Shown here: positions 1 through 64,000 of the stretch, piece after piece
Position numbering within the stretch: the first letter of the stretch is position 1
Layout: each line of letters begins with the position of its first letter
Origin: Thermophilibacter provencensis
GTDB taxonomy: Bacteria; Actinomycetota; Coriobacteriia; Coriobacteriales; Atopobiaceae
DNA length: 64,000 nucleotides
Assembly (NCBI RefSeq): GCF_900128445.1
Contig: NZ_LT671417.1
Span: forward strand, 939,547 to 1,003,546
Direction: 5' to 3'
The notes under the pieces: model-generated
Database searches by the model: none
What the model was told of the DNA's origin: nothing
Seen by the model: the letters and a program-made list of their open reading frames with translations, nothing else
Made by a program: the position numbers and the translations under genes

Positions 1-2
1 AT

Positions 3-1517
3 ATGCCGGCTATAACAAGCGACGAGGAGCTGGCCCGCGCGATAGACCGCATGAGGGCGGCGGGTACAGACGTCGCAGAGTACGAGCTCAAGGCATCAGT
101 TGACGATCTGCCCAAAAGTACCGCGGAGACAATGTCGGCGTTCGCAAACACCGCGGGCGGGACGATAATCTTGGGCGTGCGCGAGTCTCGTGGGTTCCAC
201 CCGGCAAAGGGGTTCGTTCCAAAAACCATCCAGGCCAAGTGCGCGCAGACGGCTCGCGAAGAGGTCTCACCGCCCATCGCGTCCGATATTCGCGTCCTGA
301 TGTTTGAGGGCGCGCCCGTAGTCGTTGCGAACATCCCTGAGGCATCCGCCAGACAAAAGCCCTGCTACGTCCGCAGACTGGGCCAGCGCAACGGCTCGTA
401 CATCCGCACCGGAGACGGTGACCACAAGATGACACCATACGAGATAGACCGCTTCATCGAAAATCAGCTCAGGAGCGCTCGAAACGACGTAGCAATAGTG
501 CGCGAGGCAACCATTGACGACCTCGACGCCGAGCTTCTCTCCAGCTGGCTGGCAGCGGAGCGCAGCTCCTCGTTTGGGAGGGCGGATGCGGTCGACGATT
601 GCACGCTGCTTGCTAACCGCCGAGTGATTGCCGCCGATGAGGACGGGACGCTTCGGCCTACGCTCGCGGGACTCATGGCGCTCGGAAACTTTCCCCAAAA
701 GTACTTCCCAAGGATGAACGTCGTGTTCTCGTGCTACCCGCAAAGCGAGAAGGGCGTCCTGTCACCGCAGGGGAAGCGGTTCGAAGACATCGCCAATCTC
801 GATGGACCCATACCCCAGATGATCGTTGACGCTTTGCGGGCGGTCTCTCGCAACATCAAGCACGGGGCCATCGTCAAGGGCGCTCTCAGGGAGGACGTCC
901 CCGATTATCCGCTCGATGCCATACGTGAGGCCGTGGCGAACGCGCTCATGCATCGGGACTACTCTTTCGACGGCCAGGGCGAGCCCGTTATGATTGACCT
1001 TTACCCGGACCGTCTTGAGATCAGCAACCCCGGTGGCCTCTACGGGTCGCTCACGGTTGACCAGCTCGGACAACGTGGCGGAACTGCGTCGCGCAACCAG
1101 GCCCTGTCGCGAATACTCGAAGAGGTCCCGTATACCGACATAGACGGTCGGCGCGGGCACGTCGTCGAGAACCGGGGTACGGGGTATCCCATCATCCGCA
1201 GTGCGCTCGCTGATGCCCTCATGGACAAGCCCATCATAGACAACGGGCTCGACGGGTTCCGCATCATCTTCCGACACCGCAGCATGACAGAGCAGGAGAG
1301 TACAAGTTACACCAGGGGCAACGTTCGTGAGGCGGTCCTCGACTTCATCTCGGCGAGGGAGAGCGTGAGCACCTCCGAGATTGCGCGTGCGGCCGGTGTT
1401 TCTAACAAGACGGCGCGCGGTTACATCAACGAACTCATTGCTGAGGGCATCGTGGAAGGTCTCGGCTCTCAGAACAGCCCCAAGAGGAGATATCGTCTGG
1501 CGGGCAAGAGGGGCTGA
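3..1517 (+). CDS. AlbA_2/Schlafen-type ATP-binding regulator
   Basis: The protein has 504 residues. The N-terminal ~130 residues fit the AlbA_2 (divergent AAA-4) nucleic-acid-binding fold, with the sequence FANTAGGTIILGV. A GHKL/HATPase_c_4-type domain follows, with an N-box-like EAVANALMHRDY at about 309-320, an ISNPGGL box at 340-346 and RGTGYPI near 390. A winged helix (SEIARAAGVSNKTARGYI) closes the protein. Families of this kind are annotated as transcriptional regulators or ATP-binding proteins and are frequent in accessory and defence-rich DNA; the ligand is unknown. The ATG lies 2 bases from the window edge, so the ribosome binding site is not visible and a slightly earlier start cannot be excluded. 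An IS remnant lies directly downstream. Confidence 0.8.
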   Translation: MPAITSDEELARAIDRMRAAGTDVAEYELKASVDDLPKSTAETMSAFANTAGGTIILGVRESRGFHPAKGFVPKTIQAKCAQTAREEVSPPIASDIRVLMFEGAPVVVANIPEASARQKPCYVRRLGQRNGSYIRTGDGDHKMTPYEIDRFIENQLRSARNDVAIVREATIDDLDAELLSSWLAAERSSSFGRADAVDDCTLLANRRVIAADEDGTLRPTLAGLMALGNFPQKYFPRMNVVFSCYPQSEKGVLSPQGKRFEDIANLDGPIPQMIVDALRAVSRNIKHGAIVKGALREDVPDYPLDAIREAVANALMHRDYSFDGQGEPVMIDLYPDRLEISNPGGLYGSLTVDQLGQRGGTASRNQALSRILEEVPYTDIDGRRGHVVENRGTGYPIIRSALADALMDKPIIDNGLDGFRIIFRHRSMTEQESTSYTRGNVREAVLDFISARESVSTSEIARAAGVSNKTARGYINELIAEGIVEGLGSQNSPKRRYRLAGKRG

Positions 1518-1538
1518 CTATAACAGTTAGAGGGCAGT

Positions 1539-1590
1539 GGCTACTGTGGAAGCTACTTAGGAAGCCTGCTTCCACACTTCCACAGTAGCC
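1539..1590. repeat. 14-bp palindrome after the AlbA_2 gene
   Basis: Perfect inverted arms GGCTACTGTGGAAG (1539-1552) and CTTCCACAGTAGCC (1577-1590) enclose a second small stem, GGAAGC/GCTTCC. It starts 21 bp after the stop codon of the AlbA_2 gene and ends just before the transposase remnant. It could be a terminator (it has no T-run) or a leftover of the insertion-sequence end. Confidence 0.6.
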
Positions 1591-1620
1591 CGGGTATTCC
1601 TCCAGCGGTCGAACCGCGTG

Positions 1621-2308
1621 TCAAGCCGTTCGCCACGTGGTTGTCCTTGATTTGGGGCTAAAGGACAAAATGCGTGCCCAGTCAGTCCCTGTCCGTGCGG
1701 TATGGCTCGGCATGATGAAGCCCTGACCACACGATGGCGTCTCCCCATCGAGGAACGGTTCCTTCGAGTTTCTCTTGGGGGCAAGCCTCTCATAGACGGC
1801 CTTGGTTGAGGTGTCCGTGGGCATCGTGCGCAGCATCTCCGAAGTGGGCAGCGCCTTCGCGAGGCCGTCTCCCCGTTGGACATCACGACCTCAGGGGCCG
1901 CCATGCGGCCCATTGGCGATGCCCGTGCACGAGAGTTCTCGGAGCGCGTGAGGTGCCACCCCAGGACGTGATCGTCGTCCGAGGCGATGAGCACCGCCGC
2001 CCTTCTTCCGAGATGAATGCCGTCTACATAGATGACCCTTCTGGGGCGCTCCGCCTTGGGCGGCATCGGCCAAGTCTCCCAGAAGCGGGCGGCCTTCCTC
2101 CTGAAGGCTCTCCCGCTGCCAGGATGTCGGTCTGGCACCTGCATGTGAGGGGCCGGCCGAGGAGGGCTTCCAGCAGCTTCGCCGCGTTGTCTATCCTCCG
2201 TATCGAGCTCGCGCCGCACGAGGCGCGCCTCCACTGCGCCCCGCCCGCGCCCGTCTTGCCGATCTTGGCCATCTTTTTGCCACATGCGGGACAGTGTGGT
2301 GCAGCCAT
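1621..2308 (-). pseudogene. Degenerate IS1249-like (IS256 group) transposase remnant
   Basis: Reading on the minus strand from 2308, an N-terminal zinc-ribbon segment (HCPACGKKM, then a second Cys-containing stretch RRASCGASS) runs into another frame carrying GRAFRRKAARFWETWP and RRVIYVDGIHLGRRAAVL. The DD(E)-type core then breaks again into a third frame. The YVDGIHLGR block is characteristic, to my knowledge, of IS1249-like transposases of actinobacteria. Several frameshifts and the missing C-terminal half make it non-functional. No clear matching terminal inverted repeats were found, so the borders are approximate. Confidence 0.7.
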
Positions 2309-2532
2309 GCGGGACCTCGCTGTTTCGGCAGCTCGTATGCCGAAAGCAGGATGCTCTGGCTGCTCAAACGCAGGGAACGTTACACACATTCTGCCCAGGT
2401 GGAAAGTTGGGGGGCACTACTTGGGACGCTTGTAATCGGGGTTCTACCCGCATGGATGTTGCGGGGGCTCACACACTTTTTGTCCTATAAGCCTTCTTGT
2501 CCCATGGGCCCGAATGTTTCGCGGGCGCGAAC

Positions 2533-2564
2533 AAAAAGCCCGGAGATCGCATGACCTCCGGGCT
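2533..2564 (-). terminator. Rho-independent terminator of tRNA-fMet
   Basis: On the minus strand, AGCCCGGAG pairs with CTCCGGGCT around a 10-nt loop and is followed by five T residues. It begins about 10 bp downstream of the tRNA 3' end. Confidence 0.85.
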
Positions 2565-2573
2565 GACTTCGCA

Positions 2574-2650
<77 letters not shown>

Positions 2651-2680
2651 ATTGGGTGCACCGCGTGTGTGCAAGAAATA

Positions 2681-2709
2681 ACTATATCGACCACCTATCC
2701 ATGCCGCAA
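2681..2709 (-). promoter_or_regulatory. Sigma-70-type promoter for tRNA-fMet
   Basis: On the minus strand, TTGCGG (-35, at 2704-2709) and TATAGT (-10, at 2681-2686) are separated by exactly 17 bp. A start about 7 nt downstream would give a leader of roughly 24 nt before the tRNA. Confidence 0.7.
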
Positions 2710-2934
2710 GGAGCAAACGGAATTGTGTCTGTATCTCCACAACTACTCCACCGAAGAGAATCGACGATGGATGGGGGCGGGGAGATCAACGCTCTTTGGA
2801 CTGGATGCAAATTGCGGCCAACCCTGACACGTTCACCGATTGCGTCGTCGCCTTACGGCGAAAGGGCGCGGCTCCGGGGCATCGGGCTGGATATGGTGCT
2901 CAACGCCATGTATAAGCTCAGCGAAAGGAGCGCA

Positions 2935-3693
2935 ATGAACCGTCTCGCAGACAAGGTTGCCATTGTCACCGGGGCAAACTCTGGCGTGGGGGCCGCCGTT
3001 TCTAGGCTCTTTGCCGCAGAGGGCGCCAAGGTGGTCATGAGCGCGCGTCGCGCCGAAGCCCTTGAGGAGGTCGCCGCGCAGATTGCCGAGTTCGGCGGCG
3101 AGACCCTCGTCGTTCCCACGGACATCTCCAAGCCGGATGATCCCGAGAGCCTCATGTCCGCTGCGATGGAGAGGTACGGGAGGATTGACGTTCTGGTCAA
3201 CAACGCAGGCGTGCTCGAGAGCGGCCTCAAGCCCATCGATCGCTACACCGACGAGGACCTCGACCGCATCGTCGAGACCAACCAGAAGGGAACCATGCGC
3301 TGCATGCGTGCGGCTACCAGGCGCATGACGGCCGGCGCCTCCATCGTCAACGTGGCCTCCATTGCGGGGGAGCGCGGCTGCGGCGGAGCGGCGTACGTAA
3401 GCTCCAAGGCGGCCGTCATCGGGGTTACCAAGCACACCGCGCTGCGCTTCCAGGTGGCGGGCATCCGGTGCAACGCGGTGTGCCCGGGCAACATCACGAC
3501 GCCCATGACCGCGGGTCTGGACCCAGCAACGCTCGACCAGGACATGATCGGAGCAATGGCGCTGCATTCCAACATGCGGACTCAGTCCTGCACGCCCGAG
3601 GACGTGGCGAACATCGTGCTCTTTCTCGCGAGTGACGAGTCGCGCGCCATCACCGGGCAGATCATCGTGAGCGACTTCGGGAGCATGCTCTAG
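2935..3693 (+). CDS. SDR-family NAD(P)-dependent oxidoreductase
   Basis: The protein has 252 residues, the usual length of a classical short-chain dehydrogenase. It shows the cofactor glycine motif TGANSGVG (12-19), NNAG (89-92), a catalytic Ser in VASIAG and YVSSK (Tyr154/Lys158). The C-terminus ends with the usual ITGQ and GG-like region. The ATG at 2935 is chosen because GAAAGGAG lies 6 nt upstream; the longer in-frame reading would start inside the tRNA. The substrate cannot be inferred. It stands alone, followed by a family-C repeat and a hairpin. Confidence 0.88.
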   Translation: MNRLADKVAIVTGANSGVGAAVSRLFAAEGAKVVMSARRAEALEEVAAQIAEFGGETLVVPTDISKPDDPESLMSAAMERYGRIDVLVNNAGVLESGLKPIDRYTDEDLDRIVETNQKGTMRCMRAATRRMTAGASIVNVASIAGERGCGGAAYVSSKAAVIGVTKHTALRFQVAGIRCNAVCPGNITTPMTAGLDPATLDQDMIGAMALHSNMRTQSCTPEDVANIVLFLASDESRAITGQIIVSDFGSML

Positions 3694-3703
3694 GAATCTT
3701 TTT

Positions 3704-3732
3704 ATGACAGTTGACCCTGTCACCTTTGTCAT
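3704..3732. repeat. Family-C dispersed repeat, single arm
   Basis: The 28-bp sequence beginning ATGACAGTTGACCCTG and ending CACCTTTGTCA matches the right arm of the perfect palindrome at 30415-30480. A diverged copy is at 56898-56925. All three copies lie between genes. Confidence 0.75.
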
Positions 3733-3743
3733 AACAAAGCACT

Positions 3744-3777
3744 GGGCGCCTCGCGGCGGAGAGGCCGCGAGGCGCCC
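3744..3777 (-). terminator. Strong GC hairpin after the LPXTG gene
   Basis: Perfect 14-bp arms GGGCGCCTCGCGGC and GCCGCGAGGCGCCC flank a 6-nt loop, 21 bp downstream of the stop codon of the minus-strand LPXTG gene. The T-run is weak (GCTTTGTT). It lies between convergent genes and may act in both directions. Confidence 0.6.
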
Positions 3778-3798
3778 GAGGGGGCCGTGCGATCGGGG

Positions 3799-5475
3799 CT
3801 AGGAGCGGCGGCGACGGAGCGCTGTGGCCGCGATCGTGGCGAGAATCCCGGAGCCGCCGAGCAGGGCGGGAGCCACGAGGGTGGCATCCCCGGTCTTCGG
3901 GAGCGCGCTCTTTGCGCGAGCGGGACGTGAGGCCGAGGCGCTCTTGCCCCCGTCGTTCCCCGAGCTCTTGTCGACGACCTTCGACGGGTCATCGCCCGAG
4001 CCCTTGCCGGTTCCGGGGTTGTCTCCGGTGCCGGGGTTGTCGGGCTTGGCCGGGGGCTCGCCGGGGTTGTCGGGCTTGTTCGGCTCGCCGGGGCTATCGG
4101 GTTCGTCCGGCTTTCCCGGCTCGTCAGTTCCGCCTCCACCCGGCTCGTTCGTGTCGGGCTTTGCCTCCCAGAGGGCGGTGAGGGTCTCGTCCGGCCGGTC
4201 CGTGGTGAGCGTCACCGTGTCTCCGGGCTGGTGGACGGTTCCGTCCGTGGCCCTCCAGCCCCTGAACGCGTACCCCTCGCGCACGGGCGCGGCCGCGGCG
4301 ACGAGGTCCTTCTCGGTGTGCGACCTACCGGTGCCCCAGTCGATGCCGAACGTCGAGCGCTCGGTCTCGGGCGTGGTCGCCCCGCCGGCCGCGTCGTAAG
4401 AGAGCGAGCAGGTCTTGTCCCAGACGGCGTAGAGCGTGGGGTCCGAACAGGTCGAGTCCCCCTCGTCGTCTTGCAGCTCATAGGCGTTCACGTATCGTCC
4501 GGACTCGCCTAGGGGGGACTCGTCCTGCGAGGGGGTGCTGGCAGATCCGCGATACATCGCGCGCCGGTCTCCTCCGGCGAAGAAAGAGGCGTCTCTCCAG
4601 AAGAGGAACGCATATCCCTCGCGCACGGGGATGGTGTCCGTGACGTCGAAGTTGACGCTGGTGGGAGGGTCGACGCTTCCGTCCACCCAGACGCGGTCCG
4701 GACCGACCACCTTGGTCGCGACGGAGGTGGGCTGGCCGTCGATGGTGCCGCCCGCGGCGTCGTAGCGCATCGTGGCGAGATAGCGATAGGGGGGCTCGGG
4801 GATGACGGTGACCTTGTATCCCACGTTCATCACGGTGGTTGCGGTGTCGCCGTCATCTGCCCTGCCCGTGAGGGTGATCTTGAAGTAGGCGTAGACCGGC
4901 GTGTCGTCGGGCGTGACCTTTACGCCCTCAAAGCTGAAGGAGATGTTGCCGCTGGGGTTGGGAGAGCTCGCCCTGGTGAAGAGGTAGCCGGAGCCGGGGT
5001 AGCTTCCCGCGGGATAGTACGTGGATCTGACCGACTGTCCATAGGGCGCCGCCGACACGTTGGTCACCCGATAGGTCTTGGTGAGCGCCTTGCCCCCCAG
5101 GCCACCATAGTTCTGCTTCGTGAATCGCGTGATGGCCGGGATTGACTTGTCAGATATCTCGGAATCCTCGACGACGACGATCTCGCCGTAGTCCCCTGGC
5201 CTCGGGTAGGTGTTGCCGGGGGAGTCGAGGCTCCCGTCAGCAGAGTCGTTGGGGTTGATGCGCAGGATGCTATCGGCATTGCCGTCCGCGGGAAAGATAC
5301 TCGCGGGGACGTGCGACCATTCGGAGTCCTCGGGCTCCAGCTCGACGATGTTCTCGCACTCTTCTTTCTCCCCATCCTCCATCTTTGCAATCGCAGGGGC
5401 GGCGGGGAGCGCCGCCGCGAGCAAGAGCGCTAGAGTCAGGGTGGTCGCTCCGAAGCGGGGCGGTATACGAGCCAT
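3799..5475 (-). CDS. LPXTG-anchored surface protein with Listeria-Bacteroides-type repeats
   Basis: The protein has 558 residues. It has a signal peptide (hydrophobic ALLLAAALPAAPAIA) and an N-terminal region of about 200 residues of unknown fold. Two InlB/Flg_new-like repeats follow, marked by RYDAAGG...REGYAFLFW and SYDAAGG...REGYAFRGW. A Pro/Gly/Glu/Asp-rich wall-spanning linker comes next, and then the sorting signal LPKTG at about 525-529, a hydrophobic stretch and RRRRS. By family knowledge it would be covalently attached to the cell wall by a class A or E-type sortase. The start at 5475 is chosen over an earlier in-frame ATG because AAGGAG sits 6 nt upstream. The leader holds two copies of an operator-like palindrome and a possible attenuator. 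Confidence 0.9.
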   Translation of the reverse strand: MARIPPRFGATTLTLALLLAAALPAAPAIAKMEDGEKEECENIVELEPEDSEWSHVPASIFPADGNADSILRINPNDSADGSLDSPGNTYPRPGDYGEIVVVEDSEISDKSIPAITRFTKQNYGGLGGKALTKTYRVTNVSAAPYGQSVRSTYYPAGSYPGSGYLFTRASSPNPSGNISFSFEGVKVTPDDTPVYAYFKITLTGRADDGDTATTVMNVGYKVTVIPEPPYRYLATMRYDAAGGTIDGQPTSVATKVVGPDRVWVDGSVDPPTSVNFDVTDTIPVREGYAFLFWRDASFFAGGDRRAMYRGSASTPSQDESPLGESGRYVNAYELQDDEGDSTCSDPTLYAVWDKTCSLSYDAAGGATTPETERSTFGIDWGTGRSHTEKDLVAAAAPVREGYAFRGWRATDGTVHQPGDTVTLTTDRPDETLTALWEAKPDTNEPGGGGTDEPGKPDEPDSPGEPNKPDNPGEPPAKPDNPGTGDNPGTGKGSGDDPSKVVDKSSGNDGGKSASASRPARAKSALPKTGDATLVAPALLGGSGILATIAATALRRRRS

Positions 5476-5520
5476 CTGTGCTCCTTCCTGGTTGGGGTAA
5501 GCCCCCACAGGTTAGGGGAT

Positions 5521-5531
5521 GACGCAGCGTC
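5521..5531 (-). promoter_or_regulatory. Operator-like palindrome, copy 1
   Basis: GACGC-N-GCGTC sits 46 bp upstream of the LPXTG start codon inside a 25-bp segment (5520-5544). That segment matches 5814-5838 at about 22 of 25 positions. In both copies the palindrome occupies the spacer just downstream of a TTGxCG hexamer on the minus strand. Confidence 0.5.
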
Positions 5532-5576
5532 CCCGGCAAGGGGGTCTCGTCGAGATGGGTGAGGCGGAAAAGAGTG

Positions 5577-5607
5577 CCGCCCCCGCATGTGAGCGATGCG
5601 GGGGCGG
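5577..5607 (-). terminator. Terminator/attenuator hairpin in the LPXTG leader
   Basis: Perfect 12-bp arms CCGCCCCCGCAT and ATGCGGGGGCGG flank a 7-nt loop. On the minus strand the hairpin is followed by CACTCTTTT. It ends about 100 bp before the LPXTG start and no gene precedes it on that strand. It would therefore terminate a leader transcript, which suggests attenuation. Confidence 0.6.
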
Positions 5608-5610
5608 CTG

Positions 5611-5828
5611 GGCGCCCCTCCGAGGGAGCTACTCGGTCGAGGTGGGGCGCCAGGACGATGCGGCTGTCGTCACGCTACCCGTGGGGGTGAGGAGACGCGA
5701 GACGACCGGGGAGTTGCCGCGTGTCCGATGGAGAGTCGGAGGTGCCTCTGCCATGCCGGGCGCATGGGGACGAGCCCCATCCAGCCACGTCCGACGGCAA
5801 CCACCCTATCTCGTGACGCTGCGTCTCC
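5611..5828 (-). other. Structured non-coding leader region (candidate regulatory RNA)
   Basis: The 589-bp gap between the divergent LPXTG gene and amtB has no convincing gene. It is rich in paired segments: GGCGCCCC/GGGGCGCC (5611-5618 with 5644-5651), GTTGCCG/CGGCAAC (5713-5719 with 5795-5801), and GGAGACGC/GCGTCTCC (5691-5698 with 5821-5828). CGTCACG/CGTGACG (5668-5674 with 5812-5818) crosses the last pair and so would be a pseudoknot or an alternative fold. Together with the terminator at 5577-5607 it looks like a leader RNA. No known riboswitch consensus was recognised. Confidence 0.4.
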
Positions 5829-5833
5829 GTCAA
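5805..5833 (-). promoter_or_regulatory. Putative promoter with an operator in its spacer (LPXTG gene)
   Basis: On the minus strand TTGACG (5828-5833) and GATAGG (5805-5810) are 17 bp apart. The perfect palindrome GACGCAGCGTC (5815-5825) fills the spacer, a classic repressor position. The -10 element is weak. A transcript from here would carry a leader of about 320 nt. Confidence 0.4.
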
Positions 5834-6064
5834 GGGGGATTCAAGAAAAGGGCGCGAGAGGCCGTGAGCGGTGTGGAGGCGCGCGTCGGCGCGCACCGCG
5901 TTGGGTTTCGGCCGGGTTTCGGGCGGTCGACCCCGCGTTTCTCGGCGGCTACCAACGTTTCCTTTTCGGCGCCGCATCGTTAATGACGCGGCCTCCCTCC
6001 CCGTGCGCCTCCTCCGGGATGGCAACATCTGCCGGGTAGCGTCCGCACGACTGAGGAGGCCGTT

Positions 6065-7342
6065 ATGTACGATACGGGATCTACCGCCTTTATGCTCGTC
6101 TGCACCATGCTCGTCCTGTTCATGACCCCGGGTCTCGCATTCTTCTACGGGGGGCTCGCTCGTCGCAAGAACGTCGTGAACACGATGCTCATGTGCTTCG
6201 TCGTGATTGGCGTCGTTGGAATCGCCTGGGTTCTCGCGGGCTGGTCGTTTGCCTATGGGGGAGACGGCTCACTCTCGTGGTTCGGTGGGTTCGACCAGAT
6301 GGGGCTTGCAGGCCTCGTCACCAACATGCTCGCGGAGGCAGGGTCCGTGCCCGCTGACACGGTCTATCCCACGCTCCTGGACGTCTGCTTTCAGATGGCG
6401 TTTGCCATGATCACCGCGGCGATCGTCACGGGGTCCGTCGCCGGACGCATGCGGTTCGGCGCGATCGTTGCCTTCATCGCCGTCTGGTCCCTCGTGGTGT
6501 ACGCGCCGCTCGCGCACATGGTCTGGGGCGGGGAGGGCTCGCTTATCGGCGACGTCATCGGCGCGCTGGACTTTGCCGGCGGCGACGTGGTCCACATCAG
6601 CTCCGGCGTGACGGGGCTCATCCTGTGCCTCTTCCTCGGAGGGCGGAAGGGATTCGGCCTCAAGAGCTACCGGCCGCACAACGTGCCGTTCGTCGCGCTG
6701 GGGGCGGGCCTTCTTTGGCTCGGGTGGTTTGGCTTCAACGGCGGCTCCGAGTTCGCCGCGGATGAGGTCGCGGCGCTGGCGATTCTCAACACCGTTGTCT
6801 CCAGCGCGGCAGGCCTTGTCTCCTGGCTCGTGACCGAGCGCGTTGCAACCGGCAAGCCGACGCTCGTGGGTGCCTGCACTGGCCTTGTGGCCGGTCTTGT
6901 GGTGGTGACGCCGGGAGCCGGCTTTGTGGAGCCGTGGGCGGCGGTCGTGATGGGCATCATTGTCGCACCTGTCTGCTACCTGGCAATCTCCAAGCTGAAG
7001 GCACGCATCGGCTATGATGACGCGCTCGACGCCTTTGGCTGCCACGGAGTGGGTGGCATCCTCGGCGGCGTCCTCACGGGCCTCTTCTGCGTGCCGGAGC
7101 TCTCCTGGACTGAGGCGGGAGGCCTGCTCTACACCGGTGACGCCTCGCTGCTCGTGAGCCAGGTGGTTGGAATCCTGGTCACGCTTGCGATCGTCATCGT
7201 GCTCGACCTCGTGCTCGTGGCCGTTGTCCGTGCGGCGTTTGGCGGCAGCCTGCGCGTGAGCGAGCACGACGAGGCGCTTGGACTCGATGTGTCCGCGCAC
7301 GGCGAGAGCGCCTACCCCGCCTTCACTGGACTCGACGCATAG
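6065..7342 (+). CDS. amtB: Ammonium transporter
   Basis: The protein has 425 residues, the usual length for an Amt/Rh-family channel. It begins with a hydrophobic segment, TPGLAFFYGGL, the typical Amt N-terminus. Conserved blocks such as DFAGGDVVHISSG, LWLGWFGFNGGSE and DALDAFGCHGVGG hold the expected pore histidines. Eleven membrane helices are expected. It moves ammonium across the cytoplasmic membrane and is gated by the PII protein encoded 14 bp downstream. The start is supported by TGAGGAGG 6 nt before the ATG. Confidence 0.95.
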   Translation: MYDTGSTAFMLVCTMLVLFMTPGLAFFYGGLARRKNVVNTMLMCFVVIGVVGIAWVLAGWSFAYGGDGSLSWFGGFDQMGLAGLVTNMLAEAGSVPADTVYPTLLDVCFQMAFAMITAAIVTGSVAGRMRFGAIVAFIAVWSLVVYAPLAHMVWGGEGSLIGDVIGALDFAGGDVVHISSGVTGLILCLFLGGRKGFGLKSYRPHNVPFVALGAGLLWLGWFGFNGGSEFAADEVAALAILNTVVSSAAGLVSWLVTERVATGKPTLVGACTGLVAGLVVVTPGAGFVEPWAAVVMGIIVAPVCYLAISKLKARIGYDDALDAFGCHGVGGILGGVLTGLFCVPELSWTEAGGLLYTGDASLLVSQVVGILVTLAIVIVLDLVLVAVVRAAFGGSLRVSEHDEALGLDVSAHGESAYPAFTGLDA

Positions 7343-7355
7343 GGAGCGTGCAAAC

Positions 7356-7694
7356 ATGAAGAAGGTAACGGCCATCATCCGTCCCGAGAAGCTCGAGGAG
7401 CTCAAGGACGCGCTAAACGAGAAGGGCATCCACGGCATGACCGTCTACGAGGTCATGGGCTGCGGAAGCCAGCACGGCTGGACCGAGTACTATCGCGGCA
7501 AGGAGGTCATGCTCAACATGATCCCCAAGGTGAAGGTTGAGCTCGTTGTCAATAACGCGCAGGTCGAGGACCTGATTGGGCTCGTCTGTGACGTTGCCCG
7601 CACCGGCGAGGTGGGCGACGGCAAGATCTTCGTCTACCCGGTTGAGGAGTGCGTGCGCATCCGCACCGGCGAGCGCGGCGTCAAGGCCGTGTAG
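7356..7694 (+). CDS. glnK: PII nitrogen-regulatory protein with Val at position 51
   Basis: The protein has 112 residues, the standard PII length. MKKVTAIIRPEKLEELKDAL opens the first strand and helix, and the T-loop spans about residues 37-55. It would sense ATP/ADP and 2-oxoglutarate and block AmtB by inserting the T-loop; the amtB-glnK pairing supports this. In the usual RGAEY motif the Tyr51 that is uridylylated or adenylylated is replaced: here the sequence is RGKEV, with Val51. Covalent control at this site is therefore impossible, although Tyr45/46 remain. The start is fixed by GGGAG upstream and by homology; an earlier in-frame start overlaps amtB. Confidence 0.93.
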   Translation: MKKVTAIIRPEKLEELKDALNEKGIHGMTVYEVMGCGSQHGWTEYYRGKEVMLNMIPKVKVELVVNNAQVEDLIGLVCDVARTGEVGDGKIFVYPVEECVRIRTGERGVKAV

Positions 7695-7715
7695 GGCGCG
7701 CAGCGGGTCCGGCGC

Positions 7716-7917
7716 GCTGCGTAAATCCGGGTCGTGGCAATTTCCCCGCCGCCGGCGTTGCGCGGATGGGGGTTATGGCAGCCCGCACTTCTCGCCGCCT
7801 GCGGTTCTTCTCGCCAGCGTTGTCCAAAGTAGGGTTGTGGCAGCGAGATTTCTGCCACAACCCCAATCTGGACAACGCCCCGCGGCGCCAGATTGCCATA
7901 ACCCCGATTCCCGCAAC
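7716..7917 (+). repeat. Family-A 202-bp repeat array, left flank of nuclease gene 1
   Basis: Five 25-bp sites begin at 7716, 7757, 7819 (direct) and 7852, 7893 (inverted). Each runs from GTTG (or GCTG) to a GGGGTTRTGGCAG-like core. Sites 3 and 4 form a nearly perfect palindrome with an 8-bp loop. The same element, in reverse, lies at 9250-9451, and a diverged copy with identical site spacing is at 61973-62174. It fills the gap between glnK and the nuclease gene. Confidence 0.9.
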
Positions 7918-7931
7918 GCGCCGAGTTGACC

Positions 7932-9050
7932 CTACCCAAGGCCGTATGCCTCGACGGGCACGACGTCCCATCCACCGTCGGAGGTCTTGGGTGCGGCGGC
8001 GGGGGAGTCCTTCTCTCCGTGCGCACGCTCGCGGGCGCGGCCGTCCCAGCGGACGCCGTCGATGTGCTCGAGCTCCTCGTAGAGCGCGGCCCGCCGCGCC
8101 CGCCGCCACTCTGTCACCTTGCGGGTCACGCGGTGTCGGGGCAGCCCGAGCTCTTGTCGGAGGATTTCTGCGAGCCCGTCCATGTAGTCGAGGTCACGAT
8201 ACTGAACCTTCGTTACCACGTGCTCCGAGAGTCCGATGGCCGTGAGCTCGGTGCTCCGCGCCGCGTCGCGCGCGTGCGCCTGCTCGGTCGCGTGGTCTCG
8301 GCCGTCGTACTCGACTGCGGCGATGCGCGGCGCGCCTCCCGCCTCGTCCGCGCGCCCGCGGAGCAGGATGTCGGGCTTTCTTACCCCCGATTCCATCCGG
8401 TCGTGTATGCGCCGCACCTCGAGGGGCTCGTTCATCGAAAGCACCTCGAGCCCGTATCCCCCAAGCGACGGCCTCAGGCCCAGGCGGAGTGAAAGCTTGG
8501 TCTCGCGGGGCGAGCCCGAGCGCACGCAGGCGTGACGCAGCGCGCGGCGCACCCGCTGGGTTCCGTGCTCCGGCCCGAGGGCTCCGAGGTGCTCGAGGAT
8601 GCGCTCGGGGGTGGTGAGGGGAGACTTCCGCTGGAACATGCCCTTCTCTGACGTGGGGTCGATGGCGTAGATGCCAAGGAACTCAGAGAGCAGGTAGATG
8701 AGCTCGAGGTCCGTGAGCCGTGGCGCCATCGCCACGGGGAGGTGCTCGGGCGAGATGCACCGCACTCCCGGGGCGAGCTCAAAGGCCGATCCGGACGGGA
8801 GGTCGGGGGAGGCGTGGGTGTGGACCAGCGACCTTCTCATGCGTGGCGCCTCGCGCGAGACGAGCAGGTGAAGGGGCTTGCTCGCGCGGGCCAGCTCTGG
8901 GATGGCGTCGATGAGCCGCTCGATTTCCGCGTTGTCCGGTACCCGCTCGGGAACGTTGCCGTCACAGCGTTCCCCCTTTTCGAGACGCCAGCGCAGTCGT
9001 CTGCTGCGCATCGCCTCAAGGGCCGTGGTATGTGTCAGTAGGATGCTCAT
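7932..9050 (-). CDS. DUF559/Vsr-like nuclease-fold protein 1, flanked by family-A arrays
   Basis: The protein has 372 residues. The C-terminal part looks like a DUF559/very-short-patch-repair type restriction fold: KPDILL (Asp about 227), then a strand VEYDGRDH (Glu247, Asp249, His253) and a downstream strand VVTKVQYRDLD. The N-terminal half contains PSGSAFELAPGVRCISP and SPRETKLSL, both matched in the protein encoded at 47859-48785, so the two are paralogues. Actinobacterial proteins of this layout often carry an AbiEi-like winged helix, which is not certain here. The gene lies exactly between inverted copies of a 202-bp repeat array. The function is unknown. Confidence 0.72.
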   Translation of the reverse strand: MSILLTHTTALEAMRSRRLRWRLEKGERCDGNVPERVPDNAEIERLIDAIPELARASKPLHLLVSREAPRMRRSLVHTHASPDLPSGSAFELAPGVRCISPEHLPVAMAPRLTDLELIYLLSEFLGIYAIDPTSEKGMFQRKSPLTTPERILEHLGALGPEHGTQRVRRALRHACVRSGSPRETKLSLRLGLRPSLGGYGLEVLSMNEPLEVRRIHDRMESGVRKPDILLRGRADEAGGAPRIAAVEYDGRDHATEQAHARDAARSTELTAIGLSEHVVTKVQYRDLDYMDGLAEILRQELGLPRHRVTRKVTEWRRARRAALYEELEHIDGVRWDGRARERAHGEKDSPAAAPKTSDGGWDVVPVEAYGLG

Positions 9051-9249
9051 GGCTCGAGGCTAGGGCATCGCATCTGGGATGGGCTCGAGATCCGAAGAAA
9101 GTTGTTCCCGCTTCTGACGGGATGCTGTCGCGATGCTGACGAGAAGGACTGTTTGTGCAGGTCAGTTAACTTGACATAAGTGATAAGCATGAAAAAGTGA
9201 ACTATATTTTATGGAGGGGATGTGCGGAGGGCGCTGGGGCGGGCGGGTC

Positions 9250-9451
9250 GTTTGCGATATCGGGGCTATGGCAATCTGACGCCGCGGGGCGTTGTCCAGA
9301 TTGGGGTTGTGGCAGAAAACGCGCTGCCATGACCCCGTTTTCCGCAACAGTGCCGAGAAGAACCGCAGGTGGCGAGAAGTGCGGGCTGCCATAACCCCCA
9401 TCCGCGCAACGTCAGCGGCGGGGAAACTGCCACGACCCGGATTTACGCAGC
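9250..9451 (-). repeat. Family-A 202-bp repeat array, right flank of nuclease gene 1
   Basis: Inverted copy of 7716-7917, almost identical along its whole length. Sites lie at 9250, 9291, 9324, 9386 and 9427, which are the mirror spacings 41, 33, 62 and 41 bp. Outside it, 9051-9249 holds a short AT-rich stretch (ACTATATTTTATGG near 9201) upstream of the nuclease gene. 9452-9523 holds a GC-rich tandem of CCAACCCGCAGCG-like units. Confidence 0.9.
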
Positions 9452-9523
9452 GGGTCCGGCCGGCGCGCCCAACCCGCAGCGGATCCAACCCGCGGCGCGC
9501 CCAACCCGCAGCGCGCCAAGCGC

Positions 9524-10786
9524 CTACAGATCCGCTGCCGTGACGATCTCCTGCGGGATGAGGCGGGCGCCCTCTATCACGGCTCGCAGATAGGAGGTCT
9601 CCTTCGGCTTGAGGGCGGGTTCCAGAAGCTCGAGCCCCTCAACGCGCACGCCTCCCTGGTCCGTCTCCTCGTTCTCCAGCGGATCGGGGAAGCGCTTCAT
9701 CGCGCGCCTCAGCATGAGGCGGTATGCGGGGACGAACGGCTCGACCTCAAAGCACCCGTCGGCCACTGAGGCGAGCTTGGCCAGGATGGAGAGGCCGGCG
9801 CGGTCTATGTCGCCCCAGTAGAGCACGCGCACGTCCTCGGCGCCGAGCGAGGCGATAAGGTCGGGCAGTTTGTGCGGGTCATCAACGATGTACCCGTTGC
9901 CGAAGACCACGCCGTGGACCCGCTCGTCGAGGATGCGCTTTCGCCCGTCCAAGAACATCGCGTTTCTCATGTTGACCCAGGGGTCAAGGTTCTCGGAGAC
10001 AACGAGTCGCAGGTGGCGGTGGTGCTTGGGGATGTGGTGCATGAGCTCGAGCTTGGTCTGCGGGCGCGTGACCACCGCGTCCGAGAGGCCCATGAGGTGC
10101 AGCAGCTTGCGGCCGTCCGAGTCGAGCGCCAGGAACTTCTCATCACCGAAGAGGTGGTACGAGAGCTCGCGCGTGCTGAGGGTGCCGTCGCCGATGGAGG
10201 CGGACCCGGCAAGCGCGGCGTCGAGCGCGCGGAGCTCGCGCTCGAAGCGGACGTATGCCTCGGGGGTGCTGAGCAGCCAGCCGTTGATCCACAGGCGAGG
10301 GTCGAGGTCGATGATCTTCCGGCGGATGTCCTCGAGCTCGGGAGTCTGCTTGCGCACGGTGTCAAGCCCCGCAAGGCTGCGGGCGGGGCGCCGCGCGGGA
10401 GGCCTGGGCCGCTCCGCGCGGGCTATGGCCTGTGGCCGGCTTTCCGGCCGCGTCTCCGGTCGCGCGTTCTTCTCGTCCTTGCTGTTCGCGTGCTTGGCCG
10501 GGCCGAGTGTCGGCGTGCCGCCGGCAAGAAGAACATAGCCCTCGCCGCCCTTCTCCCGCTCGAGCACGTGAAGGTCGAGCAGGTCCTTGAGCGTGGGCTC
10601 GCCCGCCCCGTACTTGGTGAGAACGCCCATTACGTCCTCCCTGCCCAGTGGGTTCTTGCGCAGGCGGACGAGACCGCTCGCGATGCCGCCCGAGACGCTG
10701 CGCTGCTGGACGGGCAGCTCTTTGCTGAGGAGCTTTGCCAGGGAGACGATCGCGTCATGCTCCTGCTCGGTGAGTTTCTGTGCCAT
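9524..10786 (-). CDS. Stand-alone JetD-like (DUF2220) TOPRIM protein
   Basis: The protein has 420 residues. The N-terminal ~90 residues look helical or winged-helix, then comes a Pro/Arg-rich linker. The C-terminal half matches the JetD/DUF2220 pattern: LRLVVSENLDPW (the metal-binding Glu of TOPRIM), VVFGNGYIV, LYWGDIDRAGLSIL (the DxD motif) and a late LIPQEIV. In Wadjet systems JetD is the nuclease that cuts circular plasmid DNA held by the JetABC condensin. No jetA, jetB or jetC gene is present in the window, so this is an orphan. It may be a related nuclease with another partner. The ATG follows GAAGAGAGGCACCG. Confidence 0.65.
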   Translation of the reverse strand: MAQKLTEQEHDAIVSLAKLLSKELPVQQRSVSGGIASGLVRLRKNPLGREDVMGVLTKYGAGEPTLKDLLDLHVLEREKGGEGYVLLAGGTPTLGPAKHANSKDEKNARPETRPESRPQAIARAERPRPPARRPARSLAGLDTVRKQTPELEDIRRKIIDLDPRLWINGWLLSTPEAYVRFERELRALDAALAGSASIGDGTLSTRELSYHLFGDEKFLALDSDGRKLLHLMGLSDAVVTRPQTKLELMHHIPKHHRHLRLVVSENLDPWVNMRNAMFLDGRKRILDERVHGVVFGNGYIVDDPHKLPDLIASLGAEDVRVLYWGDIDRAGLSILAKLASVADGCFEVEPFVPAYRLMLRRAMKRFPDPLENEETDQGGVRVEGLELLEPALKPKETSYLRAVIEGARLIPQEIVTAADL

Positions 10787-10947
10787 CGGTGCCTCTCTTC
10801 GGGGGTTGCTCAGTACAGCATACCGTTACGGGCGGCATGGGCGTGCGGGCGGCTATTAGCTCGCAGCTAATGAATTTGCCGAGGCCCTTTCCAATAATGG
10901 ACGCGTCGAACGTCGATTGCGCCTCAGGGCGCGGAAAGGGGCAAGAC

Positions 10948-11700
10948 ATGAGTGAGCAGAGGACGGGTCTCCCCACGTCAGGGACGGCCATTGCGGGGTT
11001 GGTCATCGGCATTCTGGCCGTGGTTTCCTCCTGGATGCCCATCATCAACAATCTCTCTTTCGTGCTGGCCGTCATCGGCCTGGTTCTTGCCGTCGTGGGA
11101 CTGGTGGCCACCATGCGCGGAAAGAAGGCGGGCAAGGGCCTTGCCGTTGCGGCGCTTGTCACCAACCTGGTTGCGGCAGGCATGGTGCTCGCCACGCAGA
11201 GCGCCATGAGTGCGGCCATCGATGAGGCAACGAGCGCGCCCGAGGTCTCCTCCGTGTCATCTTCGGGGGGCGCGTCTGAGGATCAGGCCGCGCCGTCCGA
11301 TGATGCCGCGGGGGCCCAGGACGAGGCGCAGCCCGCGACTGACCTTGAGCCGGGCGCTTCCGTCGAGCTGGCGAACGGGCTCTCCGTCTCCGTGGACTCC
11401 GTTGAGGCGGGCCTTGCCAACTATGACGGTTCCGAGGTTGTGGCCGTGCGCGTGACCTATGTCAACAATGGCAGCGAGCAGACAAGCTACAACACCTATG
11501 ACTGGAAGGGCGAGGATGCTAGCGGCGCGCAGGAGTATGCCACCTACTACAGCGAGGCGGAGGACGACCTTGGGTCCGGCACGCTCGCCGCAGGTGGCAC
11601 CAAGTCCGGTACCATCTATTTTGAGGGCGGCACGGTGAAGGCGCTCTACTTTGGGAACATGCTGAGCGACGAGCCCTCGGCAAGCTGGACCATAGGGTAA
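10948..11700 (+). CDS. Membrane-anchored DUF4352-like protein
   Basis: The protein has 250 residues. Two to three hydrophobic helices fill the first ~85 residues (AIAGLVIGILAVVSSW, FVLAVIGLVLAVVGLVA and a third), similar to the DUF4190-type N-terminus. An acidic Ser/Ala-rich linker follows. A C-terminal beta domain has the pattern VELANGLSVSVDSV...VAVRVTYVNNGSE typical of DUF4352/telokin-like extracellular domains. It is probably a surface-exposed lipoprotein-like sensor or adhesin; the role is unknown. The start is chosen at the ATG after GGAAAGGGG. It is followed 8 bp later by an HTH gene. Confidence 0.7.
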   Translation: MSEQRTGLPTSGTAIAGLVIGILAVVSSWMPIINNLSFVLAVIGLVLAVVGLVATMRGKKAGKGLAVAALVTNLVAAGMVLATQSAMSAAIDEATSAPEVSSVSSSGGASEDQAAPSDDAAGAQDEAQPATDLEPGASVELANGLSVSVDSVEAGLANYDGSEVVAVRVTYVNNGSEQTSYNTYDWKGEDASGAQEYATYYSEAEDDLGSGTLAAGGTKSGTIYFEGGTVKALYFGNMLSDEPSASWTIG

Positions 11701-11708
11701 GAGGAATC

Positions 11709-12128
11709 ATGGCGGAACGACTGACGGAGGAGCTGCTCGACGAGCTCCTCTCCACCTCCGACCTCGAGGGCTATCTCGAGGAGCGCGCGCCGAGCGGCCG
11801 CACGCTCTCCGAGTACCTCACGCAGCTTCTTGCCGAGAAGGGGCTCGAGCGCTCGCGCGTCGTGCGCATGGCCAACCTCAACGACACCTTCGGCTACCAG
11901 ATCTTCCAGGGCACGCGCCACCCGAGCAGGGACAAGGTCCTGCAGATCGCCTTCGCCATGGCCCTCACGCTGCGCGAGACCAACCGCGCGCTCAAGGCTG
12001 CGGGGGCGAACGAGCTCTACTGCAAGGATCGCCGCGACGCGATCATCATCTTCTGCCTCGATCGTGGCTGCTCGCTTCAGAAGGTGAACGAGGAGCTGTA
12101 CCGCTTTGGGGAGCGGACCATCTGCTAG
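11709..12128 (+). CDS. Helix-turn-helix (XRE-like) protein
   Basis: The protein has 139 residues. After an acidic N-terminus, residues ~35-100 form an XRE-like HTH: LSEYLTQLLAEKGLERSRVV followed by MANLNDTFGYQIFQGTRHPS and DKVLQIAFAMAL. The C-terminal ~40 residues (AIIIFCLDRGCSLQKVNEEL) are a conserved helical add-on. It is probably co-transcribed with the preceding membrane protein (8-bp gap) and lies 127 bp before the Ser/Thr kinase. That arrangement suggests the kinase may control it, or the reverse. Confidence 0.75.
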   Translation: MAERLTEELLDELLSTSDLEGYLEERAPSGRTLSEYLTQLLAEKGLERSRVVRMANLNDTFGYQIFQGTRHPSRDKVLQIAFAMALTLRETNRALKAAGANELYCKDRRDAIIIFCLDRGCSLQKVNEELYRFGERTIC

Positions 12129-12146
12129 GGGCTGTGATTCGGAGGC

Positions 12147-12203
12147 GTTGTCGATTGGGGGCCGTGGCGGGATTCGGGCTGCCACGACCCCTGATTGCGC
12201 GGC
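12147..12203. repeat. Family-A palindrome core (two sites)
   Basis: A direct site at 12147 (GTTGTCGATTGGGGG...) and an inverted site at 12179 are 32 bp apart. They correspond to the central two sites of the 202-bp arrays (33 bp apart there). It lies between the HTH gene and the kinase gene. Confidence 0.75.
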
Positions 12204-12255
12204 GGCCCCGCGAGGCGGACGCCGATTCGTCCGGGCCCTCTGCTAGGATTGCCAC

Positions 12256-13524
12256 ATGGAGACATGCGAAGACACCCTTGAAGACGACCTGGCCCGCTAC
12301 CTCGATTCACTCGAGCGCGAGGACTCGTATCGTGTCGACGCCGTGCTCAAGGAGGGGCCGCTCGAGGTCACGGAGCGCGTCTTCTTTGTGGGGAGGAGCG
12401 GTGCCGAGCTGGGCCCTTTCGTGCGAAAGTACCTGAGCGCCGAGTGTGGTCTAGGTAGTGCGTACGCGGCGCTGCACGCGGCGCAGCGTCGCGGCGTGAG
12501 CCTGCCGCACCTCCCGCGCATTGTGGAATGCTATCGCCATGGCGAGAAGAACGTGGTGGTGATGGAGTGCGTGCGCGGGGAGACGCTCTCCGAGCGCGTT
12601 GTCCGGGCGCGGACCCCCGGCGAGCGGCTGGACCTTCTTTCCTGCATCTTCCCGGACCTGTGCGACGCCGTGAGCGAGCTTCACGAGCGGCTTGACCCTC
12701 CGGTAATCCATCGCGACCTCAAGCCGGAGAACGTCATGGTGTCAGGCTCCGGGGTCACCCTCATCGACCTAGGGATTGCCCGCTTGTTCAGGAAGGATGG
12801 AGAGCAGGATACCACGCACTTTGGCACGCGTGCCTACGCGCCGCCCGAGCAGTTCGGCTTTGGGCAGACGGACGTGCGGAGCGACGTGTACGCCCTCGGC
12901 ATGCTGCTTTTCTTCTGCCTCGTGGGCCGTGAGCCCATGCCACGCGACCGCGAGGATGGCTTCGTCGCGGCGGGCGTGCCGGAGGCTCTGCGCGCGGTGG
13001 TCCGCCATGCGACGGAGCTCGACCCGGCGGCGCGCTACGGCAGCGCCCGCGAGCTCGGGGACGCCTTTCTCGCCGCGCTGTCCCAAGTGGGGGACACGTC
13101 AACGGGCGAGAGGGACGCCCTCCCGCCGACCTCCTTCGACTATCCGCGCGAGGCGCGCCTACGTGCGCCCTCTGGTCTCGCGAGCCTGCTCGTGCGCGTG
13201 CCGAGATGGGCCGGCGTGGTCTGGAACACGGCGGTGCTTCTCGTCTGCGCGGTGTTCGTCATGGGCTGCGTGATGGCGGTTGTCGAGCCCACGCCGGAGA
13301 ACGCCGCCTGGCCCGCGTGGTACCTGCTGTGGAGCTACTTCGCCTTTATGGTCCCGGAGCTCGTCATCGTGGCCTACCTGCTGCTGGACCGCCGGCCGGT
13401 GCGCAGGGCCATCCCACCGCTGGCGCGCCTCACCGTGGGCCGCGAGCTGCGCGTGGCGCTCATCGCCATGCTGGCGCTTCTCGCCGCGTGGATCGTTGCC
13501 ACGGCGGTGATGCAGGCCGGGTAG
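12256..13524 (+). CDS. Membrane-bound Ser/Thr protein kinase
   Basis: The protein has 422 residues. The kinase domain spans about residues 25-275: a Lys in VRKYL, the hinge VVMECVRGETL, the catalytic loop HRDLKPEN (152-159), DLG in place of DFG near 171, then GTRAYAPPEQ and SDVYALGML. The C-terminus has three membrane helices (WNTAVLLVCAVFVMGC, WYLLWSYFAFMVPELVIV and VALIAMLALLAAWIVATAV) and no extracellular PASTA domains. It therefore differs from PknB-type cell-wall kinases. The glycine-rich loop is poorly preserved. The nearby HTH protein is a plausible substrate, by position only. Confidence 0.85.
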   Translation: METCEDTLEDDLARYLDSLEREDSYRVDAVLKEGPLEVTERVFFVGRSGAELGPFVRKYLSAECGLGSAYAALHAAQRRGVSLPHLPRIVECYRHGEKNVVVMECVRGETLSERVVRARTPGERLDLLSCIFPDLCDAVSELHERLDPPVIHRDLKPENVMVSGSGVTLIDLGIARLFRKDGEQDTTHFGTRAYAPPEQFGFGQTDVRSDVYALGMLLFFCLVGREPMPRDREDGFVAAGVPEALRAVVRHATELDPAARYGSARELGDAFLAALSQVGDTSTGERDALPPTSFDYPREARLRAPSGLASLLVRVPRWAGVVWNTAVLLVCAVFVMGCVMAVVEPTPENAAWPAWYLLWSYFAFMVPELVIVAYLLLDRRPVRRAIPPLARLTVGRELRVALIAMLALLAAWIVATAVMQAG

Positions 13525-13546
13525 CAGCCCGCCGCCGTCTCGCCCG

Positions 13547-14686
13547 CTAGCTCGCCTCAAAGGTGAGGTAGACGTACGAGCTGCTGTACTCGTCGTACTC
13601 CTCCTCCGGGTCTGTCTCGTAGCTCACGGTGCCGGAGAGGCCGCCCGCCGCGTCAAAGCGCACGATGAGGTCGTCGTAGTACGAGCCGGCGCTAAACTGC
13701 TCCACGAACTCCTCGGGGAAGGCGGGCTCGGCCGCAAGCAGGCCGTCCGCGGCAAGCGGCACGTCGAGGTCGGCGACCATCCCCGAGAGGCTCGCGAAGT
13801 CACGCTCCGCCCGCGCGAGGTTCTCCTCCGGCGTAAGCGAGAGGTCGAAGTCCGTGTGATAGTCCAGCGTCTCCACCACGCCGTCCTCGTTCACGCTCAC
13901 GCACAGGCTGGACGTCTCCGGGTCGCCGATGTCAAGCGTGTAGCCAAAGATGCGGTAGCCGTAGCTCTGGTAGCCCTCCTGAGGGTCGTCCGCGGAGACG
14001 TAGCCGCAGCCCCCGTCCTCAAACGCGGCCGCGACGGCATCGATGGTTTCTGCGGCGGCCTGCTGCGCCTCGGACATGGCCGACGCCGACGCGAAGAAGC
14101 GCGGGACAAACACAATCACGAGCGCAATCACCGGGGCGAGAAACACCGCGAGGCGTCGCGGCGCGAGCCTGGGCATGGGCAGGCGGTAGCCCTCCGCGAT
14201 GCGCCGGGCTGCCTCGTGCAGGGTGTGCATGAGGTGCCAGATGCCGAAGAGCCCGAGCGCGCCGGCGGCCACTTGTGCGGTCTCGCCGATGCCCTCGAGG
14301 TTCCTGTCGCCCCGCCCCTCGCCAACTGCCTGCGCCACGCGGCCCGCCGAGGCGAGGCCGAGGGCGGCGTTGAGCTCGCCGGGCGTGCTCGCGTCCACGT
14401 GCGGGGTGAGCGCCGCGCGCTCGACGGCGGCCCACTCGTCGGAGCCGGCGAGCGAGCGCGAGCGCACCAGCAAGACCATGGAGATGACCAGGTAGACGAC
14501 AACGATGGGAAGCAGCGCGAAGATGCCTGCGTCGTAGGTGCCCCGCGACTCCAGGGCGATGTCGTCGATCATGATGAGTACCACCCACGCCGCGAGCGTG
14601 GGGAAGATCGCGAGGAGGAAGTAGCCTCCCAGCTTGGGCCAGAGGTAGAGGCGCCGGATGAGGCGTACGTCTGAGTCGGTGAACAT
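13547..14686 (-). CDS. Membrane protein of unknown function
   Basis: The protein has 379 residues with three clear hydrophobic segments: GGYFLLAIFPTLAAWVVLIM, IFALLPIVVVYLVISMVLLV and LAVFLAPVIALVIVFVPRFF. A cytoplasmic loop sits between the second and third. The ~170-residue acidic C-terminal domain, probably extracellular, contains a Tyr-rich stretch (GYQSYGYRIFGYTLDI). No family was recognised. The start at 14686 follows GGGAG; a longer in-frame reading is low-complexity Thr/Arg and is rejected. It is divergent from nothing and is convergent with the kinase gene (22 bp apart). Confidence 0.7.
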   Translation of the reverse strand: MFTDSDVRLIRRLYLWPKLGGYFLLAIFPTLAAWVVLIMIDDIALESRGTYDAGIFALLPIVVVYLVISMVLLVRSRSLAGSDEWAAVERAALTPHVDASTPGELNAALGLASAGRVAQAVGEGRGDRNLEGIGETAQVAAGALGLFGIWHLMHTLHEAARRIAEGYRLPMPRLAPRRLAVFLAPVIALVIVFVPRFFASASAMSEAQQAAAETIDAVAAAFEDGGCGYVSADDPQEGYQSYGYRIFGYTLDIGDPETSSLCVSVNEDGVVETLDYHTDFDLSLTPEENLARAERDFASLSGMVADLDVPLAADGLLAAEPAFPEEFVEQFSAGSYYDDLIVRFDAAGGLSGTVSYETDPEEEYDEYSSSYVYLTFEAS

Positions 14687-14717
14687 GGGGCTCCCTGGTC
14701 CTTCTTGCCGAGCGCGC

Positions 14718-15332
14718 CTAGCTGAGCAGGCGCACGTTGGCCTCGAGCTCGGCGATGTTGTCCTGGTAGTGGAACGCGTGCATGCCCGCCGCCCGTGCGC
14801 CCTCGCAGTTGTCCGCGTTGTCGTCAACGAAGAGGCACTCCGCCGGGTCGAGCCGATAGCGGAGGCAGAGCAGGCGGAAGATCGCCGGGTCCGGCTTCAT
14901 GATGCGCTCCTTGGCCGAGACCACGCAGCCGTCGAGGTATGGCGTGACGGGCGCGTGCCCGAGCTGGTCCATGATGCGGGTGTTAGCGTTGGAGAGCACG
15001 TAGATGCCGTAGCCCTCGCGCTTGAGGCGGATGCCGAGCTCGTTGGTGGCGGCAATGGGCTCGGAGTGCTCCGGCCAATGGTCGAAGCACTCGTTGAGGT
15101 TGGGGTGCAGGCGCTCGGGCAGGTGGGCGAGCGCGTAGCGTCGCATGGTCTCGTGGCTGATGGTGCCGGAATCCAAAAGCGACCACATCGTGGTGCCAAA
15201 AAGCGCGCCGTCGAGCAGCTCCGCGTCCTCGGGCGTGTCCGTAAAAAGGCCTGCGAAGCGCGGCCCGTCAAAGGTCATGAGCACGTTGCCCATGTCAAAG
15301 ATGATGTTTCTGATGGGTCTGCCGCTGGCCAT
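14718..15332 (-). CDS. HAD-IA family hydrolase
   Basis: The protein has 204 residues, like the YihX/HAD-IA phosphatases. Motif I is FDMGNVLMTFDG with the second Asp replaced (DMGN, the YihX-type variant). Motif II is VLSNAN, the Lys is in KPDPAIFRLL, and motif IV is LFVDDNADN. By family it would be a sugar-phosphate or nucleotide phosphatase; the substrate is unknown. The start is set by GGGAGG 7 nt upstream of the ATG. It lies 31 bp upstream of the membrane-protein gene on the same strand and may share a transcript. Confidence 0.85.
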   Translation of the reverse strand: MASGRPIRNIIFDMGNVLMTFDGPRFAGLFTDTPEDAELLDGALFGTTMWSLLDSGTISHETMRRYALAHLPERLHPNLNECFDHWPEHSEPIAATNELGIRLKREGYGIYVLSNANTRIMDQLGHAPVTPYLDGCVVSAKERIMKPDPAIFRLLCLRYRLDPAECLFVDDNADNCEGARAAGMHAFHYQDNIAELEANVRLLS

Positions 15333-15695
15333 GGGCGCCTCCCGTCGGTCGGTTGCAGAAAGTATAGCGCTGGGCGGGACGGGGGCGGATGGGCGCTCCG
15401 CAATCGGCGCCGTTGTGGCCCCGTGGGGCCCTCTCATTGGTCGCCGGACCAAACAATTCTGCGGCCCTCGCACGAGGGGTCATTTTGGGCGCGTTTCCGA
15501 CGCGCAACCCCGTCCTTTTGCGAGCCTTTTCTCCCAAACCCATTCAACCCCGCCGTATGCGGGGCGCTGGCGCTGAAAATAATCGCTATGAATCGACGGG
15601 AGAGCTCGCTTGGAATCTCGCATGTAGGCGCGTTCGAGTAAACTTTCTCCGTCTGCAAGTTCCTGTTGCGCCCACATGGATTTGGGGTGAGCTCC
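15333..15695. other. Intergenic region between the HAD gene and the R-M locus
   Basis: These 363 bp have no convincing gene. They hold the divergent promoters of the HAD gene and the restriction locus and a small hairpin (CCCCGC/GCGGGG near 15552-15568). GC content falls on entering the R-M locus. Confidence 0.5.
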
Positions 15696-17225
15696 GTGGA
15701 GAAGAACGCAAACAGCAAGCACTGTTTTTCTCGCGAGGAAATAGTTCGAAAGTTTGAGAGCTGTAGGGGCAAGACCCTTGGAGAGATTGACAAGACTGGC
15801 GTCTTTACGGGAAAGCCCAAGAACAAGGGCGTGGCAGGAGCGGTCATTGAACAGTCGGTGCTGGGCTACCCGCCTGACGTTCGGCAGGAGCCTGATATAA
15901 AAATTGATGGTATTCCGTACGAGGTGAAGACAACGGGTCTCGTTTTTGGCGCAAAGAGCGAAGGCGGGGGCCGGCAGCGTCGTTCAAAGCCCGGGCCTTC
16001 CGGGTTGGACAAGTGCGAGCTGAGAGACCTTGAGGCCAAGGAGCCCATGTCTGTTACAGCGGTCTCGGTTGACGAGATTTGGAAAGAGGAGTTCACTAGC
16101 TCGGCGTTTTGGCATAAGCTCGAGCACATGCTCATTGCCTATTATCTCTATAACGATGGAAAAGCAAAGAAAGTTGATGACGCTCTTGAGTACGAGCGCT
16201 TCCCGTTTATTGACTATGAGCTGCACGACTGGAACGACGACGACCGTGAGGTTCTCAGGTCAGACTGGCAGATCGTGCGGGACTTTGTGGCGCGCGTTCA
16301 TCAGGAGGGGCTTGACCCAGACGAGGAGTACCCCAAGATAAGCCATGAGCTCAACAGAAAGCTTATGTATACGGACACATCTCCGAAATGGCCCAACAAG
16401 CCGCGCTGGAGACTCAAGCGCTCCACTGTGACGTCAATGGTCAAGGAGCACTTTGCCCACGCGGAGCTAGAGCGGCTTCCGGTGCTCCTTTCCAGCTATG
16501 CCGACATTGAGCGCGTGTGCCAGGACATTCGCCGTGACTACGGTGGGACGACCGTGGCGGAGCTTGCGAGGGAACTTCACTTTGGGGGTTCGCTTGCGGG
16601 CAAGAGCGTAAACGAAGGCCTGCTTGTCCGCATGTTTGGCGGCAGTGAGAAGAAGATTTCGCGCATCGACACCTTTGCCAAGGCGGGCATTCAGTGCAAG
16701 AGCATGACGCTGGCCAGCGGCGCCGTGCGGCTTTCCGAGGATATGAAGTTTGCAAGGATTGACTTCGATGAAGTGATGAACGAGGACGTTTCCTGGGAGG
16801 ATTCTGCCGCCAAGGAGTGCTTTGAGGGCAGGTTTCTCTGCGCCGTCTTTTCCGAGCCTTCTCGGGAGGCCCCACTCTCTGAGAATGTCTTCGAAGGCTT
16901 CAAGTGGCTCGTCCTTGACGACGAGGTGGTCGACGAGGCCCGTATGGTGTGGGAAGAGGTACGTCGCCTCATAGTCGAAGACGAGCTTAAAGACATCCCC
17001 GTTCTAAGGAAAGATGGCGCGCAGATAGTGAACCAGAACGGTGTCCCGAGGTCGGCGCCCAATTTTCCCAAGTCAAAGGATGCAAAGGCGGTCTTTGTGA
17101 GGGGAGACAGCTCCGACTCGTCAAGAAAGCCGCTTGTCATTAATGACGTGAGGATGTATCTCCAGTACTTCTGGTTGAGGAAGCAGTGGGTGGCGGACCG
17201 CCTGGCACAGGAGCAATACCTCTAG
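15696..17225 (+). CDS. Sau3AI/MutH-type restriction endonuclease
   Basis: The protein has about 509 residues, the length of Sau3AI (tandem MutH-like domains). The N-terminal catalytic domain has the MutH signature: GKTLGEI (25-31), GVAGAVIEQ with Glu52, then PDIKIDGIPYEVKTTG with Asp67, Glu76 and Lys78 as the metal-binding D...ExK. By family it would cut 5'-GATC; this is inferred. GTG at 15696 is preferred because GGGGTGAG lies 6 nt upstream. GTG at 15687 and TTG at 15666 are alternatives. GC content is visibly lower than in neighbouring genes, which suggests horizontal transfer. The cognate methyltransferase gene follows after 72 bp. Confidence 0.85.
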   Translation: MEKNANSKHCFSREEIVRKFESCRGKTLGEIDKTGVFTGKPKNKGVAGAVIEQSVLGYPPDVRQEPDIKIDGIPYEVKTTGLVFGAKSEGGGRQRRSKPGPSGLDKCELRDLEAKEPMSVTAVSVDEIWKEEFTSSAFWHKLEHMLIAYYLYNDGKAKKVDDALEYERFPFIDYELHDWNDDDREVLRSDWQIVRDFVARVHQEGLDPDEEYPKISHELNRKLMYTDTSPKWPNKPRWRLKRSTVTSMVKEHFAHAELERLPVLLSSYADIERVCQDIRRDYGGTTVAELARELHFGGSLAGKSVNEGLLVRMFGGSEKKISRIDTFAKAGIQCKSMTLASGAVRLSEDMKFARIDFDEVMNEDVSWEDSAAKECFEGRFLCAVFSEPSREAPLSENVFEGFKWLVLDDEVVDEARMVWEEVRRLIVEDELKDIPVLRKDGAQIVNQNGVPRSAPNFPKSKDAKAVFVRGDSSDSSRKPLVINDVRMYLQYFWLRKQWVADRLAQEQYL

Positions 17226-17297
17226 AGATCTTGATCTTGTCGCCTCGATCGGCTATGATGATCTGGCAACAGCGACACAGAAAGCGAATGGAGAAAC

Positions 17298-18575
17298 GTG
17301 TCGTCACAGAAGACTATTAGAGTGGCCGAGCTCTTTGCGGGTGTCGGCGGGTTCAGGCTGGGCCTTGAGGGATACCATAACCCCAACGAGCCGCAAATGG
17401 AGCTGCCTGCGGCGGGCCCCTACGAAACTGTCTGGGCGAATCAATGGGAGCCTCCCGGAACCGAGGCCAAGCAGTTCGCGGCGCGTTGCTATCGCGCACG
17501 TTTTGGCGAAGACGCCGTGGTAAACGAGGATATTCACGTTGTTCTCGACAAATTCGAGCACGGGGAAATCGAGATTCCCGACGTGGACATGGTGGTGGGA
17601 GGCTTTCCCTGCCAGGACTACTCCGTCGCCAAGCCGCTTTCCCAAGCGGGCGGTATCGAGGGCAAGAAAGGCGTGCTCTGGTGGGACATCTACAGGTTCC
17701 TTCAGCACAAGCGACCCCGATACGTGCTGCTCGAGAATGTCGATCGCCTGCTCAAGAGCCCGGCATCTCAGCGTGGGCGTGATTTCGCAATTATCCTCTC
17801 CTGCTTCAATGACCTGGGCTACTCCGTTGAGTGGCGTGTGGTGAACAGCGCAGAGTACGGTTTTCCGCAGCGCCGCAAGCGCACCTATATCCTCGCTCGA
17901 TTCGTGGGGGAGGAGTGGGACCTTGGGCAACAGATTGCGCGAGGGCTCATGGCGCGGGCTTTTCCCATTGAGGAGCCAAATTCGTCCGTGATTTCTTACG
18001 TTGAGATTCCGGATGATCCCTACATTGCCACGCGAGACTTCAACAAGGGTGGCAAGCTGTCCCCGTTCATGGACGCGGGTGTCATGCAGGATGGCCGTGC
18101 GGCAAGCTGCAAGATTGTGGAGGCATACGAGGGGCCACGTCGTACGCTTGGTGACGTGCTTGTTCCCGATGCAGAGGTGCCCGAGGAGTTCTATATCGAG
18201 CTGGACAAGCTGTCTCAATGGGAGTATCTCAAGGGCGCAAAACGCGAGAAGCGCGTCAACAAGAAGACGGGTTTCGAATACATGTACTCTGAGGGGTCCA
18301 TGGCGTTCCCGGACGCGCTTGATCGTCCTTCTCGCACGATTCTGACGGGCGAGGGAGGGCGTGGTGCCTCTCGGTTTAAGCATGTGATTAAGACGGCGGA
18401 TGGTCGGTATCGCCGCCTGGTGCCTGACGAGCTTGACCAGCTCCAGGGGTTCCCGCGCGGGTGGACCAATACGGGTATGACTGACGGGCACCGGGCCTTC
18501 TGCATGGGCAACGCACTTGTGGTAGGAATTCCCCACGCAATTGGTCAGGTGCTTGCCGAGCTCGATGGGGCGTAA
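17298..18575 (+). CDS. DNA (cytosine-5-)-methyltransferase, partner of the Sau3AI-like enzyme
   Basis: The protein has 425 residues. It has all main C5-methyltransferase motifs: ELFAGVGGFRLGLEG (I, SAM binding, residues 11-25), GGFPCQDYSVA (IV, nucleophile Cys105), LLENVDRLLKS (VI), FPQRRKRTYILA (VIII), a recognition domain of about 170 residues, and ELDQLQGFPRGW (IX) and MGNALVVGIPHAIG (X). It would methylate the inner cytosine of GATC if it matches the adjacent endonuclease. The start is GTG with GGAG upstream. It ends the lower-GC segment. Confidence 0.93.
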   Translation: MSSQKTIRVAELFAGVGGFRLGLEGYHNPNEPQMELPAAGPYETVWANQWEPPGTEAKQFAARCYRARFGEDAVVNEDIHVVLDKFEHGEIEIPDVDMVVGGFPCQDYSVAKPLSQAGGIEGKKGVLWWDIYRFLQHKRPRYVLLENVDRLLKSPASQRGRDFAIILSCFNDLGYSVEWRVVNSAEYGFPQRRKRTYILARFVGEEWDLGQQIARGLMARAFPIEEPNSSVISYVEIPDDPYIATRDFNKGGKLSPFMDAGVMQDGRAASCKIVEAYEGPRRTLGDVLVPDAEVPEEFYIELDKLSQWEYLKGAKREKRVNKKTGFEYMYSEGSMAFPDALDRPSRTILTGEGGRGASRFKHVIKTADGRYRRLVPDELDQLQGFPRGWTNTGMTDGHRAFCMGNALVVGIPHAIGQVLAELDGA

Positions 18576-18631
18576 ATCCGCCCTCTGCGCGTGCTACACT
18601 GGCGCCACGGCAACGGACGGGAGGAAACACC

Positions 18632-18994
18632 ATGGCTGACGTGCTCTTTGTTGAGTATCCCAAGTGCAGCACCTGCAAGCGGGCCAAGGCGTGGCTGGAC
18701 GCGCACGGCGTGAGCTACGCGGACCGGCACATCGTCGAGGACAACCCCACGGCAGACGAGCTCGCCGCCTGGCAGGCTCGCTCGGGCCTTCCCGTTCGCC
18801 GCTTCTTCAACACGAGCGGTCGGCTCTACCGCGAGCGCAACGTGAAGGCGCTGCTCGACGCGGGCATGGCGGACGCCGACGCCTTTGCGCTTCTCGCCGA
18901 GGACGGCATGATGGTCAAGCGCCCCATCGTGGTGGGGGAGGACTTCGTGCTCGTGGGCTTTCGCGAGGCGGAGTGGGAGGCCGCGCTGCTGTAG
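18632..18994 (+). CDS. ArsC/Spx-family protein
   Basis: The protein has 120 residues with the thioredoxin-like ArsC/Spx fold: EYPKCSTCKRAKAWLD carries a CSTC redox pair (Cys12/Cys15). Other blocks are GLPVRRFFNTSGRLYRE, DGMMVKRPIVV (the conserved cis-Pro region) and GFREAEW. This subgroup (YffB/MgsR-like) is often mislabelled arsenate reductase; the true substrate is unknown. It has a good ribosome binding site (GGGAGGAAACACC) and is followed by a terminator. Confidence 0.85.
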   Translation: MADVLFVEYPKCSTCKRAKAWLDAHGVSYADRHIVEDNPTADELAAWQARSGLPVRRFFNTSGRLYRERNVKALLDAGMADADAFALLAEDGMMVKRPIVVGEDFVLVGFREAEWEAALL

Positions 18995-19040
18995 CAGCCT
19001 CGTTCGAACACCCGACTTCTGGTTGCGCCAGAATCACAAA

Positions 19041-19070
19041 CCAGGGCCCCGGGAAGGGTCCTGGCTTCTT
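19041..19070 (+). terminator. Terminator after the ArsC-like gene
   Basis: CCAGGGCCC pairs imperfectly with GGGTCCTGG around CGGGAA and is followed by CTTCTTAT. Confidence 0.65.
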
Positions 19071-19208
19071 ATCTGGGCTGTTTGCCTACGGTTCTTCTGG
19101 GCGGTCCTCGGGAATTCCGGTTACCTCTTAGCTATCAAAGAGAGGCGGAGCCAGTTTTGTCGGGTGTTCGTGGCATACTGGCGAGAAGGGCAACGAGGGG
19201 AGAAACCC

Positions 19209-19871
19209 ATGCTGACAAGGGAGTTCTGCGCCGAGAACATGGAGCACGTTCCGGTTGCGGTCGCCGCGGGTGCGGCGCGCATTGAACTGTGCGACAACCT
19301 CGCCGTGGGCGGCACCACGCCGAGCTACGGCGTTATTCGCGCGGCCGTCGCGTTCGCGCGCGAGAAGAGCGTTGACGTCATGTGCATGATTCGCCCGCGC
19401 GGCGGCAGCTTCGAGCACACTCCCGCCGAGGCCGTCATGATGCGCGAGGACCTTATCATGGCCAAGAGCCTAGGGATCACCGGTGTGGTCTTCGGCTGCC
19501 TGCGCGGCGGCCGTTTGGACACCGAGCTTACTTCAGAGCTGATTCGTCTTGCCCACGAGGACACCCCCGAGGCCCCTGGCCGTGTGGCCGTGACCTTCCA
19601 CATGGCCTTTGACGCACTGGCGCCGGAGGATCAGCTCCCCGTTATAGACTGGCTCGCCGCACGGGGCGTGGAGCGCATCCTCACGCACGGCGGTGCTGCC
19701 GGCACGCCCATCGCGGACAACCTTGACCGCCTGCGCGCCTACGTGGACCGCGCGGCCGGGCGCATCATCATTCTCCCGGGTGGTGGCATCACCTGGGAGA
19801 ACGCCGAGGAAGTCGCCGCCGCGCTGGGCGTCTCCGAGGTGCATGGGACCAAGATCGTCAAGGTGGGCTGA
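19209..19871 (+). CDS. cutC: CutC-family protein
   Basis: The protein has 220 residues and forms a TIM barrel of the CutC family: AARIELCDNLAVGGTTPSYG near the N-terminus, VMCMIRPRGGSF, GVVFGCL, VTFHMAFDA and ILTHGG, ending in a phosphate-binding-like LPGGGI. CutC was linked to copper homeostasis, but its enzymatic role is not settled. The start at 19209 follows CGAGGGGAG; the longer in-frame reading covers the terminator and is rejected. It forms a tight operon with the two genes that follow (2-bp gap). Confidence 0.9.
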   Translation: MLTREFCAENMEHVPVAVAAGAARIELCDNLAVGGTTPSYGVIRAAVAFAREKSVDVMCMIRPRGGSFEHTPAEAVMMREDLIMAKSLGITGVVFGCLRGGRLDTELTSELIRLAHEDTPEAPGRVAVTFHMAFDALAPEDQLPVIDWLAARGVERILTHGGAAGTPIADNLDRLRAYVDRAAGRIIILPGGGITWENAEEVAAALGVSEVHGTKIVKVG

Positions 19872-19873
19872 CC

Positions 19874-20554
19874 GTGGCTCGACCGAGGCAGGTGAAGGGC
19901 TTCGCTCAGGTCACGCCGGACCTTGGCGAGCATATGGGGCATGACGTCCTTCTCGCCAGCTTGGCGTCCGGTGAGGCGCGCGTGCGGGGAACGGCGTTTT
20001 CCGGGCTACAGCTTGACGGCGTCTCCGCCGTCGGCGCCGCCTTTGAGAACGTGGCGTTTCGCGGCTGCGTCATTGAGGGCGTGGACTTCTCAGGCTGCAC
20101 GTTCACGGACGTTCAGTTTCTGAGTTGCCGCTTCATCTCCTGCACGATGGCGCGCTCGTGGCTCAACCGGGTGGACTTCCGGTCGTGCTCGGCACCGGGC
20201 ATGAGCTTTGGCAAGGGTCGGCTCACCGGTGTCCTCATGGCGGACTCCCAGTTTGACTACTGTGACCTCTCGGAGGCCTCCGTGAGCCACCTGCGCGCGG
20301 GAGCAACGAGCCTTTCCGAGCTCAACCTGTTCCTCACCAAGCTCTCTCACGTGGAGCTCGGTGACTGCGACCTCACGTGGGCGACGGTCTATCGCTCGAG
20401 TCTCTCGGGCATCGACCTCTCCACGTGCGACATATCGGGAATACGCGTGTCCGGGGACTTTCGCGATCTGCGCGGCGTCGTGGTGAGCGCCCCGCAGGCG
20501 GTGCAGCTGGCAGGGCTTCTGGGCGTGACGGTGAAGGAGGAAGAATGGCTTTGA
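19874..20554 (+). CDS. Pentapeptide-repeat-like protein
   Basis: The protein has 226 residues. Irregular A(D/N)LxX-type repeats run from about residue 40 to 200: VDFSGCTF, VQFLSCRF, VDFRSCSA, CDLSEASV, CDLTWATV and IDLSTCDI. They predict a right-handed beta-helix like MfpA/Qnr-type proteins, though the repeats are degenerate. The cellular target is unknown; DNA gyrase binding is known only for some members. The start is GTG, 2 bp after cutC. It overlaps the thioesterase gene by 10 bp. Confidence 0.8.
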   Translation: MARPRQVKGFAQVTPDLGEHMGHDVLLASLASGEARVRGTAFSGLQLDGVSAVGAAFENVAFRGCVIEGVDFSGCTFTDVQFLSCRFISCTMARSWLNRVDFRSCSAPGMSFGKGRLTGVLMADSQFDYCDLSEASVSHLRAGATSLSELNLFLTKLSHVELGDCDLTWATVYRSSLSGIDLSTCDISGIRVSGDFRDLRGVVVSAPQAVQLAGLLGVTVKEEEWL

Positions 20555-20961
20555 TTGGTGAGGATGCCTCACTCGAGGAAGTGCAGCGGGTCTTCAGAAA
20601 CGACCGCTTTGCGACGGACGCGTGTGGCTGCCGCGTGGTTGAGGCCTCGCGGGGGCATGCGGTGTGCGAGTTCGACATCACGCCCGGCCACCGAAACGAG
20701 AAGGGCGGCGTCATGGGCGGCGCCATCTTCACGGTGGCGGACCTCGCCCTTGCCGTGGCGTCCAACGTGGGCGAGCCGGTGACGGTGTCCGTGAGCAGCT
20801 CGATTGAGTTCATGAGCGCCGCAAAGGGCGAGAGGCTCATCGCCACGGCGGACGTGGACAAGAACGGGCGCACGCTGGGGTTCTACAACTGCCTCGTCAC
20901 GGACGAGCTGGGCACGCCCGTGGCGCGCGTGACCCAGACGGCGATGCACCTGCGCCAGTAG
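20545..20961 (+). CDS. PaaI-type hotdog thioesterase
   Basis: The protein has 138 residues with a single hotdog domain: DITPGHRNEKGGVMGGAIFTVADLALAVAS matches the PaaI active-site block (HxNxxGxxHGG with changes; here HRNEKGGVMGG). SSSIEFMSAAKGERLIATADV and VTQTAMHLR follow. It would hydrolyse acyl-CoA thioesters in the cytoplasm. The start is an ATG following GAAGGAGGAAGA and overlaps the end of the upstream gene, suggesting translational coupling. Confidence 0.85.
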   Translation: MALIGEDASLEEVQRVFRNDRFATDACGCRVVEASRGHAVCEFDITPGHRNEKGGVMGGAIFTVADLALAVASNVGEPVTVSVSSSIEFMSAAKGERLIATADVDKNGRTLGFYNCLVTDELGTPVARVTQTAMHLRQ

Positions 20962-20969
20962 GGGCTGCC

Positions 20970-20990
20970 GGGGGGCGCGGGGCGCCCCCC
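20970..20990. terminator. Hairpin between convergent genes
   Basis: Nine-bp arms GGGGGGCGC and GCGCCCCCC flank a GGG loop. It lies between the convergent thioesterase and phosphofructokinase genes. There is no T-run. Confidence 0.5.
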
Positions 20991-20997
20991 GACGGGC

Positions 20998-22191
20998 CTA
21001 GTCGAGCGAGGCGAGCTGGGCGGGGAGCTCGCCGATGAGCGGGCGAATGTAGGCGCGCAGCTCGTCGCCGATGCCCATGCCGTCGGCAGAGATCCACTCG
21101 CTCGGGATGTTGCGCACCTGGTTGGCCACGGCGGCAACGTCGATGAGCTTGGTGCGGGACTCGTACGGGTCGTTGGAGACGCGCTCGATGGCGCACATCT
21201 TTGCGGTCTCGCCGGCAAAGGCGGCCTCGACGGCGGCATAGCCCACGTCGTAGGCCTCGTTGAGGTCGGTCCTGCTGGCGACGTAGCTCGCGCAGCGCTG
21301 GAGCGTGGAGAGCTCGACGGCGCGGGTCTTGCAGCCGATGCGCTCCTTGGTGAGGGCGGCGAGGTAGCGGCTGGCGCCCGAGAGCATGGCGAGGTGCCCG
21401 AACTCATCGGTCCCCACTCCCGGCGCGGCCGCACGCTCGCAGATGAGCTTGCCGTCTGGCGTGCGGACGCCCTCGCTCACGCCCACCATCACGGTGTTCT
21501 TCTTCTCGAGCGCCTGGATGAGGCGCTCGATGAGGGCATCCTCGTCGAGCGGGACCTCGGGAAGGAGCACGAGGTCGGGCTCGACGAAGGCAAGGGCGCT
21601 CGAGGCGGTGAGCCAGCCGGCGTCGCGCCCCATGATCTCGACGAAGGTGACGCTCTTGAGGTTGTAGACGTCGGCGTCGTAGGCAAGCTCGTTCATGGCG
21701 GTCGCCACGAAGCGCGCGGCGCTGCCGTAGCCGGGGGTGTGGTCGGTTCCCACGAGGTCGTTGTCGATGGTCTTGGGCACGCCGATGAAGCGGATGTCGC
21801 TCCCGGTGCTCTGGCCATAGGCGGCGAGCTTGGAGATGGTGTCCATGGAGTCGTTGCCGCCGATGTAGAGGACCGCGGAGGCCCCTAGCTGCTCAAAGCG
21901 CTCGAAGAGCTGCTGGTAGACGACATCATCCGTTCCGGGCGCGGGGAGCTTGAAGCGGCAGCTCCCGAGCCAGCTCGCCGGGGTGTTACGAAGAAGCTCG
22001 AGGTCGACCCTGCTGACGAATGCCTCGTCGAGGCGCACGGAGCGGCCGTCGAGGAATCCCTGGATGCCATAGCGCATGCCCTCGACGCGCGCTCCCTCGA
22101 GGATGCCTGCGGCAATCACGCCGGCGAGGCTCGCGTTGATGGCGGCGGTGGGCCCGCCCGACTGTCCTACCAGCACGCATCTCTCGGCCAT
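20998..22191 (-). CDS. pfp: PPi-type 6-phosphofructokinase
   Basis: The protein has 397 residues and interconverts fructose 6-phosphate and fructose 1,6-bisphosphate. The phosphoryl-donor motif reads GGNDSMDT, with Asp where ATP enzymes have Gly, and the catalytic motif reads PKTIDNDL, where ATP enzymes have PGTIDND. Both point to pyrophosphate as donor, and MGRDAGW supports it. The PPi-dependent reaction is reversible and would spare ATP. The start is an ATG after AAGGGAG; an earlier in-frame ATG lacks a binding site. A CBS-domain pyrophosphatase is encoded at 36.3 kb. Confidence 0.85.
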   Translation of the reverse strand: MAERCVLVGQSGGPTAAINASLAGVIAAGILEGARVEGMRYGIQGFLDGRSVRLDEAFVSRVDLELLRNTPASWLGSCRFKLPAPGTDDVVYQQLFERFEQLGASAVLYIGGNDSMDTISKLAAYGQSTGSDIRFIGVPKTIDNDLVGTDHTPGYGSAARFVATAMNELAYDADVYNLKSVTFVEIMGRDAGWLTASSALAFVEPDLVLLPEVPLDEDALIERLIQALEKKNTVMVGVSEGVRTPDGKLICERAAAPGVGTDEFGHLAMLSGASRYLAALTKERIGCKTRAVELSTLQRCASYVASRTDLNEAYDVGYAAVEAAFAGETAKMCAIERVSNDPYESRTKLIDVAAVANQVRNIPSEWISADGMGIGDELRAYIRPLIGELPAQLASLD

Positions 22192-22260
22192 TTGGGGTGC
22201 TCCCTTCGTCGTTTGCGCTGCTGTAAGCATACCTCAGGGTTCGGGTGGGGCAGGCCGGTG

Positions 22261-22490
22261 TGCAAAAGAGCGGATAGTGCGAAAATCGACGGCAGTCTCA
22301 TGCAGTCAGCGGCATAGTGTGAAGCTCTGCGGGGACCTCCGTGGGTAGAGGCCTGACGATGACCTGCGGTTATGTGATGTCAAACCGTTTGCTCCGCTGG
22401 AAATCCCAGGATATGGGCGAGAGGGGCTTCACACTAAGCCGCTGATTGCAGGGGAAGACGGGATTATTTCACACTATCCGCTTGATTGCA
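22261..22490. repeat. Family-B nested inverted repeat array
   Basis: Four 24-bp sites lie at 22261 and 22301 (one orientation) and 22427 and 22467 (the other). The forward form runs TTTCACACTATCCGC and ends TTGATTGCA. Site 1 pairs with 4 and site 2 with 3. Neighbouring sites are 40 bp apart on both sides. The array fills the gap between the pfp and enolase genes; no gene is seen there. Confidence 0.85.
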
Positions 22491-22493
22491 GAA

Positions 22494-22526
22494 GGGCGCG
22501 CCCTCGGATGGTCCGAGGGCGCGCCC
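22494..22526 (-). terminator. Enolase terminator
   Basis: Perfect 15-bp arms GGGCGCGCCCTCGGA and TCCGAGGGCGCGCCC flank a 3-nt loop 30 bp downstream of eno. On the minus strand it is followed by TTCTGC only. Confidence 0.75.
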
Positions 22527-22556
22527 AGAGTTTGACGGTCTGTTCCCGCTCGGCGT

Positions 22557-23870
<1,314 letters not shown>

Positions 23871-23974
23871 CTAACTTGTTTTGAAGTATACCCAATCTAA
23901 CAATTGGCATACCGAGACGAAGAAGGCTCATGAAAAAGGGACGACACGTCGTGACGCGCCGCCCCCGGACCGTG

Positions 23975-24913
23975 CTAGCGATAGTCGTAGAAGCCCTTGC
24001 CGGCGGCGCGACCGGTCTCGCCGCGGTCGATCTTCTCCTTCAGCAGCGCGGCGATGCGGCCCTTGATGGTGGTGGGGTCGGCTGCCGCAGGGTCGAGCAG
24101 CGTGATGTTGTAGGCGGTGGTCAGCCCGACGATGTCGAGGATCTGGAACGGGCCCGCCGGCGCGCCGGTGCCGAGCCTCCAGGCGAGGTCGATGTCCTCG
24201 ACCGAGCCCACCTCACCGGCCCAGAGCGCCTGTGCGGCGGTGAGGAAGGGCACGAGCATGCTGTTCAGCAGGTAGCCGGGCTGCTCCTTCATGACCTTGA
24301 GGGGCACCATGCGGATGCCCGCGGCAAACTCGACCACCTCGTCGAAGTGCGCCATGTCCGTTCCGGGGTGCGGCATGACCTCGGCGGTGGGGTTCTTCCA
24401 GATCTCATTGGCAAAGTGCAGCGCGAGGTACTTGTCGGGACGGCCGGTGTGCTCGGCAAAGGCGCTCGGAAGGAGCGTGGAGGAGTTGGTCACCACGATG
24501 GTCCGCTCGGGCATGATGGGGGCAACGGCGGTGTAGAACTCGATCTTCTGCTGGGGGTTCTCGGCGATGCACTCGATCACGAGGTCGGCGTCGGAGAAGG
24601 CCTCCTCATAGCTCGTGGTGAGGCGGATCCCCTCGTAGGCGGCCTCGACGCGCGCCTTGGCGGTCTCGCAGGTCTCGGGCGTGACGTCCTCGCGGGGGAG
24701 AAGGCCGTAGGCGTAGGCGGCGGGGTTGGTCTTCATGGCCTCGAGCGTGGCGAGGTAGACCTCGCGCAGGTGGTCGAGCTTGGGTTGGCAGCGCTCGATG
24801 GAGCCCTCCGAGCGGAGCCAGATGGTGACGTCACACCCGCTGTACGCGCACTGGAAGGCGATCTGGCTTCCGAGCACGCCGCCTCCGGCGACGACGACCT
24901 TGGTGAACTTCAT
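23975..24913 (-). CDS. 3-hydroxyacyl-CoA dehydrogenase family protein
   Basis: The protein has 312 residues. It has an N-terminal Rossmann fold VVVAGGGVLGSQIAF, the motif DADLVIECIAENPQQK, the active-site region NSSTLLPSAFAEHTGRPDKYLALHFANE (His in LHF, Asn in ANE) and the helical C-terminal domain ending GKGFYDYR. It would oxidise or reduce 3-hydroxyacyl-CoA (hydroxybutyryl-CoA type). No thiolase or crotonase gene is adjacent, so the pathway is open. AAAGGACTCTCCC precedes the ATG. Confidence 0.88.
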   Translation of the reverse strand: MKFTKVVVAGGGVLGSQIAFQCAYSGCDVTIWLRSEGSIERCQPKLDHLREVYLATLEAMKTNPAAYAYGLLPREDVTPETCETAKARVEAAYEGIRLTTSYEEAFSDADLVIECIAENPQQKIEFYTAVAPIMPERTIVVTNSSTLLPSAFAEHTGRPDKYLALHFANEIWKNPTAEVMPHPGTDMAHFDEVVEFAAGIRMVPLKVMKEQPGYLLNSMLVPFLTAAQALWAGEVGSVEDIDLAWRLGTGAPAGPFQILDIVGLTTAYNITLLDPAAADPTTIKGRIAALLKEKIDRGETGRAAGKGFYDYR

Positions 24914-25099
24914 GGGAGAGTCCTTTCCGTTGGGCGCGGCGGGGGTCGCCGCGCGGATGCCTTCCTCCTACCCAGAAGCCTGTAACTATTTCACGCACGT
25001 TCTTCTCGCGTTCCTCGTCGGCGCGTGCCGGACGATATACTGTGACAGTTGGCAGGACGCGGGCTGCGCGGGGGCGGCGCCGCAGACGGGGAGGTACTC

Positions 25100-26521
25100 A
25101 TGGGAGCGTTCTTTGGCGCGGTCTCGCATCGCGACGTTGCACTCGACGTGTTCTTTGGCGTCGACTATCACTCGCACCTCGGCACGCGTCGTGCCGGCAT
25201 GGTGTCGTGCCGCGAGGGGGGCGGCTTCAACCGGCAGATCCACTCGATTGAGAACACGCCGTTCCGCACCAAGTTCGAGCATGACCTGCCCGACCTCTCG
25301 GGCACCTGCGCCATGGGCTGCATTTCGGACAACGACCCGCAGCCGCTGCTCGTCCGCTCCCACCTTGGCGTCTACGCCATCTCCACGGTGGGCGCCGTCG
25401 CCAATCAGGATGCGCTCGTGGCGCGCTTCGAGGAGGCCGGCCACCAGTTCGGCGCCATGGGGTCGGGCGCGGTCAACGTCAACGAGCTCGTGGCCGCGCT
25501 CATTAACTCGCAGGGGAGCATCGTCGAGGGCATCCGCTACGCGCAGGACGAGATCGAGGGCTCGCTCACGCTGCTCGTCATGACCGAGGACGGCACGCTC
25601 ATCGCCGCGCGCGACAAGATGGGCCGCCTGCCGGTGCTCATCGGCAAGGACGAAGACGGCTACTGCGTGACCTTCGAGTCCTTCGCCTACGGCAAGCTCG
25701 GCTATGTCGATGCGTACGAGCTCGGCTCGGCCGAGATCGTACGCATCACGGCGGACGGCTACGAGACGCTCTCCGAGCCGCGCGACGAGATGCGCATCTG
25801 CGCGTTCCTCTGGGTCTACTACGGCTATCCCAACTCAAACTACGAGGGCGTCAACGTCGAGTGCATGCGCTATCGCAACGGCGCCATCATGGCCCGCGAC
25901 GAGCGCGAGGCGGGCCTGCTCCCCGAGGTCGACTATGTCGCCGGCATGCCCGACTCGGGCCTGCCGCACGGCATCGGCTACGCCAACGAGTCCGGCGTTC
26001 CGCTCGCGCGCCCCTTCGTCAAGTACACGCCCACCTGGCCGCGCTCCTTCATGCCCGCAAACCAGGAGGTCCGCAACCGCGTGGCAAAGATGAAGCAGAT
26101 CCCGGTGCCCGAGCTCATCCGCGACAAGCGCCTGCTGCTCGTGGACGACTCCATCGTCCGCGGCACCCAGATGCGCGAGACGATCGACTTCCTGCGCGAC
26201 ACGGGGGCCTCCGAGGTCCACATGCGCTCGGCCTGCCCGCCCATCATGTACGGCTGCAAGTACCTCTCGTTCTCCCGCAGCCGCTCCGAGTACGAGCTCA
26301 TCGCGCGCCGCAAGGTCCGCGAGCTCGAGGGGGACGAGGGCGAGAAGCACCTCGACGAGTACGCGGACGGCCGCTCCGAGCGCGGGCGCTGCCTGCTGCG
26401 CTCCATCTGCGAGGAGATGGGCTTCGACTCGCTGGAGTACCAGAGCCTCGACGGCATGCTCGAGGCCATCGGCATCGACCGCAAGAAGGTCTGCACCTAC
26501 TGCTGGAACGGCAAGGAATAG
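25100..26521 (+). CDS. PurF-like amidophosphoribosyltransferase lacking the nucleophilic Cys
   Basis: The protein has 473 residues. The N-terminal Ntn/GATase-II domain starts MGAFFGAVSHRD, whereas PurF starts with the catalytic Cys (CGIFG-type). The rest of the fold is present (DYHSHLGTRRAGMVS, SGSAVN-like GSGAVNVNELVAALI). The C-terminal phosphoribosyltransferase domain has the intact PRPP loop LLLVDDSIVRGTQM at about 346-359. PurF makes phosphoribosylamine from PRPP and glutamine; without the Cys, glutamine hydrolysis should fail, leaving ammonia use or another role. The start is set by GGGGAGG 5 nt before the ATG. I recall such MG-starting forms in other phyla as well. Confidence 0.85.
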   Translation: MGAFFGAVSHRDVALDVFFGVDYHSHLGTRRAGMVSCREGGGFNRQIHSIENTPFRTKFEHDLPDLSGTCAMGCISDNDPQPLLVRSHLGVYAISTVGAVANQDALVARFEEAGHQFGAMGSGAVNVNELVAALINSQGSIVEGIRYAQDEIEGSLTLLVMTEDGTLIAARDKMGRLPVLIGKDEDGYCVTFESFAYGKLGYVDAYELGSAEIVRITADGYETLSEPRDEMRICAFLWVYYGYPNSNYEGVNVECMRYRNGAIMARDEREAGLLPEVDYVAGMPDSGLPHGIGYANESGVPLARPFVKYTPTWPRSFMPANQEVRNRVAKMKQIPVPELIRDKRLLLVDDSIVRGTQMRETIDFLRDTGASEVHMRSACPPIMYGCKYLSFSRSRSEYELIARRKVRELEGDEGEKHLDEYADGRSERGRCLLRSICEEMGFDSLEYQSLDGMLEAIGIDRKKVCTYCWNGKE

Positions 26522-26646
26522 GCTTCGAGGGATGGCCCGAGCCCGAACGCTGGACCCGGGCCTCTTCTCTCGAGCTATATGTGATTAGATTGGTAGCAAT
26601 TTGGGAACGAGAGGGATAACGACACCCCGTGACCCTAAGGAGCCCC

Positions 26647-27243
26647 ATGAGCTACCTTGACATCATCAACCGTCGCCGCAGCGTCTACGCGCTGAGCGAT
26701 CGGCTTCCCATCTCCGAGGACGAGCTCGTCCGCACCGTGGAGGACGTCGTCGTGGCGACGCCCTCTCCCTTCAACGTGCAGAGCGGCCGCGCGGTGGTCC
26801 TTCTCGGCGCGCAGCATCGCGCGCTCTGGGATGAGATAGTGCGCCCAACCCTCGAGGCCATCGTGCCTGCGGAGTCCTTCGCCCCGACGGCCGAGAAGCT
26901 CGCCGGCTTTGCCGCCGGTGCGGGCACGGTGCTCTTCTTTGAGAACCGCCCCGCCGTCGAGGACCTCAAGGTTCGGTTCCCCACCTACGCCGCCGCCTTT
27001 GACGGCTTTGCCGAGCACGCGCTGGGCATGATCGAGGTCAACGTCTGGAACGCGCTTGCCGAGAAGGGCGTTGGCGCAAGCCTCCAACACTACAACCCGC
27101 TCATCGACGATGCGGTCAAGGCCCGCTGGGGCATCCCCGCGCAGTGGGCGCTCGCCTCGCAGATGGTCTTCGGCGGTATTGCCGCGCCGATGGCCCCGAT
27201 CGATAAGCTCCCCGCGTCCGAGCGAGTCCGCGTGATTCGCTAG
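26647..27243 (+). CDS. Nitroreductase-family oxidoreductase (Frm2/YfhC-like)
   Basis: The protein has 198 residues with the FMN-binding nitroreductase fold: INRRRSVYALSDRLPISEDEL at the N-terminus and VVVATPSPFNVQSGRAVVLLG (the FMN-phosphate loop). GVGASLQHYNPLIDDAVKARW is the block typical of the Hbn1/Frm2-like branch. It would reduce nitro or quinone compounds with NAD(P)H. AAGGAG lies 6 nt before the ATG at 26647. The upstream 125 bp holds an AT-rich promoter-like stretch (GTGATTAGATTGG). Confidence 0.88.
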   Translation: MSYLDIINRRRSVYALSDRLPISEDELVRTVEDVVVATPSPFNVQSGRAVVLLGAQHRALWDEIVRPTLEAIVPAESFAPTAEKLAGFAAGAGTVLFFENRPAVEDLKVRFPTYAAAFDGFAEHALGMIEVNVWNALAEKGVGASLQHYNPLIDDAVKARWGIPAQWALASQMVFGGIAAPMAPIDKLPASERVRVIR

Positions 27244-27256
27244 CGCCGACGAGACG

Positions 27257-28141
27257 CTAGCAGTTGCCCACGTAGACGTGGGCGAGATGGCGGCGTGAGA
27301 CGTCGGCCAGCCTCCGCACGGTCGAGACGGGGGTGGGCCCTCGGTCCGTGAGCCGCCAGCACGGGAAGAAGCGCGTGACGTGGTGGGTCACCGTCTCCCG
27401 CCCGTGGCCACCGTCGAGGCTGGAAAGCCAGCAAGAGAGCTCGTCCATCTCGTCGTCCCCGTCGTTCATGCCGGGGATGACGAGCGTGGTCACCTCCAGG
27501 TGACAGGCGGGGTCCGCTGCGAGCCGCTCGATTGTGGCCCGGACGCACGAGAGCGAGCCCGGCACTGCCCCGCAGGCATCGTAGAAGGCGTCCGAGAATC
27601 CCTTGAGGTCGATGTTCGCCGCGTCGACGAGCCCCTCGAGCTCGTCGAGCACGCGTCGCCCCACGCATCCGTTGGAGACGACCACGTTGACGAGGCCCGC
27701 CTCGTGCGCCAGCCGGGCGCAGTCGCGGACGTACTCCCAACAGACGAGCGGCTCGTTGTAGGTGTAGGCGATGCCGGAGACGCGCGGGTCGCGTCGGCGG
27801 GCCTCGACGGCGAGCGCAACCAGCTCGCTCGGCATGACCTCGCGCCAGCCCACGTCCTTCTCGCCCGCCTGGGAGATCTCCCAGTTCTGGCAGAAGGGGC
27901 AGCGCAGGTTACAGCCGTAGCCCCCGACGGAGACCACGTACGTTCCCGGCCTGAAGCGCGCGAGCGGCTTCTTCTCGATGGGATCGAGCGCAATGGAGGT
28001 CAAGCGCCCGTAGCCCTCCGGCGCGACCGTGCCGCCGCGGTTGCGCCGCGCGCGGCACGCGCCGAGCGCCCCCGGGGCCAGGCGGCAGCGGCGCGGGCAG
28101 GCGGTGCAGACGAGCGCCCCGCCCTTCTCGCCCGCGCTCAC
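27257..28141 (-). CDS. amrS: AmmeMemoRadiSam system radical SAM enzyme
   Basis: The protein has 294 residues. After an N-terminal Cys-rich segment (CTACPRRCRLAPGALGAC) comes the radical SAM cluster motif GCNLRCPFCQNWEIS (CxxxCxxC), followed by YTYNEPLVCWEY, ANIDLKGFSDAFY and HVTRFFPCWRLTDRGPTP, all typical of AmrS/PflA-like enzymes. The substrate and modification are unknown in all organisms, to my knowledge. The start is GTG and overlaps the stop of the upstream AmrA/B gene by 4 bp, so the two are translationally coupled. Confidence 0.9.
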   Translation of the reverse strand: MSAGEKGGALVCTACPRRCRLAPGALGACRARRNRGGTVAPEGYGRLTSIALDPIEKKPLARFRPGTYVVSVGGYGCNLRCPFCQNWEISQAGEKDVGWREVMPSELVALAVEARRRDPRVSGIAYTYNEPLVCWEYVRDCARLAHEAGLVNVVVSNGCVGRRVLDELEGLVDAANIDLKGFSDAFYDACGAVPGSLSCVRATIERLAADPACHLEVTTLVIPGMNDGDDEMDELSCWLSSLDGGHGRETVTHHVTRFFPCWRLTDRGPTPVSTVRRLADVSRRHLAHVYVGNC

Positions 28142-29568
28142 CGGTGGCGCTCCACGACGAAGCGCTCTATGGAGACGCCCTCCTCCGAGAGCGCGATCCC
28201 GCCCTTGCGCGCGGCAATGCGCAGCTGCTCCTCGACCGTGTCCACACCGTCGAGGTCTGGGAGGAGAAGGCCGCGCCTCCCGCCCGGCGCGCTCACGATC
28301 ACGCCATAGCGGCGCGGATCCAGCCCCGTGCGGCCCTCAACGGGCTCCGGGTCCCCGAGGACGTCGACGTCGTAGACGAGATCGGGGAGCTCCTCGGCCG
28401 TGACGGGCGGGAAGCGGGGGTCGTGGAGGCCGGCCGAGACCGCGTTGGCCACGATTTCCTCCGCGAGGCTCGCACGCGTGGGGGCAATGGTGCCGATGCA
28501 GCCTCTTAGCCGACCGCTCTTGGTGAGGGAGACGAAGGCCCCGGCGCGGCGCGAGAGCAGCTCCGGGGGAAGGCCGTCCGGGACGGGCAGGCTCCGCCCC
28601 GTGCCAACGCGGTGTTCGAGCGAGGCGCGGGCGAGCGCCACGTACGCGTCCTCCCCGGCTCGACGGCGCTCCATGTCGGCGGCATGCCAGGCCTCGTACG
28701 CCTTTCCGAAGGCGCGGTCGGGGTCGGACCCCTCGGGTCCAGAGGGCAGGAGGCACGCGACGCCGTACCCCACGCCGAAGGGCCCCTCGTACGAGAGCAG
28801 CTCGGCGGTGACGGGCGTGCCGTCGAGCGCGCCGGCCATGATCTGGAAGGAGCGTAGGCCGCACTCGGCAGCGCGCTCGCACAGGCCCGGGTCCGCCGTC
28901 ATCAGCGAGAGGAAGTCCCCGTTCCCGAGGGCCTTGCAGACGAGCTTGTCGAAGACGGGGCCGTCCGGCGAGAAGCCGTATGGGCCGTCCGCCGTCAGCT
29001 TGTGCGAGAGGTCGCCGGAGGCCACGTAGGCCACGCGGCGGCCCAGACGACCCGCCGCCCGTGCGATCAGCTGTCCCATGCGGTAGTGCTGCAACGGCGA
29101 GAGGCCGGAGATGCCCATGCGGACGACGCGGTAGGAGGAGGGCTCTTGGCCTGTGGCCCGCAGGTCGTCGTATGCGGCCTGGATGAAGTGGAGCGGAACG
29201 AGGACGCCCCAGTCGAGGTCCCGCTCGCGCTCTCCGGCGGTGCCGGCGGGCAGCTCCTCCTCCCGCGCGAGGCGACAGAGCTCGGTGACGAGCTCCTCGT
29301 CATAGTTGACGCGCGAGCCATCTGCGCTGTCCCCGAACTGCGAGAACGTCCCCCGTGCGCCAGGACCGGGAGCGATGTGGAGGTAGTCGAGGTACATGCT
29401 CGTATGCGGGCTCGAGATGACGATTGTGTCCGGCCCAAGGGCGGCGACGCGCCGAGCGACCTCGCGATAGGCATCCACGGTGGGCTGGATCTCCCGCTCG
29501 CGCCCGTGCCCCACGCCGGGGACGATGAGGGGCGGGTGCGGTACGGCTACGGCGATGACGACGGGCAT
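28138..29568 (-). CDS. AmmeMemoRadiSam fusion: LigB-like dioxygenase fold + AMMECR1
   Basis: The protein has 476 residues. The N-terminal ~275 residues have the class III extradiol dioxygenase (LigB-like) layout: VAVPHPPLIVPGVG, TIVISSPHTSMY, HFIQAAYDDL and YVASGDLSHKL. The C-terminal ~180 residues form an AMMECR1 domain, marked by GAFVSLTKSGRLRGCIGT and LHDPRFPPVTAEELPDLVYDVDVL. The radical SAM partner gene overlaps its end. Human homologues (AMMECR1, MEMO1) are of medical interest, but the bacterial role is unknown. Confidence 0.9.
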   Translation of the reverse strand: MPVVIAVAVPHPPLIVPGVGHGREREIQPTVDAYREVARRVAALGPDTIVISSPHTSMYLDYLHIAPGPGARGTFSQFGDSADGSRVNYDEELVTELCRLAREEELPAGTAGERERDLDWGVLVPLHFIQAAYDDLRATGQEPSSYRVVRMGISGLSPLQHYRMGQLIARAAGRLGRRVAYVASGDLSHKLTADGPYGFSPDGPVFDKLVCKALGNGDFLSLMTADPGLCERAAECGLRSFQIMAGALDGTPVTAELLSYEGPFGVGYGVACLLPSGPEGSDPDRAFGKAYEAWHAADMERRRAGEDAYVALARASLEHRVGTGRSLPVPDGLPPELLSRRAGAFVSLTKSGRLRGCIGTIAPTRASLAEEIVANAVSAGLHDPRFPPVTAEELPDLVYDVDVLGDPEPVEGRTGLDPRRYGVIVSAPGGRRGLLLPDLDGVDTVEEQLRIAARKGGIALSEEGVSIERFVVERHR

Positions 29569-29691
29569 GTGGGCCCCCTCTCGTCAGGTGACAGTAACGT
29601 CAGGTTTGTTTGCCGCGGGCTGAGCCTAGTACCATTGTGCCCATGGATGCCCGGACGGCGGGCACCAATGGGCGAGCGGGGGTGAAGCGGC

Positions 29692-30399
29692 ATGGTTGTG
29701 GCGCTGACGGCGCTGGGAATCATCTTTCTGGCATACGGGGCGCTCATGGCGGCGCTCTATCCGGCGGGAGGGTTCTTTCTGGTGTGGGTGGCGCTGGGAG
29801 CCGCCCTGCTCGTCGCCTCCCGGGTGGAGCGGGCTCGCTTTGCGATCTGCGCCACGTTTGTGGTGGGCGCGATCGTCGTGGGCGGGCTCTCGGCGCTCAT
29901 AGCCACCACGGCGGCAGTGACGCCGCCCGCGGGGGTGGACTGTCTCGTGGTGCTGGGCGCCGGGCTCAGGCCCGACGGCTATCCCAGCGAGACCCTGCGA
30001 TTTCGGCTTGAGGCGGCGCTCGCGTATCTGGACGAGAACCCCGGGACCTCCTGCATCGTCTCTGGCGGGCAGGGCTTTGGAGAGCCCCTGACCGAGGCGG
30101 ACGCCATGGCGGAGTATCTGGAGGCGCGCGGACTGGATGGTGCGCGCATCACGAAGGAGGGGCGGTCGGGCACCACGGTGGAGAACGTCCGCAACTCCTC
30201 CGCTCTTCTTGCCCCGGACGCGACGGTCGCGATTGTCACCAACGACTTTCACCTCTACCGCGCGCTGCGCATTGCCAAGAAGAACGGGCTGCCCGATGCC
30301 TATGGCCTGGCGGCCCGTACGAACCCGCTCTACCTGCCCCAGGCCACCCTGCGAGAGTGCGCCGCCATCGTGAAGGAGGCGCTCACCGGCAACATGTGA
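29692..30399 (+). CDS. YdcF-like DUF218 membrane protein
   Basis: The protein has 235 residues. Three hydrophobic segments lie in the first ~75 residues. A DUF218 domain follows, with DCLVVLGAGLRPDGYPSETLRFRLEAAL, SCIVSGGQGFGEPLTEADAMAEYL, EGRSGTTVENVRNSSALL and IVTNDFHLYRAL. Related proteins (SanA, YdcF) affect envelope permeability or bind SAM; the reaction is unknown. The start is an ATG after GGGGTGAAGCGGC. A family-C palindrome follows immediately. Confidence 0.85.
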   Translation: MVVALTALGIIFLAYGALMAALYPAGGFFLVWVALGAALLVASRVERARFAICATFVVGAIVVGGLSALIATTAAVTPPAGVDCLVVLGAGLRPDGYPSETLRFRLEAALAYLDENPGTSCIVSGGQGFGEPLTEADAMAEYLEARGLDGARITKEGRSGTTVENVRNSSALLAPDATVAIVTNDFHLYRALRIAKKNGLPDAYGLAARTNPLYLPQATLRECAAIVKEALTGNM

Positions 30400-30414
30400 T
30401 CGGCCCGACGGGAC

Positions 30415-30480
30415 TTGACAAAGGTGACAGGGTCAACTGTCATGAGTTTTCATGACAGTTGACCCTGTCACCTTTGTCAA
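30415..30480. repeat. Family-C perfect 31-bp palindrome
   Basis: The left arm 30415-30445 (TTGACAAAGGTGACAGGG...) pairs perfectly with the right arm 30450-30480 around a 4-nt loop. A partial extra copy (CCTTTGTCAG) follows. It lies between convergent ydcF-like and icd genes, where it could also end both transcripts. Confidence 0.9.
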
Positions 30481-30507
30481 CCTTTGTCAGGACCCGACGG
30501 GCCGCCT

Positions 30508-31716
30508 TTAGGCCTCGGCGTCGAGGGTCTCGCGGATGGCGAGGATGAACTCGCGCGTGCCGAGCGTCTCGGGGCTCTCGAGCGAGGTGATGCGGGCGAG
30601 GTCGCCGGTCATGCGGCCGGACTCGATCGTGTGGATCGTGGCTTCCTCGAGGCGGTTGGCAAAGTCCACGAGCTCGGGCAGCTCGTCCAGCTCGCCCCGC
30701 TTGCGCAGGGCGCCCGTCCAGGCGAAGATCGTGGCAACGGAGTTGGTGGACGTGGGCTCGCCCTTGAGGTGCTTGTAGTAGTGGCGCTGGACGGTGCCGT
30801 GGGCCGCCTCGTACTCAAAGTAGCCGTGCGGCGAGACGAGCACCGAGGTCATCATTGCCAGGCTGCCGAAGGCCGAGGAGAGCATGTCGCTCATGACGTC
30901 TCCGTCGTAGTTCTTGCAGGCCCAGATGAAGCCGCCCTCGGACTTGACCACGCGGGCCACGGCGTCGTCGATCAGCGTGTAGAAGTACTCGATGCCCGCG
31001 GCCTCGAACTTGGTACGGAACTCGGCCTCGTAGATGTCGGCGAAGATGTCCTTGAAGCGGTGGTCGTAGGTCTTGGAGATCGTGTCCTTGGTGGCAAACC
31101 AGAGGTCCTGGCCCGTGGAGAGCGCGTACTCAAAGCAGCTGCGCGCGAAGCTCTCGATGGAGGCGTCGAGGTTGTGCTGGCCCTGGACCACGCCGGGGCC
31201 GTCGAAGACGTGGACGAGCTCGCGGCGCTCGGTGCCGTCCTCGGCGGTGTAGACCAGCTCCACCTTGCCCGGGCCGTCGATGCGCATCTCGGAGTTCTTG
31301 TAGACGTCGCCATAGGCGTGACGCGCGATGGTGATGGGCTTCTTCCAGCAGCTCACCACGGGGTCGATTCCGCGCACCACGATGGGGGCGCGGAAGACCG
31401 TGCCGTCCAGGATGGCGCGAATCGTGCCGTTGGGGCTCTTCCACATCTGCTTCAGGCCGTACTCCTCCACGCGCGCGGCGTTGGGGGTGATGGTGGCGCA
31501 CTTGACCGCGACGCCCAGGCGCTTGGTGGCCTCGGCGGACTCAACGGTGACCTGGTCGTCGGTCTTGTCGCGGTTCTCAAGGCCGAGGTCGTAGTACTCG
31601 GTCTTGAGGTCGACGTACGGGCAGATGAGCTCATCCTTGATGATCTGCCAGATGATGCGGGTCATCTCGTCGCCGTCCATCTCGACGAGCGGGGTCTTCA
31701 TCTCGATCTTGGCCAT
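30508..31716 (-). CDS. icd: NADP-dependent isocitrate dehydrogenase
   Basis: The protein has 402 residues and is a homodimeric type II (eukaryote-like) IDH. It shows [45 protein letters not shown] (the substrate Ser/Asn loop), [35 protein letters not shown] (metal-binding Asp) and [14 protein letters not shown] (NADP binding). It converts isocitrate to 2-oxoglutarate, supplying the effector read by PII. It stands alone, with GGAGGCACGC before the ATG. Confidence 0.96.
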
Positions 31717-31761
31717 GCGTGCCTCCGGGGTCGTGGGTGCTCACGGGGAAGAATGTAGCAC

Positions 31762-31789
31762 GGCGCTTGGGGCCGCCGCCCCAAGCGCC
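31762..31789 (-). terminator. Hairpin between the DUF3825 gene and icd
   Basis: Perfect 12-bp arms GGCGCTTGGGGC and GCCCCAAGCGCC flank a CGCC loop, 52 bp downstream of the DUF3825-like gene. The T-run is weak. Confidence 0.55.
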
Positions 31790-31840
31790 GTCAGTTTGAG
31801 ACGCGTTGGACACACGAGGGGGACGAAAGGGGCAGCCTCC

Positions 31841-33616
31841 TCATCCCCTGAGCCATGCCGGCAGCTCTGCGCTGACCACGCGGGCACAGGCATAGCCGTC
31901 GGAGAGCGAGAGCGTGGCTATTCGCTCGTAGCCGGATTCCGTCGGGAGCAGGGCGAGCGCGGACCCTCCGTCGGGGACGAGAAGGACGGTCCTGTTCGAG
32001 ACGGGGTCATAGGCGGGCGTCGCCGCGCGCGGGCAGCGCATGACGAGCGCGGCACCGGAAAAGTCGGGTGCCGGGACGCTCCGGTCGAAGGCGGCCTCCG
32101 CGAGGGCGGTGAGGTAGAGCGCCGGCTCGCCCGCTCCCGCGGTGGAAAACTCAGCCAGCTGCCAGGGGATGTCGCCCTCGAGCGGGGAGAGGAGGGCGTA
32201 GATGGGCGCCCCGTCGCCCGTGAGCAGGCCCGTGTCAAAGGAGGCGGCCGCGCCGTCAGGGGAGACGGCGACCTTCCCCTCGGAGACGATGCGTGCGACC
32301 GTCATCGTGAGGTAGTCCCTGAGGACGGCCAGTCCCTCACCCCAGGGCTCCGGCGCCGCGAGCGCGGCCAGGGCGGAAAGCGCCTCGTCCCAGGGCCCGA
32401 GGGCGACGGTCGAGGTGAGGGCCCGCAGCGGGTCCACGCCGTCGGGCGCGGCCTCGGCGAAGGCGCTCCACGGCCCGCAGGCCGCGGCGCTGAGCCCCTC
32501 GAGGCCCACCTCCTCCGCCGTCCCGGCCTCGACCTCGGTGAGCGCCCAGCGCTTCCCGGCGACCGGGCGGACGGAGCGGCGCAGCGTGACGCGCACGGGC
32601 GTCACGCCGTCGGCCTGCAGGTATCGAAGGGCAAAGGAGACGTTGCTCCGCGTGCCTTCGAGCGCGCCGGTGGAGCGGGCGGCGCGGAAGTCCTCCTCGA
32701 GCACGGCGAGCGGGTCCACGTTGGGCGGGAGCACCTGGTAGAGGAGGCTGAGCTGCTCGTCCGAGCAGCGAATGTCCGCATGGAAGTCCCGTGGGAGGTC
32801 GGGCCGGACGCGCGGGGCGACGTCGGGCAGGGCGATGGCGTCGGGGGAGGGGGCCTCGGGCACGTAGGTGATGGTGAACGAGATGGGGGGCTCGTGCCCG
32901 GGCTCGACGGGCGCCCCCGGCCCGTCGACGTCGGCGCCGGACGCCTCCTCCCCAGACGGTGCCACATCACTCGGGGCTACCTCCGCGGGGCCCTCCTCCG
33001 CGCGGGCCGCGCCGGGCTCCGACACGGCCTCTGCCTCGGGCTCCGACGCGGCCTCTGCCCCGGGCTCCGGCGCGGCCTCTGCCTCGGGCTCCGGCGCGGC
33101 CTCTGGGGTCTCCCCGACGGAGCTCGTCGGCTTTCCCTCGTGCGCGGCCACCTCCGCGGGCGCGGCCCCGCCCGCGGCCTCCGTGCCGTCGGGCACCACG
33201 GCTTCGACGACGGCGTCGCCGTCCTTCTCGTCTTTTTCGTCCTTCTTGGCAGGCGGCTCGATGTGCCGCGGCCTCACGGGTTTGAGCGCCTTCGCGCCAC
33301 GCTTGCGCTTCCAGGGCTTTCCGCTCGCCGCGGCCTTGTCCCCGGCGTCCTGGGTGCGCTCGAGCGCCCGGTCGTACTCCTCGCACGCGAGGACAGTGGC
33401 GTACACGTAGCCCTTCTTGAACACCGTGAGCTTGATGAACTCGGGGAGCTGCTCGCAGAGCTCGCGCATGTCGGCGCAGCCGAGGTCCGCGGGCGCAAGC
33501 CCGTCCGCGACGAGCGCCTCCTCGGCGCGTGGCAGGAGCGTCTGGCGGTTCACGCCAAGCTCGCGCGAGAGCAGCTGATATAGGTACACGCGGTTACCGG
33601 GGGTTATCTTTGCCAT
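31841..33616 (-). CDS. DUF3825-like protein with N-terminal LOTUS/OST-HTH-like domain
   Basis: The protein has 591 residues. Residues 1-80 (LYQLLSRELGVNRQTLLPRA, LCEQLPEFIKLTVFKKGYVYAT) resemble an OST-HTH/LOTUS RNA-binding domain. A basic stretch (KRKRGAKALK) and a ~120-residue Glu/Pro/Ala linker with EPEAEA-type repeats follow. The C-terminal ~330 residues (PLAVLEEDFRAARSTGALEG, DYLTMTVARIVSEGKVAVSPDGAAASFDTGLL) match the DUF3825 pattern as I remember it. The function is unknown; RNA binding is inferred. The start at 33616 follows GAGGAGGCACC. Confidence 0.65.
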   Translation of the reverse strand: MAKITPGNRVYLYQLLSRELGVNRQTLLPRAEEALVADGLAPADLGCADMRELCEQLPEFIKLTVFKKGYVYATVLACEEYDRALERTQDAGDKAAASGKPWKRKRGAKALKPVRPRHIEPPAKKDEKDEKDGDAVVEAVVPDGTEAAGGAAPAEVAAHEGKPTSSVGETPEAAPEPEAEAAPEPGAEAASEPEAEAVSEPGAARAEEGPAEVAPSDVAPSGEEASGADVDGPGAPVEPGHEPPISFTITYVPEAPSPDAIALPDVAPRVRPDLPRDFHADIRCSDEQLSLLYQVLPPNVDPLAVLEEDFRAARSTGALEGTRSNVSFALRYLQADGVTPVRVTLRRSVRPVAGKRWALTEVEAGTAEEVGLEGLSAAACGPWSAFAEAAPDGVDPLRALTSTVALGPWDEALSALAALAAPEPWGEGLAVLRDYLTMTVARIVSEGKVAVSPDGAAASFDTGLLTGDGAPIYALLSPLEGDIPWQLAEFSTAGAGEPALYLTALAEAAFDRSVPAPDFSGAALVMRCPRAATPAYDPVSNRTVLLVPDGGSALALLPTESGYERIATLSLSDGYACARVVSAELPAWLRG

Positions 33617-33803
33617 GGTGCCTCCTCGAGTTGCTCGCCGGGTGGCGTGAAGTTGCGAGCACACTACGTTACTACCCATTCAGCCCCCGCGCCCGGCGCG
33701 TTTTGCGAGCGGTCCCGCAACGTCGCCCGCCGTCAGCCGAGACGGCGTCCGCCCCCGGTGGTCGGGCTGCTACCATCGGGGGAAAGCGAACGAGGGGGTA
33801 CCC

Positions 33804-34706
33804 ATGAGGGCACGAGACGTTCTGGGGGCGATGGGAATCGCAGCCGGCGCCGCAGTCGGCGTCGCGGCGGGCGCGTGCGCGCTCGTGGCCCCGCGCCGCA
33901 GCGACGAGGGGCTCGAGGAGCGCTGGGCGGAGGTCTGCCGCTATCGCTACGCCCATCGCGGGCTGCACGCGGAGGGCATCCCCGAGAACTCGCTTGCCGC
34001 CTTCGCCAAGGCTCGGGAGCTGGGGTTTGGCGTCGAGCTTGACGTCCACCTCACGCTCGACGGGGCGCTCGTCGTGATTCACGACTCGAATCTCGGGCGC
34101 GTCTGCGGACGATCGGGCGTGGTCGAGCAGCTGACGCTCTCCGAGCTCGGCGAGTGCCGGCTCATGGGGACGGACGAAGGCATCCCGACCCTTGACGAGG
34201 TGCTGAGGCTTTTTGACGCCGCGGGCGACGCCGCCTCGCCCGCGCCCCCGGTGATCGTCGAGCTCAAGACCGCCGACGGCAGCGCGTCCCTTCTCGCCGA
34301 GCGCACGATGGCCTGCATCGACTGCTATGACCTCCGCTTTTGCGTGGAGAGCTTCGACCCGCGCGTGCTCGGGTGGCTGCGGGCCCGGCGTCCGGACGTC
34401 CTGCGCGGCCAGCTCGCGCGGAGCTTCCTGGACGACAGGGACCTCAGCCTGGCGCGTCGCCTCGGCGCGACGGCGCTTCTTGGAAACGTGACGGCGCGGC
34501 CGGACTTCATCGCCTGCCGGTTCCGCGACCGGGGCCTCCCCGCGGTCCGTCTGGCCTGCGGCCGGCTTGGCGCGCATCTCGTCACCTGGACGATTCACTC
34601 CGAGCGCGAGATGCTGGAGAGCGAGGCCGAGGGCGCCCCGGTGATCTTCGAGGGGTTCATTCCCGACCCTCGCTCCACGATCGGCGGGGAGGAGCGTCCC
34701 GACTAG
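33804..34706 (+). CDS. Glycerophosphodiester phosphodiesterase
   Basis: The protein has 300 residues. An N-terminal hydrophobic helix (AAGAAVGVAAGACALVAP) probably anchors it in the membrane. The GDPD TIM barrel follows: YAHRGLHAEGIPENSLAAF with the catalytic HR and a metal-binding Glu, GVELDVHLTLDGALVVIHDSNLGR (ExD, HD), then VIVELK. It hydrolyses glycerophosphodiesters to glycerol 3-phosphate. Its stop codon overlaps that of the convergent trmB gene by 4 bp (CTAG). Confidence 0.9.
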   Translation: MRARDVLGAMGIAAGAAVGVAAGACALVAPRRSDEGLEERWAEVCRYRYAHRGLHAEGIPENSLAAFAKARELGFGVELDVHLTLDGALVVIHDSNLGRVCGRSGVVEQLTLSELGECRLMGTDEGIPTLDEVLRLFDAAGDAASPAPPVIVELKTADGSASLLAERTMACIDCYDLRFCVESFDPRVLGWLRARRPDVLRGQLARSFLDDRDLSLARRLGATALLGNVTARPDFIACRFRDRGLPAVRLACGRLGAHLVTWTIHSEREMLESEAEGAPVIFEGFIPDPRSTIGGEERPD

Positions 34707-35554
34707 CGGCCCGCGGAGCGCGATGAGAGCCGCTCGGCGCGGTTCCTGAGGTTGGCGACCGTCGCCTGCATGCCGTGCGGCGCGTAGGAGATCTCCTCGA
34801 GCGAGGCGAGGTCTTGGGGGAGGTAGGCGGCAAGCGAGAGCTCCGCCGTCTGCTCGGCATGCTCCGGCGCGGGGCCGGGAACGACGGCGAGCGATAGGAC
34901 CTTGGCCCCCTGCGCGCTCAGGCGCTCCTCGTACTCGCTCGTGGGCTCGTCGGGGAAGTCCGCCCGTGCGTCGCGCGACTCACGCACGATGCGGTAGCCG
35001 GCGAGCGGCACCTGCGTGAGCATGAAGTCGAAGAGCGGCTGGCTGTCGGTCTTGAAGGAGACCTCGCCGCCGGTGACGAGCACGTCGCGGAAGTCCATGA
35101 GGCGCTCCATGCTTGCCATGCGAAGGTGCGCGTCGCGCTTTCGGGGGAAGGGTGTGGGGAAGTTGAGGTAAATGCGCGCGAGCTCGCCGGGCGAGAAGAA
35201 CTCGCGGATGCACATCCCGGTGCCGGGGACCACCACCACGTTTGGGAGGCCGCTCTCGCAGACGCGCTGGGCCGCGTATGCCACGCAGATGGGCTCGGCG
35301 TCCATGGCGACGAAGAGCACGTCAGGCTCGCGGCGCGCCGCCTCGACGGCGAACGCCCCCTTCCCGCAGCCGAGGTCGAGGCGGACCTCGCGGTAGCGCC
35401 CGGCCTCCGCACCGGCGCCGATGCCGCGCCAGCAGGCCTCGGCCCACCGGCCGCGCCAGCGCTCCGGCGTGAGCTCAATGGCGTCCGAGTAGCGCTCGAG
35501 GCGCTCCTCGAGGACGAAGTTCTTGGGAAGCCTCGCGTGAAGGGCGTGGGGCAT
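34703..35554 (-). CDS. trmB: tRNA (guanine-N7-)-methyltransferase
   Basis: The protein has 283 residues. The SAM-binding motif is VRLDLGCGKGAFAVEAARREPDVLFVAMDAEP. It is followed by IREFFSPGELARIYLNFPTPFPRKRDAHLRM, the TrmB hallmark (NFPDPWPKKRH in the family), and by GGEVSFKTDSQPLFDFML. It makes m7G46 in tRNA. The C-terminus is about 60 residues longer than in E. coli TrmB. GGAGAACCC precedes the ATG. Confidence 0.93.
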   Translation of the reverse strand: MPHALHARLPKNFVLEERLERYSDAIELTPERWRGRWAEACWRGIGAGAEAGRYREVRLDLGCGKGAFAVEAARREPDVLFVAMDAEPICVAYAAQRVCESGLPNVVVVPGTGMCIREFFSPGELARIYLNFPTPFPRKRDAHLRMASMERLMDFRDVLVTGGEVSFKTDSQPLFDFMLTQVPLAGYRIVRESRDARADFPDEPTSEYEERLSAQGAKVLSLAVVPGPAPEHAEQTAELSLAAYLPQDLASLEEISYAPHGMQATVANLRNRAERLSSRSAGR

Positions 35555-35604
35555 GGGTTCTCCGTTTCATGAAGCGATGCGAGGGGGCAGGCCCCTCGCG
35601 TCAT

Positions 35605-36207
35605 CTACAGCAGCTCGTCGAGGGTGGCCCCGTAGGAGGGAAGGAACTCGGACACGAAGTCCGCGACCTCGGGCAGCTCCGCGGCAATCTCGTCAACGGC
35701 GGCTCGGCAGGTGCGCTCCGCGCTCGCGAACTCCATGTTGCCGGCGCGGCGCTCGTCGACGCACTTGATGAGCGCGGAGATCTTGTCGGCGGCCTTCACG
35801 AGCCGGCGGAGGTACGTCTCGTCCTCCCCCGCGGTGCCCGGCATCCAGAGGACGTCCTCGAAGTGCGGGCGCAGGTCGTCGGGGAGCGTCTCCAGAAGCT
35901 GGCGCTCCGCCCCCCGCTCGACGGCGCCGTATGCGCTTCTGATGGTCCCGTCGTGGTACTTCACGGGAGTGGGCATGTCGCCGGTGATGATTTCGGATGC
36001 GTCATGGTAGAGCGCAACGAGGGCGGCTCGCTCGGCGTTGAGGGAGCGGCCGTGGCGCACGTTGGCCAGCACGCAGAGCATGTGCGCTATGAGCGCCACC
36101 TCGAGCGTGTGCTCGGAGAGGTTCTCGGGGCGCGAGCTGCGCATGAGGGCCCAGCGCTCGATGTACTTCATGCGCGAGAGCAGCGCGAGGAAGTGGGACT
36201 CTGCCAT
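35605..36207 (-). CDS. YfbR-like HD-domain 5'-nucleotidase
   Basis: The protein has 200 residues, the size of YfbR. It has the HD-phosphohydrolase residues: LSEHTLEVALIAHML (His), ALYHDASEIITGDMPTPVKYH (HD) and KAADKISALIKC (Asp). It is likely a 5'-deoxynucleotidase that removes phosphate from dNMPs. The start follows GAGGAG; a much longer in-frame reading has no binding site and is rejected. Confidence 0.9.
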   Translation of the reverse strand: MAESHFLALLSRMKYIERWALMRSSRPENLSEHTLEVALIAHMLCVLANVRHGRSLNAERAALVALYHDASEIITGDMPTPVKYHDGTIRSAYGAVERGAERQLLETLPDDLRPHFEDVLWMPGTAGEDETYLRRLVKAADKISALIKCVDERRAGNMEFASAERTCRAAVDEIAAELPEVADFVSEFLPSYGATLDELL

Positions 36208-36254
36208 GACGGCTCCTCGGTTCGTCCTTCGTCCTGTGTCGCAGCAATGATATA

Positions 36255-36284
36255 CCGCCCGCCGGACGGGAATCCGACGGGCGG
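36255..36284 (-). terminator. Terminator after the pyrophosphatase gene
   Basis: The imperfect stem CCGCCCGCCGGA/TCCGACGGGCGG is followed on the minus strand by TATATCATT. It lies 36 bp downstream of the pyrophosphatase gene. Confidence 0.65.
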
Positions 36285-36319
36285 TGGGGCGTGCCGGTGG
36301 CACGTGCCTTGGCGGAGCG

Positions 36320-37987
36320 CTAGTCGGCATCCTCCTGGATGCTCTGGAGCGTGGCCATGAGTGCGGGGATGACCTGCTTCTTGCGGCTGACCACGCCGGG
36401 CAGGCGCGCCATGCCGTTCTCGGGGTCGGTGTCAAAGGCGCGCGCGACGATGTTCTCGGCGCCCTCGCCGTACCACAGCATCTCGCTCGACGAGCTCTTG
36501 ACGTCGGTAAAGAGGTAGAAGACGAGCGGCAGCTCCTCGAGCGCGGCGGCCTCGCGCAGGTAGGGGCCCACGAGCTCCTCGGCCGCCTTGCGGCTCTTCT
36601 CGGTCATGTAGCTGCCCTGGCCCACGCCAAACTTGACGTTGCCGCGGCTGAAGATCTTGAAGTCCGCCCCAAAGACCTCCTCCGCCGTGCGCCCGGTGAG
36701 GTCGGCGCCCGCCTCGAACATCTCGTCGGCGTAGACGTTGATATCGACGTCAGCGATCTTGGCGAGCGCAGCGGCGGTGTCGCGGTCGATCTGTGTGCAG
36801 GTGGGCGAGCGGAAGGCCAGCGTGTCAGAGAGGATGGCCGAGAGCATGAGCCCCGCGACGTCCTTGGGGATCTCCACGCCGTTCTCGCGATACATCATGT
36901 AGACGATGGTGCAGGTGCAGCCCACGGGCATGTTGCGGAAGTAGGCCGGGCCCTCGGTCTCGATGGAGCCGATGCGGTGGTGGTCGATGATCTCCATGAT
37001 CTCAGCCTGCTCGAGGCCCTCGACGGACTGCGACCGCTCGTTGTGGTCCACCAGGATGACGTGCTTCTTCTTGGCGGCAAGGAGGTTCGGCGAGCTCACG
37101 AGGCCCACGTAGTGGCCGTTCTCGTCGATGACGGGGAAGTAGCGGTGGCGCGAGTGGGCCATCATCTTGCGCGCGTCGTCGACGGAGGTGTTGACGCTCA
37201 CCTTGAGGATGCCCTCGGAGAGCATCTTGGCGCGCACGGGGATGGACATGGAGATGATGCGCGCCGCCGCATAGGTGTCGTACGGGGTGGTGATGATGGC
37301 GCAGCCGTGGCGCTCGGCGGACGAGATGACCTTGCTCGAGATGTGCGCGCTGCAGCAGACCACAAGGCAGCTCGCCTCGCTCTCGACGGCGAACTGCTGG
37401 GTCTCGTACCGGTTGGTCACAAGCACGATGTCGCCGGGCTTGACGGTGTCCTCCATCATCTCGGGCGTGGTGCCCACGCGGACGCAGCCGCTGGCGACGC
37501 GGCCCGTGGGGTCGCCGAGGATCATCTCGCCCTTGAGGGTGTCGACGATGTTGGCGTAGCAGGTGCGCGACTCGCCGATCACGCTCATGTCGAAGACGTC
37601 CATGTTGGCGTTGGCGATGTCCTTGACGGCGATGAGGCCCTCGAGGTTGTTCTCGTCGTCGGTGACGCAGAGGGTGTCGGTCTTTGCCTCGCGCATGAGG
37701 TTCCACGCCGCGAAGAGGCTCATCTCGCCATCGATGCCGCCCTGCCGCTGAATCTCGGTGTCCTTGATCTGCGGGGTGACGGAGGTGATGAGCTCCGGCT
37801 CGGCAAAGCCGAAGTGGTTGAGGACGAAGGCCGTCTCGCGGTTGATGGCGCCTGCGCGGCGCGGCTGGTAGATGTCCGTGTGCTCGACGGCATTCTTGAG
37901 GTGCGCGTACGCGATGGCCGAGCAGATGCTGTCCGTGTCCGGATGCAGGTGGCCGATGACGTTGACCTTGCGGATACCTTCTGGCAT
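36320..37987 (-). CDS. CBS/DRTGG-regulated Mn-dependent inorganic pyrophosphatase
   Basis: The protein has 555 residues, the length of nucleotide-regulated family II PPases. The N-terminal DHH half has NVIGHLHPDTDSICSAIAYA. An inserted regulatory region carries two CBS domains (KTDTLCVTDDENNLEGLIAV and HRYFPVIDENGHYVGLVSS) with a DRTGG domain between them. The DHH part resumes with VILVDHNERSQ and IDHHRIGSIETEGPAYFRN, and the DHHA2 domain ends the protein. By family, AMP/ADP inhibit it and ATP or diadenosine polyphosphates activate it. It hydrolyses PPi, which is also the donor of the PPi-type phosphofructokinase at 21 kb. Confidence 0.94.
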   Translation of the reverse strand: MPEGIRKVNVIGHLHPDTDSICSAIAYAHLKNAVEHTDIYQPRRAGAINRETAFVLNHFGFAEPELITSVTPQIKDTEIQRQGGIDGEMSLFAAWNLMREAKTDTLCVTDDENNLEGLIAVKDIANANMDVFDMSVIGESRTCYANIVDTLKGEMILGDPTGRVASGCVRVGTTPEMMEDTVKPGDIVLVTNRYETQQFAVESEASCLVVCCSAHISSKVISSAERHGCAIITTPYDTYAAARIISMSIPVRAKMLSEGILKVSVNTSVDDARKMMAHSRHRYFPVIDENGHYVGLVSSPNLLAAKKKHVILVDHNERSQSVEGLEQAEIMEIIDHHRIGSIETEGPAYFRNMPVGCTCTIVYMMYRENGVEIPKDVAGLMLSAILSDTLAFRSPTCTQIDRDTAAALAKIADVDINVYADEMFEAGADLTGRTAEEVFGADFKIFSRGNVKFGVGQGSYMTEKSRKAAEELVGPYLREAAALEELPLVFYLFTDVKSSSSEMLWYGEGAENIVARAFDTDPENGMARLPGVVSRKKQVIPALMATLQSIQEDAD

Positions 37988-38346
37988 GTGCCTTCCTTCC
38001 CCCTGGTGCTTCCTCGTCTGATTGTGCCACGTACGAGGTCGTATATGGGAGCTCGGCTTGCGAACGGCAGAAAAACCGCGTGGCCGGACGTTCTTCTCGG
38101 CGCGTCGAGGCCGGTCGTTCGGCCGCCGCGGCCGCCGTCCGTCCCCACCTGCTGCGGATTGGGGGGTGTGGCAACTTCCGTCCGGGGACGTCGCGGCCTA
38201 TCCGCGTGACGGCTGCCCCCGCGCCGTCCCCCGGGCCTTCCCGTGACGGATTTCTCCTGCAGGGAGTGCGTTCTTCTTCTCGGCGGGAGGGGGCTGGGAT
38301 AGACTCGATGTGACGTCAGGCCCCGCACAGAGAGGCGAGAAACCCC
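37988..38346. other. Intergenic region with one family-A site
   Basis: The 359 bp between divergent pyrophosphatase and ettA genes has no convincing gene. A single 24-bp family-A site (GGATTGGGGGG core, ending TGTGGCAA) lies at 38151-38174. GAGAGGCGAG before 38347 is the ettA binding site. Confidence 0.5.
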
Positions 38347-40026
38347 ATGGCAGAGTTTGTGTACCAGCTGATCCGAGCCCGCAAGGCCGTCCACGACAAG
38401 GTCATCCTGGACGACGTCACGGTGGGCGTCTACCCTGGCGCCAAGATCGGCGTGGTGGGCCCCAACGGCGCGGGCAAGTCCACGCTGCTCAAGGTCATGG
38501 CCGGCCTCGAGGACGTCTCCAACGGCGAGGCCATGCTGAGCCCCGGCTACACCGTGGGCATCCTCCAGCAGGAGCCCCCGCTCGACGAGGACAAGACCGT
38601 CCGCGAGAACATAGAGCAGGCCTTCGGCGACCTGCTGGCAAAGATCGAGCGCTTCAACCAGGTGAGCGCCGAGATGGCAGACCCCGACGCGGACTTCGAC
38701 GCCCTTATGGCCGAGATGGGCCAGCTCCAGGACGAGATTGACGCCGCCAACGGCTGGGACCTGGACTCCCAGCTCTCGCAGGCGATGGACGCCCTGCAGT
38801 GCCCGGACCCGGACGCGTCGGTGAGCATCCTCTCCGGCGGCGAGCGCCGCCGCGTGGCGCTGTGCAAGCTGCTGCTTGAGGCCCCTGACCTGCTGCTCCT
38901 CGACGAGCCCACCAACCACCTGGACGCCGAGTCCGTGCTCTGGCTCGAGCAGTTCCTGCACCGCTATCCCGGCGCCGTCATGGCCGTCACGCACGACCGC
39001 TACTTCCTCGACGACGTGGCCGAGTGGATCTGCGAGGTGGACCGCGGCCAGCTCTACCCCTACGAGGGCAACTACTCCACCTACCTGGAGAAGAAGGCCG
39101 CACGCCTGGAGGCGCAGAGCCAGCAGGACGCCCGCCGCGCCAAGAAGATGAAGGCCGAGCTCGAGTGGGTCCGCAGCTCCCCCAAGGCGCGTCAGGCCAA
39201 GAGCCGCGCCCGCCTCGAGCGCTACGAGCAGATGGAGGCCGAGGCCCGCGCCTCCAAGCGCGTGGACTTCACCGACATCCACATCCCCGTGGGCCCGCGC
39301 CTGGGCGCCAAGGTGCTCGAGGCCGAGCACCTCTGCAAGAGCTTCGGCGACCGCGTGCTCATCGACGACCTCAGCTTCTCGCTCCCGCGCAACGGCATCG
39401 TGGGCGTGATCGGCCCCAACGGCGTGGGCAAGTCCACGCTTTTCAAGATGATCGTGGGGCTTGAGGGGCCCACGTCGGGCACCCTCGAGGTGGGGGAGAC
39501 CGTCAAGCTCTCCTACGTCGACCAGATGCGGCAGGGCCTGGATGCCGAGAAGAGCCTCTGGGAGGTCGTCTCCGACGGCAACGACTACATCCGCGTGGGC
39601 GACTCCGAGATTCCGAGCCGCGCCTACGTGGCGGCCTTCGGCTTCAAGGGCGGCGATCAGCAGAAGCGCGCCGGTGTGCTCTCCGGCGGCGAGCGCAACC
39701 GCCTCAACCTCGCGCTCACGCTCAAGCAGGGCGGAAACCTCCTGCTCCTGGACGAGCCGACCAACGACCTCGACGTCGAGACGCTGGAGTCCCTGGAGGA
39801 GGCGCTCGAGGAGTTCCCCGGCTGCTCCGTGGTGATCTCCCACGACCGCTGGTTCCTCGATCGCGTGGCCACGCACATCCTGGCCTGGGAGGGCGACGAC
39901 GAGAACCCCGGCCGCTGGCACTGGTTCGAGGGCAACTTCGAGTCCTACCAGGCGGACCGCGAGAAGCGCCTCGGCGCGGACGCCTCCAAGCCGCACCGCC
40001 TGCACCGCAAGCTCACGCGCGACTAG
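38347..40026 (+). CDS. ettA: Energy-dependent translational throttle protein EttA (ABC-F)
   Basis: The protein has 559 residues. Two ABC domains carry Walker A GPNGAGKST and GPNGVGKST and signatures LSGGERRR and LSGGERNR, with Walker B LLLLDEPTNHLDAES and LLLLDEPTNDLDVET. No membrane segment is present. The arm and linker (EKKAARLEAQSQQDARRAKKM, WVRSSPKARQAKSRARL) are those of EttA, which binds the ribosomal E site and gates translation according to ATP/ADP. The start is an ATG after GAGAGGCGAGAAACCCC. Confidence 0.96.
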   Translation: MAEFVYQLIRARKAVHDKVILDDVTVGVYPGAKIGVVGPNGAGKSTLLKVMAGLEDVSNGEAMLSPGYTVGILQQEPPLDEDKTVRENIEQAFGDLLAKIERFNQVSAEMADPDADFDALMAEMGQLQDEIDAANGWDLDSQLSQAMDALQCPDPDASVSILSGGERRRVALCKLLLEAPDLLLLDEPTNHLDAESVLWLEQFLHRYPGAVMAVTHDRYFLDDVAEWICEVDRGQLYPYEGNYSTYLEKKAARLEAQSQQDARRAKKMKAELEWVRSSPKARQAKSRARLERYEQMEAEARASKRVDFTDIHIPVGPRLGAKVLEAEHLCKSFGDRVLIDDLSFSLPRNGIVGVIGPNGVGKSTLFKMIVGLEGPTSGTLEVGETVKLSYVDQMRQGLDAEKSLWEVVSDGNDYIRVGDSEIPSRAYVAAFGFKGGDQQKRAGVLSGGERNRLNLALTLKQGGNLLLLDEPTNDLDVETLESLEEALEEFPGCSVVISHDRWFLDRVATHILAWEGDDENPGRWHWFEGNFESYQADREKRLGADASKPHRLHRKLTRD

Positions 40027-40054
40027 GGATTTGTGACCCCTCCCATTTTTTCGA

Positions 40055-40133
40055 ACGGTTCCCTTACGGTCGCCTGACGTGACACGACTACGGTTGTGTC
40101 ACGTCAGGCGACCGTCTCGTGAAAGGGAACCGT
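40055..40133 (+). promoter_or_regulatory. Long hairpin that buries the ribosome binding site of the YcxB-like gene
   Basis: The outer arm ACGGTTCCCTT (40055-40065) pairs with AAGGGAACCGT (40123-40133). The inner 20-bp arms (40066-40085 with 40096-40115) pair perfectly around a 10-nt loop, and a 7-nt bulge (CTCGTGA) sits on the 3' side. The Shine-Dalgarno AAAGGGA is inside the outer arm and the ATG follows directly, so the folded RNA should block initiation. Confidence 0.7.
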
Positions 40134-40826
40134 ATGCTTGAAGGCGTGTCCTACTCCGTCCACATGGACCTCGAGGGGTTCCGTGACCTCTTCCGCGCCC
40201 AGCAGATTCGTTACACCCGAAAGCTCGGGATTCTCTGTGCCGTGCTTTTTGGGTTCATGACCATCGCTTCCGTCTTTGCGTGTCTCTTTGCCCCCTCCGT
40301 CGAGATGGTCGGGGGCACGCTGCTCTTCGTGGCGCTTCTCGTGTTTGGCGTCGTGATGGCGGTGCGTCCGCCGCTTCTGCTCGCAACGCGCGCGGGCCTG
40401 GTGCGGAGGTGGTTTGCGCAGCGAGGCGCCGCCAGCGCGGGCGACGATCAGCTCGGGCAGCTCGTTGCCGACTATACGGTGACCCTCTCCGCGTTTGGCT
40501 TCACGGAGGCCTCGAGGACCGCAACGCTCAACATACCCTGGTTTGCCCTCGACGCTCGCCCGGTTGCGGGCGACAACGGGACCTACTTCGTGCTGGCAAA
40601 GGGCAAGGAGGCCTCCCTTGCCTACAACCTCATGGGAATCAACTGGGCCTTCCGCGACGAGGACGCCTCGGGCGTGCTCTTTCTCCCGCGCGAGCTTGTC
40701 GAGAAGAACCCGGGGCTCGTGGACGAGGCGTCCTCCGCAATCAAGGACGCCCGCCGGCGCTACCTTGGTCGCGGAAAGCGGGCCATCGAGGACAAGCAGC
40801 TCGCCTCGTGGCTGGCGGCGAAGTAG
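40134..40826 (+). CDS. YcxB-like membrane protein
   Basis: The protein has 230 residues. The N-terminal MLEGVSYSVHMDLEGFRDLFRAQ is followed by two membrane helices (LGILCAVLFGFMTIASVFACLFA and LLFVALLVFGVVMAV). A soluble domain follows with VTLSAFGFTEASRTATLNIPWFALDARPVAGDNGTYFVLAKGKE, the YcxB-like domain pattern, ending with an Arg-rich helix. The function is unknown. ATG at 40134 is preferred to a GTG 15 bp earlier because AAAGGGA is correctly spaced for it. A long hairpin covers that site. Confidence 0.75.
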   Translation: MLEGVSYSVHMDLEGFRDLFRAQQIRYTRKLGILCAVLFGFMTIASVFACLFAPSVEMVGGTLLFVALLVFGVVMAVRPPLLLATRAGLVRRWFAQRGAASAGDDQLGQLVADYTVTLSAFGFTEASRTATLNIPWFALDARPVAGDNGTYFVLAKGKEASLAYNLMGINWAFRDEDASGVLFLPRELVEKNPGLVDEASSAIKDARRRYLGRGKRAIEDKQLASWLAAK

Positions 40827-40996
40827 GAGGCCTCGTCTCGGGCCTACGGCGGCCTGTCGGGGCGGAGCGGGGAGGCACCATCGCTGGAGGGCCTGTTCTC
40901 GCCGGGCCGTCGCTTGAGCAGGCGCACTTCTTGGTGAACGGCGTCGTTTTTCTGAAACACTAACGTCACAGAACGTCCACAACCGGTTAGAATGGA

Positions 40997-41023
40997 GGGG
41001 CGCCCCAGGGCGCCCCTTTTTTT
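40997..41023 (+). terminator. Rho-independent terminator
   Basis: Nine-bp arms GGGGCGCCC and GGGCGCCCC are followed by seven T residues, between the YcxB-like gene and the dehydrogenase gene. Confidence 0.92.
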
Positions 41024-41061
41024 GAGCAACGGCGCGCCGCGCCAGGACGATAGGAGCATCA

Positions 41062-42030
41062 ATGCACACGGGCGACATCAGGACACGTAAGGCCGTCATC
41101 ATCGGCGCGGGGCGCGTGGGCAGTCATGTGGCGCTCTGCCTCATGTTCCAGCACCTTGTGAACGAGATCGTCTTTCTCGACGTCAACCGGGATGCCGCGC
41201 GCGCCCAGGCGCTCGACCTCGACGACCTGGCCTCCGGCCTCGGAGACTCGTTCACCATCCGCGTGGGCGAGTACGCGGACTGCCGTGACGCCCACTTCGT
41301 GATCCTCACCGCCGGCCGCAGCCGCCGTCCCGGCGAGACGCGCCTGCAGATGCTCGACGGCACCATCAAGGTGCTCGACGGCATCGTGGGCCCGCTGCGC
41401 GACTCCGGCTTCCATGGCATCCTGATCAGCGTCTCCAACCCGGCCGACATCGTGGTCGAGTACCTCTACCGCAACCTCGGCCTGCCGCGCAACCAGGTCT
41501 TTGGCACCGGCACCGCGCTCGACTCGGCACGCCTGCGCCGTGTGCTATCCGAGACCATCGACGTCTCGAACCGCCAGATCCAGGCCATCTGCATGGGCGA
41601 GCACGGCGACTCGATGTTCATCCCCACCTCGCGCATCTCCGTCGAGGGCATCGGCCTGCGCGAGTACCTCTCGCTGCGCGACGACGTGGTGGACTCCATC
41701 GACTTCGGCGACGTCATGCGCCGCGTGCGCGAGTCCGGCGCCGCGATCATCTCCGGCAAGGGCTGCACGGAGTTTGGCATCGCCTCGATCGTGGCCGACC
41801 TCGTGACCTCGATCCTGCACAACGAGAAGCGCGTGGTCCCGCTCTCCGCTCACCTCGACGGCGAGTACGGCGAGTCCGGAATCTCCGCCGGCGTCCCGTG
41901 CGTCATCGGAAGCACCGGCGTCGACTCCGTGCTGGAGATTGACCTCTCCTACGACGAGCGCCGCGCGATGCGCAAGTCCTGCGCGGTCATCCGCGACTAC
42001 TGCGAGAAGGTCATGCCGGCGCAGGAGTAG
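41062..42030 (+). CDS. L-lactate/malate dehydrogenase family 2-hydroxyacid dehydrogenase
   Basis: The protein has 322 residues. It shows the NAD site VIIGAGRVGSHVAL, Asp in FLDVN, the active-site loop LTAGRSRRPGETR, SNPADIVVEYL, GTALDSARLRRVLSE (Arg171-type) and the catalytic His in GEHGDSMFIP. The loop residue that sets specificity (Gln102 in lactate, Arg in malate dehydrogenase) appears to be Arg here, while the following GETR is LDH-like. It could be an LDH variant, a malate dehydrogenase or a branched 2-hydroxyacid (HicDH-like) enzyme. It is flanked by strong terminators, so it is a single-gene unit. Confidence 0.85.
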   Translation: MHTGDIRTRKAVIIGAGRVGSHVALCLMFQHLVNEIVFLDVNRDAARAQALDLDDLASGLGDSFTIRVGEYADCRDAHFVILTAGRSRRPGETRLQMLDGTIKVLDGIVGPLRDSGFHGILISVSNPADIVVEYLYRNLGLPRNQVFGTGTALDSARLRRVLSETIDVSNRQIQAICMGEHGDSMFIPTSRISVEGIGLREYLSLRDDVVDSIDFGDVMRRVRESGAAIISGKGCTEFGIASIVADLVTSILHNEKRVVPLSAHLDGEYGESGISAGVPCVIGSTGVDSVLEIDLSYDERRAMRKSCAVIRDYCEKVMPAQE

Positions 42031-42052
42031 CCGCCTCAGGGGGCCGGTCCTC

Positions 42053-42086
42053 GCCCGCCGCTTGCCACTGCGAGCGGCGGGCTTTT
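42053..42086 (+). terminator. Dehydrogenase terminator
   Basis: Ten-bp arms GCCCGCCGCT and AGCGGCGGGC are followed by TTTT. Confidence 0.9.
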
Positions 42087-42087
42087 G

Positions 42088-42157
42088 CTGACAAAATCCC
42101 CCGGCACCCTGACAAAATCCCCCGGGTCCTTTGTCATTTCTGACATAATCCCCCGGC
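42088..42157. repeat. Family-E direct repeats upstream of the ABC exporter
   Basis: Three near-identical 18-bp units (CTGACAAAATCCCCCGGC and variants) start at 42088, 42109 and 42140, i.e. 21 and 31 bp apart (about 2 and 3 helical turns). They end 105 bp before the ABC gene. They may be operator sites. Confidence 0.8.
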
Positions 42158-42261
42158 GCCTTGTCACCTTACTGAAACGTCACGCATGGCTTGCCGGGGG
42201 GGGGTTCTCCTAGCGTAGAATTGCGCGCGAGACCGTTTTGTCCCCAAGAGACGGGAGACCC

Positions 42262-43013
<752 letters not shown>

Positions 43014-43014
<1 letters not shown>

Positions 43015-44813
43015 TGGCGCGCGCGGCGACGGCGGCCCAGGGCTTCTCCTGGCGGCAGTTCCGCGTGATGCTGCGCGTGATCATGCGCGGGGAGCAGCAC
43101 CTGGACAGCACCGGCATGGGCATCGGCGGCGACGAAGGCTCGGCACGCAAGGGCTTCTGGGGCGGGCTTGGCTCGGGAGTCCGCAAGGTGGCGATGGGCT
43201 TTCTCTTCCTGCTGCTCGCCGCAGTGTTCTTCATGATGGGCTACATGATGGGCGAGGTCGGAGTCACGCCGTACGTGGCGTTAAGCCTCTGCGTGGTGTG
43301 CCTCGTGGGCCTCACGGTCCTCACGGGCCTCTACCAGGCGGTGAACGTCCTCTACTTTGTTCGCGACCTCGGCTACTACCTCACGCTGCCCATCTCGGCC
43401 ACCACGGTCATGTGGGCGAAGCTCGCCCACTTCCTGGGGATGTCGCTCCTCGGCGATCTCATCATCCTGCCGGTGGGGCTGGGATGCCTTTTCGCCGTCG
43501 GGGCGGCGCCCGTCACGTGGGTCGTCATGACGGTGGCCTTTTTGCTGAGCGCCGTGGCAGTGAACCTTGCGCTTGTGATCATCTGCGTGCCCATCATGCG
43601 CTTCTCGCGCCTGGCGCACGACAAGGACCGCTTCTCGCGCGTCTTCGGCGCGCTCATCATCGTGTTTGCGCTTGCGGTCGGCGTGGGCAGCCAGTTTGCT
43701 TTCCAGGGTGACGGCCTGGCGTCGCTGGCGTCCGGCTCCGAGAGGCTGCTCTCGGGAGGCGCCCCCGCGGTCGTGATGGGCGTTCTCTGTCCGCCGTCGC
43801 TGTTTGCGCGTGCGGCAATCGAGGGGGACGCCCCGGGGGTGGCGGGAGCCCTTCTCGCCATGCTCGCGAGCGTGGCAGTCTACGCCCTCGTGCTCTCCGC
43901 TCTTGCGCGTCGCTGGTACTTCGAGGGCGTGCAGGCGCTTCAGGGAGCCGGCGGGAAGCGCGGCCGTCGCGTAGAGGGCGCTGAGCTCGCCCGGGCAACG
44001 CGGACGCGGGGGGCACTTGTCGCCAACCTCAGCCGCGACTGGAAGACGATGGCGCGCGTGCCGGTCTTCTTCAACCAGTTTGTTCTGAGCTCGCTGCTCA
44101 TGCCCCTCTACTTCGTCGTGATCATGGTGGCGAGCGGCGTCGTGGGCTTCTCCCAGGCGTCGGACGCGGGCATTGAGCCGATGGCCGTGCTTGGAATGGC
44201 GCGTGAGCTCACGGCGCTTCTCACCTTTGACAACCCGGCGCTCGCATGGTGCGCCGTGGGCGTGCTGGTCTTTGGGCTCTTCCTGGGCTTCTCGTCCTAC
44301 TCGTTCACGATGGGCGTGAGCCGCGACGGCGAGGACTTCTTCTTCATGCGGGGCCTTCCCATGGACTGGAGCGCGTACCTGGCGTCGAAGTTCGTGGTGC
44401 CGTTCGCGCTCTCCACGGTGCCGATGCTGGTGCTCATCGTGGTGGCGCTGGTGGTGCTGGGCGTGCCGGCGGCCGCCGGGCTCTACCTCATCGGCGTCTA
44501 CCTGGGCGCCACGATCGCCCTCGGCCTGCTGTCGCTTGGCCTGGGCGCGCTCTTCCCTCGTCTCACCTGGGACAACGAGGCGCAGCTCGTCAAGGGCGGC
44601 GGTGCCACGCTGATGGTCTTCGCGGGCCTCATCGTGGGCGCGGCCGTCATGGCGCTGCCCGCGCTCACGCTGCTCGGCGCGGTGCTGTGGGGGGTCCTGG
44701 CGGTGCCCGTGGCGCTCTGCTTGGCGCTGGCGATTTTCGTTGTGGAGTGCGCCGCCCTCGCGTGGTGGGTGCTCGGCCCCTGCGCGCGCAGCCTCTCTCG
44801 CCGTGAGCGATAA
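43014..44813 (+). CDS. ABC exporter permease
   Basis: The protein has 599 residues and about twelve membrane segments in two bundles, for example VAMGFLFLLLAAVFFMMGYM, VALSLCVVCLVGLTVLTGLY and LLMPLYFVVIMVASGVVGF. A loop of about 60 residues (ALARRWYFEGVQALQGAGGK) lies between the bundles. The layout matches putative ABC-2 permeases such as those of bacitracin-like or unknown exporters. It starts within the stop of the ATPase gene. Cargo cannot be inferred. Confidence 0.85.
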
Positions 44814-44864
44814 TGTGACCGTCTGATTCTGCCCCGCTTTCCGCTCGTCCGGAGGAGGCCGCGT

Positions 44865-45737
44865 ATGGAGATCGGTATTCCTGGCGAGGATGGGGAGCCG
44901 CCGGCGCCGCGTCACGGTGCGGGATACGTGGCAAGGTGGCTGCTTGCCGCCGCGGCGACGGCCCCTGCCTACCTCCTCGCGCAGGTGCTTGCCTCCCTGG
45001 TGGCGGGCATCGCCCTGCTGACGACCGACGTTGACGCGCTGATGCTTGCTGCGACGCTGGCGGGCCTTGCCCTCGCCGTGCCGTGGTGGCTCCACCTGAG
45101 GCCGCGCTCGCTCCTGCGTCGCGAGGGGGCGCGTCCCTCTCGCCCTGCGCAAGGAGCTCTGCTCGTCTGCGCGCTGCTTGCGCTTGGCGTGGTCCTGCAG
45201 GTGACGATCTCGTGCGTGCTCTCCCTGGTGCTGCCGCTCTTTCCCGGAGTGATGGACGGCTATCTCGAGCTCATGGAGCTCGCTGGAATCTCAGATGCGA
45301 TGAGCCCCGCGGCGCTCGTCGAAGTCGCCGTAATCGCGCCCATTGCGGAGGAGTCCCTCTGTCGCGGCGTTACCCTCGAGTTCTCGCTGCGTGCGTTCTG
45401 CCCGGGGCGGCCGCCCGCATCTCGCGCCGAGGTTCCGGCCGCGCGCTTCTGGGCGGCCAACGTCATCCAGGCGCTGGTTTTTGGCGTCATGCACCTCAAC
45501 GTCGTGCAGGGCGTCTACGCCTTCGCCCTTGGCCTGCTGCTGGGCTGGGTCTTCCGGCGCACAGGGCGGCTGCGCGCCGCCGTCCTGCTCCACATGGCCG
45601 TCAACGCCTCCTCTGCGCTCATGGACTCCCTCGGCCTGCTGTTGGACGGGCTCCTCGTTCCCACGGTTCTGGTCGGCGGGCTCGCGACCGTGGCGCTGGT
45701 GCGGGCGGCCGCGCGGCTGACCGGCGACTCCGCCTAG
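44865..45737 (+). CDS. CPBP (CAAX/Abi) family membrane protease
   Basis: The protein has 290 residues and about seven membrane helices. It has the glutamic protease motifs EESLCRG (EExxxR), FGVMHLNVVQG (FxxxH) and HMAVNASS (HxxxN). Bacterial members act in bacteriocin self-immunity or protein maturation. It lies 51 bp after the ABC permease gene, so it may work with that exporter. The ribosome binding site is CCGGAGGAGG, 7 nt before the ATG. Confidence 0.9.
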   Translation: MEIGIPGEDGEPPAPRHGAGYVARWLLAAAATAPAYLLAQVLASLVAGIALLTTDVDALMLAATLAGLALAVPWWLHLRPRSLLRREGARPSRPAQGALLVCALLALGVVLQVTISCVLSLVLPLFPGVMDGYLELMELAGISDAMSPAALVEVAVIAPIAEESLCRGVTLEFSLRAFCPGRPPASRAEVPAARFWAANVIQALVFGVMHLNVVQGVYAFALGLLLGWVFRRTGRLRAAVLLHMAVNASSALMDSLGLLLDGLLVPTVLVGGLATVALVRAAARLTGDSA

Positions 45738-45740
45738 GCG

Positions 45741-46745
45741 CTAGCGCGGCATGCGATCGTGGTTGACCTCCTGGTAGAAGAGGCGTGAGAGCTCGGCGGG
45801 CTCGCGGGTCTGGCCGAGCGCCCACATCGTCTTGGCGACGAGGGCCTCGGTGGTCATGTCGTCGCCCTTGAGGATGCCGTCCTTCTCGGCGTAGGCGTGG
45901 CCGACCTCGTAGACGCCGAGGTCGAGGCCCTCCTCCGGCACCTGTGTGGTGACCACGAGGGCGCGTCCGGAGTCGACCCAGTCGAAGATTGCGTCCTGGT
46001 AGGACCCGTCGTACGCCGGGATGCCGCCGATGCCAAAGGTCTCGAGGATGACGGCGTCGTAGTCGGGCTTGAGGAGGCCGAAGATCGTGGGCTTGAGCTC
46101 CGGAGTGAGCTTGAGCACGATGACGCGCTCGTTGAGGGCGTCGTAGAAGCGCGGGCCTCCGTGGTCGCGGCGCGCCGGCCCCATCCCCGCCGGGCGAACG
46201 ATGCTGCCGCCGCGGACATACGCGAGTGACGGGAAGTTCATGCTCGAGAACGCGTTGAAGCTCATCGTGCGCTGCTTGCGGGCGCGCGTGCCGCAGATGA
46301 CCTTGCCGCCGAAGACCACGGACACGTCGCGGGAGGCCGGGTCGCAGGCGTAGAGGACGCTGTGGTAGAGGTTGAGCTTGGCGTCGGTGAAGGGGTTCGC
46401 CATCGGCTGCTGGGAGCCGGTGAGGACGATCGGCCTGTCGCTGTCCTGGATGAGGTAGGAGAGGGCGGCGGCGGTGTAGGCCATGGTGTCGGTGCCGTGG
46501 AGGATCACGAAGCCGTCATAGCGGTCGTAGCCGTCTCGGATGACCCGGGCGATGCTCAGCCAGTCGCGCGGGCGCATGTTGGTGCTGTCGATGTTCATGG
46601 GCTGAACGAAGTCGAGGTCGCAGAGGGTGTCGATGAGCGGCACGCGTGCGGCGAGCTCCTTGCCGGTGAGGGTGGGGGCAAGGCCCGCCCCGTCCTCGGT
46701 CGATGCGATCGTGCCGCCGGTGGCGATGATGAGGATGCGCTTCAT
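45741..46745 (-). CDS. ansA: Type I asparaginase
   Basis: The protein has 334 residues. It has both catalytic Thr blocks: ILIIATGGTIASTEDG (Thr12-type) and GFVILHGTDTMAYTAAALSYL (Thr/Asp/Lys triad region), with VLTGSQQPMANPFTDAKLNL. No signal peptide is seen, so it is cytoplasmic. It hydrolyses asparagine to aspartate and ammonia. It starts 3 bp after the HAD gene on the same strand, so they form one operon. Confidence 0.94.
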   Translation of the reverse strand: MKRILIIATGGTIASTEDGAGLAPTLTGKELAARVPLIDTLCDLDFVQPMNIDSTNMRPRDWLSIARVIRDGYDRYDGFVILHGTDTMAYTAAALSYLIQDSDRPIVLTGSQQPMANPFTDAKLNLYHSVLYACDPASRDVSVVFGGKVICGTRARKQRTMSFNAFSSMNFPSLAYVRGGSIVRPAGMGPARRDHGGPRFYDALNERVIVLKLTPELKPTIFGLLKPDYDAVILETFGIGGIPAYDGSYQDAIFDWVDSGRALVVTTQVPEEGLDLGVYEVGHAYAEKDGILKGDDMTTEALVAKTMWALGQTREPAELSRLFYQEVNHDRMPR

Positions 46746-46748
46746 GGC

Positions 46749-47576
46749 CTATTCCTCGTTTTCGAGCAGGAACCTGCGGATGGCCTCCGCGCAGCCGTCG
46801 TGGTCGTTGTCGGCGACGACGGCATCCGCCACGGCCCGCGCGCTCTCGTTGGCGTTGCCCATTGCGATGCCGAGGCCTGCGGCGCGGAGCATCCCAAGGT
46901 CGTTGTCCGCGTCGCCGACGGCGATCGTGGCGTCTCGGGGGATGCCAAGCAGCTCGGCGAGCGCGAGGAGCCCGGTGCCCTTGTTCACGCCGGCGGGGGA
47001 GAACTCGAGGCTGGAGACCTCTGAGTTGGCGAGCTCAACCGGGAGGTCGGCCACGCGCTCGCGCACGCTCTGGCGCAGCTCCGGGGTTGCGCAGTGGAAA
47101 ATGAACTTCTGATAGGTGACGGACGGGTCGAGGAGCTGCGCTCGAATGTCCTTGACCGGCGAGGCGGTGGCTCGGTAGAGCCCCCGATAGATGCCCATGT
47201 TGTACCGGTCCATGGAGCTGAGGTGCGAGTCCTGGCAGAAGAACCCGTGACCGGAGAACGCGTCGATCATCGCGTCATCGCCGCCAAGCGCCTCGAGCGC
47301 CCGGGCGATGACGTCGTGCTCGAGCGGAGAGGCGGAGAGCACCCGGCGCTCCACGAGGTCGTAGAGGATGGTCCCGTTGCAGCAGATGGCGTAGCGGACG
47401 TCGCCGATGCTCTCGAGGTCAAGCTCGACCATCTTGGGGCAGCGGCCCGTGCAGATGGCGACGGCCTTGCCGGCGTCGAGCGCCTCGGCGATGGCCGTGC
47501 GTGAGGAGGCGAGGACCTCCTTTTTGCTGCTGAGCAGCGTGCCGTCCATATCGAAGGCTATGAGCTGGTAGTTCAC
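46749..47576 (-). CDS. Cof-type HAD-IIB phosphatase
   Basis: The protein has about 275 residues: motif I LIAFDMDGTLLSS, motif II AICTGRC, and motif III/IV GVNKGTGLLALAELLGI and TIAVGDADNDLGMLRAAGLGIAMGNA, all typical of Cof/YidA phosphatases. The substrate is unknown. The start decision: an ATG at 47582 has the Shine-Dalgarno AGAGAGG touching it, while the GTG at 47576 is correctly spaced (6 nt), so GTG is preferred. It is followed by ansA after 3 bp. Confidence 0.9.
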   Translation of the reverse strand: MNYQLIAFDMDGTLLSSKKEVLASSRTAIAEALDAGKAVAICTGRCPKMVELDLESIGDVRYAICCNGTILYDLVERRVLSASPLEHDVIARALEALGGDDAMIDAFSGHGFFCQDSHLSSMDRYNMGIYRGLYRATASPVKDIRAQLLDPSVTYQKFIFHCATPELRQSVRERVADLPVELANSEVSSLEFSPAGVNKGTGLLALAELLGIPRDATIAVGDADNDLGMLRAAGLGIAMGNANESARAVADAVVADNDHDGCAEAIRRFLLENEE

Positions 47577-47696
47577 GTCCATCCTCTCTCCATGACCGAC
47601 CGGACTAGGATACCGCGAGAGATGATGAGGTATGGGGAAGATTGCCTTTGGGCTCCTGGAATCTCGGTTTTTGGAGAAGCTGGATTTAGCCGATGA

Positions 47697-47748
47697 CGCA
47701 TAACCCGACAAATTTGTCTCATTTTCATCAAAACTGTCGGGTTGTGCG
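47697..47748. repeat. Family-F palindrome, left flank of nuclease gene 2
   Basis: The site CGCATAACCCGACAAA (47697-47712) and its inverted partner (47733-47748) are offset by 36 bp. A partial third site, CGCATAACATATAG, begins at 47788. The rest of the 47583-47858 gap is AT-rich and includes TATAAT at 47810-47815, a likely -10 box for the nuclease gene. Confidence 0.85.
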
Positions 47749-47858
47749 GCGCACGCCCTTCTGCAAAAGAGTGCGTTTTGATGATGCCGCATAACATATA
47801 GTAATAGTTTATAATAACCCAATAGATATAGACGAATATATAAAGGACAAACTACACT

Positions 47859-48785
47859 ATGATAACCATTGTTAGTGAGAGCGCTCTTGAAATACTGTCG
47901 GACGATGCGATGCTGTCGAGGCTGGGAGATCCATGTCAGGCCTCGAACCTCGAGTGGTCTACCTTCTCCTGGTCGGATGTCAGGGAACTCGGTGGCCTCA
48001 TCGCGTTTGACCAGAGGCGCCCGATCCACGTGCTCGTGGGTAAGCCTGCTGACCGCGTTCACTCTGATCGAGTGGTGAGTCATGTATGGTCGGGACCCAT
48101 TCCGCCCGGCTCGCTCTATCACCTGGCTCCGGGGGTGCTCATTGCCTCTCCCGGCTTCTGCTATCTCATGGCGTCGGGATCACTGAGCAAGCCGAGGGCC
48201 ATCTCGATTGGGATGGAATGCGTGGGGCTCTATGGAAGGCGGCACGATGCCCGCGGCTTCAGCGATCGCAATCAGCTGATGACCAAGGCAGAGCTTGTTG
48301 ACTATCTCAAGGGTGCGAAAGGATGCTATGGATGTCGAAACGCGCTCAGGTTCTTGCCCTACGTGCTGGAGCGGTCGAGGTCTCCGATGGAGACTGCCAT
48401 GGTCCTCGTCCTAACGATTCCGAGCAGAGAGGGAGGGTTCGGGCTTCCTCGACCTGAGCTCAACATGACCATCAGGCCTCGTCCCAACGAGTTTTCCCTG
48501 AGCCAGCGCTCCCACTATGAGGTTGATGCCTGTTGGGAGAGACAGCGTCTCGTGCTTGAGTACAACAGCTATTCCGACCATCTGTCCAGGGAGGCCTTGG
48601 ACAGGGACGCCATGAAGGCCAACTCGCTTAGGAGCCTGGGCTGGAAGGTCCTAGTCGTCACGCGCGCGCAGTTAGAGGGCGACGCCCTGAGCGTACTGGC
48701 ATATCAGGTGGCGCGAGGGCTCGGGATAAAAAGGCGACATCCTAAGGCTGAGGAACGAGACAGGCTGCTCGAAGAGCTCCTCTAG
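47859..48785 (+). CDS. DUF559/Vsr-like nuclease-fold protein 2, flanked by family-F palindromes
   Basis: The protein has 308 residues and is a paralogue of the protein at 7932-9050. Shared blocks are PPGSLYHLAPGVLIASP (PSGSAFELAPGVRCISP there) and SPMETAMVLVL followed by GGFGL (SPRETKLSL, GGYGL). The C-terminal domain has the restriction-fold pattern: YEVDACW (Asp223), LVLEYNSYSDHLS (Glu234, then His), an Arg/Lys helix (DRDAMKANSLRSLGW) and KVLVVTR, as in DUF559/Vsr proteins. GC content is lower than in its neighbours. Palindromes with the same core and spacing sit on both sides. The function is unknown. Confidence 0.75.
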   Translation: MITIVSESALEILSDDAMLSRLGDPCQASNLEWSTFSWSDVRELGGLIAFDQRRPIHVLVGKPADRVHSDRVVSHVWSGPIPPGSLYHLAPGVLIASPGFCYLMASGSLSKPRAISIGMECVGLYGRRHDARGFSDRNQLMTKAELVDYLKGAKGCYGCRNALRFLPYVLERSRSPMETAMVLVLTIPSREGGFGLPRPELNMTIRPRPNEFSLSQRSHYEVDACWERQRLVLEYNSYSDHLSREALDRDAMKANSLRSLGWKVLVVTRAQLEGDALSVLAYQVARGLGIKRRHPKAEERDRLLEELL

Positions 48786-48797
48786 AATGATTCGGGT

Positions 48798-48849
48798 CGC
48801 ATAACCCGACAAAATGCACGTAAAGGCGCGGAAAGTGTCAGGGTATGCG
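48798..48849. repeat. Family-F palindrome, right flank of nuclease gene 2
   Basis: The identical site CGCATAACCCGACAAA (48798-48813) and an inverted partner (48834-48849) show the same 36-bp offset as the left copy. The 20-bp spacer sequence is quite different. Confidence 0.85.
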
Positions 48850-48865
48850 ACCCGGGGTTACTTCG

Positions 48866-50347
48866 TTACCGGTGATAGTACGTCTGACGCTCGTACTTGG
48901 GCTCGCAGCAGACGTTGATGCCAAGGTTGCGATAGGTGCGCATGTCCGCCTCGGAGATGATGACTGAGAAATAGGCGTCGCAGCCCGCGAGCTGCTCGAG
49001 CGCGTCGACGGTGGCTTCCGCCTGGTCGTTGGTCGCCGAGGAGAGCGAGAGGGCGATGAGCATCTCGTCGGAGTGCAGGCGAGGGTTGTGGCTGCGCAGA
49101 TGATCGGTCTTGAGGTGGCAGATGGGCACGAGCGCCTCCTCGCTCACCACATAGGTCTTCTTGGGGATGCCCGCCATGTGCTTGGCGGCGTTGAGCAACA
49201 GCGATGCCGCCGCGCCCATCAGCTCGGACGTCTTGCCGGTCACGAGCTTGCCGTCAGGCAGGACCATCGCTGCGGCGGGGCCTCCCGTCTCCTTCTCCTT
49301 GGCAAGTGCCGCCTGGTGGGCGGGCGAGTAGTCGCAGGTGACGTCGACCTGGCGCATGAGCAGTTCAATCTTCTCCAGAGCCTCGGCCCCCTGGCCGGTA
49401 CGGCGCATCTCCTCGGCGGTTGCGAAGTGGCGGCGCACAATCTCGTTCTTGGCGGCCTCCTGACAGACCTCGTCGTCGGAGATGCACAGGCCCACCATGT
49501 TGACGCCCATGTCGGTGGGAGACTGGTAGGGACTCTCACCGGCGATCTTCTCCATCATGGCCTTGAGCACGGGGAAGGTCTCGACGTCGCGGTTGTAGTT
49601 GACCGTCACCTCGCCGTAGGCCTCGAGATGCCACGGGTCGATGATGTTGCGGTCGTCGAGGTCCGCCGTGGCGGCCTCGTAGGCGACGTTCACGGGATGT
49701 TTGAGCGGAAGGTTCCAGACGGGGAAGGTCTCGTACTTGGCATAGCCGGCGCGCACGCCGCGCTTGTTCTCGTGATAGAGCTGGGAGAGGCAGGTGGCGA
49801 GCTTGCCCGAGCCGGGGCCGGGGGCCGTCACCACGACGAGCGGTCGACTGGTCTCGATGTAGTCGTTCTTGCCGAAGCCCTCGTCGGACACGATGTGGTT
49901 AACGTCGGAGGGGTAGCCGTCGATGAGGTAGTGGCGCCATACGGATACGCCCATGCCCTCGAGTCGGCTCTGGAACGCCTCGGCATGCGGCTGCCCGGTG
50001 AAGTGCGTGATGCAGATGCCGCCCACCATGAGGCCGCGCGCGCGGAATGAGTCCATGAGGCGCAGCGCGTCCTCCTCGTAGGTGATGCCGATGTCGGAGC
50101 GGCGCTTGGCGTTCTCGATGTTGTCCGCATTGATGACGATGATCGCCTCGGCCTCGTCGCGCAGGCTCTCGAGCATGCGGATCTTGGAGTCGGGCTCAAA
50201 GCCCGGCAGCACGCGGCTCGCGTGATAGTCGTCGAAGAGCTTGCCGCCGAACTCGAGGTAGAGCTTGCCGCCGAACTGCCCGATGCGCTTGCGAATCTTC
50301 TCCGCCTGAAGGGAGATGTACTTGTCGTTGTCAAATCCGATGCGCAT
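48866..50347 (-). CDS. DUF1846 (UPF0371) protein
   Basis: The protein has 493 residues, the full length of the family. It starts GFDNDKYISLQAEKIRKRI and carries GGKLYLEFGGKLFDDYHASRVLPGF, VVVTAPGPGSGKLATCLSQLYHE (P-loop-like) and SPTDMGVNMVG. The family is widespread in Firmicutes and actinobacteria; a structure exists but no established reaction is known to me. It stands alone downstream of the nuclease locus, convergent with it. AAAGGACCCCC precedes the ATG. Confidence 0.9.
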   Translation of the reverse strand: MRIGFDNDKYISLQAEKIRKRIGQFGGKLYLEFGGKLFDDYHASRVLPGFEPDSKIRMLESLRDEAEAIIVINADNIENAKRRSDIGITYEEDALRLMDSFRARGLMVGGICITHFTGQPHAEAFQSRLEGMGVSVWRHYLIDGYPSDVNHIVSDEGFGKNDYIETSRPLVVVTAPGPGSGKLATCLSQLYHENKRGVRAGYAKYETFPVWNLPLKHPVNVAYEAATADLDDRNIIDPWHLEAYGEVTVNYNRDVETFPVLKAMMEKIAGESPYQSPTDMGVNMVGLCISDDEVCQEAAKNEIVRRHFATAEEMRRTGQGAEALEKIELLMRQVDVTCDYSPAHQAALAKEKETGGPAAAMVLPDGKLVTGKTSELMGAAASLLLNAAKHMAGIPKKTYVVSEEALVPICHLKTDHLRSHNPRLHSDEMLIALSLSSATNDQAEATVDALEQLAGCDAYFSVIISEADMRTYRNLGINVCCEPKYERQTYYHR

Positions 50348-50429
50348 CTGCGGGGGTCCTTTCTGCTCTTATGGGCGGTGAGCCAACAAGAAAGGGTAGC
50401 ACGCCTTTCCCCCGCGACCGTCTCAGAAC

Positions 50430-50807
50430 CTACGCGGTGAGAAAAACGAGCATCTCTACCACGGTTCCCACCGCGAGAAAGCTCACGGCGGCCACGCTCA
50501 CGGCGGCCCCCCAGGGCAGGCCGACCTCGTGCCAGAACGACCGGAAGGTGTCGTCCTCGTGCGGGGTCATGATGCCGTCCGGGCGGTCGCGCCCGGAGAC
50601 GAGAAGGCCGCAGCCCCCGGTGACGAGGCAGAGCGACCCCACCACAAAGAGCAGCTTTCGGGCCCAGTCGAGCCCCGTGCGCCAGTCGAGGCCGTGGGCG
50701 AGGAAGGCAAAGACGAAGGCGACGATCCCGAGCCCAAGCGCGGCGATGGCGCCGAGCCGAAGCGATTTCACGACGCCCGAGAGCGCCTTCCTCTTTCCGT
50801 TGCCCAT
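50430..50807 (-). CDS. Small three-helix membrane protein
   Basis: The protein has 125 residues with three hydrophobic segments (LGAIAALGLGIVAFVFAFLA, LLFVVGSLCLVTGGCGLLV and WGAAVSVAAVSFLAVGTVVEMLVFL). A short polar loop containing HEDDTFRSFWHEVGLP lies between the second and third. No family was recognised. The start at 50807 follows GGGAGGACCC. It is divergent from the esterase-like operon. Confidence 0.7.
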   Translation of the reverse strand: MGNGKRKALSGVVKSLRLGAIAALGLGIVAFVFAFLAHGLDWRTGLDWARKLLFVVGSLCLVTGGCGLLVSGRDRPDGIMTPHEDDTFRSFWHEVGLPWGAAVSVAAVSFLAVGTVVEMLVFLTA

Positions 50808-51010
50808 GGGTCCTCCCTCTGCCATATTAGGGTCGCTGCCAGCGAGCCTGCGGGCACGAAGCATTGTGTTCCAGATGTGCGCGGGGCGCAAATCACAGGC
50901 CCCATCATTTCCATTTCGTTCAGGCCTTACGCGCGAAATACACAGGCGCGGCCCATAAGCGCTAGAATACGGCTTTGCTTTTGATAGTCCGTACTCATAG
51001 GGGAGTAACT

Positions 51011-52399
51011 ATGGACAAGAAGATGGTCGTTCGCCACAGCGAGGTTCTCGGAGAGGATCTCGATGTCATCGTGTATGGTACCGCCGGTCAGCCCGTCATG
51101 GCGTTCGCCCCGCTCGGGCAGCGCCCGGAGAGCCTCGAGGAGGTCGGGCTTGTCGACGAGCTCTCCGACTACCTCGACGCCGGCGTGATTCAGCTCTTCA
51201 GCGTCAGCAACGTTGACGGCGAGTCCTGGGGCTCCGATGGCTACGCCGTCGAGCGCGCCGCCCGCCAGGAGGCGTACTATCAGGCGGTCTGCGAGGAGAT
51301 CGTCCCGCTCGTCGCCGAGGTGAGCGGCTCGGGCGCCCGTCCGCTGGCCCTGGGCTTCGACCTGGGCGCCACCCACGCCGCGGTCTTCGCGCTGCGCCGC
51401 CCGGACCTCTTCCAGGGCTGCGTCTGCCTGTCGGGCGCCTATGACGCCAGCCGCTACTTCGGCGACTGGATGGATGCCACGCTCTACGACAACACGCCGT
51501 GCGCGTTCCTTCCCAACATGCCGACCGACCACCCCTACATCGCGCTCTACAACCAGCGCCAGCTGCTGTTCTGCTGCGGCCAGGAGGGGAGCGAGGCAGA
51601 CAGCCTGCGCACCACGCGCGAGATAGATGCCCAGCTCCAGCGCCTGGGCGTCGAGGCCTGGTGCGACTACTGGGGCGGCGACGTCTCGCACACCTGGTTC
51701 TGGTGGAAGAAGCAGATCCGCTACTTCATGCCGATCGTGCTCGAGGACGTGGAGAAGACCACGGCAGCCGAGAAGGCCGCTGCCAAGAAGAAGGCGCCTG
51801 CCCGCAGGCGCGCCGCCGCGAAGAAGCCGGCCGCCAAGAAGGCCGTCGCGAAGGCTGCCGAGAAGGACGATGCGGTGACGGAGGAGAAGCCGGCCGCCAA
51901 GAAGCCTGCCGCGAAGAGGGCAGCCACCGCCAAGGCCACGGCTGGTGCCGCCGTCAAGTCCGCCGCGGAGGAGAAGCCGGCCGCAGCCAAGAGGCCGGCA
52001 GCGAAGAAGGCTGCGGCTGCGGAGAAGTCCGAGCCCGCCAAGAAGCCGACCGCCGCAAAGGCGGCCAAGGCCGCCGAGCCCGCCGAGCCCGCCGAGGAGA
52101 AGCCCGCCGCCAAGCCTGCCGCCAAGAAGACCGCCGCCAAGGCGACGACGAAGGCCGCGGCCGCCAAGGCCACGGCGACCAAGACCGCCGCCAAGGCGAC
52201 GACGACCGCGAAGGCCGCCACGACCAAGGCGCCGGCCGCGAAGTCCTCCACGGCGACCAAGACCGCCACGACCAAGGCTGCCACGACCAAGGCCGCCGCC
52301 ACGAAGAAGACCGCCGCCGAGGCGCCCGCGGCCAAGAAGCCGGCCGCCAAGAGGACGACGCGCTCGACCGCGAAGAAGCAGGACACGAGCGCCGAGTAG
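51011..52399 (+). CDS. Esterase-like pseudoenzyme with histone-H1-like tail
   Basis: The protein has 462 residues. Residues 1-~245 have the alpha/beta-hydrolase esterase fold (VIVYGTAGQPVMAFAP, the elbow GFDLGATHAAVFALRRPDLF, GCVCLSGAYDASRYFGDWMD and a late DVSHTWFWW). At the nucleophile elbow, where related esterases have GxSxG, Asp117 replaces Ser, so hydrolysis by the usual route is unlikely. Residues ~247-462 form an AAKKPAAKK/TTKAAATK-type tail like bacterial H1 or AlgP, which could bind DNA or polyanions. The stop codon abuts the start of an ATP-grasp gene. The ATG at 51011 has GGGGAG upstream. Confidence 0.8.
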   Translation: MDKKMVVRHSEVLGEDLDVIVYGTAGQPVMAFAPLGQRPESLEEVGLVDELSDYLDAGVIQLFSVSNVDGESWGSDGYAVERAARQEAYYQAVCEEIVPLVAEVSGSGARPLALGFDLGATHAAVFALRRPDLFQGCVCLSGAYDASRYFGDWMDATLYDNTPCAFLPNMPTDHPYIALYNQRQLLFCCGQEGSEADSLRTTREIDAQLQRLGVEAWCDYWGGDVSHTWFWWKKQIRYFMPIVLEDVEKTTAAEKAAAKKKAPARRRAAAKKPAAKKAVAKAAEKDDAVTEEKPAAKKPAAKRAATAKATAGAAVKSAAEEKPAAAKRPAAKKAAAAEKSEPAKKPTAAKAAKAAEPAEPAEEKPAAKPAAKKTAAKATTKAAAAKATATKTAAKATTTAKAATTKAPAAKSSTATKTATTKAATTKAAATKKTAAEAPAAKKPAAKRTTRSTAKKQDTSAE

Positions 52400-53626
52400 A
52401 TGAACTTCGTCTTTGTCTCTCCGCAGTTCCCCGAGGTCTACTGGAAGTTCTGCGCCGCGCTCCGTCGCAACGGGGCGCGCGCCCTCGGGATTGGGGACAC
52501 GCCCTACGACGCCCTGGCCCCCGAGGTCAGGGCGTCGCTCGATGAGTACTACTGGGTGTCGGACCTCGGCAACTACGACGAGGTCTTTCGTGCCGTGGCG
52601 TTCTTCTCGTTCAAGTACGGCAAGGTGGACTGGGTGGAGTCCAACAATGAGCACTGGCTCGCCCAGGACGCGCGCCTGCGCGAGGACTTCAACGTCCGCA
52701 CGGGACCGCTTCCCGCTCAGGTCGCCACATGGCAGAGCAAGGCCGCCCAGAAGCCGCTCTACGCCGCGGCAGGGGTCCCGACGGCCCGGCAGACGCGTCT
52801 CACCACCTTCGACGAGACGCGCTGGTTCATCGGTGAGATGGGGCACTTCCCCGTCTTCGCCAAGCCGGAGGTCGGCGTGGGGTCGGCGGGGGCGCGCCTG
52901 CTCGCGAGCGACGGCGACCTACGCGACCTCATAGCCGAGCACGGGGACGTTCCGTACGTGGTCGAGCAGTACGTCGAGGGCGACATCTGCTCCTACGACG
53001 CCCTCCTCAACAGTCGGGGCGAGCCCCTGCTCGAGAACCAGGAGGAGTTCCCGCCCTCGATGGCCGACGTCGCCCAGCGTCAGCTCGACCTGAGCTACCG
53101 CTCCCTGCCGAGCGTCGACCCCGCGCTCGCCCGTGCGGGCCGCGCGCTCGCTCGATCGTTCGGACTTGCGAGCCGCTTCGTCCACATGGAGTTCTTCCGC
53201 CTCTCCCACGATCGCCCCGGCCTGGGCGGCGCCGGGGACTACGTGGGGCTCGAGGTGAACGTCCGGCCGCCCGGGGGCTCGACCCCCGAGATGATCTGCC
53301 ACGCGCATGGCATCGACGTCTACCAGGCGTGGGCGGACATGGTGTGTCATGACGAGGTGCGCTGCGAGCCGTCGGCAGATCCCGCCGTCTGCGTCTACGC
53401 GGGCAGGCGAGACGTCCACCGCTACCTGCGGACGCACGACGAGGTCATGGAGCGATGGGGAGGCGCCATCGTCTCGTGCGGGCGCGTTCCCGCCGCGCTC
53501 TCGGATGACCTAGGAGACCAGCAGTACACGGCGCGCTTCGGGACCTCGGAAGAGGCTGACGAGTTCGTCGCGTACGTCCAGGAGAGGAGGCACTTTGGCC
53601 ATGATGGTCCGAAGGGCGAAAGATGA
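52400..53626 (+). CDS. ATP-grasp ligase
   Basis: The protein has 408 residues with a carbamoyl-phosphate-synthase-like ATP-grasp domain: FPVFAKPEVGVGSAGARLL (glycine-rich loop), PYVVEQYVEGDICSYDAL, and the metal-binding YVGLEVNVRPPGGSTPEMI. An N-terminal domain has VSPQFPEVYWKFCAALRRNGARALGIGD. It would form an amide or ester bond between a carboxylate and an amine or thiol; substrates are unknown. The ATG directly follows the stop of the esterase-like gene (zero gap), so the proteins probably act together. Confidence 0.88.
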   Translation: MNFVFVSPQFPEVYWKFCAALRRNGARALGIGDTPYDALAPEVRASLDEYYWVSDLGNYDEVFRAVAFFSFKYGKVDWVESNNEHWLAQDARLREDFNVRTGPLPAQVATWQSKAAQKPLYAAAGVPTARQTRLTTFDETRWFIGEMGHFPVFAKPEVGVGSAGARLLASDGDLRDLIAEHGDVPYVVEQYVEGDICSYDALLNSRGEPLLENQEEFPPSMADVAQRQLDLSYRSLPSVDPALARAGRALARSFGLASRFVHMEFFRLSHDRPGLGGAGDYVGLEVNVRPPGGSTPEMICHAHGIDVYQAWADMVCHDEVRCEPSADPAVCVYAGRRDVHRYLRTHDEVMERWGGAIVSCGRVPAALSDDLGDQQYTARFGTSEEADEFVAYVQERRHFGHDGPKGER

Positions 53627-54080
53627 GGACCTGCCCGGCGTGACGAGACTGCTGCGGCAGGTGCTGGAGGTCCATGCCGCGGGGCGTCCCGACCTCTTTC
53701 GAGCGGGCACTCGCAAGTACACGGACGAGGAGCTGCTGGCTATCTTTGCCGACGACGGGCGCCCGGTCTTCGTGGCAGTGGAGGAGGATGCGGCGCCGGG
53801 GGAGGTGCTCGGCCACGCGTTCTGCGAGGTCCAGGACTTTCGCTCGAGCAACAACATGCAGCCGATCCTCTCGCTTTACGTGGATGACATCTGCGTGGAC
53901 GAGCGGGCGCGCGGGAGGCACGTGGGGACGGCGCTCTATCGGCGCGTCGTCGAGCACGCGCGCGAGCTCGGGTGTCACAACCTGACGCTCAACGTGTGGT
54001 CGTGCAACCCCGGGGCGCGCGCGTTCTATGACGCGATGGGGCTCGTCCCGCAGAAGACGTGCCTGGAGCAGGTGCTGTGA
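53601..54080 (+). CDS. GNAT-family acetyltransferase
   Basis: The protein has about 159 residues: VRRAKDEDLPGVTRLL at the N-terminus, ILSLYVDDICVDERARGRHVGTALYRRVVEHARELG (the acetyl-CoA pyrophosphate loop RxxxxG/A), and LTLNVWSCNPGARAFYDAMGL. The substrate is unknown. The start is uncertain: AGGAGG is 4 nt before a TTG at 53595 and 10 nt before the ATG at 53601. It overlaps the end of the ATP-grasp gene. Confidence 0.88.
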   Translation: MMVRRAKDEDLPGVTRLLRQVLEVHAAGRPDLFRAGTRKYTDEELLAIFADDGRPVFVAVEEDAAPGEVLGHAFCEVQDFRSSNNMQPILSLYVDDICVDERARGRHVGTALYRRVVEHARELGCHNLTLNVWSCNPGARAFYDAMGLVPQKTCLEQVL

Positions 54081-54586
54081 CGGCCCCGCGGGAGATGCGG
54101 CGCGCCCGCCGCGAGGTGTCTGACCTGGCGGAGCTGAGGTCGATCGTCGACCGGGCGCGGGTCCTGCGCGTCGGCTCTGCGGACGACGAGGGGCCCTTCG
54201 TCGTGCCCATGAGCTTTGGCTACGAGGTGCTGGGCGAGAAGGACGACGGCCCGCGCTGGGTCTTCTGGATGCACTCTGCGGGAGAGGGGCGCAAGGCCGA
54301 GGCGTGGGCGGCCGACCCGACGGTCGCGCTCGAGCTCGACGTGCCCGCGGGCGTGATCGAGGGCGACTTCGCCTGCGCGTACTCGTATGCGTACGAGAGC
54401 GTCATGGCGGTCGGTGCCATCTCGTGCGTGACGGGGGCGGAGGAGAAGGTCCACGGGCTCGCGCGCATCATGGAGCACATGGCGCCCGGGGCGCCCGTCT
54501 CGTTCTCCGAGGCGGCGCTCGAGCGCACCGCCGTTTGGCGTGTCGACGTCTCGCGCCTCACCGGAAAACGCCGCGACATGGCCTGA
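54077..54586 (+). CDS. Pyridoxamine-5'-phosphate-oxidase-like FMN-binding protein
   Basis: The protein has 169 residues with a split-barrel flavin-binding fold of the NimA/pyridoxamine-oxidase-like type: RARVLRVGSADDEGPFVVPMSFGYEV, WVFWMHSAGEGRKAEAWAADPTVALELDV and SVMAVGAISCVTGAEEKVHGLARIMEH. It may reduce nitro compounds or bind heme or F420-like cofactors. The start GTG overlaps the stop of the GNAT gene (GTGA), so the four-gene run from 51011 is probably one operon. Confidence 0.85.
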   Translation: MTAPREMRRARREVSDLAELRSIVDRARVLRVGSADDEGPFVVPMSFGYEVLGEKDDGPRWVFWMHSAGEGRKAEAWAADPTVALELDVPAGVIEGDFACAYSYAYESVMAVGAISCVTGAEEKVHGLARIMEHMAPGAPVSFSEAALERTAVWRVDVSRLTGKRRDMA

Positions 54587-54607
54587 TAGGAGAGCAGCCC
54601 TGTAGAG

Positions 54608-54682
54608 GGGGGCGTGCGAAGGGGACAGGCACTTTTGCACGGTCCTGCCGTGCAAAAGTGCCTGTCCCCTTTGCACGCCCCC
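54608..54682. repeat. Family-D long palindrome between convergent genes
   Basis: A 10-bp outer stem (GGGGGCGTGC/GCACGCCCCC), a single mismatch and a 24-bp inner stem (54619-54642 with 54648-54671; inner core GGGGACAGGCACTTTTGCAC) surround a 5-nt loop. It could serve as a bidirectional terminator between the flavin gene and cysE. The core resembles REP sequences known from many bacteria. Confidence 0.9.
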
Positions 54683-54701
54683 TTCGCACGCTGTCGCTGC
54701 G

Positions 54702-55352
54702 CTACTTCTCCACGAGCCAGCTCTTGCCGGAGTCGTCGGTGACGCAGACCACGTCGGCGAAGAGCGGGCACTCGCGCGTGCGCACCACGCGGGCGGGGTT
54801 GCCCACGACGGTGGTATGCGGCGGGACGTCGTCCACCACCACCGAGCCGGCACCCACGCGGGCGCCGTCGCCCACCGTGATGGTGCCGAGGAGGATGGAC
54901 CCGGCCCCGATGAGCACGCCGTCACCCAGGGTGGGGTGGCGCTTGCCGCCGTGCTTGCCGGTCATGCCGAGCGTCGCGCCATGATACATGAGGCAATCGT
55001 CACCGATGACGGCGGTCCCGCCGATGACCACGCCGACGCCGTGGTCGATGGTGAATCGTCGGCCTATCCGCGCGGCGGGATGGATGTCGGCGCCGTACTT
55101 GATGCGGGAGCGCATGGCGAGCCAGAGCGCGAGCGAGCGATGCCCCCGCTCGTAGAGCCAGTGCTGGATGCGATAGGCGCGCACGATGCGATAGCCCGCC
55201 GAGAAGCGCGTGATGTCGGAGACGCTGTCGGCAGACGGGTCGCGCGCGAGGGCCGCCTCGGCGTCCTCTCGGATCGTGGCGCGCAGACCAAGCCGCGCGT
55301 CCTTCTCGCCTTGGGCCGGGGTGCTCGCGGTGACCATGGCAACGGCGTCCAT
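54702..55352 (-). CDS. cysE: Serine O-acetyltransferase
   Basis: The protein has 216 residues. The helical N-terminus includes IREDAEAALARDPSADS. The left-handed beta-helix has hexapeptide repeats: YGADIHPAARIGRRFTIDHG (the catalytic His region), GGTAVIGDDCLMYHGATLGMTGKHGGKRHPTLGDGVLIGAG, ending in VVGNPARVV. It makes O-acetylserine from serine and acetyl-CoA. The start overlaps the stop of cysK (TGATG), so the two enzymes of cysteine synthesis are coupled. Confidence 0.94.
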   Translation of the reverse strand: MDAVAMVTASTPAQGEKDARLGLRATIREDAEAALARDPSADSVSDITRFSAGYRIVRAYRIQHWLYERGHRSLALWLAMRSRIKYGADIHPAARIGRRFTIDHGVGVVIGGTAVIGDDCLMYHGATLGMTGKHGGKRHPTLGDGVLIGAGSILLGTITVGDGARVGAGSVVVDDVPPHTTVVGNPARVVRTRECPLFADVVCVTDDSGKSWLVEK

Positions 55353-56263
55353 CAGAGGTCCATCGAGAGATAGCGCTCGCCCGTGTCGGGCAGGACGGCG
55401 ACGATCGTCTTGCCCGCCATGTCAGGCCGCTCGGCGAGCGAGAGGGCGGCCGCGACGGCGGCGCCCGAGGAGATGCCCACGAGGACGCCGAGCTCTCGGG
55501 CGAGCCGCTTCATCGTGGTGACGGCGTCGTCAGAGGCAACGGGAACGATCTCGTCAACGACCGAGCGGTCGAAGTTGCCGGGGACGAAGTTGGCGCCGAT
55601 TCCCTGGATCTTGTGGGGGCCTGCCGCGCCGCCGGCGAGCACCTGCGACTCGGCGGGCTCCACCGCGACGGCGCGAAGGCCGGGGTTCTTCTCCTTGAGG
55701 AAGCGAGCGGAGCCCGAGATGGTGCCGCCCGTTCCCACGCCGGCAACGAGGACGTCAACGGAGCCCTCCGTATCGGCCCAGATCTCGGGCCCGGTGGCCT
55801 CGTAGTGGGCGCGGGGGTTGGCGGGGTTGTCGAACTGCCCCGCGATGATTGAGTTGGGGGTGGCCGCCGCGAGCTCCTCGGCACGGGCGACGGCGCCGGC
55901 CATGCCCTCCGGGCCGGGCGTCAGCACGACTTCGGCGCCATAGGCAGCGGCGAGGCGGCGGCGCTCGACGCTCATGGTCTCCGGCATGGTGAGGATGAGG
56001 TGATAGCCGCGGGCGGCGGCGACCATGGCGAGGCCGACGCCGGTGTTGCCGCTCGTGGGCTCGATGATGGTGCCCCCGGGCGCGAGGCGTCCCTCGCGCT
56101 CCGCGGCGTCGACCATGGCGCGGGCGACGCGGTCCTTCGCGGAGCCGCCGGGATTGGCGGCCTCGAGCTTTCCGAGGATGGTGACGGGGCTGCTGGTGAG
56201 GTCGGAGAGGTCCACCAGGGGGGTGGAGCCAACGAGGGCCTCGACGGTGCGTGCGTGACGCAT
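55352..56263 (-). CDS. cysK: Cysteine synthase A
   Basis: The protein has 303 residues: LGKLEAANPGGSAKDRVARAM with the PLP-binding Lys, IIEPTSGNTGVGLAMVAAARGY (substrate loop TSGNTG), LVAGVGTGGTISGSARFLKEK (phosphate loop) and VGISSGAAVAAAL. It makes cysteine from O-acetylserine and sulfide. The start at 56263 follows GAAGGAGG. No T-box or known riboswitch was recognised in the 177-bp gap upstream. It forms an operon with cysE. Confidence 0.95.
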   Translation of the reverse strand: MRHARTVEALVGSTPLVDLSDLTSSPVTILGKLEAANPGGSAKDRVARAMVDAAEREGRLAPGGTIIEPTSGNTGVGLAMVAAARGYHLILTMPETMSVERRRLAAAYGAEVVLTPGPEGMAGAVARAEELAAATPNSIIAGQFDNPANPRAHYEATGPEIWADTEGSVDVLVAGVGTGGTISGSARFLKEKNPGLRAVAVEPAESQVLAGGAAGPHKIQGIGANFVPGNFDRSVVDEIVPVASDDAVTTMKRLARELGVLVGISSGAAVAAALSLAERPDMAGKTIVAVLPDTGERYLSMDL

Positions 56264-56440
56264 GGGTGCCTCCTTCGCGATATGTGCTGGCTGCGAGGTG
56301 CCGCCGGATGGCGATGTGCTCGCACCGCTAAGGGTGGCACGTATAAACCCTCCGCGCAAGTAGGAATTACGCTTCGGAAACATGCCCGCGTCGCGCCACG
56401 TCCGCTGGCGCACCCGGTAAACCGTGCGCAGGCGGCGCGA

Positions 56441-56875
56441 TCAGTAGAGAGGGAGCTCGCCGGTCAGGGGGTCGATCGTCTCAGCGGGGAGCGGCTCGAA
56501 GGCGAGGCAGGTGTAGGTGGGCTCGCCGTGGAACTCCGTGTGGCCGGCGTCGCGGACGAGCGCGACGGCGAGGCCGAGCTCGCGGCCGCGCGCGGCGAGG
56601 TCGAGCAGCTCCTCCTCGGAGTCCACATAGACGCATACCTTGGCAACGCCGGCGTCGAACCAGTCCGTGAGCGGGCTGCGGTCCGCGTCCGCATGCTCGA
56701 GCCAGGCCCATCCGTCCGTCGCTCGGAGCTGGCCGGCGCGGCCCTCGCGCACGAGCGCCATGAGGGTCGCCTCGACGCACGCGTGCCCGGCCTGCGCGGC
56801 GATCTTCCCCTTGCGCATCTTGAGGTCGCGGCGCATGACGATCATCTGCTTCGAGAGGTAGCTGCTGGATGGCAT
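56441..56875 (-). CDS. Pth2-type peptidyl-tRNA hydrolase
   Basis: The protein has 144 residues: KQMIVMRRDLKMRKGKIAAQAGHACVEATL is the hallmark of Pth2 (archaeal/eukaryotic type), with KVCVYVDSEEELLDLAARGRELGLAVALVRDAGHTEF and TCLAFEPLPAETIDPLTGELPLY. It would release tRNA from peptidyl-tRNA. Bacteria usually rely on the unrelated Pth1; Pth2 occurs only in some lineages. No good Shine-Dalgarno is seen immediately upstream of the ATG. Confidence 0.9.
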   Translation of the reverse strand: MPSSSYLSKQMIVMRRDLKMRKGKIAAQAGHACVEATLMALVREGRAGQLRATDGWAWLEHADADRSPLTDWFDAGVAKVCVYVDSEEELLDLAARGRELGLAVALVRDAGHTEFHGEPTYTCLAFEPLPAETIDPLTGELPLY

Positions 56876-56897
56876 GTTGGTTCCAATCTGTGGGACC

Positions 56898-56925
56898 TGA
56901 CAGACGACCCTGTCACCATTGTCAG
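56898..56925. repeat. Family-C repeat, diverged copy
   Basis: TGACAGACGACCCTGTCACC plus ATTGTCAG matches the family-C arm at 3704 with three differences. It lies in the 51-bp gap between the Pth2 and CDF genes and may act as the CDF terminator. Confidence 0.7.
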
Positions 56926-56926
56926 G

Positions 56927-58105
56927 TTACTGGCGGGAGGAGACGTAGGACTCGTCGACGGTGATCTTGCAGACGGCGCGCGGGTAGTGGTCGCGCACGA
57001 GCTCGGAGACGCGGGCGCGCAGCTCGGAGGCGCTGAGCGCGCAGTCGGTGGGCCTGACGCAGTCAAAGATCACGTTGGTGTGCGTGGGGCCGGGGACGCA
57101 GCGCAGGTCGTGGATCGAGAGCCGCTCGTCGATGTCCTTCACGGCGAGGTCGATCCAGTGGCGCATGTCACGCACCTGCGGGTCGTTGGTGACGATGGGG
57201 TCGAAGTGGAGCGTCATCACGAGCCCCTCGTCGTCCTTGAAGTCCTGCTCGATGTTGTCAAGAAGGTCGTGCTGGTCAAGCGGGTTTCCCTCGGCCGCCA
57301 TCTCCACGTGCGCGCTCGCGAACTGGCGGCCGGGGCCGTAGTCGTGGACCATGAGGTCATGCGTCCCGAGCACTCCGGGATAGCTCATGATCTTGTCGCG
57401 GATGTGCTCGACGTAGGCGGGGTCGGGGACCTTGCCCAGAAGCGGGCTCACGGCCTCCCGGACAAGCTGGATGCCGCTCCAGAGGATGAACCCGCCCACG
57501 GCCAGGCCCGCCCAGCCGTCGAGGTCGATGCCGACGAGCTGCGAGACGACGGCGGATGCGAGGACCGCCGCCGTGGCGATGACGTCGTTTCTCGAGTCCA
57601 CGGCCGTGGCCTCGAGGGTCTCCGAGGAGATGGCGCGCCCGAGGCGCCGGTTGAACGTCGCCATCCAGAGCTTGACCGCCATGGAGCCCACGAGCACGAT
57701 GACCACGGCGGGCCCGAACTCGGTGGGCTCGGGGCTCATGATCTTCTCGACGGAGGAGCCGACCAGGTTGATGCCGATGGCGCACACCAGGACGGCGACG
57801 ACGAGGCCCGCCAGGTACTCGTAGCGGCCGTGGCCGTAGGGATGGTCCTCGTCTGCGGGGCGACTCGCGAGCTTGAAGCCGAGCAGGCTCACCACGTTGC
57901 TCGAGGCGTCGGAGAGGTTGTTGACCGCGTCTGCGACGATGGAGACCGAGCCGGACACAAGCCCGACGGCGCCCTTTCCCATGCAGAGCAGGAGGTTGCA
58001 GACGATGCAGGTCATGCTTGCCACGAGCCCGTAGCGCGTGCGCACCGCCGGGTCCCCCGTGTCACCCGCGTTGGGGACAAACGTCCGTATCAGCCAGCTC
58101 GTCAT
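56927..58105 (-). CDS. Cation diffusion facilitator family transporter
   Basis: The protein has 392 residues and six membrane helices. Metal-site residues include VSIVADAVNNLSDASSN (Asp/Asn/Asp), DEDHPYGHGRYEYLA and a second site EATAVDSRNDV, with a C-terminal cytoplasmic domain containing HDLMVHDYGPGRQFASAHVEM (H-x-H type). It exports a divalent metal (Zn, Mn or Fe by family). The start at 58105 is set by GGGGGAG 5 nt upstream. Confidence 0.92.
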   Translation of the reverse strand: MTSWLIRTFVPNAGDTGDPAVRTRYGLVASMTCIVCNLLLCMGKGAVGLVSGSVSIVADAVNNLSDASSNVVSLLGFKLASRPADEDHPYGHGRYEYLAGLVVAVLVCAIGINLVGSSVEKIMSPEPTEFGPAVVIVLVGSMAVKLWMATFNRRLGRAISSETLEATAVDSRNDVIATAAVLASAVVSQLVGIDLDGWAGLAVGGFILWSGIQLVREAVSPLLGKVPDPAYVEHIRDKIMSYPGVLGTHDLMVHDYGPGRQFASAHVEMAAEGNPLDQHDLLDNIEQDFKDDEGLVMTLHFDPIVTNDPQVRDMRHWIDLAVKDIDERLSIHDLRCVPGPTHTNVIFDCVRPTDCALSASELRARVSELVRDHYPRAVCKITVDESYVSSRQ

Positions 58106-58154
58106 GCCAACTCCCCCTGCCATCTTCTTCGGCAAGGGAGAAGTATACCCACAT

Positions 58155-59255
58155 TCAGCGTATGCGAGCTGCCCTGAGCAGGGGAATCCTCACAAGCTGG
58201 TCGAAGGCGAGAAGGGCGGCGAGAAGGACGAGGCTCCAGGCGACGCCCGTGGCGAGAAAGGCCGCCTCGCCGTGATCGAGCGCCGCGAGGCAGAGGTCCC
58301 AGCCGAAGGAGCGCCAGAGCGGGGAGAGAAGCGCCTGAGCGACGTAGAAGCCGAGGATGGAGGAGGCGAGCCGGCGGAGGAGCGCGGACAGGCGCGGGGG
58401 CATGCGATCGTCGGAGCGCGCGGAGGCGACGGCGACCGAGCAGGCGGCGAGCGCGAAGGAGAGGGCCGAGGTCGACTTGAACGAGAGCGCCACGAGAAGG
58501 TCCGTGTTGCCCGCGAGGGCCGCCGCGGCCTCCGCGCCGACGGCCAGTGCCGAGCAGCAGGCGAGCGCGGCCCCGGGTCGGGGGAGCCTGCGCTCGGCGA
58601 GCGCGCCGCCCACGAGAAACGCCACGAGATAGCTGGCGGCGCTCATGAGCTTGCGCCACTCGAGGAGGTCGCGGACCTCGTCACCCGGGGAGACGAATGC
58701 GATGTAGGCGTTGACCGCAAAGACGCAGGCCGCGAGCGCGCAGACGACGGCGATGGGGTGGCGCACGCGCCCCCAGGCCCATCCGATGAGGGGCGTGGCG
58801 AGCACGATGACCAGGTAGACCCAGATGAACTCGAGCCAGGAGAAGATCCAGAGCGGGCTCTCGAGCGAGATGCCCTCTATGGGGACGACCCAGGCGTCGA
58901 TTGCAAGGGCCCCCAGGACGTAGAGGGCGACGGTCAGGAGGATGGCGACCGAGCGCCGCGCGGCCGCCCTCGCCTGCTCGCGCCAGTAGCCTGGCTCTCC
59001 CGAGCGCGCCGCCGCGCGCGGCACGAGGAAGAAGCCCGAGATGAGGAAGAAGACATGGTTTCCGTATGAGCCGAGGAGGTTGACGCACCCGAGCGTCGCG
59101 AGCGTGCCGGGGCTCGTCACCCAGACGTCCCAGGCGTCCACCGTCGCGGCGGAGAACCATGGCTGGAAGGTGTGAAAGACGGCGATGCCGAGAATTGCCA
59201 CGAGCCTGAGCGCCTCAATGCGCGCGTTGCGAGGGGCCTGGGCGTTCTCGGTCAT
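58155..59255 (-). CDS. Acyltransferase-3 family membrane protein
   Basis: The protein has 366 residues and about ten membrane helices. The N-terminal motif RNARIEALRLVAILGIAVFHTF has the conserved R...R and His of acyltransferase 3 (OatA/WecH-like). HVFFLISGFFLVPR and WSFGWDL-type loops follow. It would O-acetylate a surface glycan or peptidoglycan. There is no C-terminal SGNH domain. The start follows AAAGGACCCC. Confidence 0.88.
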   Translation of the reverse strand: MTENAQAPRNARIEALRLVAILGIAVFHTFQPWFSAATVDAWDVWVTSPGTLATLGCVNLLGSYGNHVFFLISGFFLVPRAAARSGEPGYWREQARAAARRSVAILLTVALYVLGALAIDAWVVPIEGISLESPLWIFSWLEFIWVYLVIVLATPLIGWAWGRVRHPIAVVCALAACVFAVNAYIAFVSPGDEVRDLLEWRKLMSAASYLVAFLVGGALAERRLPRPGAALACCSALAVGAEAAAALAGNTDLLVALSFKSTSALSFALAACSVAVASARSDDRMPPRLSALLRRLASSILGFYVAQALLSPLWRSFGWDLCLAALDHGEAAFLATGVAWSLVLLAALLAFDQLVRIPLLRAARIR

Positions 59256-59469
59256 GGGGTCCTTTCGTCGTGGTGGGGTCAAGTATACGTCCGCGACCCC
59301 GGTTGCACGAATCTGCCACGAATCCGACGGAGGGCGTCGTTTCTGAAAGAGGGGCAGGTGAGAGAGCGAGAAGGGCCGTCTCGCGGGCATCTCGCCCCTC
59401 GCGCGGGAGCCCCTCCCGGTCGCCCCGCCCCCTAGAATGCCGCCAGAGACGGCGGAGAGGGGAGAGACG

Positions 59470-60034
59470 GTGGATCTTGTCGTTGTTGCCACGTGGGTGG
59501 TCGCCCGAGCCGCGCTCGCGGTGGCGCTTGGACTGGCGGCGATTGAGGACCTTGCGCGGAGGGTCATCCCGGACGGGTGCTCGGTCGCGGTGGCGGCGTC
59601 GGGGGCCGTGGCTGCCGCGGCGCGGGCGGCGGCGGGCGAGGAGGCCGGCGCGCTCGTGGCAGACGCGCTCGCGGGGGCGCTCGCGACGCTCGGCGTGATG
59701 CTCGGCGCGGCGCTCGCCTCGTGGCGGGCGCGGGGGACCCCCGGCGTCGGCGGAGGGGACGTCAAGCTGCTCGGCGCGGTCGGGGTGTGGCTCGGGCCTG
59801 CGTGGGGGCTCGCCGCCGTCGCGCTCTCCTGCGGGGGGGGCTCTTATATACATCTTACGCCGCCGGCGAAAAGAGAGGGGGGGGTGGTGGGGGGTGGCCC
59901 GGTAATTTAAAAAAAAAAAAATATAGTAGAGTGGGCAGACAGGAGGCTAGAAGGGTGAGGACGAAGTGGTGCCCCTCGCGCCGGGAATCGCGGCGGCGAC
60001 CCTGGGAATCGTCCTTCTCGGCCTGCCGTGGTGA
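59470..60034 (+). pseudogene. Type IV prepilin peptidase (A24) gene, interrupted by artefactual sequence
   Basis: From GTG 59470 (after GGGGAGAG) the reading frame gives a short leader, LAAIEDLARRVIPDGCSV (the A24 Asp block) and GTPGVGGGDVKLLGAVGVWLGP (the second Asp, GGGDxKL). Coding then breaks near 59832. It resumes in frame GEDEVVPLAPGIAAATLGIV and ends GLPW at 60034. VPLAPG is the normal C-terminal motif of this family. The bridging ~120 bases look like sequencing adapter plus poly-G/poly-A, so the real gene is probably intact and some bases may be lost. It belongs to the short (~150-180 residue) form without the methylase domain. Confidence 0.8.
59832..59950. other. Probable assembly artefact (Nextera-like adapter)
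   Basis: CTCTTATATACATCTTACGC at 59841-59860 continues to GCGA at 59868. It matches the Illumina Nextera end (CTCTTATACACATCT-GACGC-TGCCGACGA) with four mismatches. It is preceded by nine G, followed by a G-rich stretch typical of dark-cycle basecalls, then a 13-base A-run. It interrupts the prepilin peptidase gene. Confidence 0.85.
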
Positions 60035-60364
60035 GGCCTTGCCGGCGTCCGCTCGCCGCACGTCTGACGGCAAAGCCCGACGTAGGGGGCCCGCGGACTG
60101 CCGTCTGCGACTTTCTGCGCGCACATCGGGCTCGCGAGGGTTATATCTAAGGTGTCACCGCCCGCGCCATCGTGCCGGGCGCGCGACGCATTCGGGCACG
60201 ACGGCCCCCGACCGTCGTGCCTGGGAGGTCCCCGCGGCGGGGCGGCGCGAATGGCCCGCCCCGCCGCTGAGCGGAGGACCCGCTGGGGCGTCACGGGCGC
60301 GGGGCGTCGTCCGAACGCCGCTTCCCGGAGCCGCTAGAATGAGGGGACGAGGAGAGGGGACACC
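60035..60364. other. Intergenic region with two strong hairpins upstream of metF
   Basis: GGCACGACGG/CCGTCGTGCC (60195-60221) and the 12-bp stem GCGGCGGGGCGG/CCGCCCCGCCGC (60234-60267) lie in a row. They could terminate the upstream gene or form a metF leader; no S-box or SAM-IV consensus was recognised. No gene is seen. Confidence 0.45.
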
Positions 60365-61234
60365 ATGAAGATCATCGACAGGCTATCCGCGCGGCAGACG
60401 TTCTCGTTCGAGATTTTCCCGCCCAAGGGGGAGCTTTCCCTGGAGACCGCCTACGAGGTGGCGGGCGAGATGGCGCGGGACTGCCCGGACTGGATCTCGG
60501 TCACGTACTCCGCCGGCGGCTCGGGCAACTCGGCGAACACCGTGCCCATCGCCGCCTCGATAGAGCGCGACCTCGGCGTCACCGCCCTCGCGCACCTCAC
60601 CTGCCTCGGCTCGACGAGCGATGACGTGGACGCCTACGTCGACTCGCTCGGGGAGGCCGGGATCGAGAACGTGCTCGCCCTGCGCGGCGACCGCGCCCCC
60701 GGGCGCGAGGCGCGCGACTTCGGCCACGCGTCCGACCTTATCGCCTACCTGCGCGACCGCGGGTCCGAGCTCTGCATCGGCGCCGCGTGCTACCCCGAGG
60801 GGCACGTCGAGTCCCCCACGGAGGAGGAGAGCTTCCACGCGCTCTGCCTCAAGCAGGAGGCCGGCGCCGACTACTTGGTCTCCCAGCTCTTCTTTGACAA
60901 CGAGGACTTCTATCGCTTCCGCGAGAAGTGCCTGCGCTACCGCGTGCGCCTTCCCATCGTGGCGGGCATCATGCCGTTCACGAGCGTGAAGCAGATCCAG
61001 CGCATGGCGTTCACCTGCGGCGCGTCCATCCCGGCCAAGGTCGTGAAGCGGCTCGTGCTCGCCGGGGACGACCCCGCCGACCAGGCGCGCGCCGGCGTTG
61101 AGTACGCCTGCGAGCAGCTGACGGACCTCGCCGCCAACGGGGTGGACGGCCTGCACGTCTACAGCATGAACAAGCCGTCCGTGGCGCACGCGGCCCGCGA
61201 GGCGCTCCTCGCCTGCGGCTACCTCGAGGCGTAG
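60365..61234 (+). CDS. metF: 5,10-methylenetetrahydrofolate reductase
   Basis: The protein has 289 residues, a TIM barrel of the bacterial MetF type: FSFEIFPPKGELSLE (catalytic Glu), WISVTYSAGGSG (the Thr and Ala FAD block), HLTCLGST, VLALRGDRAPG and GADYLVSQLFFDNEDFYRF (Gln/Phe folate block). It makes 5-methyl-THF, the methyl donor of MetH. The ribosome binding site is GAGGAGAGGGGACACC. The MetH-activation gene starts 3 bp later. Confidence 0.95.
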   Translation: MKIIDRLSARQTFSFEIFPPKGELSLETAYEVAGEMARDCPDWISVTYSAGGSGNSANTVPIAASIERDLGVTALAHLTCLGSTSDDVDAYVDSLGEAGIENVLALRGDRAPGREARDFGHASDLIAYLRDRGSELCIGAACYPEGHVESPTEEESFHALCLKQEAGADYLVSQLFFDNEDFYRFREKCLRYRVRLPIVAGIMPFTSVKQIQRMAFTCGASIPAKVVKRLVLAGDDPADQARAGVEYACEQLTDLAANGVDGLHVYSMNKPSVAHAAREALLACGYLEA

Positions 61235-61237
61235 CGC

Positions 61238-61948
61238 GTGGCGACGGTCGAGTCCTACGACGTCAGGTCGGTCGACCGTGGCGAGGTGCTGCGCTACCTC
61301 GGCTACGCTGGCCAGCCGATCACGCCCGAGCTGGACGCGCGCATCGACGAGGTCGTCGCGCGCTGCCTCGCCACTTGTCGTCCGCGTGGCGCATGGCGCG
61401 TCTTCGACGTCGCGGCGCGCGGAGAGAGGGGCGGCGTCCCCGTCATCTCGCTCGCGGGCACCTCGCTCGAGCTCGCGGGGCACTCCATCGCCGAGCACCT
61501 GGACGGGGCCGTGGCGGTGGGTGCGCTCGCCGTGACCGTGGGGATGGGAGTCGAGGCCGAGCTGCGCCGCCTCTCGCTCACGGACCCGCTCGCGCAGGTG
61601 GTCTTCGATGCGGCGGGGACGGCCGCCGTGGAGCGCGCGGCCGACGGAGCCGAGGCGGGCGTCGTTGCCGATGCCGCCTCGCGCGGGCTCTTCTGCGGCT
61701 CGCGCTTCTCGCCGGGCTACGGCGACCTGCCGCTTGCGACCCAGCCCGTCCTTCTCGCCGCGCTCGACGCCCAGCGCGCCCTGGGCATCACGCTGTCCCG
61801 GGAGCTCCTGATGTCACCCACCAAGAGCGTGACCGCGGTGGTGGGGCTCTTCGAGCAGCCGCGCGGCACCGCGCATGCCAGCTGCGCGGGCTGTCCCTGT
61901 CGGGACTTCTGCGTGCTGCTGCGCGCCGGGAGCACCTGCCGCGGCTGA
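61238..61948 (+). CDS. Stand-alone methionine-synthase activation-domain protein
   Basis: The protein has 236 residues. RGLFCGSRFSPGYGDLPLATQPVLLAALDAQRALGITLSRELLMSPTKSVTAVVGL matches the core of the MetH activation (SAM-binding) domain RxSPGYG...P..S. The C-terminus has a Cys cluster (CAGCPCRDFC). It would help re-methylate oxidised B12 on MetH, here as a separate protein. The start is GTG, 3 bp after metF. A family-A array then separates it from metH. Confidence 0.88.
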   Translation: MATVESYDVRSVDRGEVLRYLGYAGQPITPELDARIDEVVARCLATCRPRGAWRVFDVAARGERGGVPVISLAGTSLELAGHSIAEHLDGAVAVGALAVTVGMGVEAELRRLSLTDPLAQVVFDAAGTAAVERAADGAEAGVVADAASRGLFCGSRFSPGYGDLPLATQPVLLAALDAQRALGITLSRELLMSPTKSVTAVVGLFEQPRGTAHASCAGCPCRDFCVLLRAGSTCRG

Positions 61949-61972
61949 GCGCGCGACGTGCGGAGGGGGCGC

Positions 61973-62174
61973 GTTGCGAGGGGTGGGGTTGTGGCGCCCG
62001 CCGGCGCGCGGGGGTTGCGAAAAACGGGGTTATGGCAATCGGTGCGTGGCGTCACCTGGGCGTTCTTATAGGCATGTTGCGGGATTTGGGGTAATGGCAG
62101 CGCGATTGCCGCCACAACCCCGATTGGGGCAACGCCCCCGGGCCGTGAATTGCCACGACCCAATTATCCGCAAC
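61973..62174 (+). repeat. Family-A 202-bp repeat array, distant copy
   Basis: Five 25-bp sites lie at 61973, 62014 and 62076 (direct) and 62109 and 62150 (inverted). The spacings 41, 62, 33 and 41 bp are exactly those of the copy at 7716-7917. The sites keep GTTGCG and GGGGTTRTGGC but the long spacer between sites 2 and 3 has no obvious similarity. It lies between the MetH-activation gene and metH. Confidence 0.88.
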
Positions 62175-62273
62175 GGGCGCGCGTTTCCTCACCGGAAACC
62201 ATCGGCTGCTAGGATGCTGTCGATAAGAACGTGCGATAAGAACGACCGAGAAGAACGTGCGCAAGGAGGCGCC

Positions 62274-64000
62274 ATGACCAACGACGACACCCTCGCGGCG
62301 GCTCTCGCCGGGGACGGCTTTCTGCTCTTTGACGGGGCCATGGGCACCCAGCTGCAGGAGCGCGGGCTTGCCGCCGGGGAGCTGCCGGAGCTTCTGTGCC
62401 TCGAGCGCCCGGAGGTGGTGACGCAGATCCACGCCGCCTACGTGGCGGCCGGCTCCGACGTGGTGACCACCAACACCTTTGGCGCCAACGTGGAGAAGCT
62501 CGGCTCCGCGGCCACGGTCGAGGAGGTCTTCTCGGCGGCCGTCGCCTGCGCCCGCGCGGCGCGCCCGCGCTACGTGGCGGCCGACATCGGCCCCACGGGG
62601 CAGCTCCTCGCGCCGATGGGGACCCTCTCCTTCGATGACGCCTACGAGCTCTTTGCCCGCCAGGTGCGCGCCGCCCAGGCGGCGGGCGCGGACCTCTTCA
62701 TCATAGAGACGATGGCCGACCTCGCCGAGGCCAAGGCCGCCCTGCTCGCCGTGCGGGAGAACTCGGACCTTCCGGCATTTGTCACGATGACCTTCCAGGA
62801 GGACGGGCGGACGTTTCTTGGCACCACGCCGGAGGTCGCGGCGCTCACGCTCTCCTCGCTTGGCGCCGCGGCCGTGGGCATCAACTGTTCGCTCGGGCCG
62901 GCGGAGGTGGCCCCGCTCGCGTCACGCATGCTGCCGTGGGCGAGCTGCCCCGTGATGGTCCAGGCCAACGCCGGCCTGCCGCGCGTGGTGGACGGCCAGA
63001 CGGTCTTTGACATCGGTCCGGAGGAGTACGCCGCCGCCGTCGCCGGCATGCTGGACGCGGGCGTCACCATCGTGGGCGGCTGCTGCGGCACCACGCCGGC
63101 GCACGTCGCGGCCGAGCGCGCGCTGCTCGCCGCCCGCGTGCCCGCGCGGCGCGAGCTGCCCGACCGCTTTGCGGTGTGCGGGCCCCAGGGCCTCTGCGCG
63201 CTCGCGCCCGGCCAGGTGGGCGTCATCGGCGAGCGCATCAACCCCACGGGAAAGCGCAAGATGAAGGAGGCGCTGCGCAGCGGCAACCACGACCACGTGC
63301 TCGGCGAGGCCATCGCCCAGGAGGCGGCCGGCGCCCAGATCCTGGACGTCAACGCCGGCCTGCCCGAGATCGACGAGCGCTCCGTCATGCGACGGCTCGT
63401 GGACGAGCTCCAGGGGGTGACCACGCTCCCGCTGCAGATCGACTCGGCGGACCCCGCGGTCATCGAGGCCGCCGTGCGCAGCTACCCGGGCAAGCCGCTC
63501 ATCAACTCCACCAACGGCCGAGCGGACGTGCTCTCCGCCGTGGTGCCCATCGCCGCGCGCTACGGCTGCGCGCTCGTGGGGCTCACCCTGGACGAGGACG
63601 GCATCCCGCCCACGGCCGAGGGACGCGTGGCCGTTGCCCGCAAGATCGTGGCCGCCACGGACGCGGCGGGCATCCCGCGCCACGACGTCGCGATCGACTG
63701 CCTGGCCATGGCCGCGTCCACCGACCAGTCCGCCCCGCGCGCGATCCTCGATGCCATCCGCGGCGTCAAGGAGGGGCTGCCGGGCGTGCGCTGCGTGCTC
63801 GGCGTCTCAAACATAAGCTTCGGCCTGCCGTTCCGCCCGCTCGTCAACGCGACCTTCCTCGCCGCGGCGCTCTCGGCCGGCCTCGACCTTGCGATCATCA
63901 ACCCGGAGAGCCGGCGCATGATGGATGTCGTGGAATCCTGGCGCGTGCTCTCCGGCGAGGACGAGCAGGCGCGCTTCTATGTGGAGCACTACGCGGGCCG
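62274..64000 (+). CDS. metH: Cobalamin-dependent methionine synthase (partial, runs off the window)
   Basis: 575 residues are visible, with no stop before the window edge. The homocysteine-binding barrel has FDGAMGTQLQERGL, VVTTNTFGANVEKLG, the zinc ligands GINCS (Cys205) and GGCCGTTP (Cys270/Cys271). The pterin-binding domain begins near 315 with VGVIGERINPTGKRKMKEAL and includes DVNAGLP and PLQIDSADPAVIEAA. The cobalamin domain lies beyond the edge. The activation domain is encoded separately upstream. AAGGAGG is 6 nt before the ATG. Confidence 0.95.
   Translation, partial: MTNDDTLAAALAGDGFLLFDGAMGTQLQERGLAAGELPELLCLERPEVVTQIHAAYVAAGSDVVTTNTFGANVEKLGSAATVEEVFSAAVACARAARPRYVAADIGPTGQLLAPMGTLSFDDAYELFARQVRAAQAAGADLFIIETMADLAEAKAALLAVRENSDLPAFVTMTFQEDGRTFLGTTPEVAALTLSSLGAAAVGINCSLGPAEVAPLASRMLPWASCPVMVQANAGLPRVVDGQTVFDIGPEEYAAAVAGMLDAGVTIVGGCCGTTPAHVAAERALLAARVPARRELPDRFAVCGPQGLCALAPGQVGVIGERINPTGKRKMKEALRSGNHDHVLGEAIAQEAAGAQILDVNAGLPEIDERSVMRRLVDELQGVTTLPLQIDSADPAVIEAAVRSYPGKPLINSTNGRADVLSAVVPIAARYGCALVGLTLDEDGIPPTAEGRVAVARKIVAATDAAGIPRHDVAIDCLAMAASTDQSAPRAILDAIRGVKEGLPGVRCVLGVSNISFGLPFRPLVNATFLAAALSAGLDLAIINPESRRMMDVVESWRVLSGEDEQARFYVEHYAG

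Follow-up and report, generated by a model that had tools for sequence, protein, structure and literature searches.

The gene at 47859..48785 (+) in a stretch of 64,000 nucleotides (hereafter the window) from the gut bacterium Thermophilibacter provencensis encodes a predicted nuclease of 308 aa (P0001), and palindromes of one type are present on both sides of this gene as well as dispersed over the genome. Gene and palindromes probably represent a two-part, vertically inherited repeat system, in which a sequence-specific nuclease is paired with cognate palindromes that would be spread or rewritten by cut and repair. Most likely, the logic is that known from REPINs and RAYTs, carried out by an enzyme that is not homologous to RAYTs.

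The Palindromes at the Nuclease Locus

The upstream palindrome (47697..47748) displays the arms CGCATAACCCGACA and TGTCGGGTTGTGCG, which are 38 bp apart from start to start, and the genes on either side of it are divergent. The downstream palindrome (48793..48854) has the same arms around a different spacer; here, the genes on either side are convergent and meet with their ends. From the upstream palindrome to the start codon extends an AT-rich leader, the presumed promoter region (47749..47858, +). The sequence CGCATAACCCGACAAA is found at exactly 47697-47712 and 48798-48813 and at no third place in the window with up to one mismatch allowed, the expectation in the window being 0 in 100 dinucleotide shuffles. 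Both copies serve as left arms of inverted repeats, which are complementary to 85% (47697-47748) and 89% (48793-48854). A preliminary description of this DNA had given an arm offset of 36 bp and two differing spacers of 20 bp, which is correct when the arms are read as 16-nt half-sites. Likewise, the lower GC content it had noted was observed: the gene has 58.9% in comparison to 66.9% for the window, and the region 47750-47999 has 46%. A scan for the sigma-70 promoter consensus gave no match in the leader 47749-47858 or at the palindromes.

The palindromes had been considered unrelated to family A, the repeats of the paralogous nuclease gene at 7932..9050. This was overstated, since the palindromes of both loci contain CATAACCC, which has eight matches in the window vs. 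0.48 expected and is also present in the palindrome of the orthologue in the genome G025. Further CATAACCC octamers are located at positions 2609, 17376, and 62027 of the window, distant from both nuclease genes, and are possibly extra copies of the family A type.

The score obtained by comparing the upstream with the downstream flank is 32 for the 47859-48785 locus, which is within the range of 45 control genes of the window (maximum 33). As this score is unremarkable, the case rests on the two-sided inverted repeats, on the copies across the genome and on comparative data.

The Predicted Nuclease

According to its predicted structure, P0001 is an AbiEi-antitoxin-like domain joined to a Vsr/EDxHD-type PD-(D/E)XK nuclease domain with conserved catalytic residues. 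The AlphaFold model has a pLDDT of 88. Within this model, residues 173-291 (48375..48731, +) align to the homing endonuclease I-Bth0305I (3r3p, Z 10.0) and to Vsr (1cw0, Z 8.6) using VIA-align, and a profile search also selects I-Bth0305I for this domain (E 1.7e-4). In the alignment of P0001 orthologues and paralogues, E178, D223, E234, H241, and D250 are invariant; in the paralogues L040 and L043 the second catalytic acid is replaced by Asn.

The predicted AbiEi-like domain comprises residues 1-170 (47859..48368, +) and resembles the C-terminal domain of these antitoxins. Residues 1-172 modeled alone match the AbiEi antitoxin 6y8q with a Z of 8.2 (rmsd 3.4, 114 residues aligned) and Rv2827c (1zel) with a Z of 5.3. 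This match covers AbiEi residues 68-195, and the N-terminal winged helix lies outside the aligned part. The fold assignments come from VIA-align, for the nuclease domain in addition from the profile match to 3r3p, and the AbiEi-like assignment depends on a predicted model and middling Z values. Foldseek alone gave no significant match for either P0001 model.

In Pfam, the matches of P0001 to DUF559 and MTES_1575 are both weak and under the curated cut-off, no match was obtained in NCBIfam or PADLOC for P0001 or P0002, the product of the 7932..9050 gene, and PHROGs yielded weak matches at most. A relative from Collinsella carries the annotation "hypothetical protein." The neighboring genes encode a HAD hydrolase and a DUF1846 protein, and no AbiEii nucleotidyltransferase toxin is adjacent.

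Paralogues and the Wider Family

The gene 7932..9050 (-) encodes P0002 with 372 aa, which is homologous to P0001 as had been proposed (26% identity over 258 aa, E 9e-17). On its two sides lie family A repeat arrays (7755..7923 and 9244..9470), which match each other over ~220 nt in inverted orientation. The host genome (G000) harbors 13 family members, and in nine of these the upstream and downstream flanks share a private repeat. The upstream-versus-downstream scores of the nine are 302, 160, 141, 122, 66, 65, 43, 36, and 32, whereas mismatched pairs have a median of 23 and a maximum of 40; the 47859-48785 locus is the lowest of them. For the remaining four, no more than one side shows a palindrome. 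Among genes from other genera, 15 of 40 score at least 34, a value reached by 0.26% of the mismatched pairs and by 0 of the 45 control genes of the window. Paralogues without flanking palindromes, which according to the preliminary description would speak against co-evolution, were found in part, since a matched two-sided repeat was not detectable for four of 13 genes in the host and 25 of 40 in the wider sample. The palindromes of three paralogues (L040 flanks, L043 flank, L035 upstream region) have different arms and share a core in their loops resembling TTGGCAAAACGCCAACTGG.

The family is present in 51 of 119 genomes sampled of the class with 1-17 genes per genome, including gut Collinsella, and is spread over three families of Coriobacteriales and little beyond. 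Database records naming relatives of the locus come from Olsenella, Thermophilibacter mediterraneus and uncultured Atopobiaceae.

Dispersed Palindromes in the Host Genome

Genome-wide counts were obtained by pattern searches. Using a 14-nt arm with up to two mismatches, 35 matches were found in the genome vs. four for the reversed control. Viewed with their surroundings, they form ~13 two-armed copies, in which the arms start 38-39 bp apart around divergent spacers. The palindrome described as private to the gene is thus not confined to the locus, and this changes which mechanism has to be considered. The palindromes of the paralogues L040 and L043 are likewise dispersed, in lower numbers.

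The two arms co-vary: 94% of the cells are paired, and seven cells with a double change were counted in comparison to 2.4 in shuffles (0 of 500 as high). Conservation is only moderately higher in the arms (~93%) than in the flanks (84%). Most copies are located at the 3' end of a gene or where two genes converge, and some lie between divergent genes, with gene calls there being rough; the copies do not share a single transcribed strand. Since their spacers are mostly unshared, no recent conversion is visible in most copies.

The Same Locus in Other Species

In 30 congeneric genomes, the gap between the HAD hydrolase and DUF1846 genes contains the orthologous nuclease gene in 16 and lacks it in 12; in a further genome the locus is rearranged, and in the last a contig end interrupts it. 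All occupied sites are flanked by palindromes on both sides, whose sequence varies between species and agrees between left and right within a species. The mean left-right score is 64.8 for own and 21.1 for foreign pairs, and 0 of 20000 permutations were as high. The upstream element of G001 was added by hand; without it, the values are 62.0 and 20.8, again with 0 of 20000.

Palindrome similarity follows protein identity with a Mantel rho of 0.40 (1 of 5000), in comparison to 0.16 for a flanking gene and 0.38 for the partial correlation. Palindrome types are common to the protein clades G000/G014, G011/G016/G009, G013/G015/G003, G001/G017, and G006/G021. The proposed co-evolution is therefore borne out among relatives: left equals right within species, types are shared by clades, and the palindrome tracks the protein more than the neighboring gene. 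As the species are related, the permutation figures overstate independence, and several genomes are drafts or metagenome-assembled. In G006 (L126, G006:C1:1008000-1012130), the nuclease gene is present in the same gap in reversed orientation, with palindromes still on both sides.

Dispersed Copies Across Species

Arms of the G000 type have 17 matches in G000, 17 in G014, eight in G012 and 12 in G029, and 0-1 elsewhere. Those of the G011 type have 13 in G016, nine in G011 and seven in G009 (0-4 in others), and those of the G021 type 13 in G021 and three in G016 (0-2 in others). High copy number is thus confined to genomes with the matching nuclease type, G029 excepted. This genome keeps CGCATAACCCGACA repeats at orthologous sites (L226, L227, L228, L229, L233), while no nuclease of this type was detectable and the nuclease locus contains neither gene nor palindromes, an apparent loss of the enzyme. 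Draft contigs of G014 and G012 stop a few hundred bases or less from palindromes (L216, L217, L234), which suggests that draft genomes may under-count copies.

Within the G000 clade, the copies are at orthologous positions. At the positions orthologous to the G000 copies L002, L006, L012, L013, and L029, other species have copies as well, which are different in sequence. The site L006 was traced through the genus by flank homology alone, so that copies were not chosen by their own sequence. Here, seven of nine genomes (G000, G001, G006, G011, G016, G017, and G021) carry the palindrome of their own nuclease, a total that 12 of 362880 permutations attained. Another type is present in G014. G018 has the palindrome of G011 within a stretch identical between the two, which makes recombination or mis-binning likely. 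In G022 and G005, the site was found by its flanks and contains no palindrome. The arms at L006 are too divergent across species for pair counts.

The dispersed L006 element of G017 is the reverse complement of the element flanking the nuclease gene, spacer included, and copying between sites is needed for this. Most of the other sites show the pattern of L006. However, elements of the G021 type are present in G016 (at L002) and G017 (at L013), and one of the G009 type at one site in G008. The match of dispersed palindromes to the own nuclease type is therefore frequent, not complete, and off-type sites would have to be explained by recombination between species, mis-binning or a second nuclease. 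At the site L019, the G000 clade has the G000-type palindrome; in G011 and G021 another repeat, GGGTATGTACACC, is found, which resembles that of the paralogue L032 (L260-L268). This is one intergenic spot serving different repeat families.

Alternative Explanations

The predicted AbiEi-like domain would also fit an autoregulator. In this case, the palindromes would be operators, the dispersed copies a regulon drifting together by selection for binding, and nuclease activity absent or incidental. AbiEi proteins recognize inverted repeats of 23 bp that occur in pairs, and by binding them the family represses its own promoter (PMC7319586). By analogy, this geometry appears close to that of the palindromes described here, which is a lead and not a test. 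One palindrome is located ~110 bp upstream of the start codon, the dispersed copies keep their positions, and their drift in place would be explained. On the contrary, the catalytic residues are present in most paralogues besides being invariant in the orthologues, and most copies are found, like the downstream flank, where genes end or converge. Furthermore, the spacer-inclusive inverted copying in G017 and G018 requires a transfer of DNA and not independent selection. An autoregulator is an unlikely explanation, with a small share of the probability left to it.

A transposon, in which the gene and its palindromic ends would be a mobile element and the dispersed copies internally deleted derivatives, appears quite improbable. 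In line with it would be the repeat shared by both ends, which several paralogues show in nearly identical form over 60-220 nt and sometimes in inverted orientation, as well as the empty sites in 12 species. However, each specificity type has only one copy, which occupies the same gap in every species examined, and the closest paralogue of P0001 is 38% identical. The gene is under strong purifying selection (dN/dS 0.08-0.28), and a simple selfish transposon ranks low because of this and of the single copy per type. The empty sites show neither clean insertion junctions nor target duplications. No relative of the nuclease was found in viral contigs or phage collections. The plasmid collection contained one distant match, a Collinsella record of 0.9 Mb, and gave only chance matches for a Collinsella palindrome.

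Could the palindromes be ordinary REPs that owe their mobility to a RAYT (HUH tyrosine transposase) encoded at some other locus, with the nuclease gene between two of them by accident? The anatomy of the repeats is REPIN-like (PMC8049555), and Y1-transposase genes of RAYT size are present in 13 of 14 genomes tested, four of them in G000. P0001 itself has no match to Y1_Tnp (HUH/Y1 tyrosine transposase) in Pfam. Nevertheless, 0 of 11 Y1 loci examined have an arm of the species' nuclease type within ~1.5 kb, the best having 3-5 mismatches of 13-16. It is the nuclease that the palindrome tracks, and a different repeat, of the GGGGAC type, lies on both sides of the Y1 gene in G011 and G016. A RAYT is thus an unlikely partner of these palindromes, and an accidental position of the nuclease gene is very improbable indeed. 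A different palindromic repeat of the TTCTGCAAATTGGGGACAGTCCCCAATTTGCAGAA type (L019:2163-2235; G000 C3 near 41856-41928) has many copies per genome and is nearly constant across the genus. Since GGGGAC-type repeats bracket Y1 (RAYT-like) genes in G011 and G016, it looks like an ordinary REP-RAYT family beside the nuclease families.

A role as intrinsic terminators or RNA hairpins that selection on transcription maintains at the ends of genes, with the nuclease as a bystander or an RNase on hairpins, would fit hairpin-forming repeats that often lie between convergent genes and co-vary in their arms, and a Vsr-like fold occurs also in mitoribosome-associated proteins, but terminator-consensus and Rfam scans gave no match at the palindromes, the upstream flank lies between divergent genes and species-specific sequences matching the flanks of one gene are not predicted, which leaves this explanation with hardly any probability.

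A Model for Nuclease and Palindromes

In the two-part repeat system preferred here, two palindrome copies bracket the nuclease gene, and about ten more are scattered in intergenic DNA. The nuclease would recognize the inverted arms, which either of its two domains may read, and would cut at or near the palindrome. The binding of repeat pairs by AbiEi proteins (PMC7319586) would be in line with such recognition. Repair from another copy would then rewrite the resident palindrome by gene conversion or occasionally seed a new copy. Because the unit is palindromic, this conversion would be blind to orientation. The copies in a genome would in this way follow the current specificity of the nuclease, and upon drift of this specificity the set would be replaced, often at the same chromosomal positions. 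Of this account, the cognate pairing is well shown, as are the dispersal, the agreement between left and right flanks, the switch of type in place and one inverted copy with its spacer, whereas binding, cleavage and repair are inferred. A more far-reaching version, which is given slightly less than an even chance and is put forward more tentatively, is that the nuclease rewrites its own recognition sites genome-wide. Each shift in specificity would convert the dispersed palindromes in place, so that a whole extragenic family may be periodically replaced without moving, and about a dozen separate pairs of this kind may exist in one bacterium.

The closest known systems are the REPIN/REP-RAYT systems (REPtrons) of Pseudomonas, Stenotrophomonas and E. 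coli, which also have two inverted arms with a diverse spacer (PMC8049555, PMC3686654). In both, an enzyme gene is bracketed by its own repeat, the copies are dispersed and intergenic, one enzyme belongs to each repeat type, and inheritance is vertical. How abundant a repeat is depends on its cognate enzyme; orphan repeats are left when the enzyme is lost, as apparently here in G029, and the repeat class shifts ("orthoswitch"). In contrast, the enzyme here combines a PD-(D/E)XK (Vsr/EDxHD) domain with an AbiEi-like domain, whereas RAYT is an HUH tyrosine transposase. The copies number about a dozen and not hundreds, and at orthologous sites one type gives way to another without a change of position; in the published model, by contrast, new variants spread and old copies decay. 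Due to the unrelated enzyme, the lower copy number and the in-place switching, this is not a member of the REPIN-RAYT systems, though it works like one.

Other systems share single features. In TIRtrons (TIRYT), repeats also flank a transposase gene, which encodes a tyrosine transposase (PMC3733652). The CGTC-tagged REPs are likewise a REP family without a known transposase, but flank no identified transposase gene (PMC3733652). EDxHD homing endonucleases (I-Bth0305I) and the Vsr mismatch endonuclease share the fold and the catalytic pattern of the nuclease domain, and the cut-and-repair copying proposed here would resemble homing; unlike in homing endonucleases, the gene is outside of an intron or intein and is bracketed by full palindromic sites, which are also dispersed. 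Occupied and empty alleles both exist in the genus, and at the empty sites no palindrome target is seen. With the type IV toxin-antitoxin proteins AbiEi from S. agalactiae and Rv2827c from M. tuberculosis, P0001 would share the predicted fold of residues 1-170, but here a toxin neighbor is missing, the winged-helix domain is unmatched and a nuclease domain is fused.

In the literature covered, which includes few subscription journals, no report linking such nucleases to palindromic repeats was found. Taken together, this points to an undescribed partnership of enzyme and repeat, which works like REP/RAYT and is built differently.

REPINs have been described as the sole known case of a sequence population within genomes that prokaryotes stably maintain (PMC8049555). 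If the system proposed here is true, it would be a second, enzymatically unrelated one with the logic of REPINs, and cognate partnerships of enzyme and repeat would have arisen in bacteria more than once. The in-place switching would provide a tractable setting for concerted evolution, and the many naturally diverged pairs of nuclease and palindrome would offer ready material for a study of how long DNA sites are read by such a nuclease.

Follow-up and report, generated by a model that had tools for sequence, protein, structure and literature searches.

The gene at positions 51011-52399 of the window, i.e. the whole 64-kb stretch of Thermophilibacter provencensis DNA that was analysed, encodes an esterase-fold domain with Asp at the position of the Ser nucleophile, joined to a long polycationic tail of the H1-like type and directly followed by the gene of an ATP-grasp enzyme resembling L-amino acid ligases. 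The reading that we favour, and to which we give even chances, is that a former Ser esterase has become a catalytically altered, likely non-hydrolytic partner of this putative ligase, with a tail that would tether it to a polyanion. The features of the window referred to below are:

50939-50968, plus strand: promoter-like site 5' of the esterase gene, a consensus match only (9/12 matches)
51011-52399, plus strand: whole gene, esterase-fold domain with Asp117 and H1-like tail, with an orthologue in 29/31 genomes of the genus
51011-51745, plus strand: alpha/beta-hydrolase (esterase D / PF00756) domain, residues 1-245, assigned by Pfam score, AlphaFold2 model and fold match
51359-51361, plus strand: codon of Asp117, at the nucleophile-elbow position
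51593-51595, plus strand: Glu195, candidate catalytic acid, kept and invariant in alignment A2
51689-51691, plus strand: His227, catalytic-His position, kept and matched in the alignment to the H-x-W His of CE1 chain 7b5v
51746-52396, plus strand: Lys/Ala/Thr/Pro-rich low-complexity tail, residues 246-462, defined by composition, net charge (+36) and in-frame indels
52400-53626, plus strand: L-amino-acid-ligase-like ATP-grasp enzyme, its first base directly after the esterase stop
53595-54080, plus strand: GNAT acetyltransferase (PF00583), next after the ATP-grasp gene and adjoining DUF1846 in genome G005

The open reading frame starts with ATG at 51011, ends with the TAG that closes at 52399 and specifies 462 amino acids. 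The esterase fold proposed in the initial annotation is borne out by the match to PF00756 (Esterase), which scores 26.2 bits for the protein (cut-off 22) and 28.9 bits for the domain by itself, and by the AlphaFold2 model of the domain (61 sequences; pLDDT 95.3, pTM 0.92), which matches the feruloyl esterase 5vol with Z 23.6; feruloyl esterases, S-formylglutathione hydrolases, Ag85 proteins and MPT51 make up its top fold matches (Z 20-24, rmsd 2.5-3.2). Haloalkane dehalogenase and epoxide hydrolase folds do not occur among the 50 structural matches listed. The long minus-strand open frames (639 and 221 aa) are explained by GC-rich, stop-poor codons, and a tail due to an antisense or frame artefact was rejected, as it is the plus frame that has the domain homology and only in-frame indels. 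The genus, one of gut bacteria, is taken here as Thermophilibacter / Olsenella-like Atopobiaceae (31 genomes, named matches at 69-87% identity), and each of its 29 orthologues carries both Asp117 and the tail. A phylum-wide search retrieved matches at E <= 1e-20 in 29/396 genomes, and the esterase fold is present in 94 of 140 family genomes; relatives beyond the genus mostly have Ser at the nucleophile position and, outside Atopobiaceae, also lack the tail. A sequencing error or single-strain oddity, which Ser and no tail in the closest relatives would have indicated, was rejected on the 29/29 genus orthologues.

The motif GFDLGA puts Asp at residue 117, in the column that profile alignments match to the Ser of G-x-S-x-G in S-formylglutathione hydrolase and CE1 chains, so that the Ser-to-Asp change first noticed at the elbow holds. 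The Ser nucleophile expected of PF00756 serine esterases is replaced by Asp in 29/29 genus orthologues, whichever elbow variant they bear (GFDLGA, GFDMGA, GFDAGA, GCDMGA, GCDAGA or GADMGA). The residues aligned with the catalytic His and acid are retained: His227 in 29/29 genus rows, 48/48 other family rows (42 Ser, 3 Ala and 3 Asp) and 10/10 Gly-type rows, and Glu195 in 29/29, 45/48 and 10/10, respectively; their catalytic roles are putative, as read from the alignment. Residue 228 is Asp in 0/29 genus rows versus 48/48 of the others, being Thr, Ser or Asn in 28/29, and W194 and G192 are also altered in the genus alongside Asp117. Since the other Asp lineages retain D228, these pocket changes are not required by Asp. 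The domain had been called non-catalytic from the outset; this is likely but unproven, because His227 and Glu195 stay in all 29 orthologues, and Asp nucleophiles function in other alpha/beta hydrolases.

The history of the position was followed on a tree of 172 distinct domains (short row L189 left out), built with the nucleophile column excluded. Ser occupies it in 126, Asp in 32, Gly in 11 and Ala in 3, with at least eight changes on the tree: three to Asp (the genus, L069, and L073 with L076), three to Ala and two to Gly, the last two residues being incapable of serving as nucleophile. A second tree of 52 rows, also made without this column, gave identical change counts; the inner nodes of both trees are weak, with 11/49 inner branches open in the second. 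A paralogue clade (L080, L082-L090; 34-39% identical) has Gly in 10/10 rows, no ligase nearby and, in place of the Lys/Ala tail, an Ala/Glu/Arg-rich one, coiled-coil-like by eye and short in L086.

By profile match (hmmsearch; 4wd3 best, E 4.9e-18) and by a model of pLDDT 91.7 (fold Z 29.4 to 3vot and 29.2 to 4wd3), the predicted product of the downstream gene, which the initial annotation had overlooked, has an ATP-grasp fold most like that of L-amino acid ligases and a putative ligase activity. The gap between the two genes is 0 in seven and -1 in one of the eight named genus loci. The ligase gene is found in 79/140 family genomes, and at the named loci beyond the genus it occurs somewhere in 54/72 and directly downstream on the same strand in 42 of the 68 with room; the pair recurs across gut Firmicutes and Atopobiaceae. 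In G005 (one contig, 99% complete) both genes are absent, and at the syntenic place DUF1846 and GNAT lie 114 bp apart (L247, G005:C1:1814000-1832000), the holin-like gene being absent too. This last corresponds to a small membrane-protein-like frame at 50430-50891 on the minus strand of the window, between DUF1846 and the esterase gene, conserved in part of the genus and matching Holin-X weakly (18.6 bits, cut-off 28.4). Neighbour clustering, which relied on a crude gene caller yielding mostly antisense frames, gave no third conserved partner, and a search of open-licence PubMed Central found no description of the esterase/ATP-grasp pair.

Among the 60 non-genus family rows with known ligase state, the genome encodes the ligase for 42/44 Ser rows and for 4/16 Ala, Asp or Gly rows (G117 being scored through its Gly copy, though that genome has another, higher-scoring copy). 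Fisher's test, which ignores kinship, gives p 9e-9 for this association, and the independent-pairs test a median p of 0.5 on few pairs (3 on starred branches). Loss of Ser thus usually accompanies loss of the ligase, which suggests that the Ser esterase activity serves the ligase pathway. The genus of the window is the exception, having Asp with the ligase retained, so that either Asp takes part in catalysis or the domain does something else for the ligase.

The first of these options would make Asp117-His227-Glu195 a working triad in the style of haloalkane dehalogenases and epoxide hydrolases, or leave a water activated by the His, acting on a ligase-linked substrate. The three residues are all invariant in the genus, Asp is common to a whole clade of 29 and was reached three times, and the ligase stays in the operon, unlike in most other non-Ser lineages. 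On the other hand, the same position also went to Ala three times and to Gly twice, which indicates loss over retooling; the protein scores 19.5 bits against PF00561, the Pfam family that we take to hold the known Asp-nucleophile enzymes, below the cut-off of 25.8; and a cap domain is not evident in the secondary structure of the AlphaFold2 model. A catalytic Asp appears unlikely.

The tail comprises 217 aa (K 22%, A 40%, T 14%, P 7%, E 7%) with zero aromatic residues, and is the sole stretch of such composition in the window. By composition it is a Lys/Ala/Pro-rich C-terminus of the H1-like (AlgP/PhaF) type; membership in the H1 family itself was rejected, as NF038053, the NCBIfam model for bacterial histone H1-like proteins, scores 12.5 bits, far under the cut-off of 80. 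The variation in length that had been anticipated for it is evident: the 27 complete genus tails (those of L009 and L010 run off their contigs) extend 157-255 aa beyond residue 245. Six close genus pairs differ by 73 tail indels in total, each of a length divisible by three, and their domains align without gaps; L001 and L002 differ by 11 tail indels at 96% domain nucleotide identity. The tail therefore varies quickly in length without losing its frame, charge or composition. The slippage invoked in the initial annotation fits these in-frame changes, but inserted pieces are 0-100% like the adjacent piece, a duplicated-neighbour signature that is only partial. Across the 172 rows, a Lys/Ala/Pro/Thr tail is present in 61, another tail in 12 and none in 99. 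Since 28 Ser-type rows bear a tail of the first kind, the tail is not tied to the loss of Ser and is no marker of a non-catalytic form; for the same reason we rejected tail and Asp as a single linked innovation.

The tail could also be without a specific ligand, i.e. a slippage-prone extension kept as a solubility or entropic linker, separate from the domain. Its fast change in length, as between L001 and L002, speaks for this, as do the similar stretches on the unrelated GlgB and L31 proteins described below and the many relatives in which the tail has been lost or is absent. Against it stand the constancy, across the complete genus tails, of composition, charge (+27 to +48), AAG codon use and absence of aromatics, the frame preserved in every indel, and the almost invariant start of the tail, DVEKTTAAEK. 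We regard a tail of this kind as unlikely.

As to what the tail might bind, polyphosphate is possible, because PPK1 is encoded in 31/31 genus genomes and because AlgP, an H1-like protein of Pseudomonas, is reported to reside on polyphosphate granules, its KPAA tail being needed for granule spacing (PMC9239181). DNA and RNA are equally possible as putative targets. Acidic wall polymers, also proposed at first, are unlikely, since the domain begins at residue 1-3 and a signal peptide is not seen by eye. In polyphosphate kinase 1 of T. provencensis itself (L248, G000:C3:1936000-1940500), the first 45 or so residues are rich in Lys and Asp. Our search of open-licence PubMed Central for lysine-rich tails in Coriobacteriia found no description of the present case.

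Used as a protein query against the T. provencensis genome, the tail retrieved itself alone, bias filters possibly hiding others; three degenerate patterns led to further Lys/Ala-rich stretches. The five matches of one pattern comprise one in GlgB, one in ribosomal protein L31 and three (L251-L253) without a Lys/Ala-rich frame. The two proteins concerned are:

G000:C3:357502-359691, minus strand (L211; further loci L214-L242): GlgB, glycogen branching enzyme (NCBIfam 790 bits, cut-off 741), with a Lys/Ala-rich C-terminus (Lys/Ala/Pro/Thr tail)
G000:C3 near 303530, minus strand (L249): ribosomal protein L31 (PF01197), with a Lys/Ala/Glu-rich extension of about 75 residues

The GlgB tail measures 49-78 aa in 28/28 genus copies readable to their own stop, a count that leaves out L241 (cut by the contig), G010 (L243) and G019 (matches short of the C-terminus). 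A PRC-barrel-like protein (21.0 bits, marginally below the cut-off of 21.2) carries a similar stretch, and a GH13 protein a short N-terminal Lys/Ala-rich one. The statement that such tails are otherwise found on DNA-compacting proteins thus fails in T. provencensis, where GlgB and L31 bear them. It could be speculated that the H1-like tails of Atopobiaceae are address tags to a shared polyanion-rich compartment, which would send GlgB, L31 and the ligase-esterase module to the nucleoid edge or to a polyphosphate granule, the genus esterase having exchanged Ser for a role as docking subunit of the ligase, either non-catalytic or Asp-reprogrammed; we consider this broader scheme quite doubtful.

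The nearest pairs with full tails have dN/dS values of 0.047 (L001/L002), 0.045 (L005/L006) and 0.037 (L020/L025), and the remaining close pairs reach 0.50; the median over all 406 genus pairs is 0.34, which is not low, and codon bias may depress dS and inflate the ratio. A decaying relic that owes its persistence to chance and to translational coupling with the ligase would agree with the long branch leading to the genus (0.46-0.56 changes per site) and with the altered pocket residues, but is very improbable given that no stop codons within the genus matches were reported, that many positions are invariant and that dN/dS is 0.04-0.05 in close pairs.

We therefore return to the non-hydrolytic partner of the ligase. 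This reading draws on the fixation of Asp, the repeated changes of the nucleophile, to Ala and Gly included, the conserved gene pair and the low dN/dS of close pairs; on the pocket changes that accompany Asp117, the tail kept in frame and the joint absence of both genes from G005; and on the non-catalytic precedent of MPT51/FbpC1 in the same fold group. Full retention of His227 and Glu195 argues against a pure scaffold, which would not need both, and the non-Ser forms elsewhere, mostly without the ligase, speak against the reading as well, the genus form being exceptional among them; so do the Asp nucleophiles of other alpha/beta hydrolases and the median dN/dS over all genus pairs. With no Ser-type hydrolysis, the domain would retain its ligand pocket and could still bind the ligase or the substrate or product of that enzyme, and may so regulate, scaffold or protect the ligase step; the physical partnership is putative, being deduced from gene adjacency, which is not binding. 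The presumably disordered polycationic tail would anchor this module to a polyanion, be it nucleoid DNA, RNA or polyphosphate, analogous to the role thought to be played by the KPAA tails of AlgP and PhaF.

At least eight nucleophile changes with the rest of the active site kept amount to a natural experiment on enzymes becoming partners or sensors. The pair itself, common in gut Firmicutes and Atopobiaceae, indicates a pathway of which our literature search found no description, and metabolic enzymes bearing H1-like tails would allow a test of whether such tails do more than pack DNA.

The protein shares with the esterase D / S-formylglutathione hydrolase / feruloyl esterase / Ag85 group the whole-domain fold and the positions of the His and the acid, and differs from PF00756 esterases in the Asp in place of the Ser nucleophile, the long polycationic tail and the adjoining ATP-grasp ligase gene. 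MPT51/FbpC1 of Mycobacterium tuberculosis (1r88) has the same fold (Z 22.6, rmsd 2.7 over 224 residues) and is said to have been presented by Wilson in 2004 as a non-catalytic alpha/beta hydrolase; it differs from the present protein in being exported, and is not known to have an H1-like tail or a ligase partner. A search of open-licence PubMed Central on MPT51 and on pseudoenzymes returned nothing direct. The putative ligase has the ATP-grasp fold in common with the L-amino acid ligases 3vot of B. licheniformis and RizA (4wd3), from which it is set apart by an identity of 14-16% and by its pairing with an esterase-fold protein. AlgP and PhaF of Pseudomonas likewise end in Lys/Ala/Pro repeats of similar length, the tail here being richer in Thr and Glu than their KPAA repeat; for AlgP, PMC9239181 gives a tail of 195 aa and an N-terminal part predicted to be helical, in place of which the T. 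provencensis protein has an alpha/beta hydrolase.
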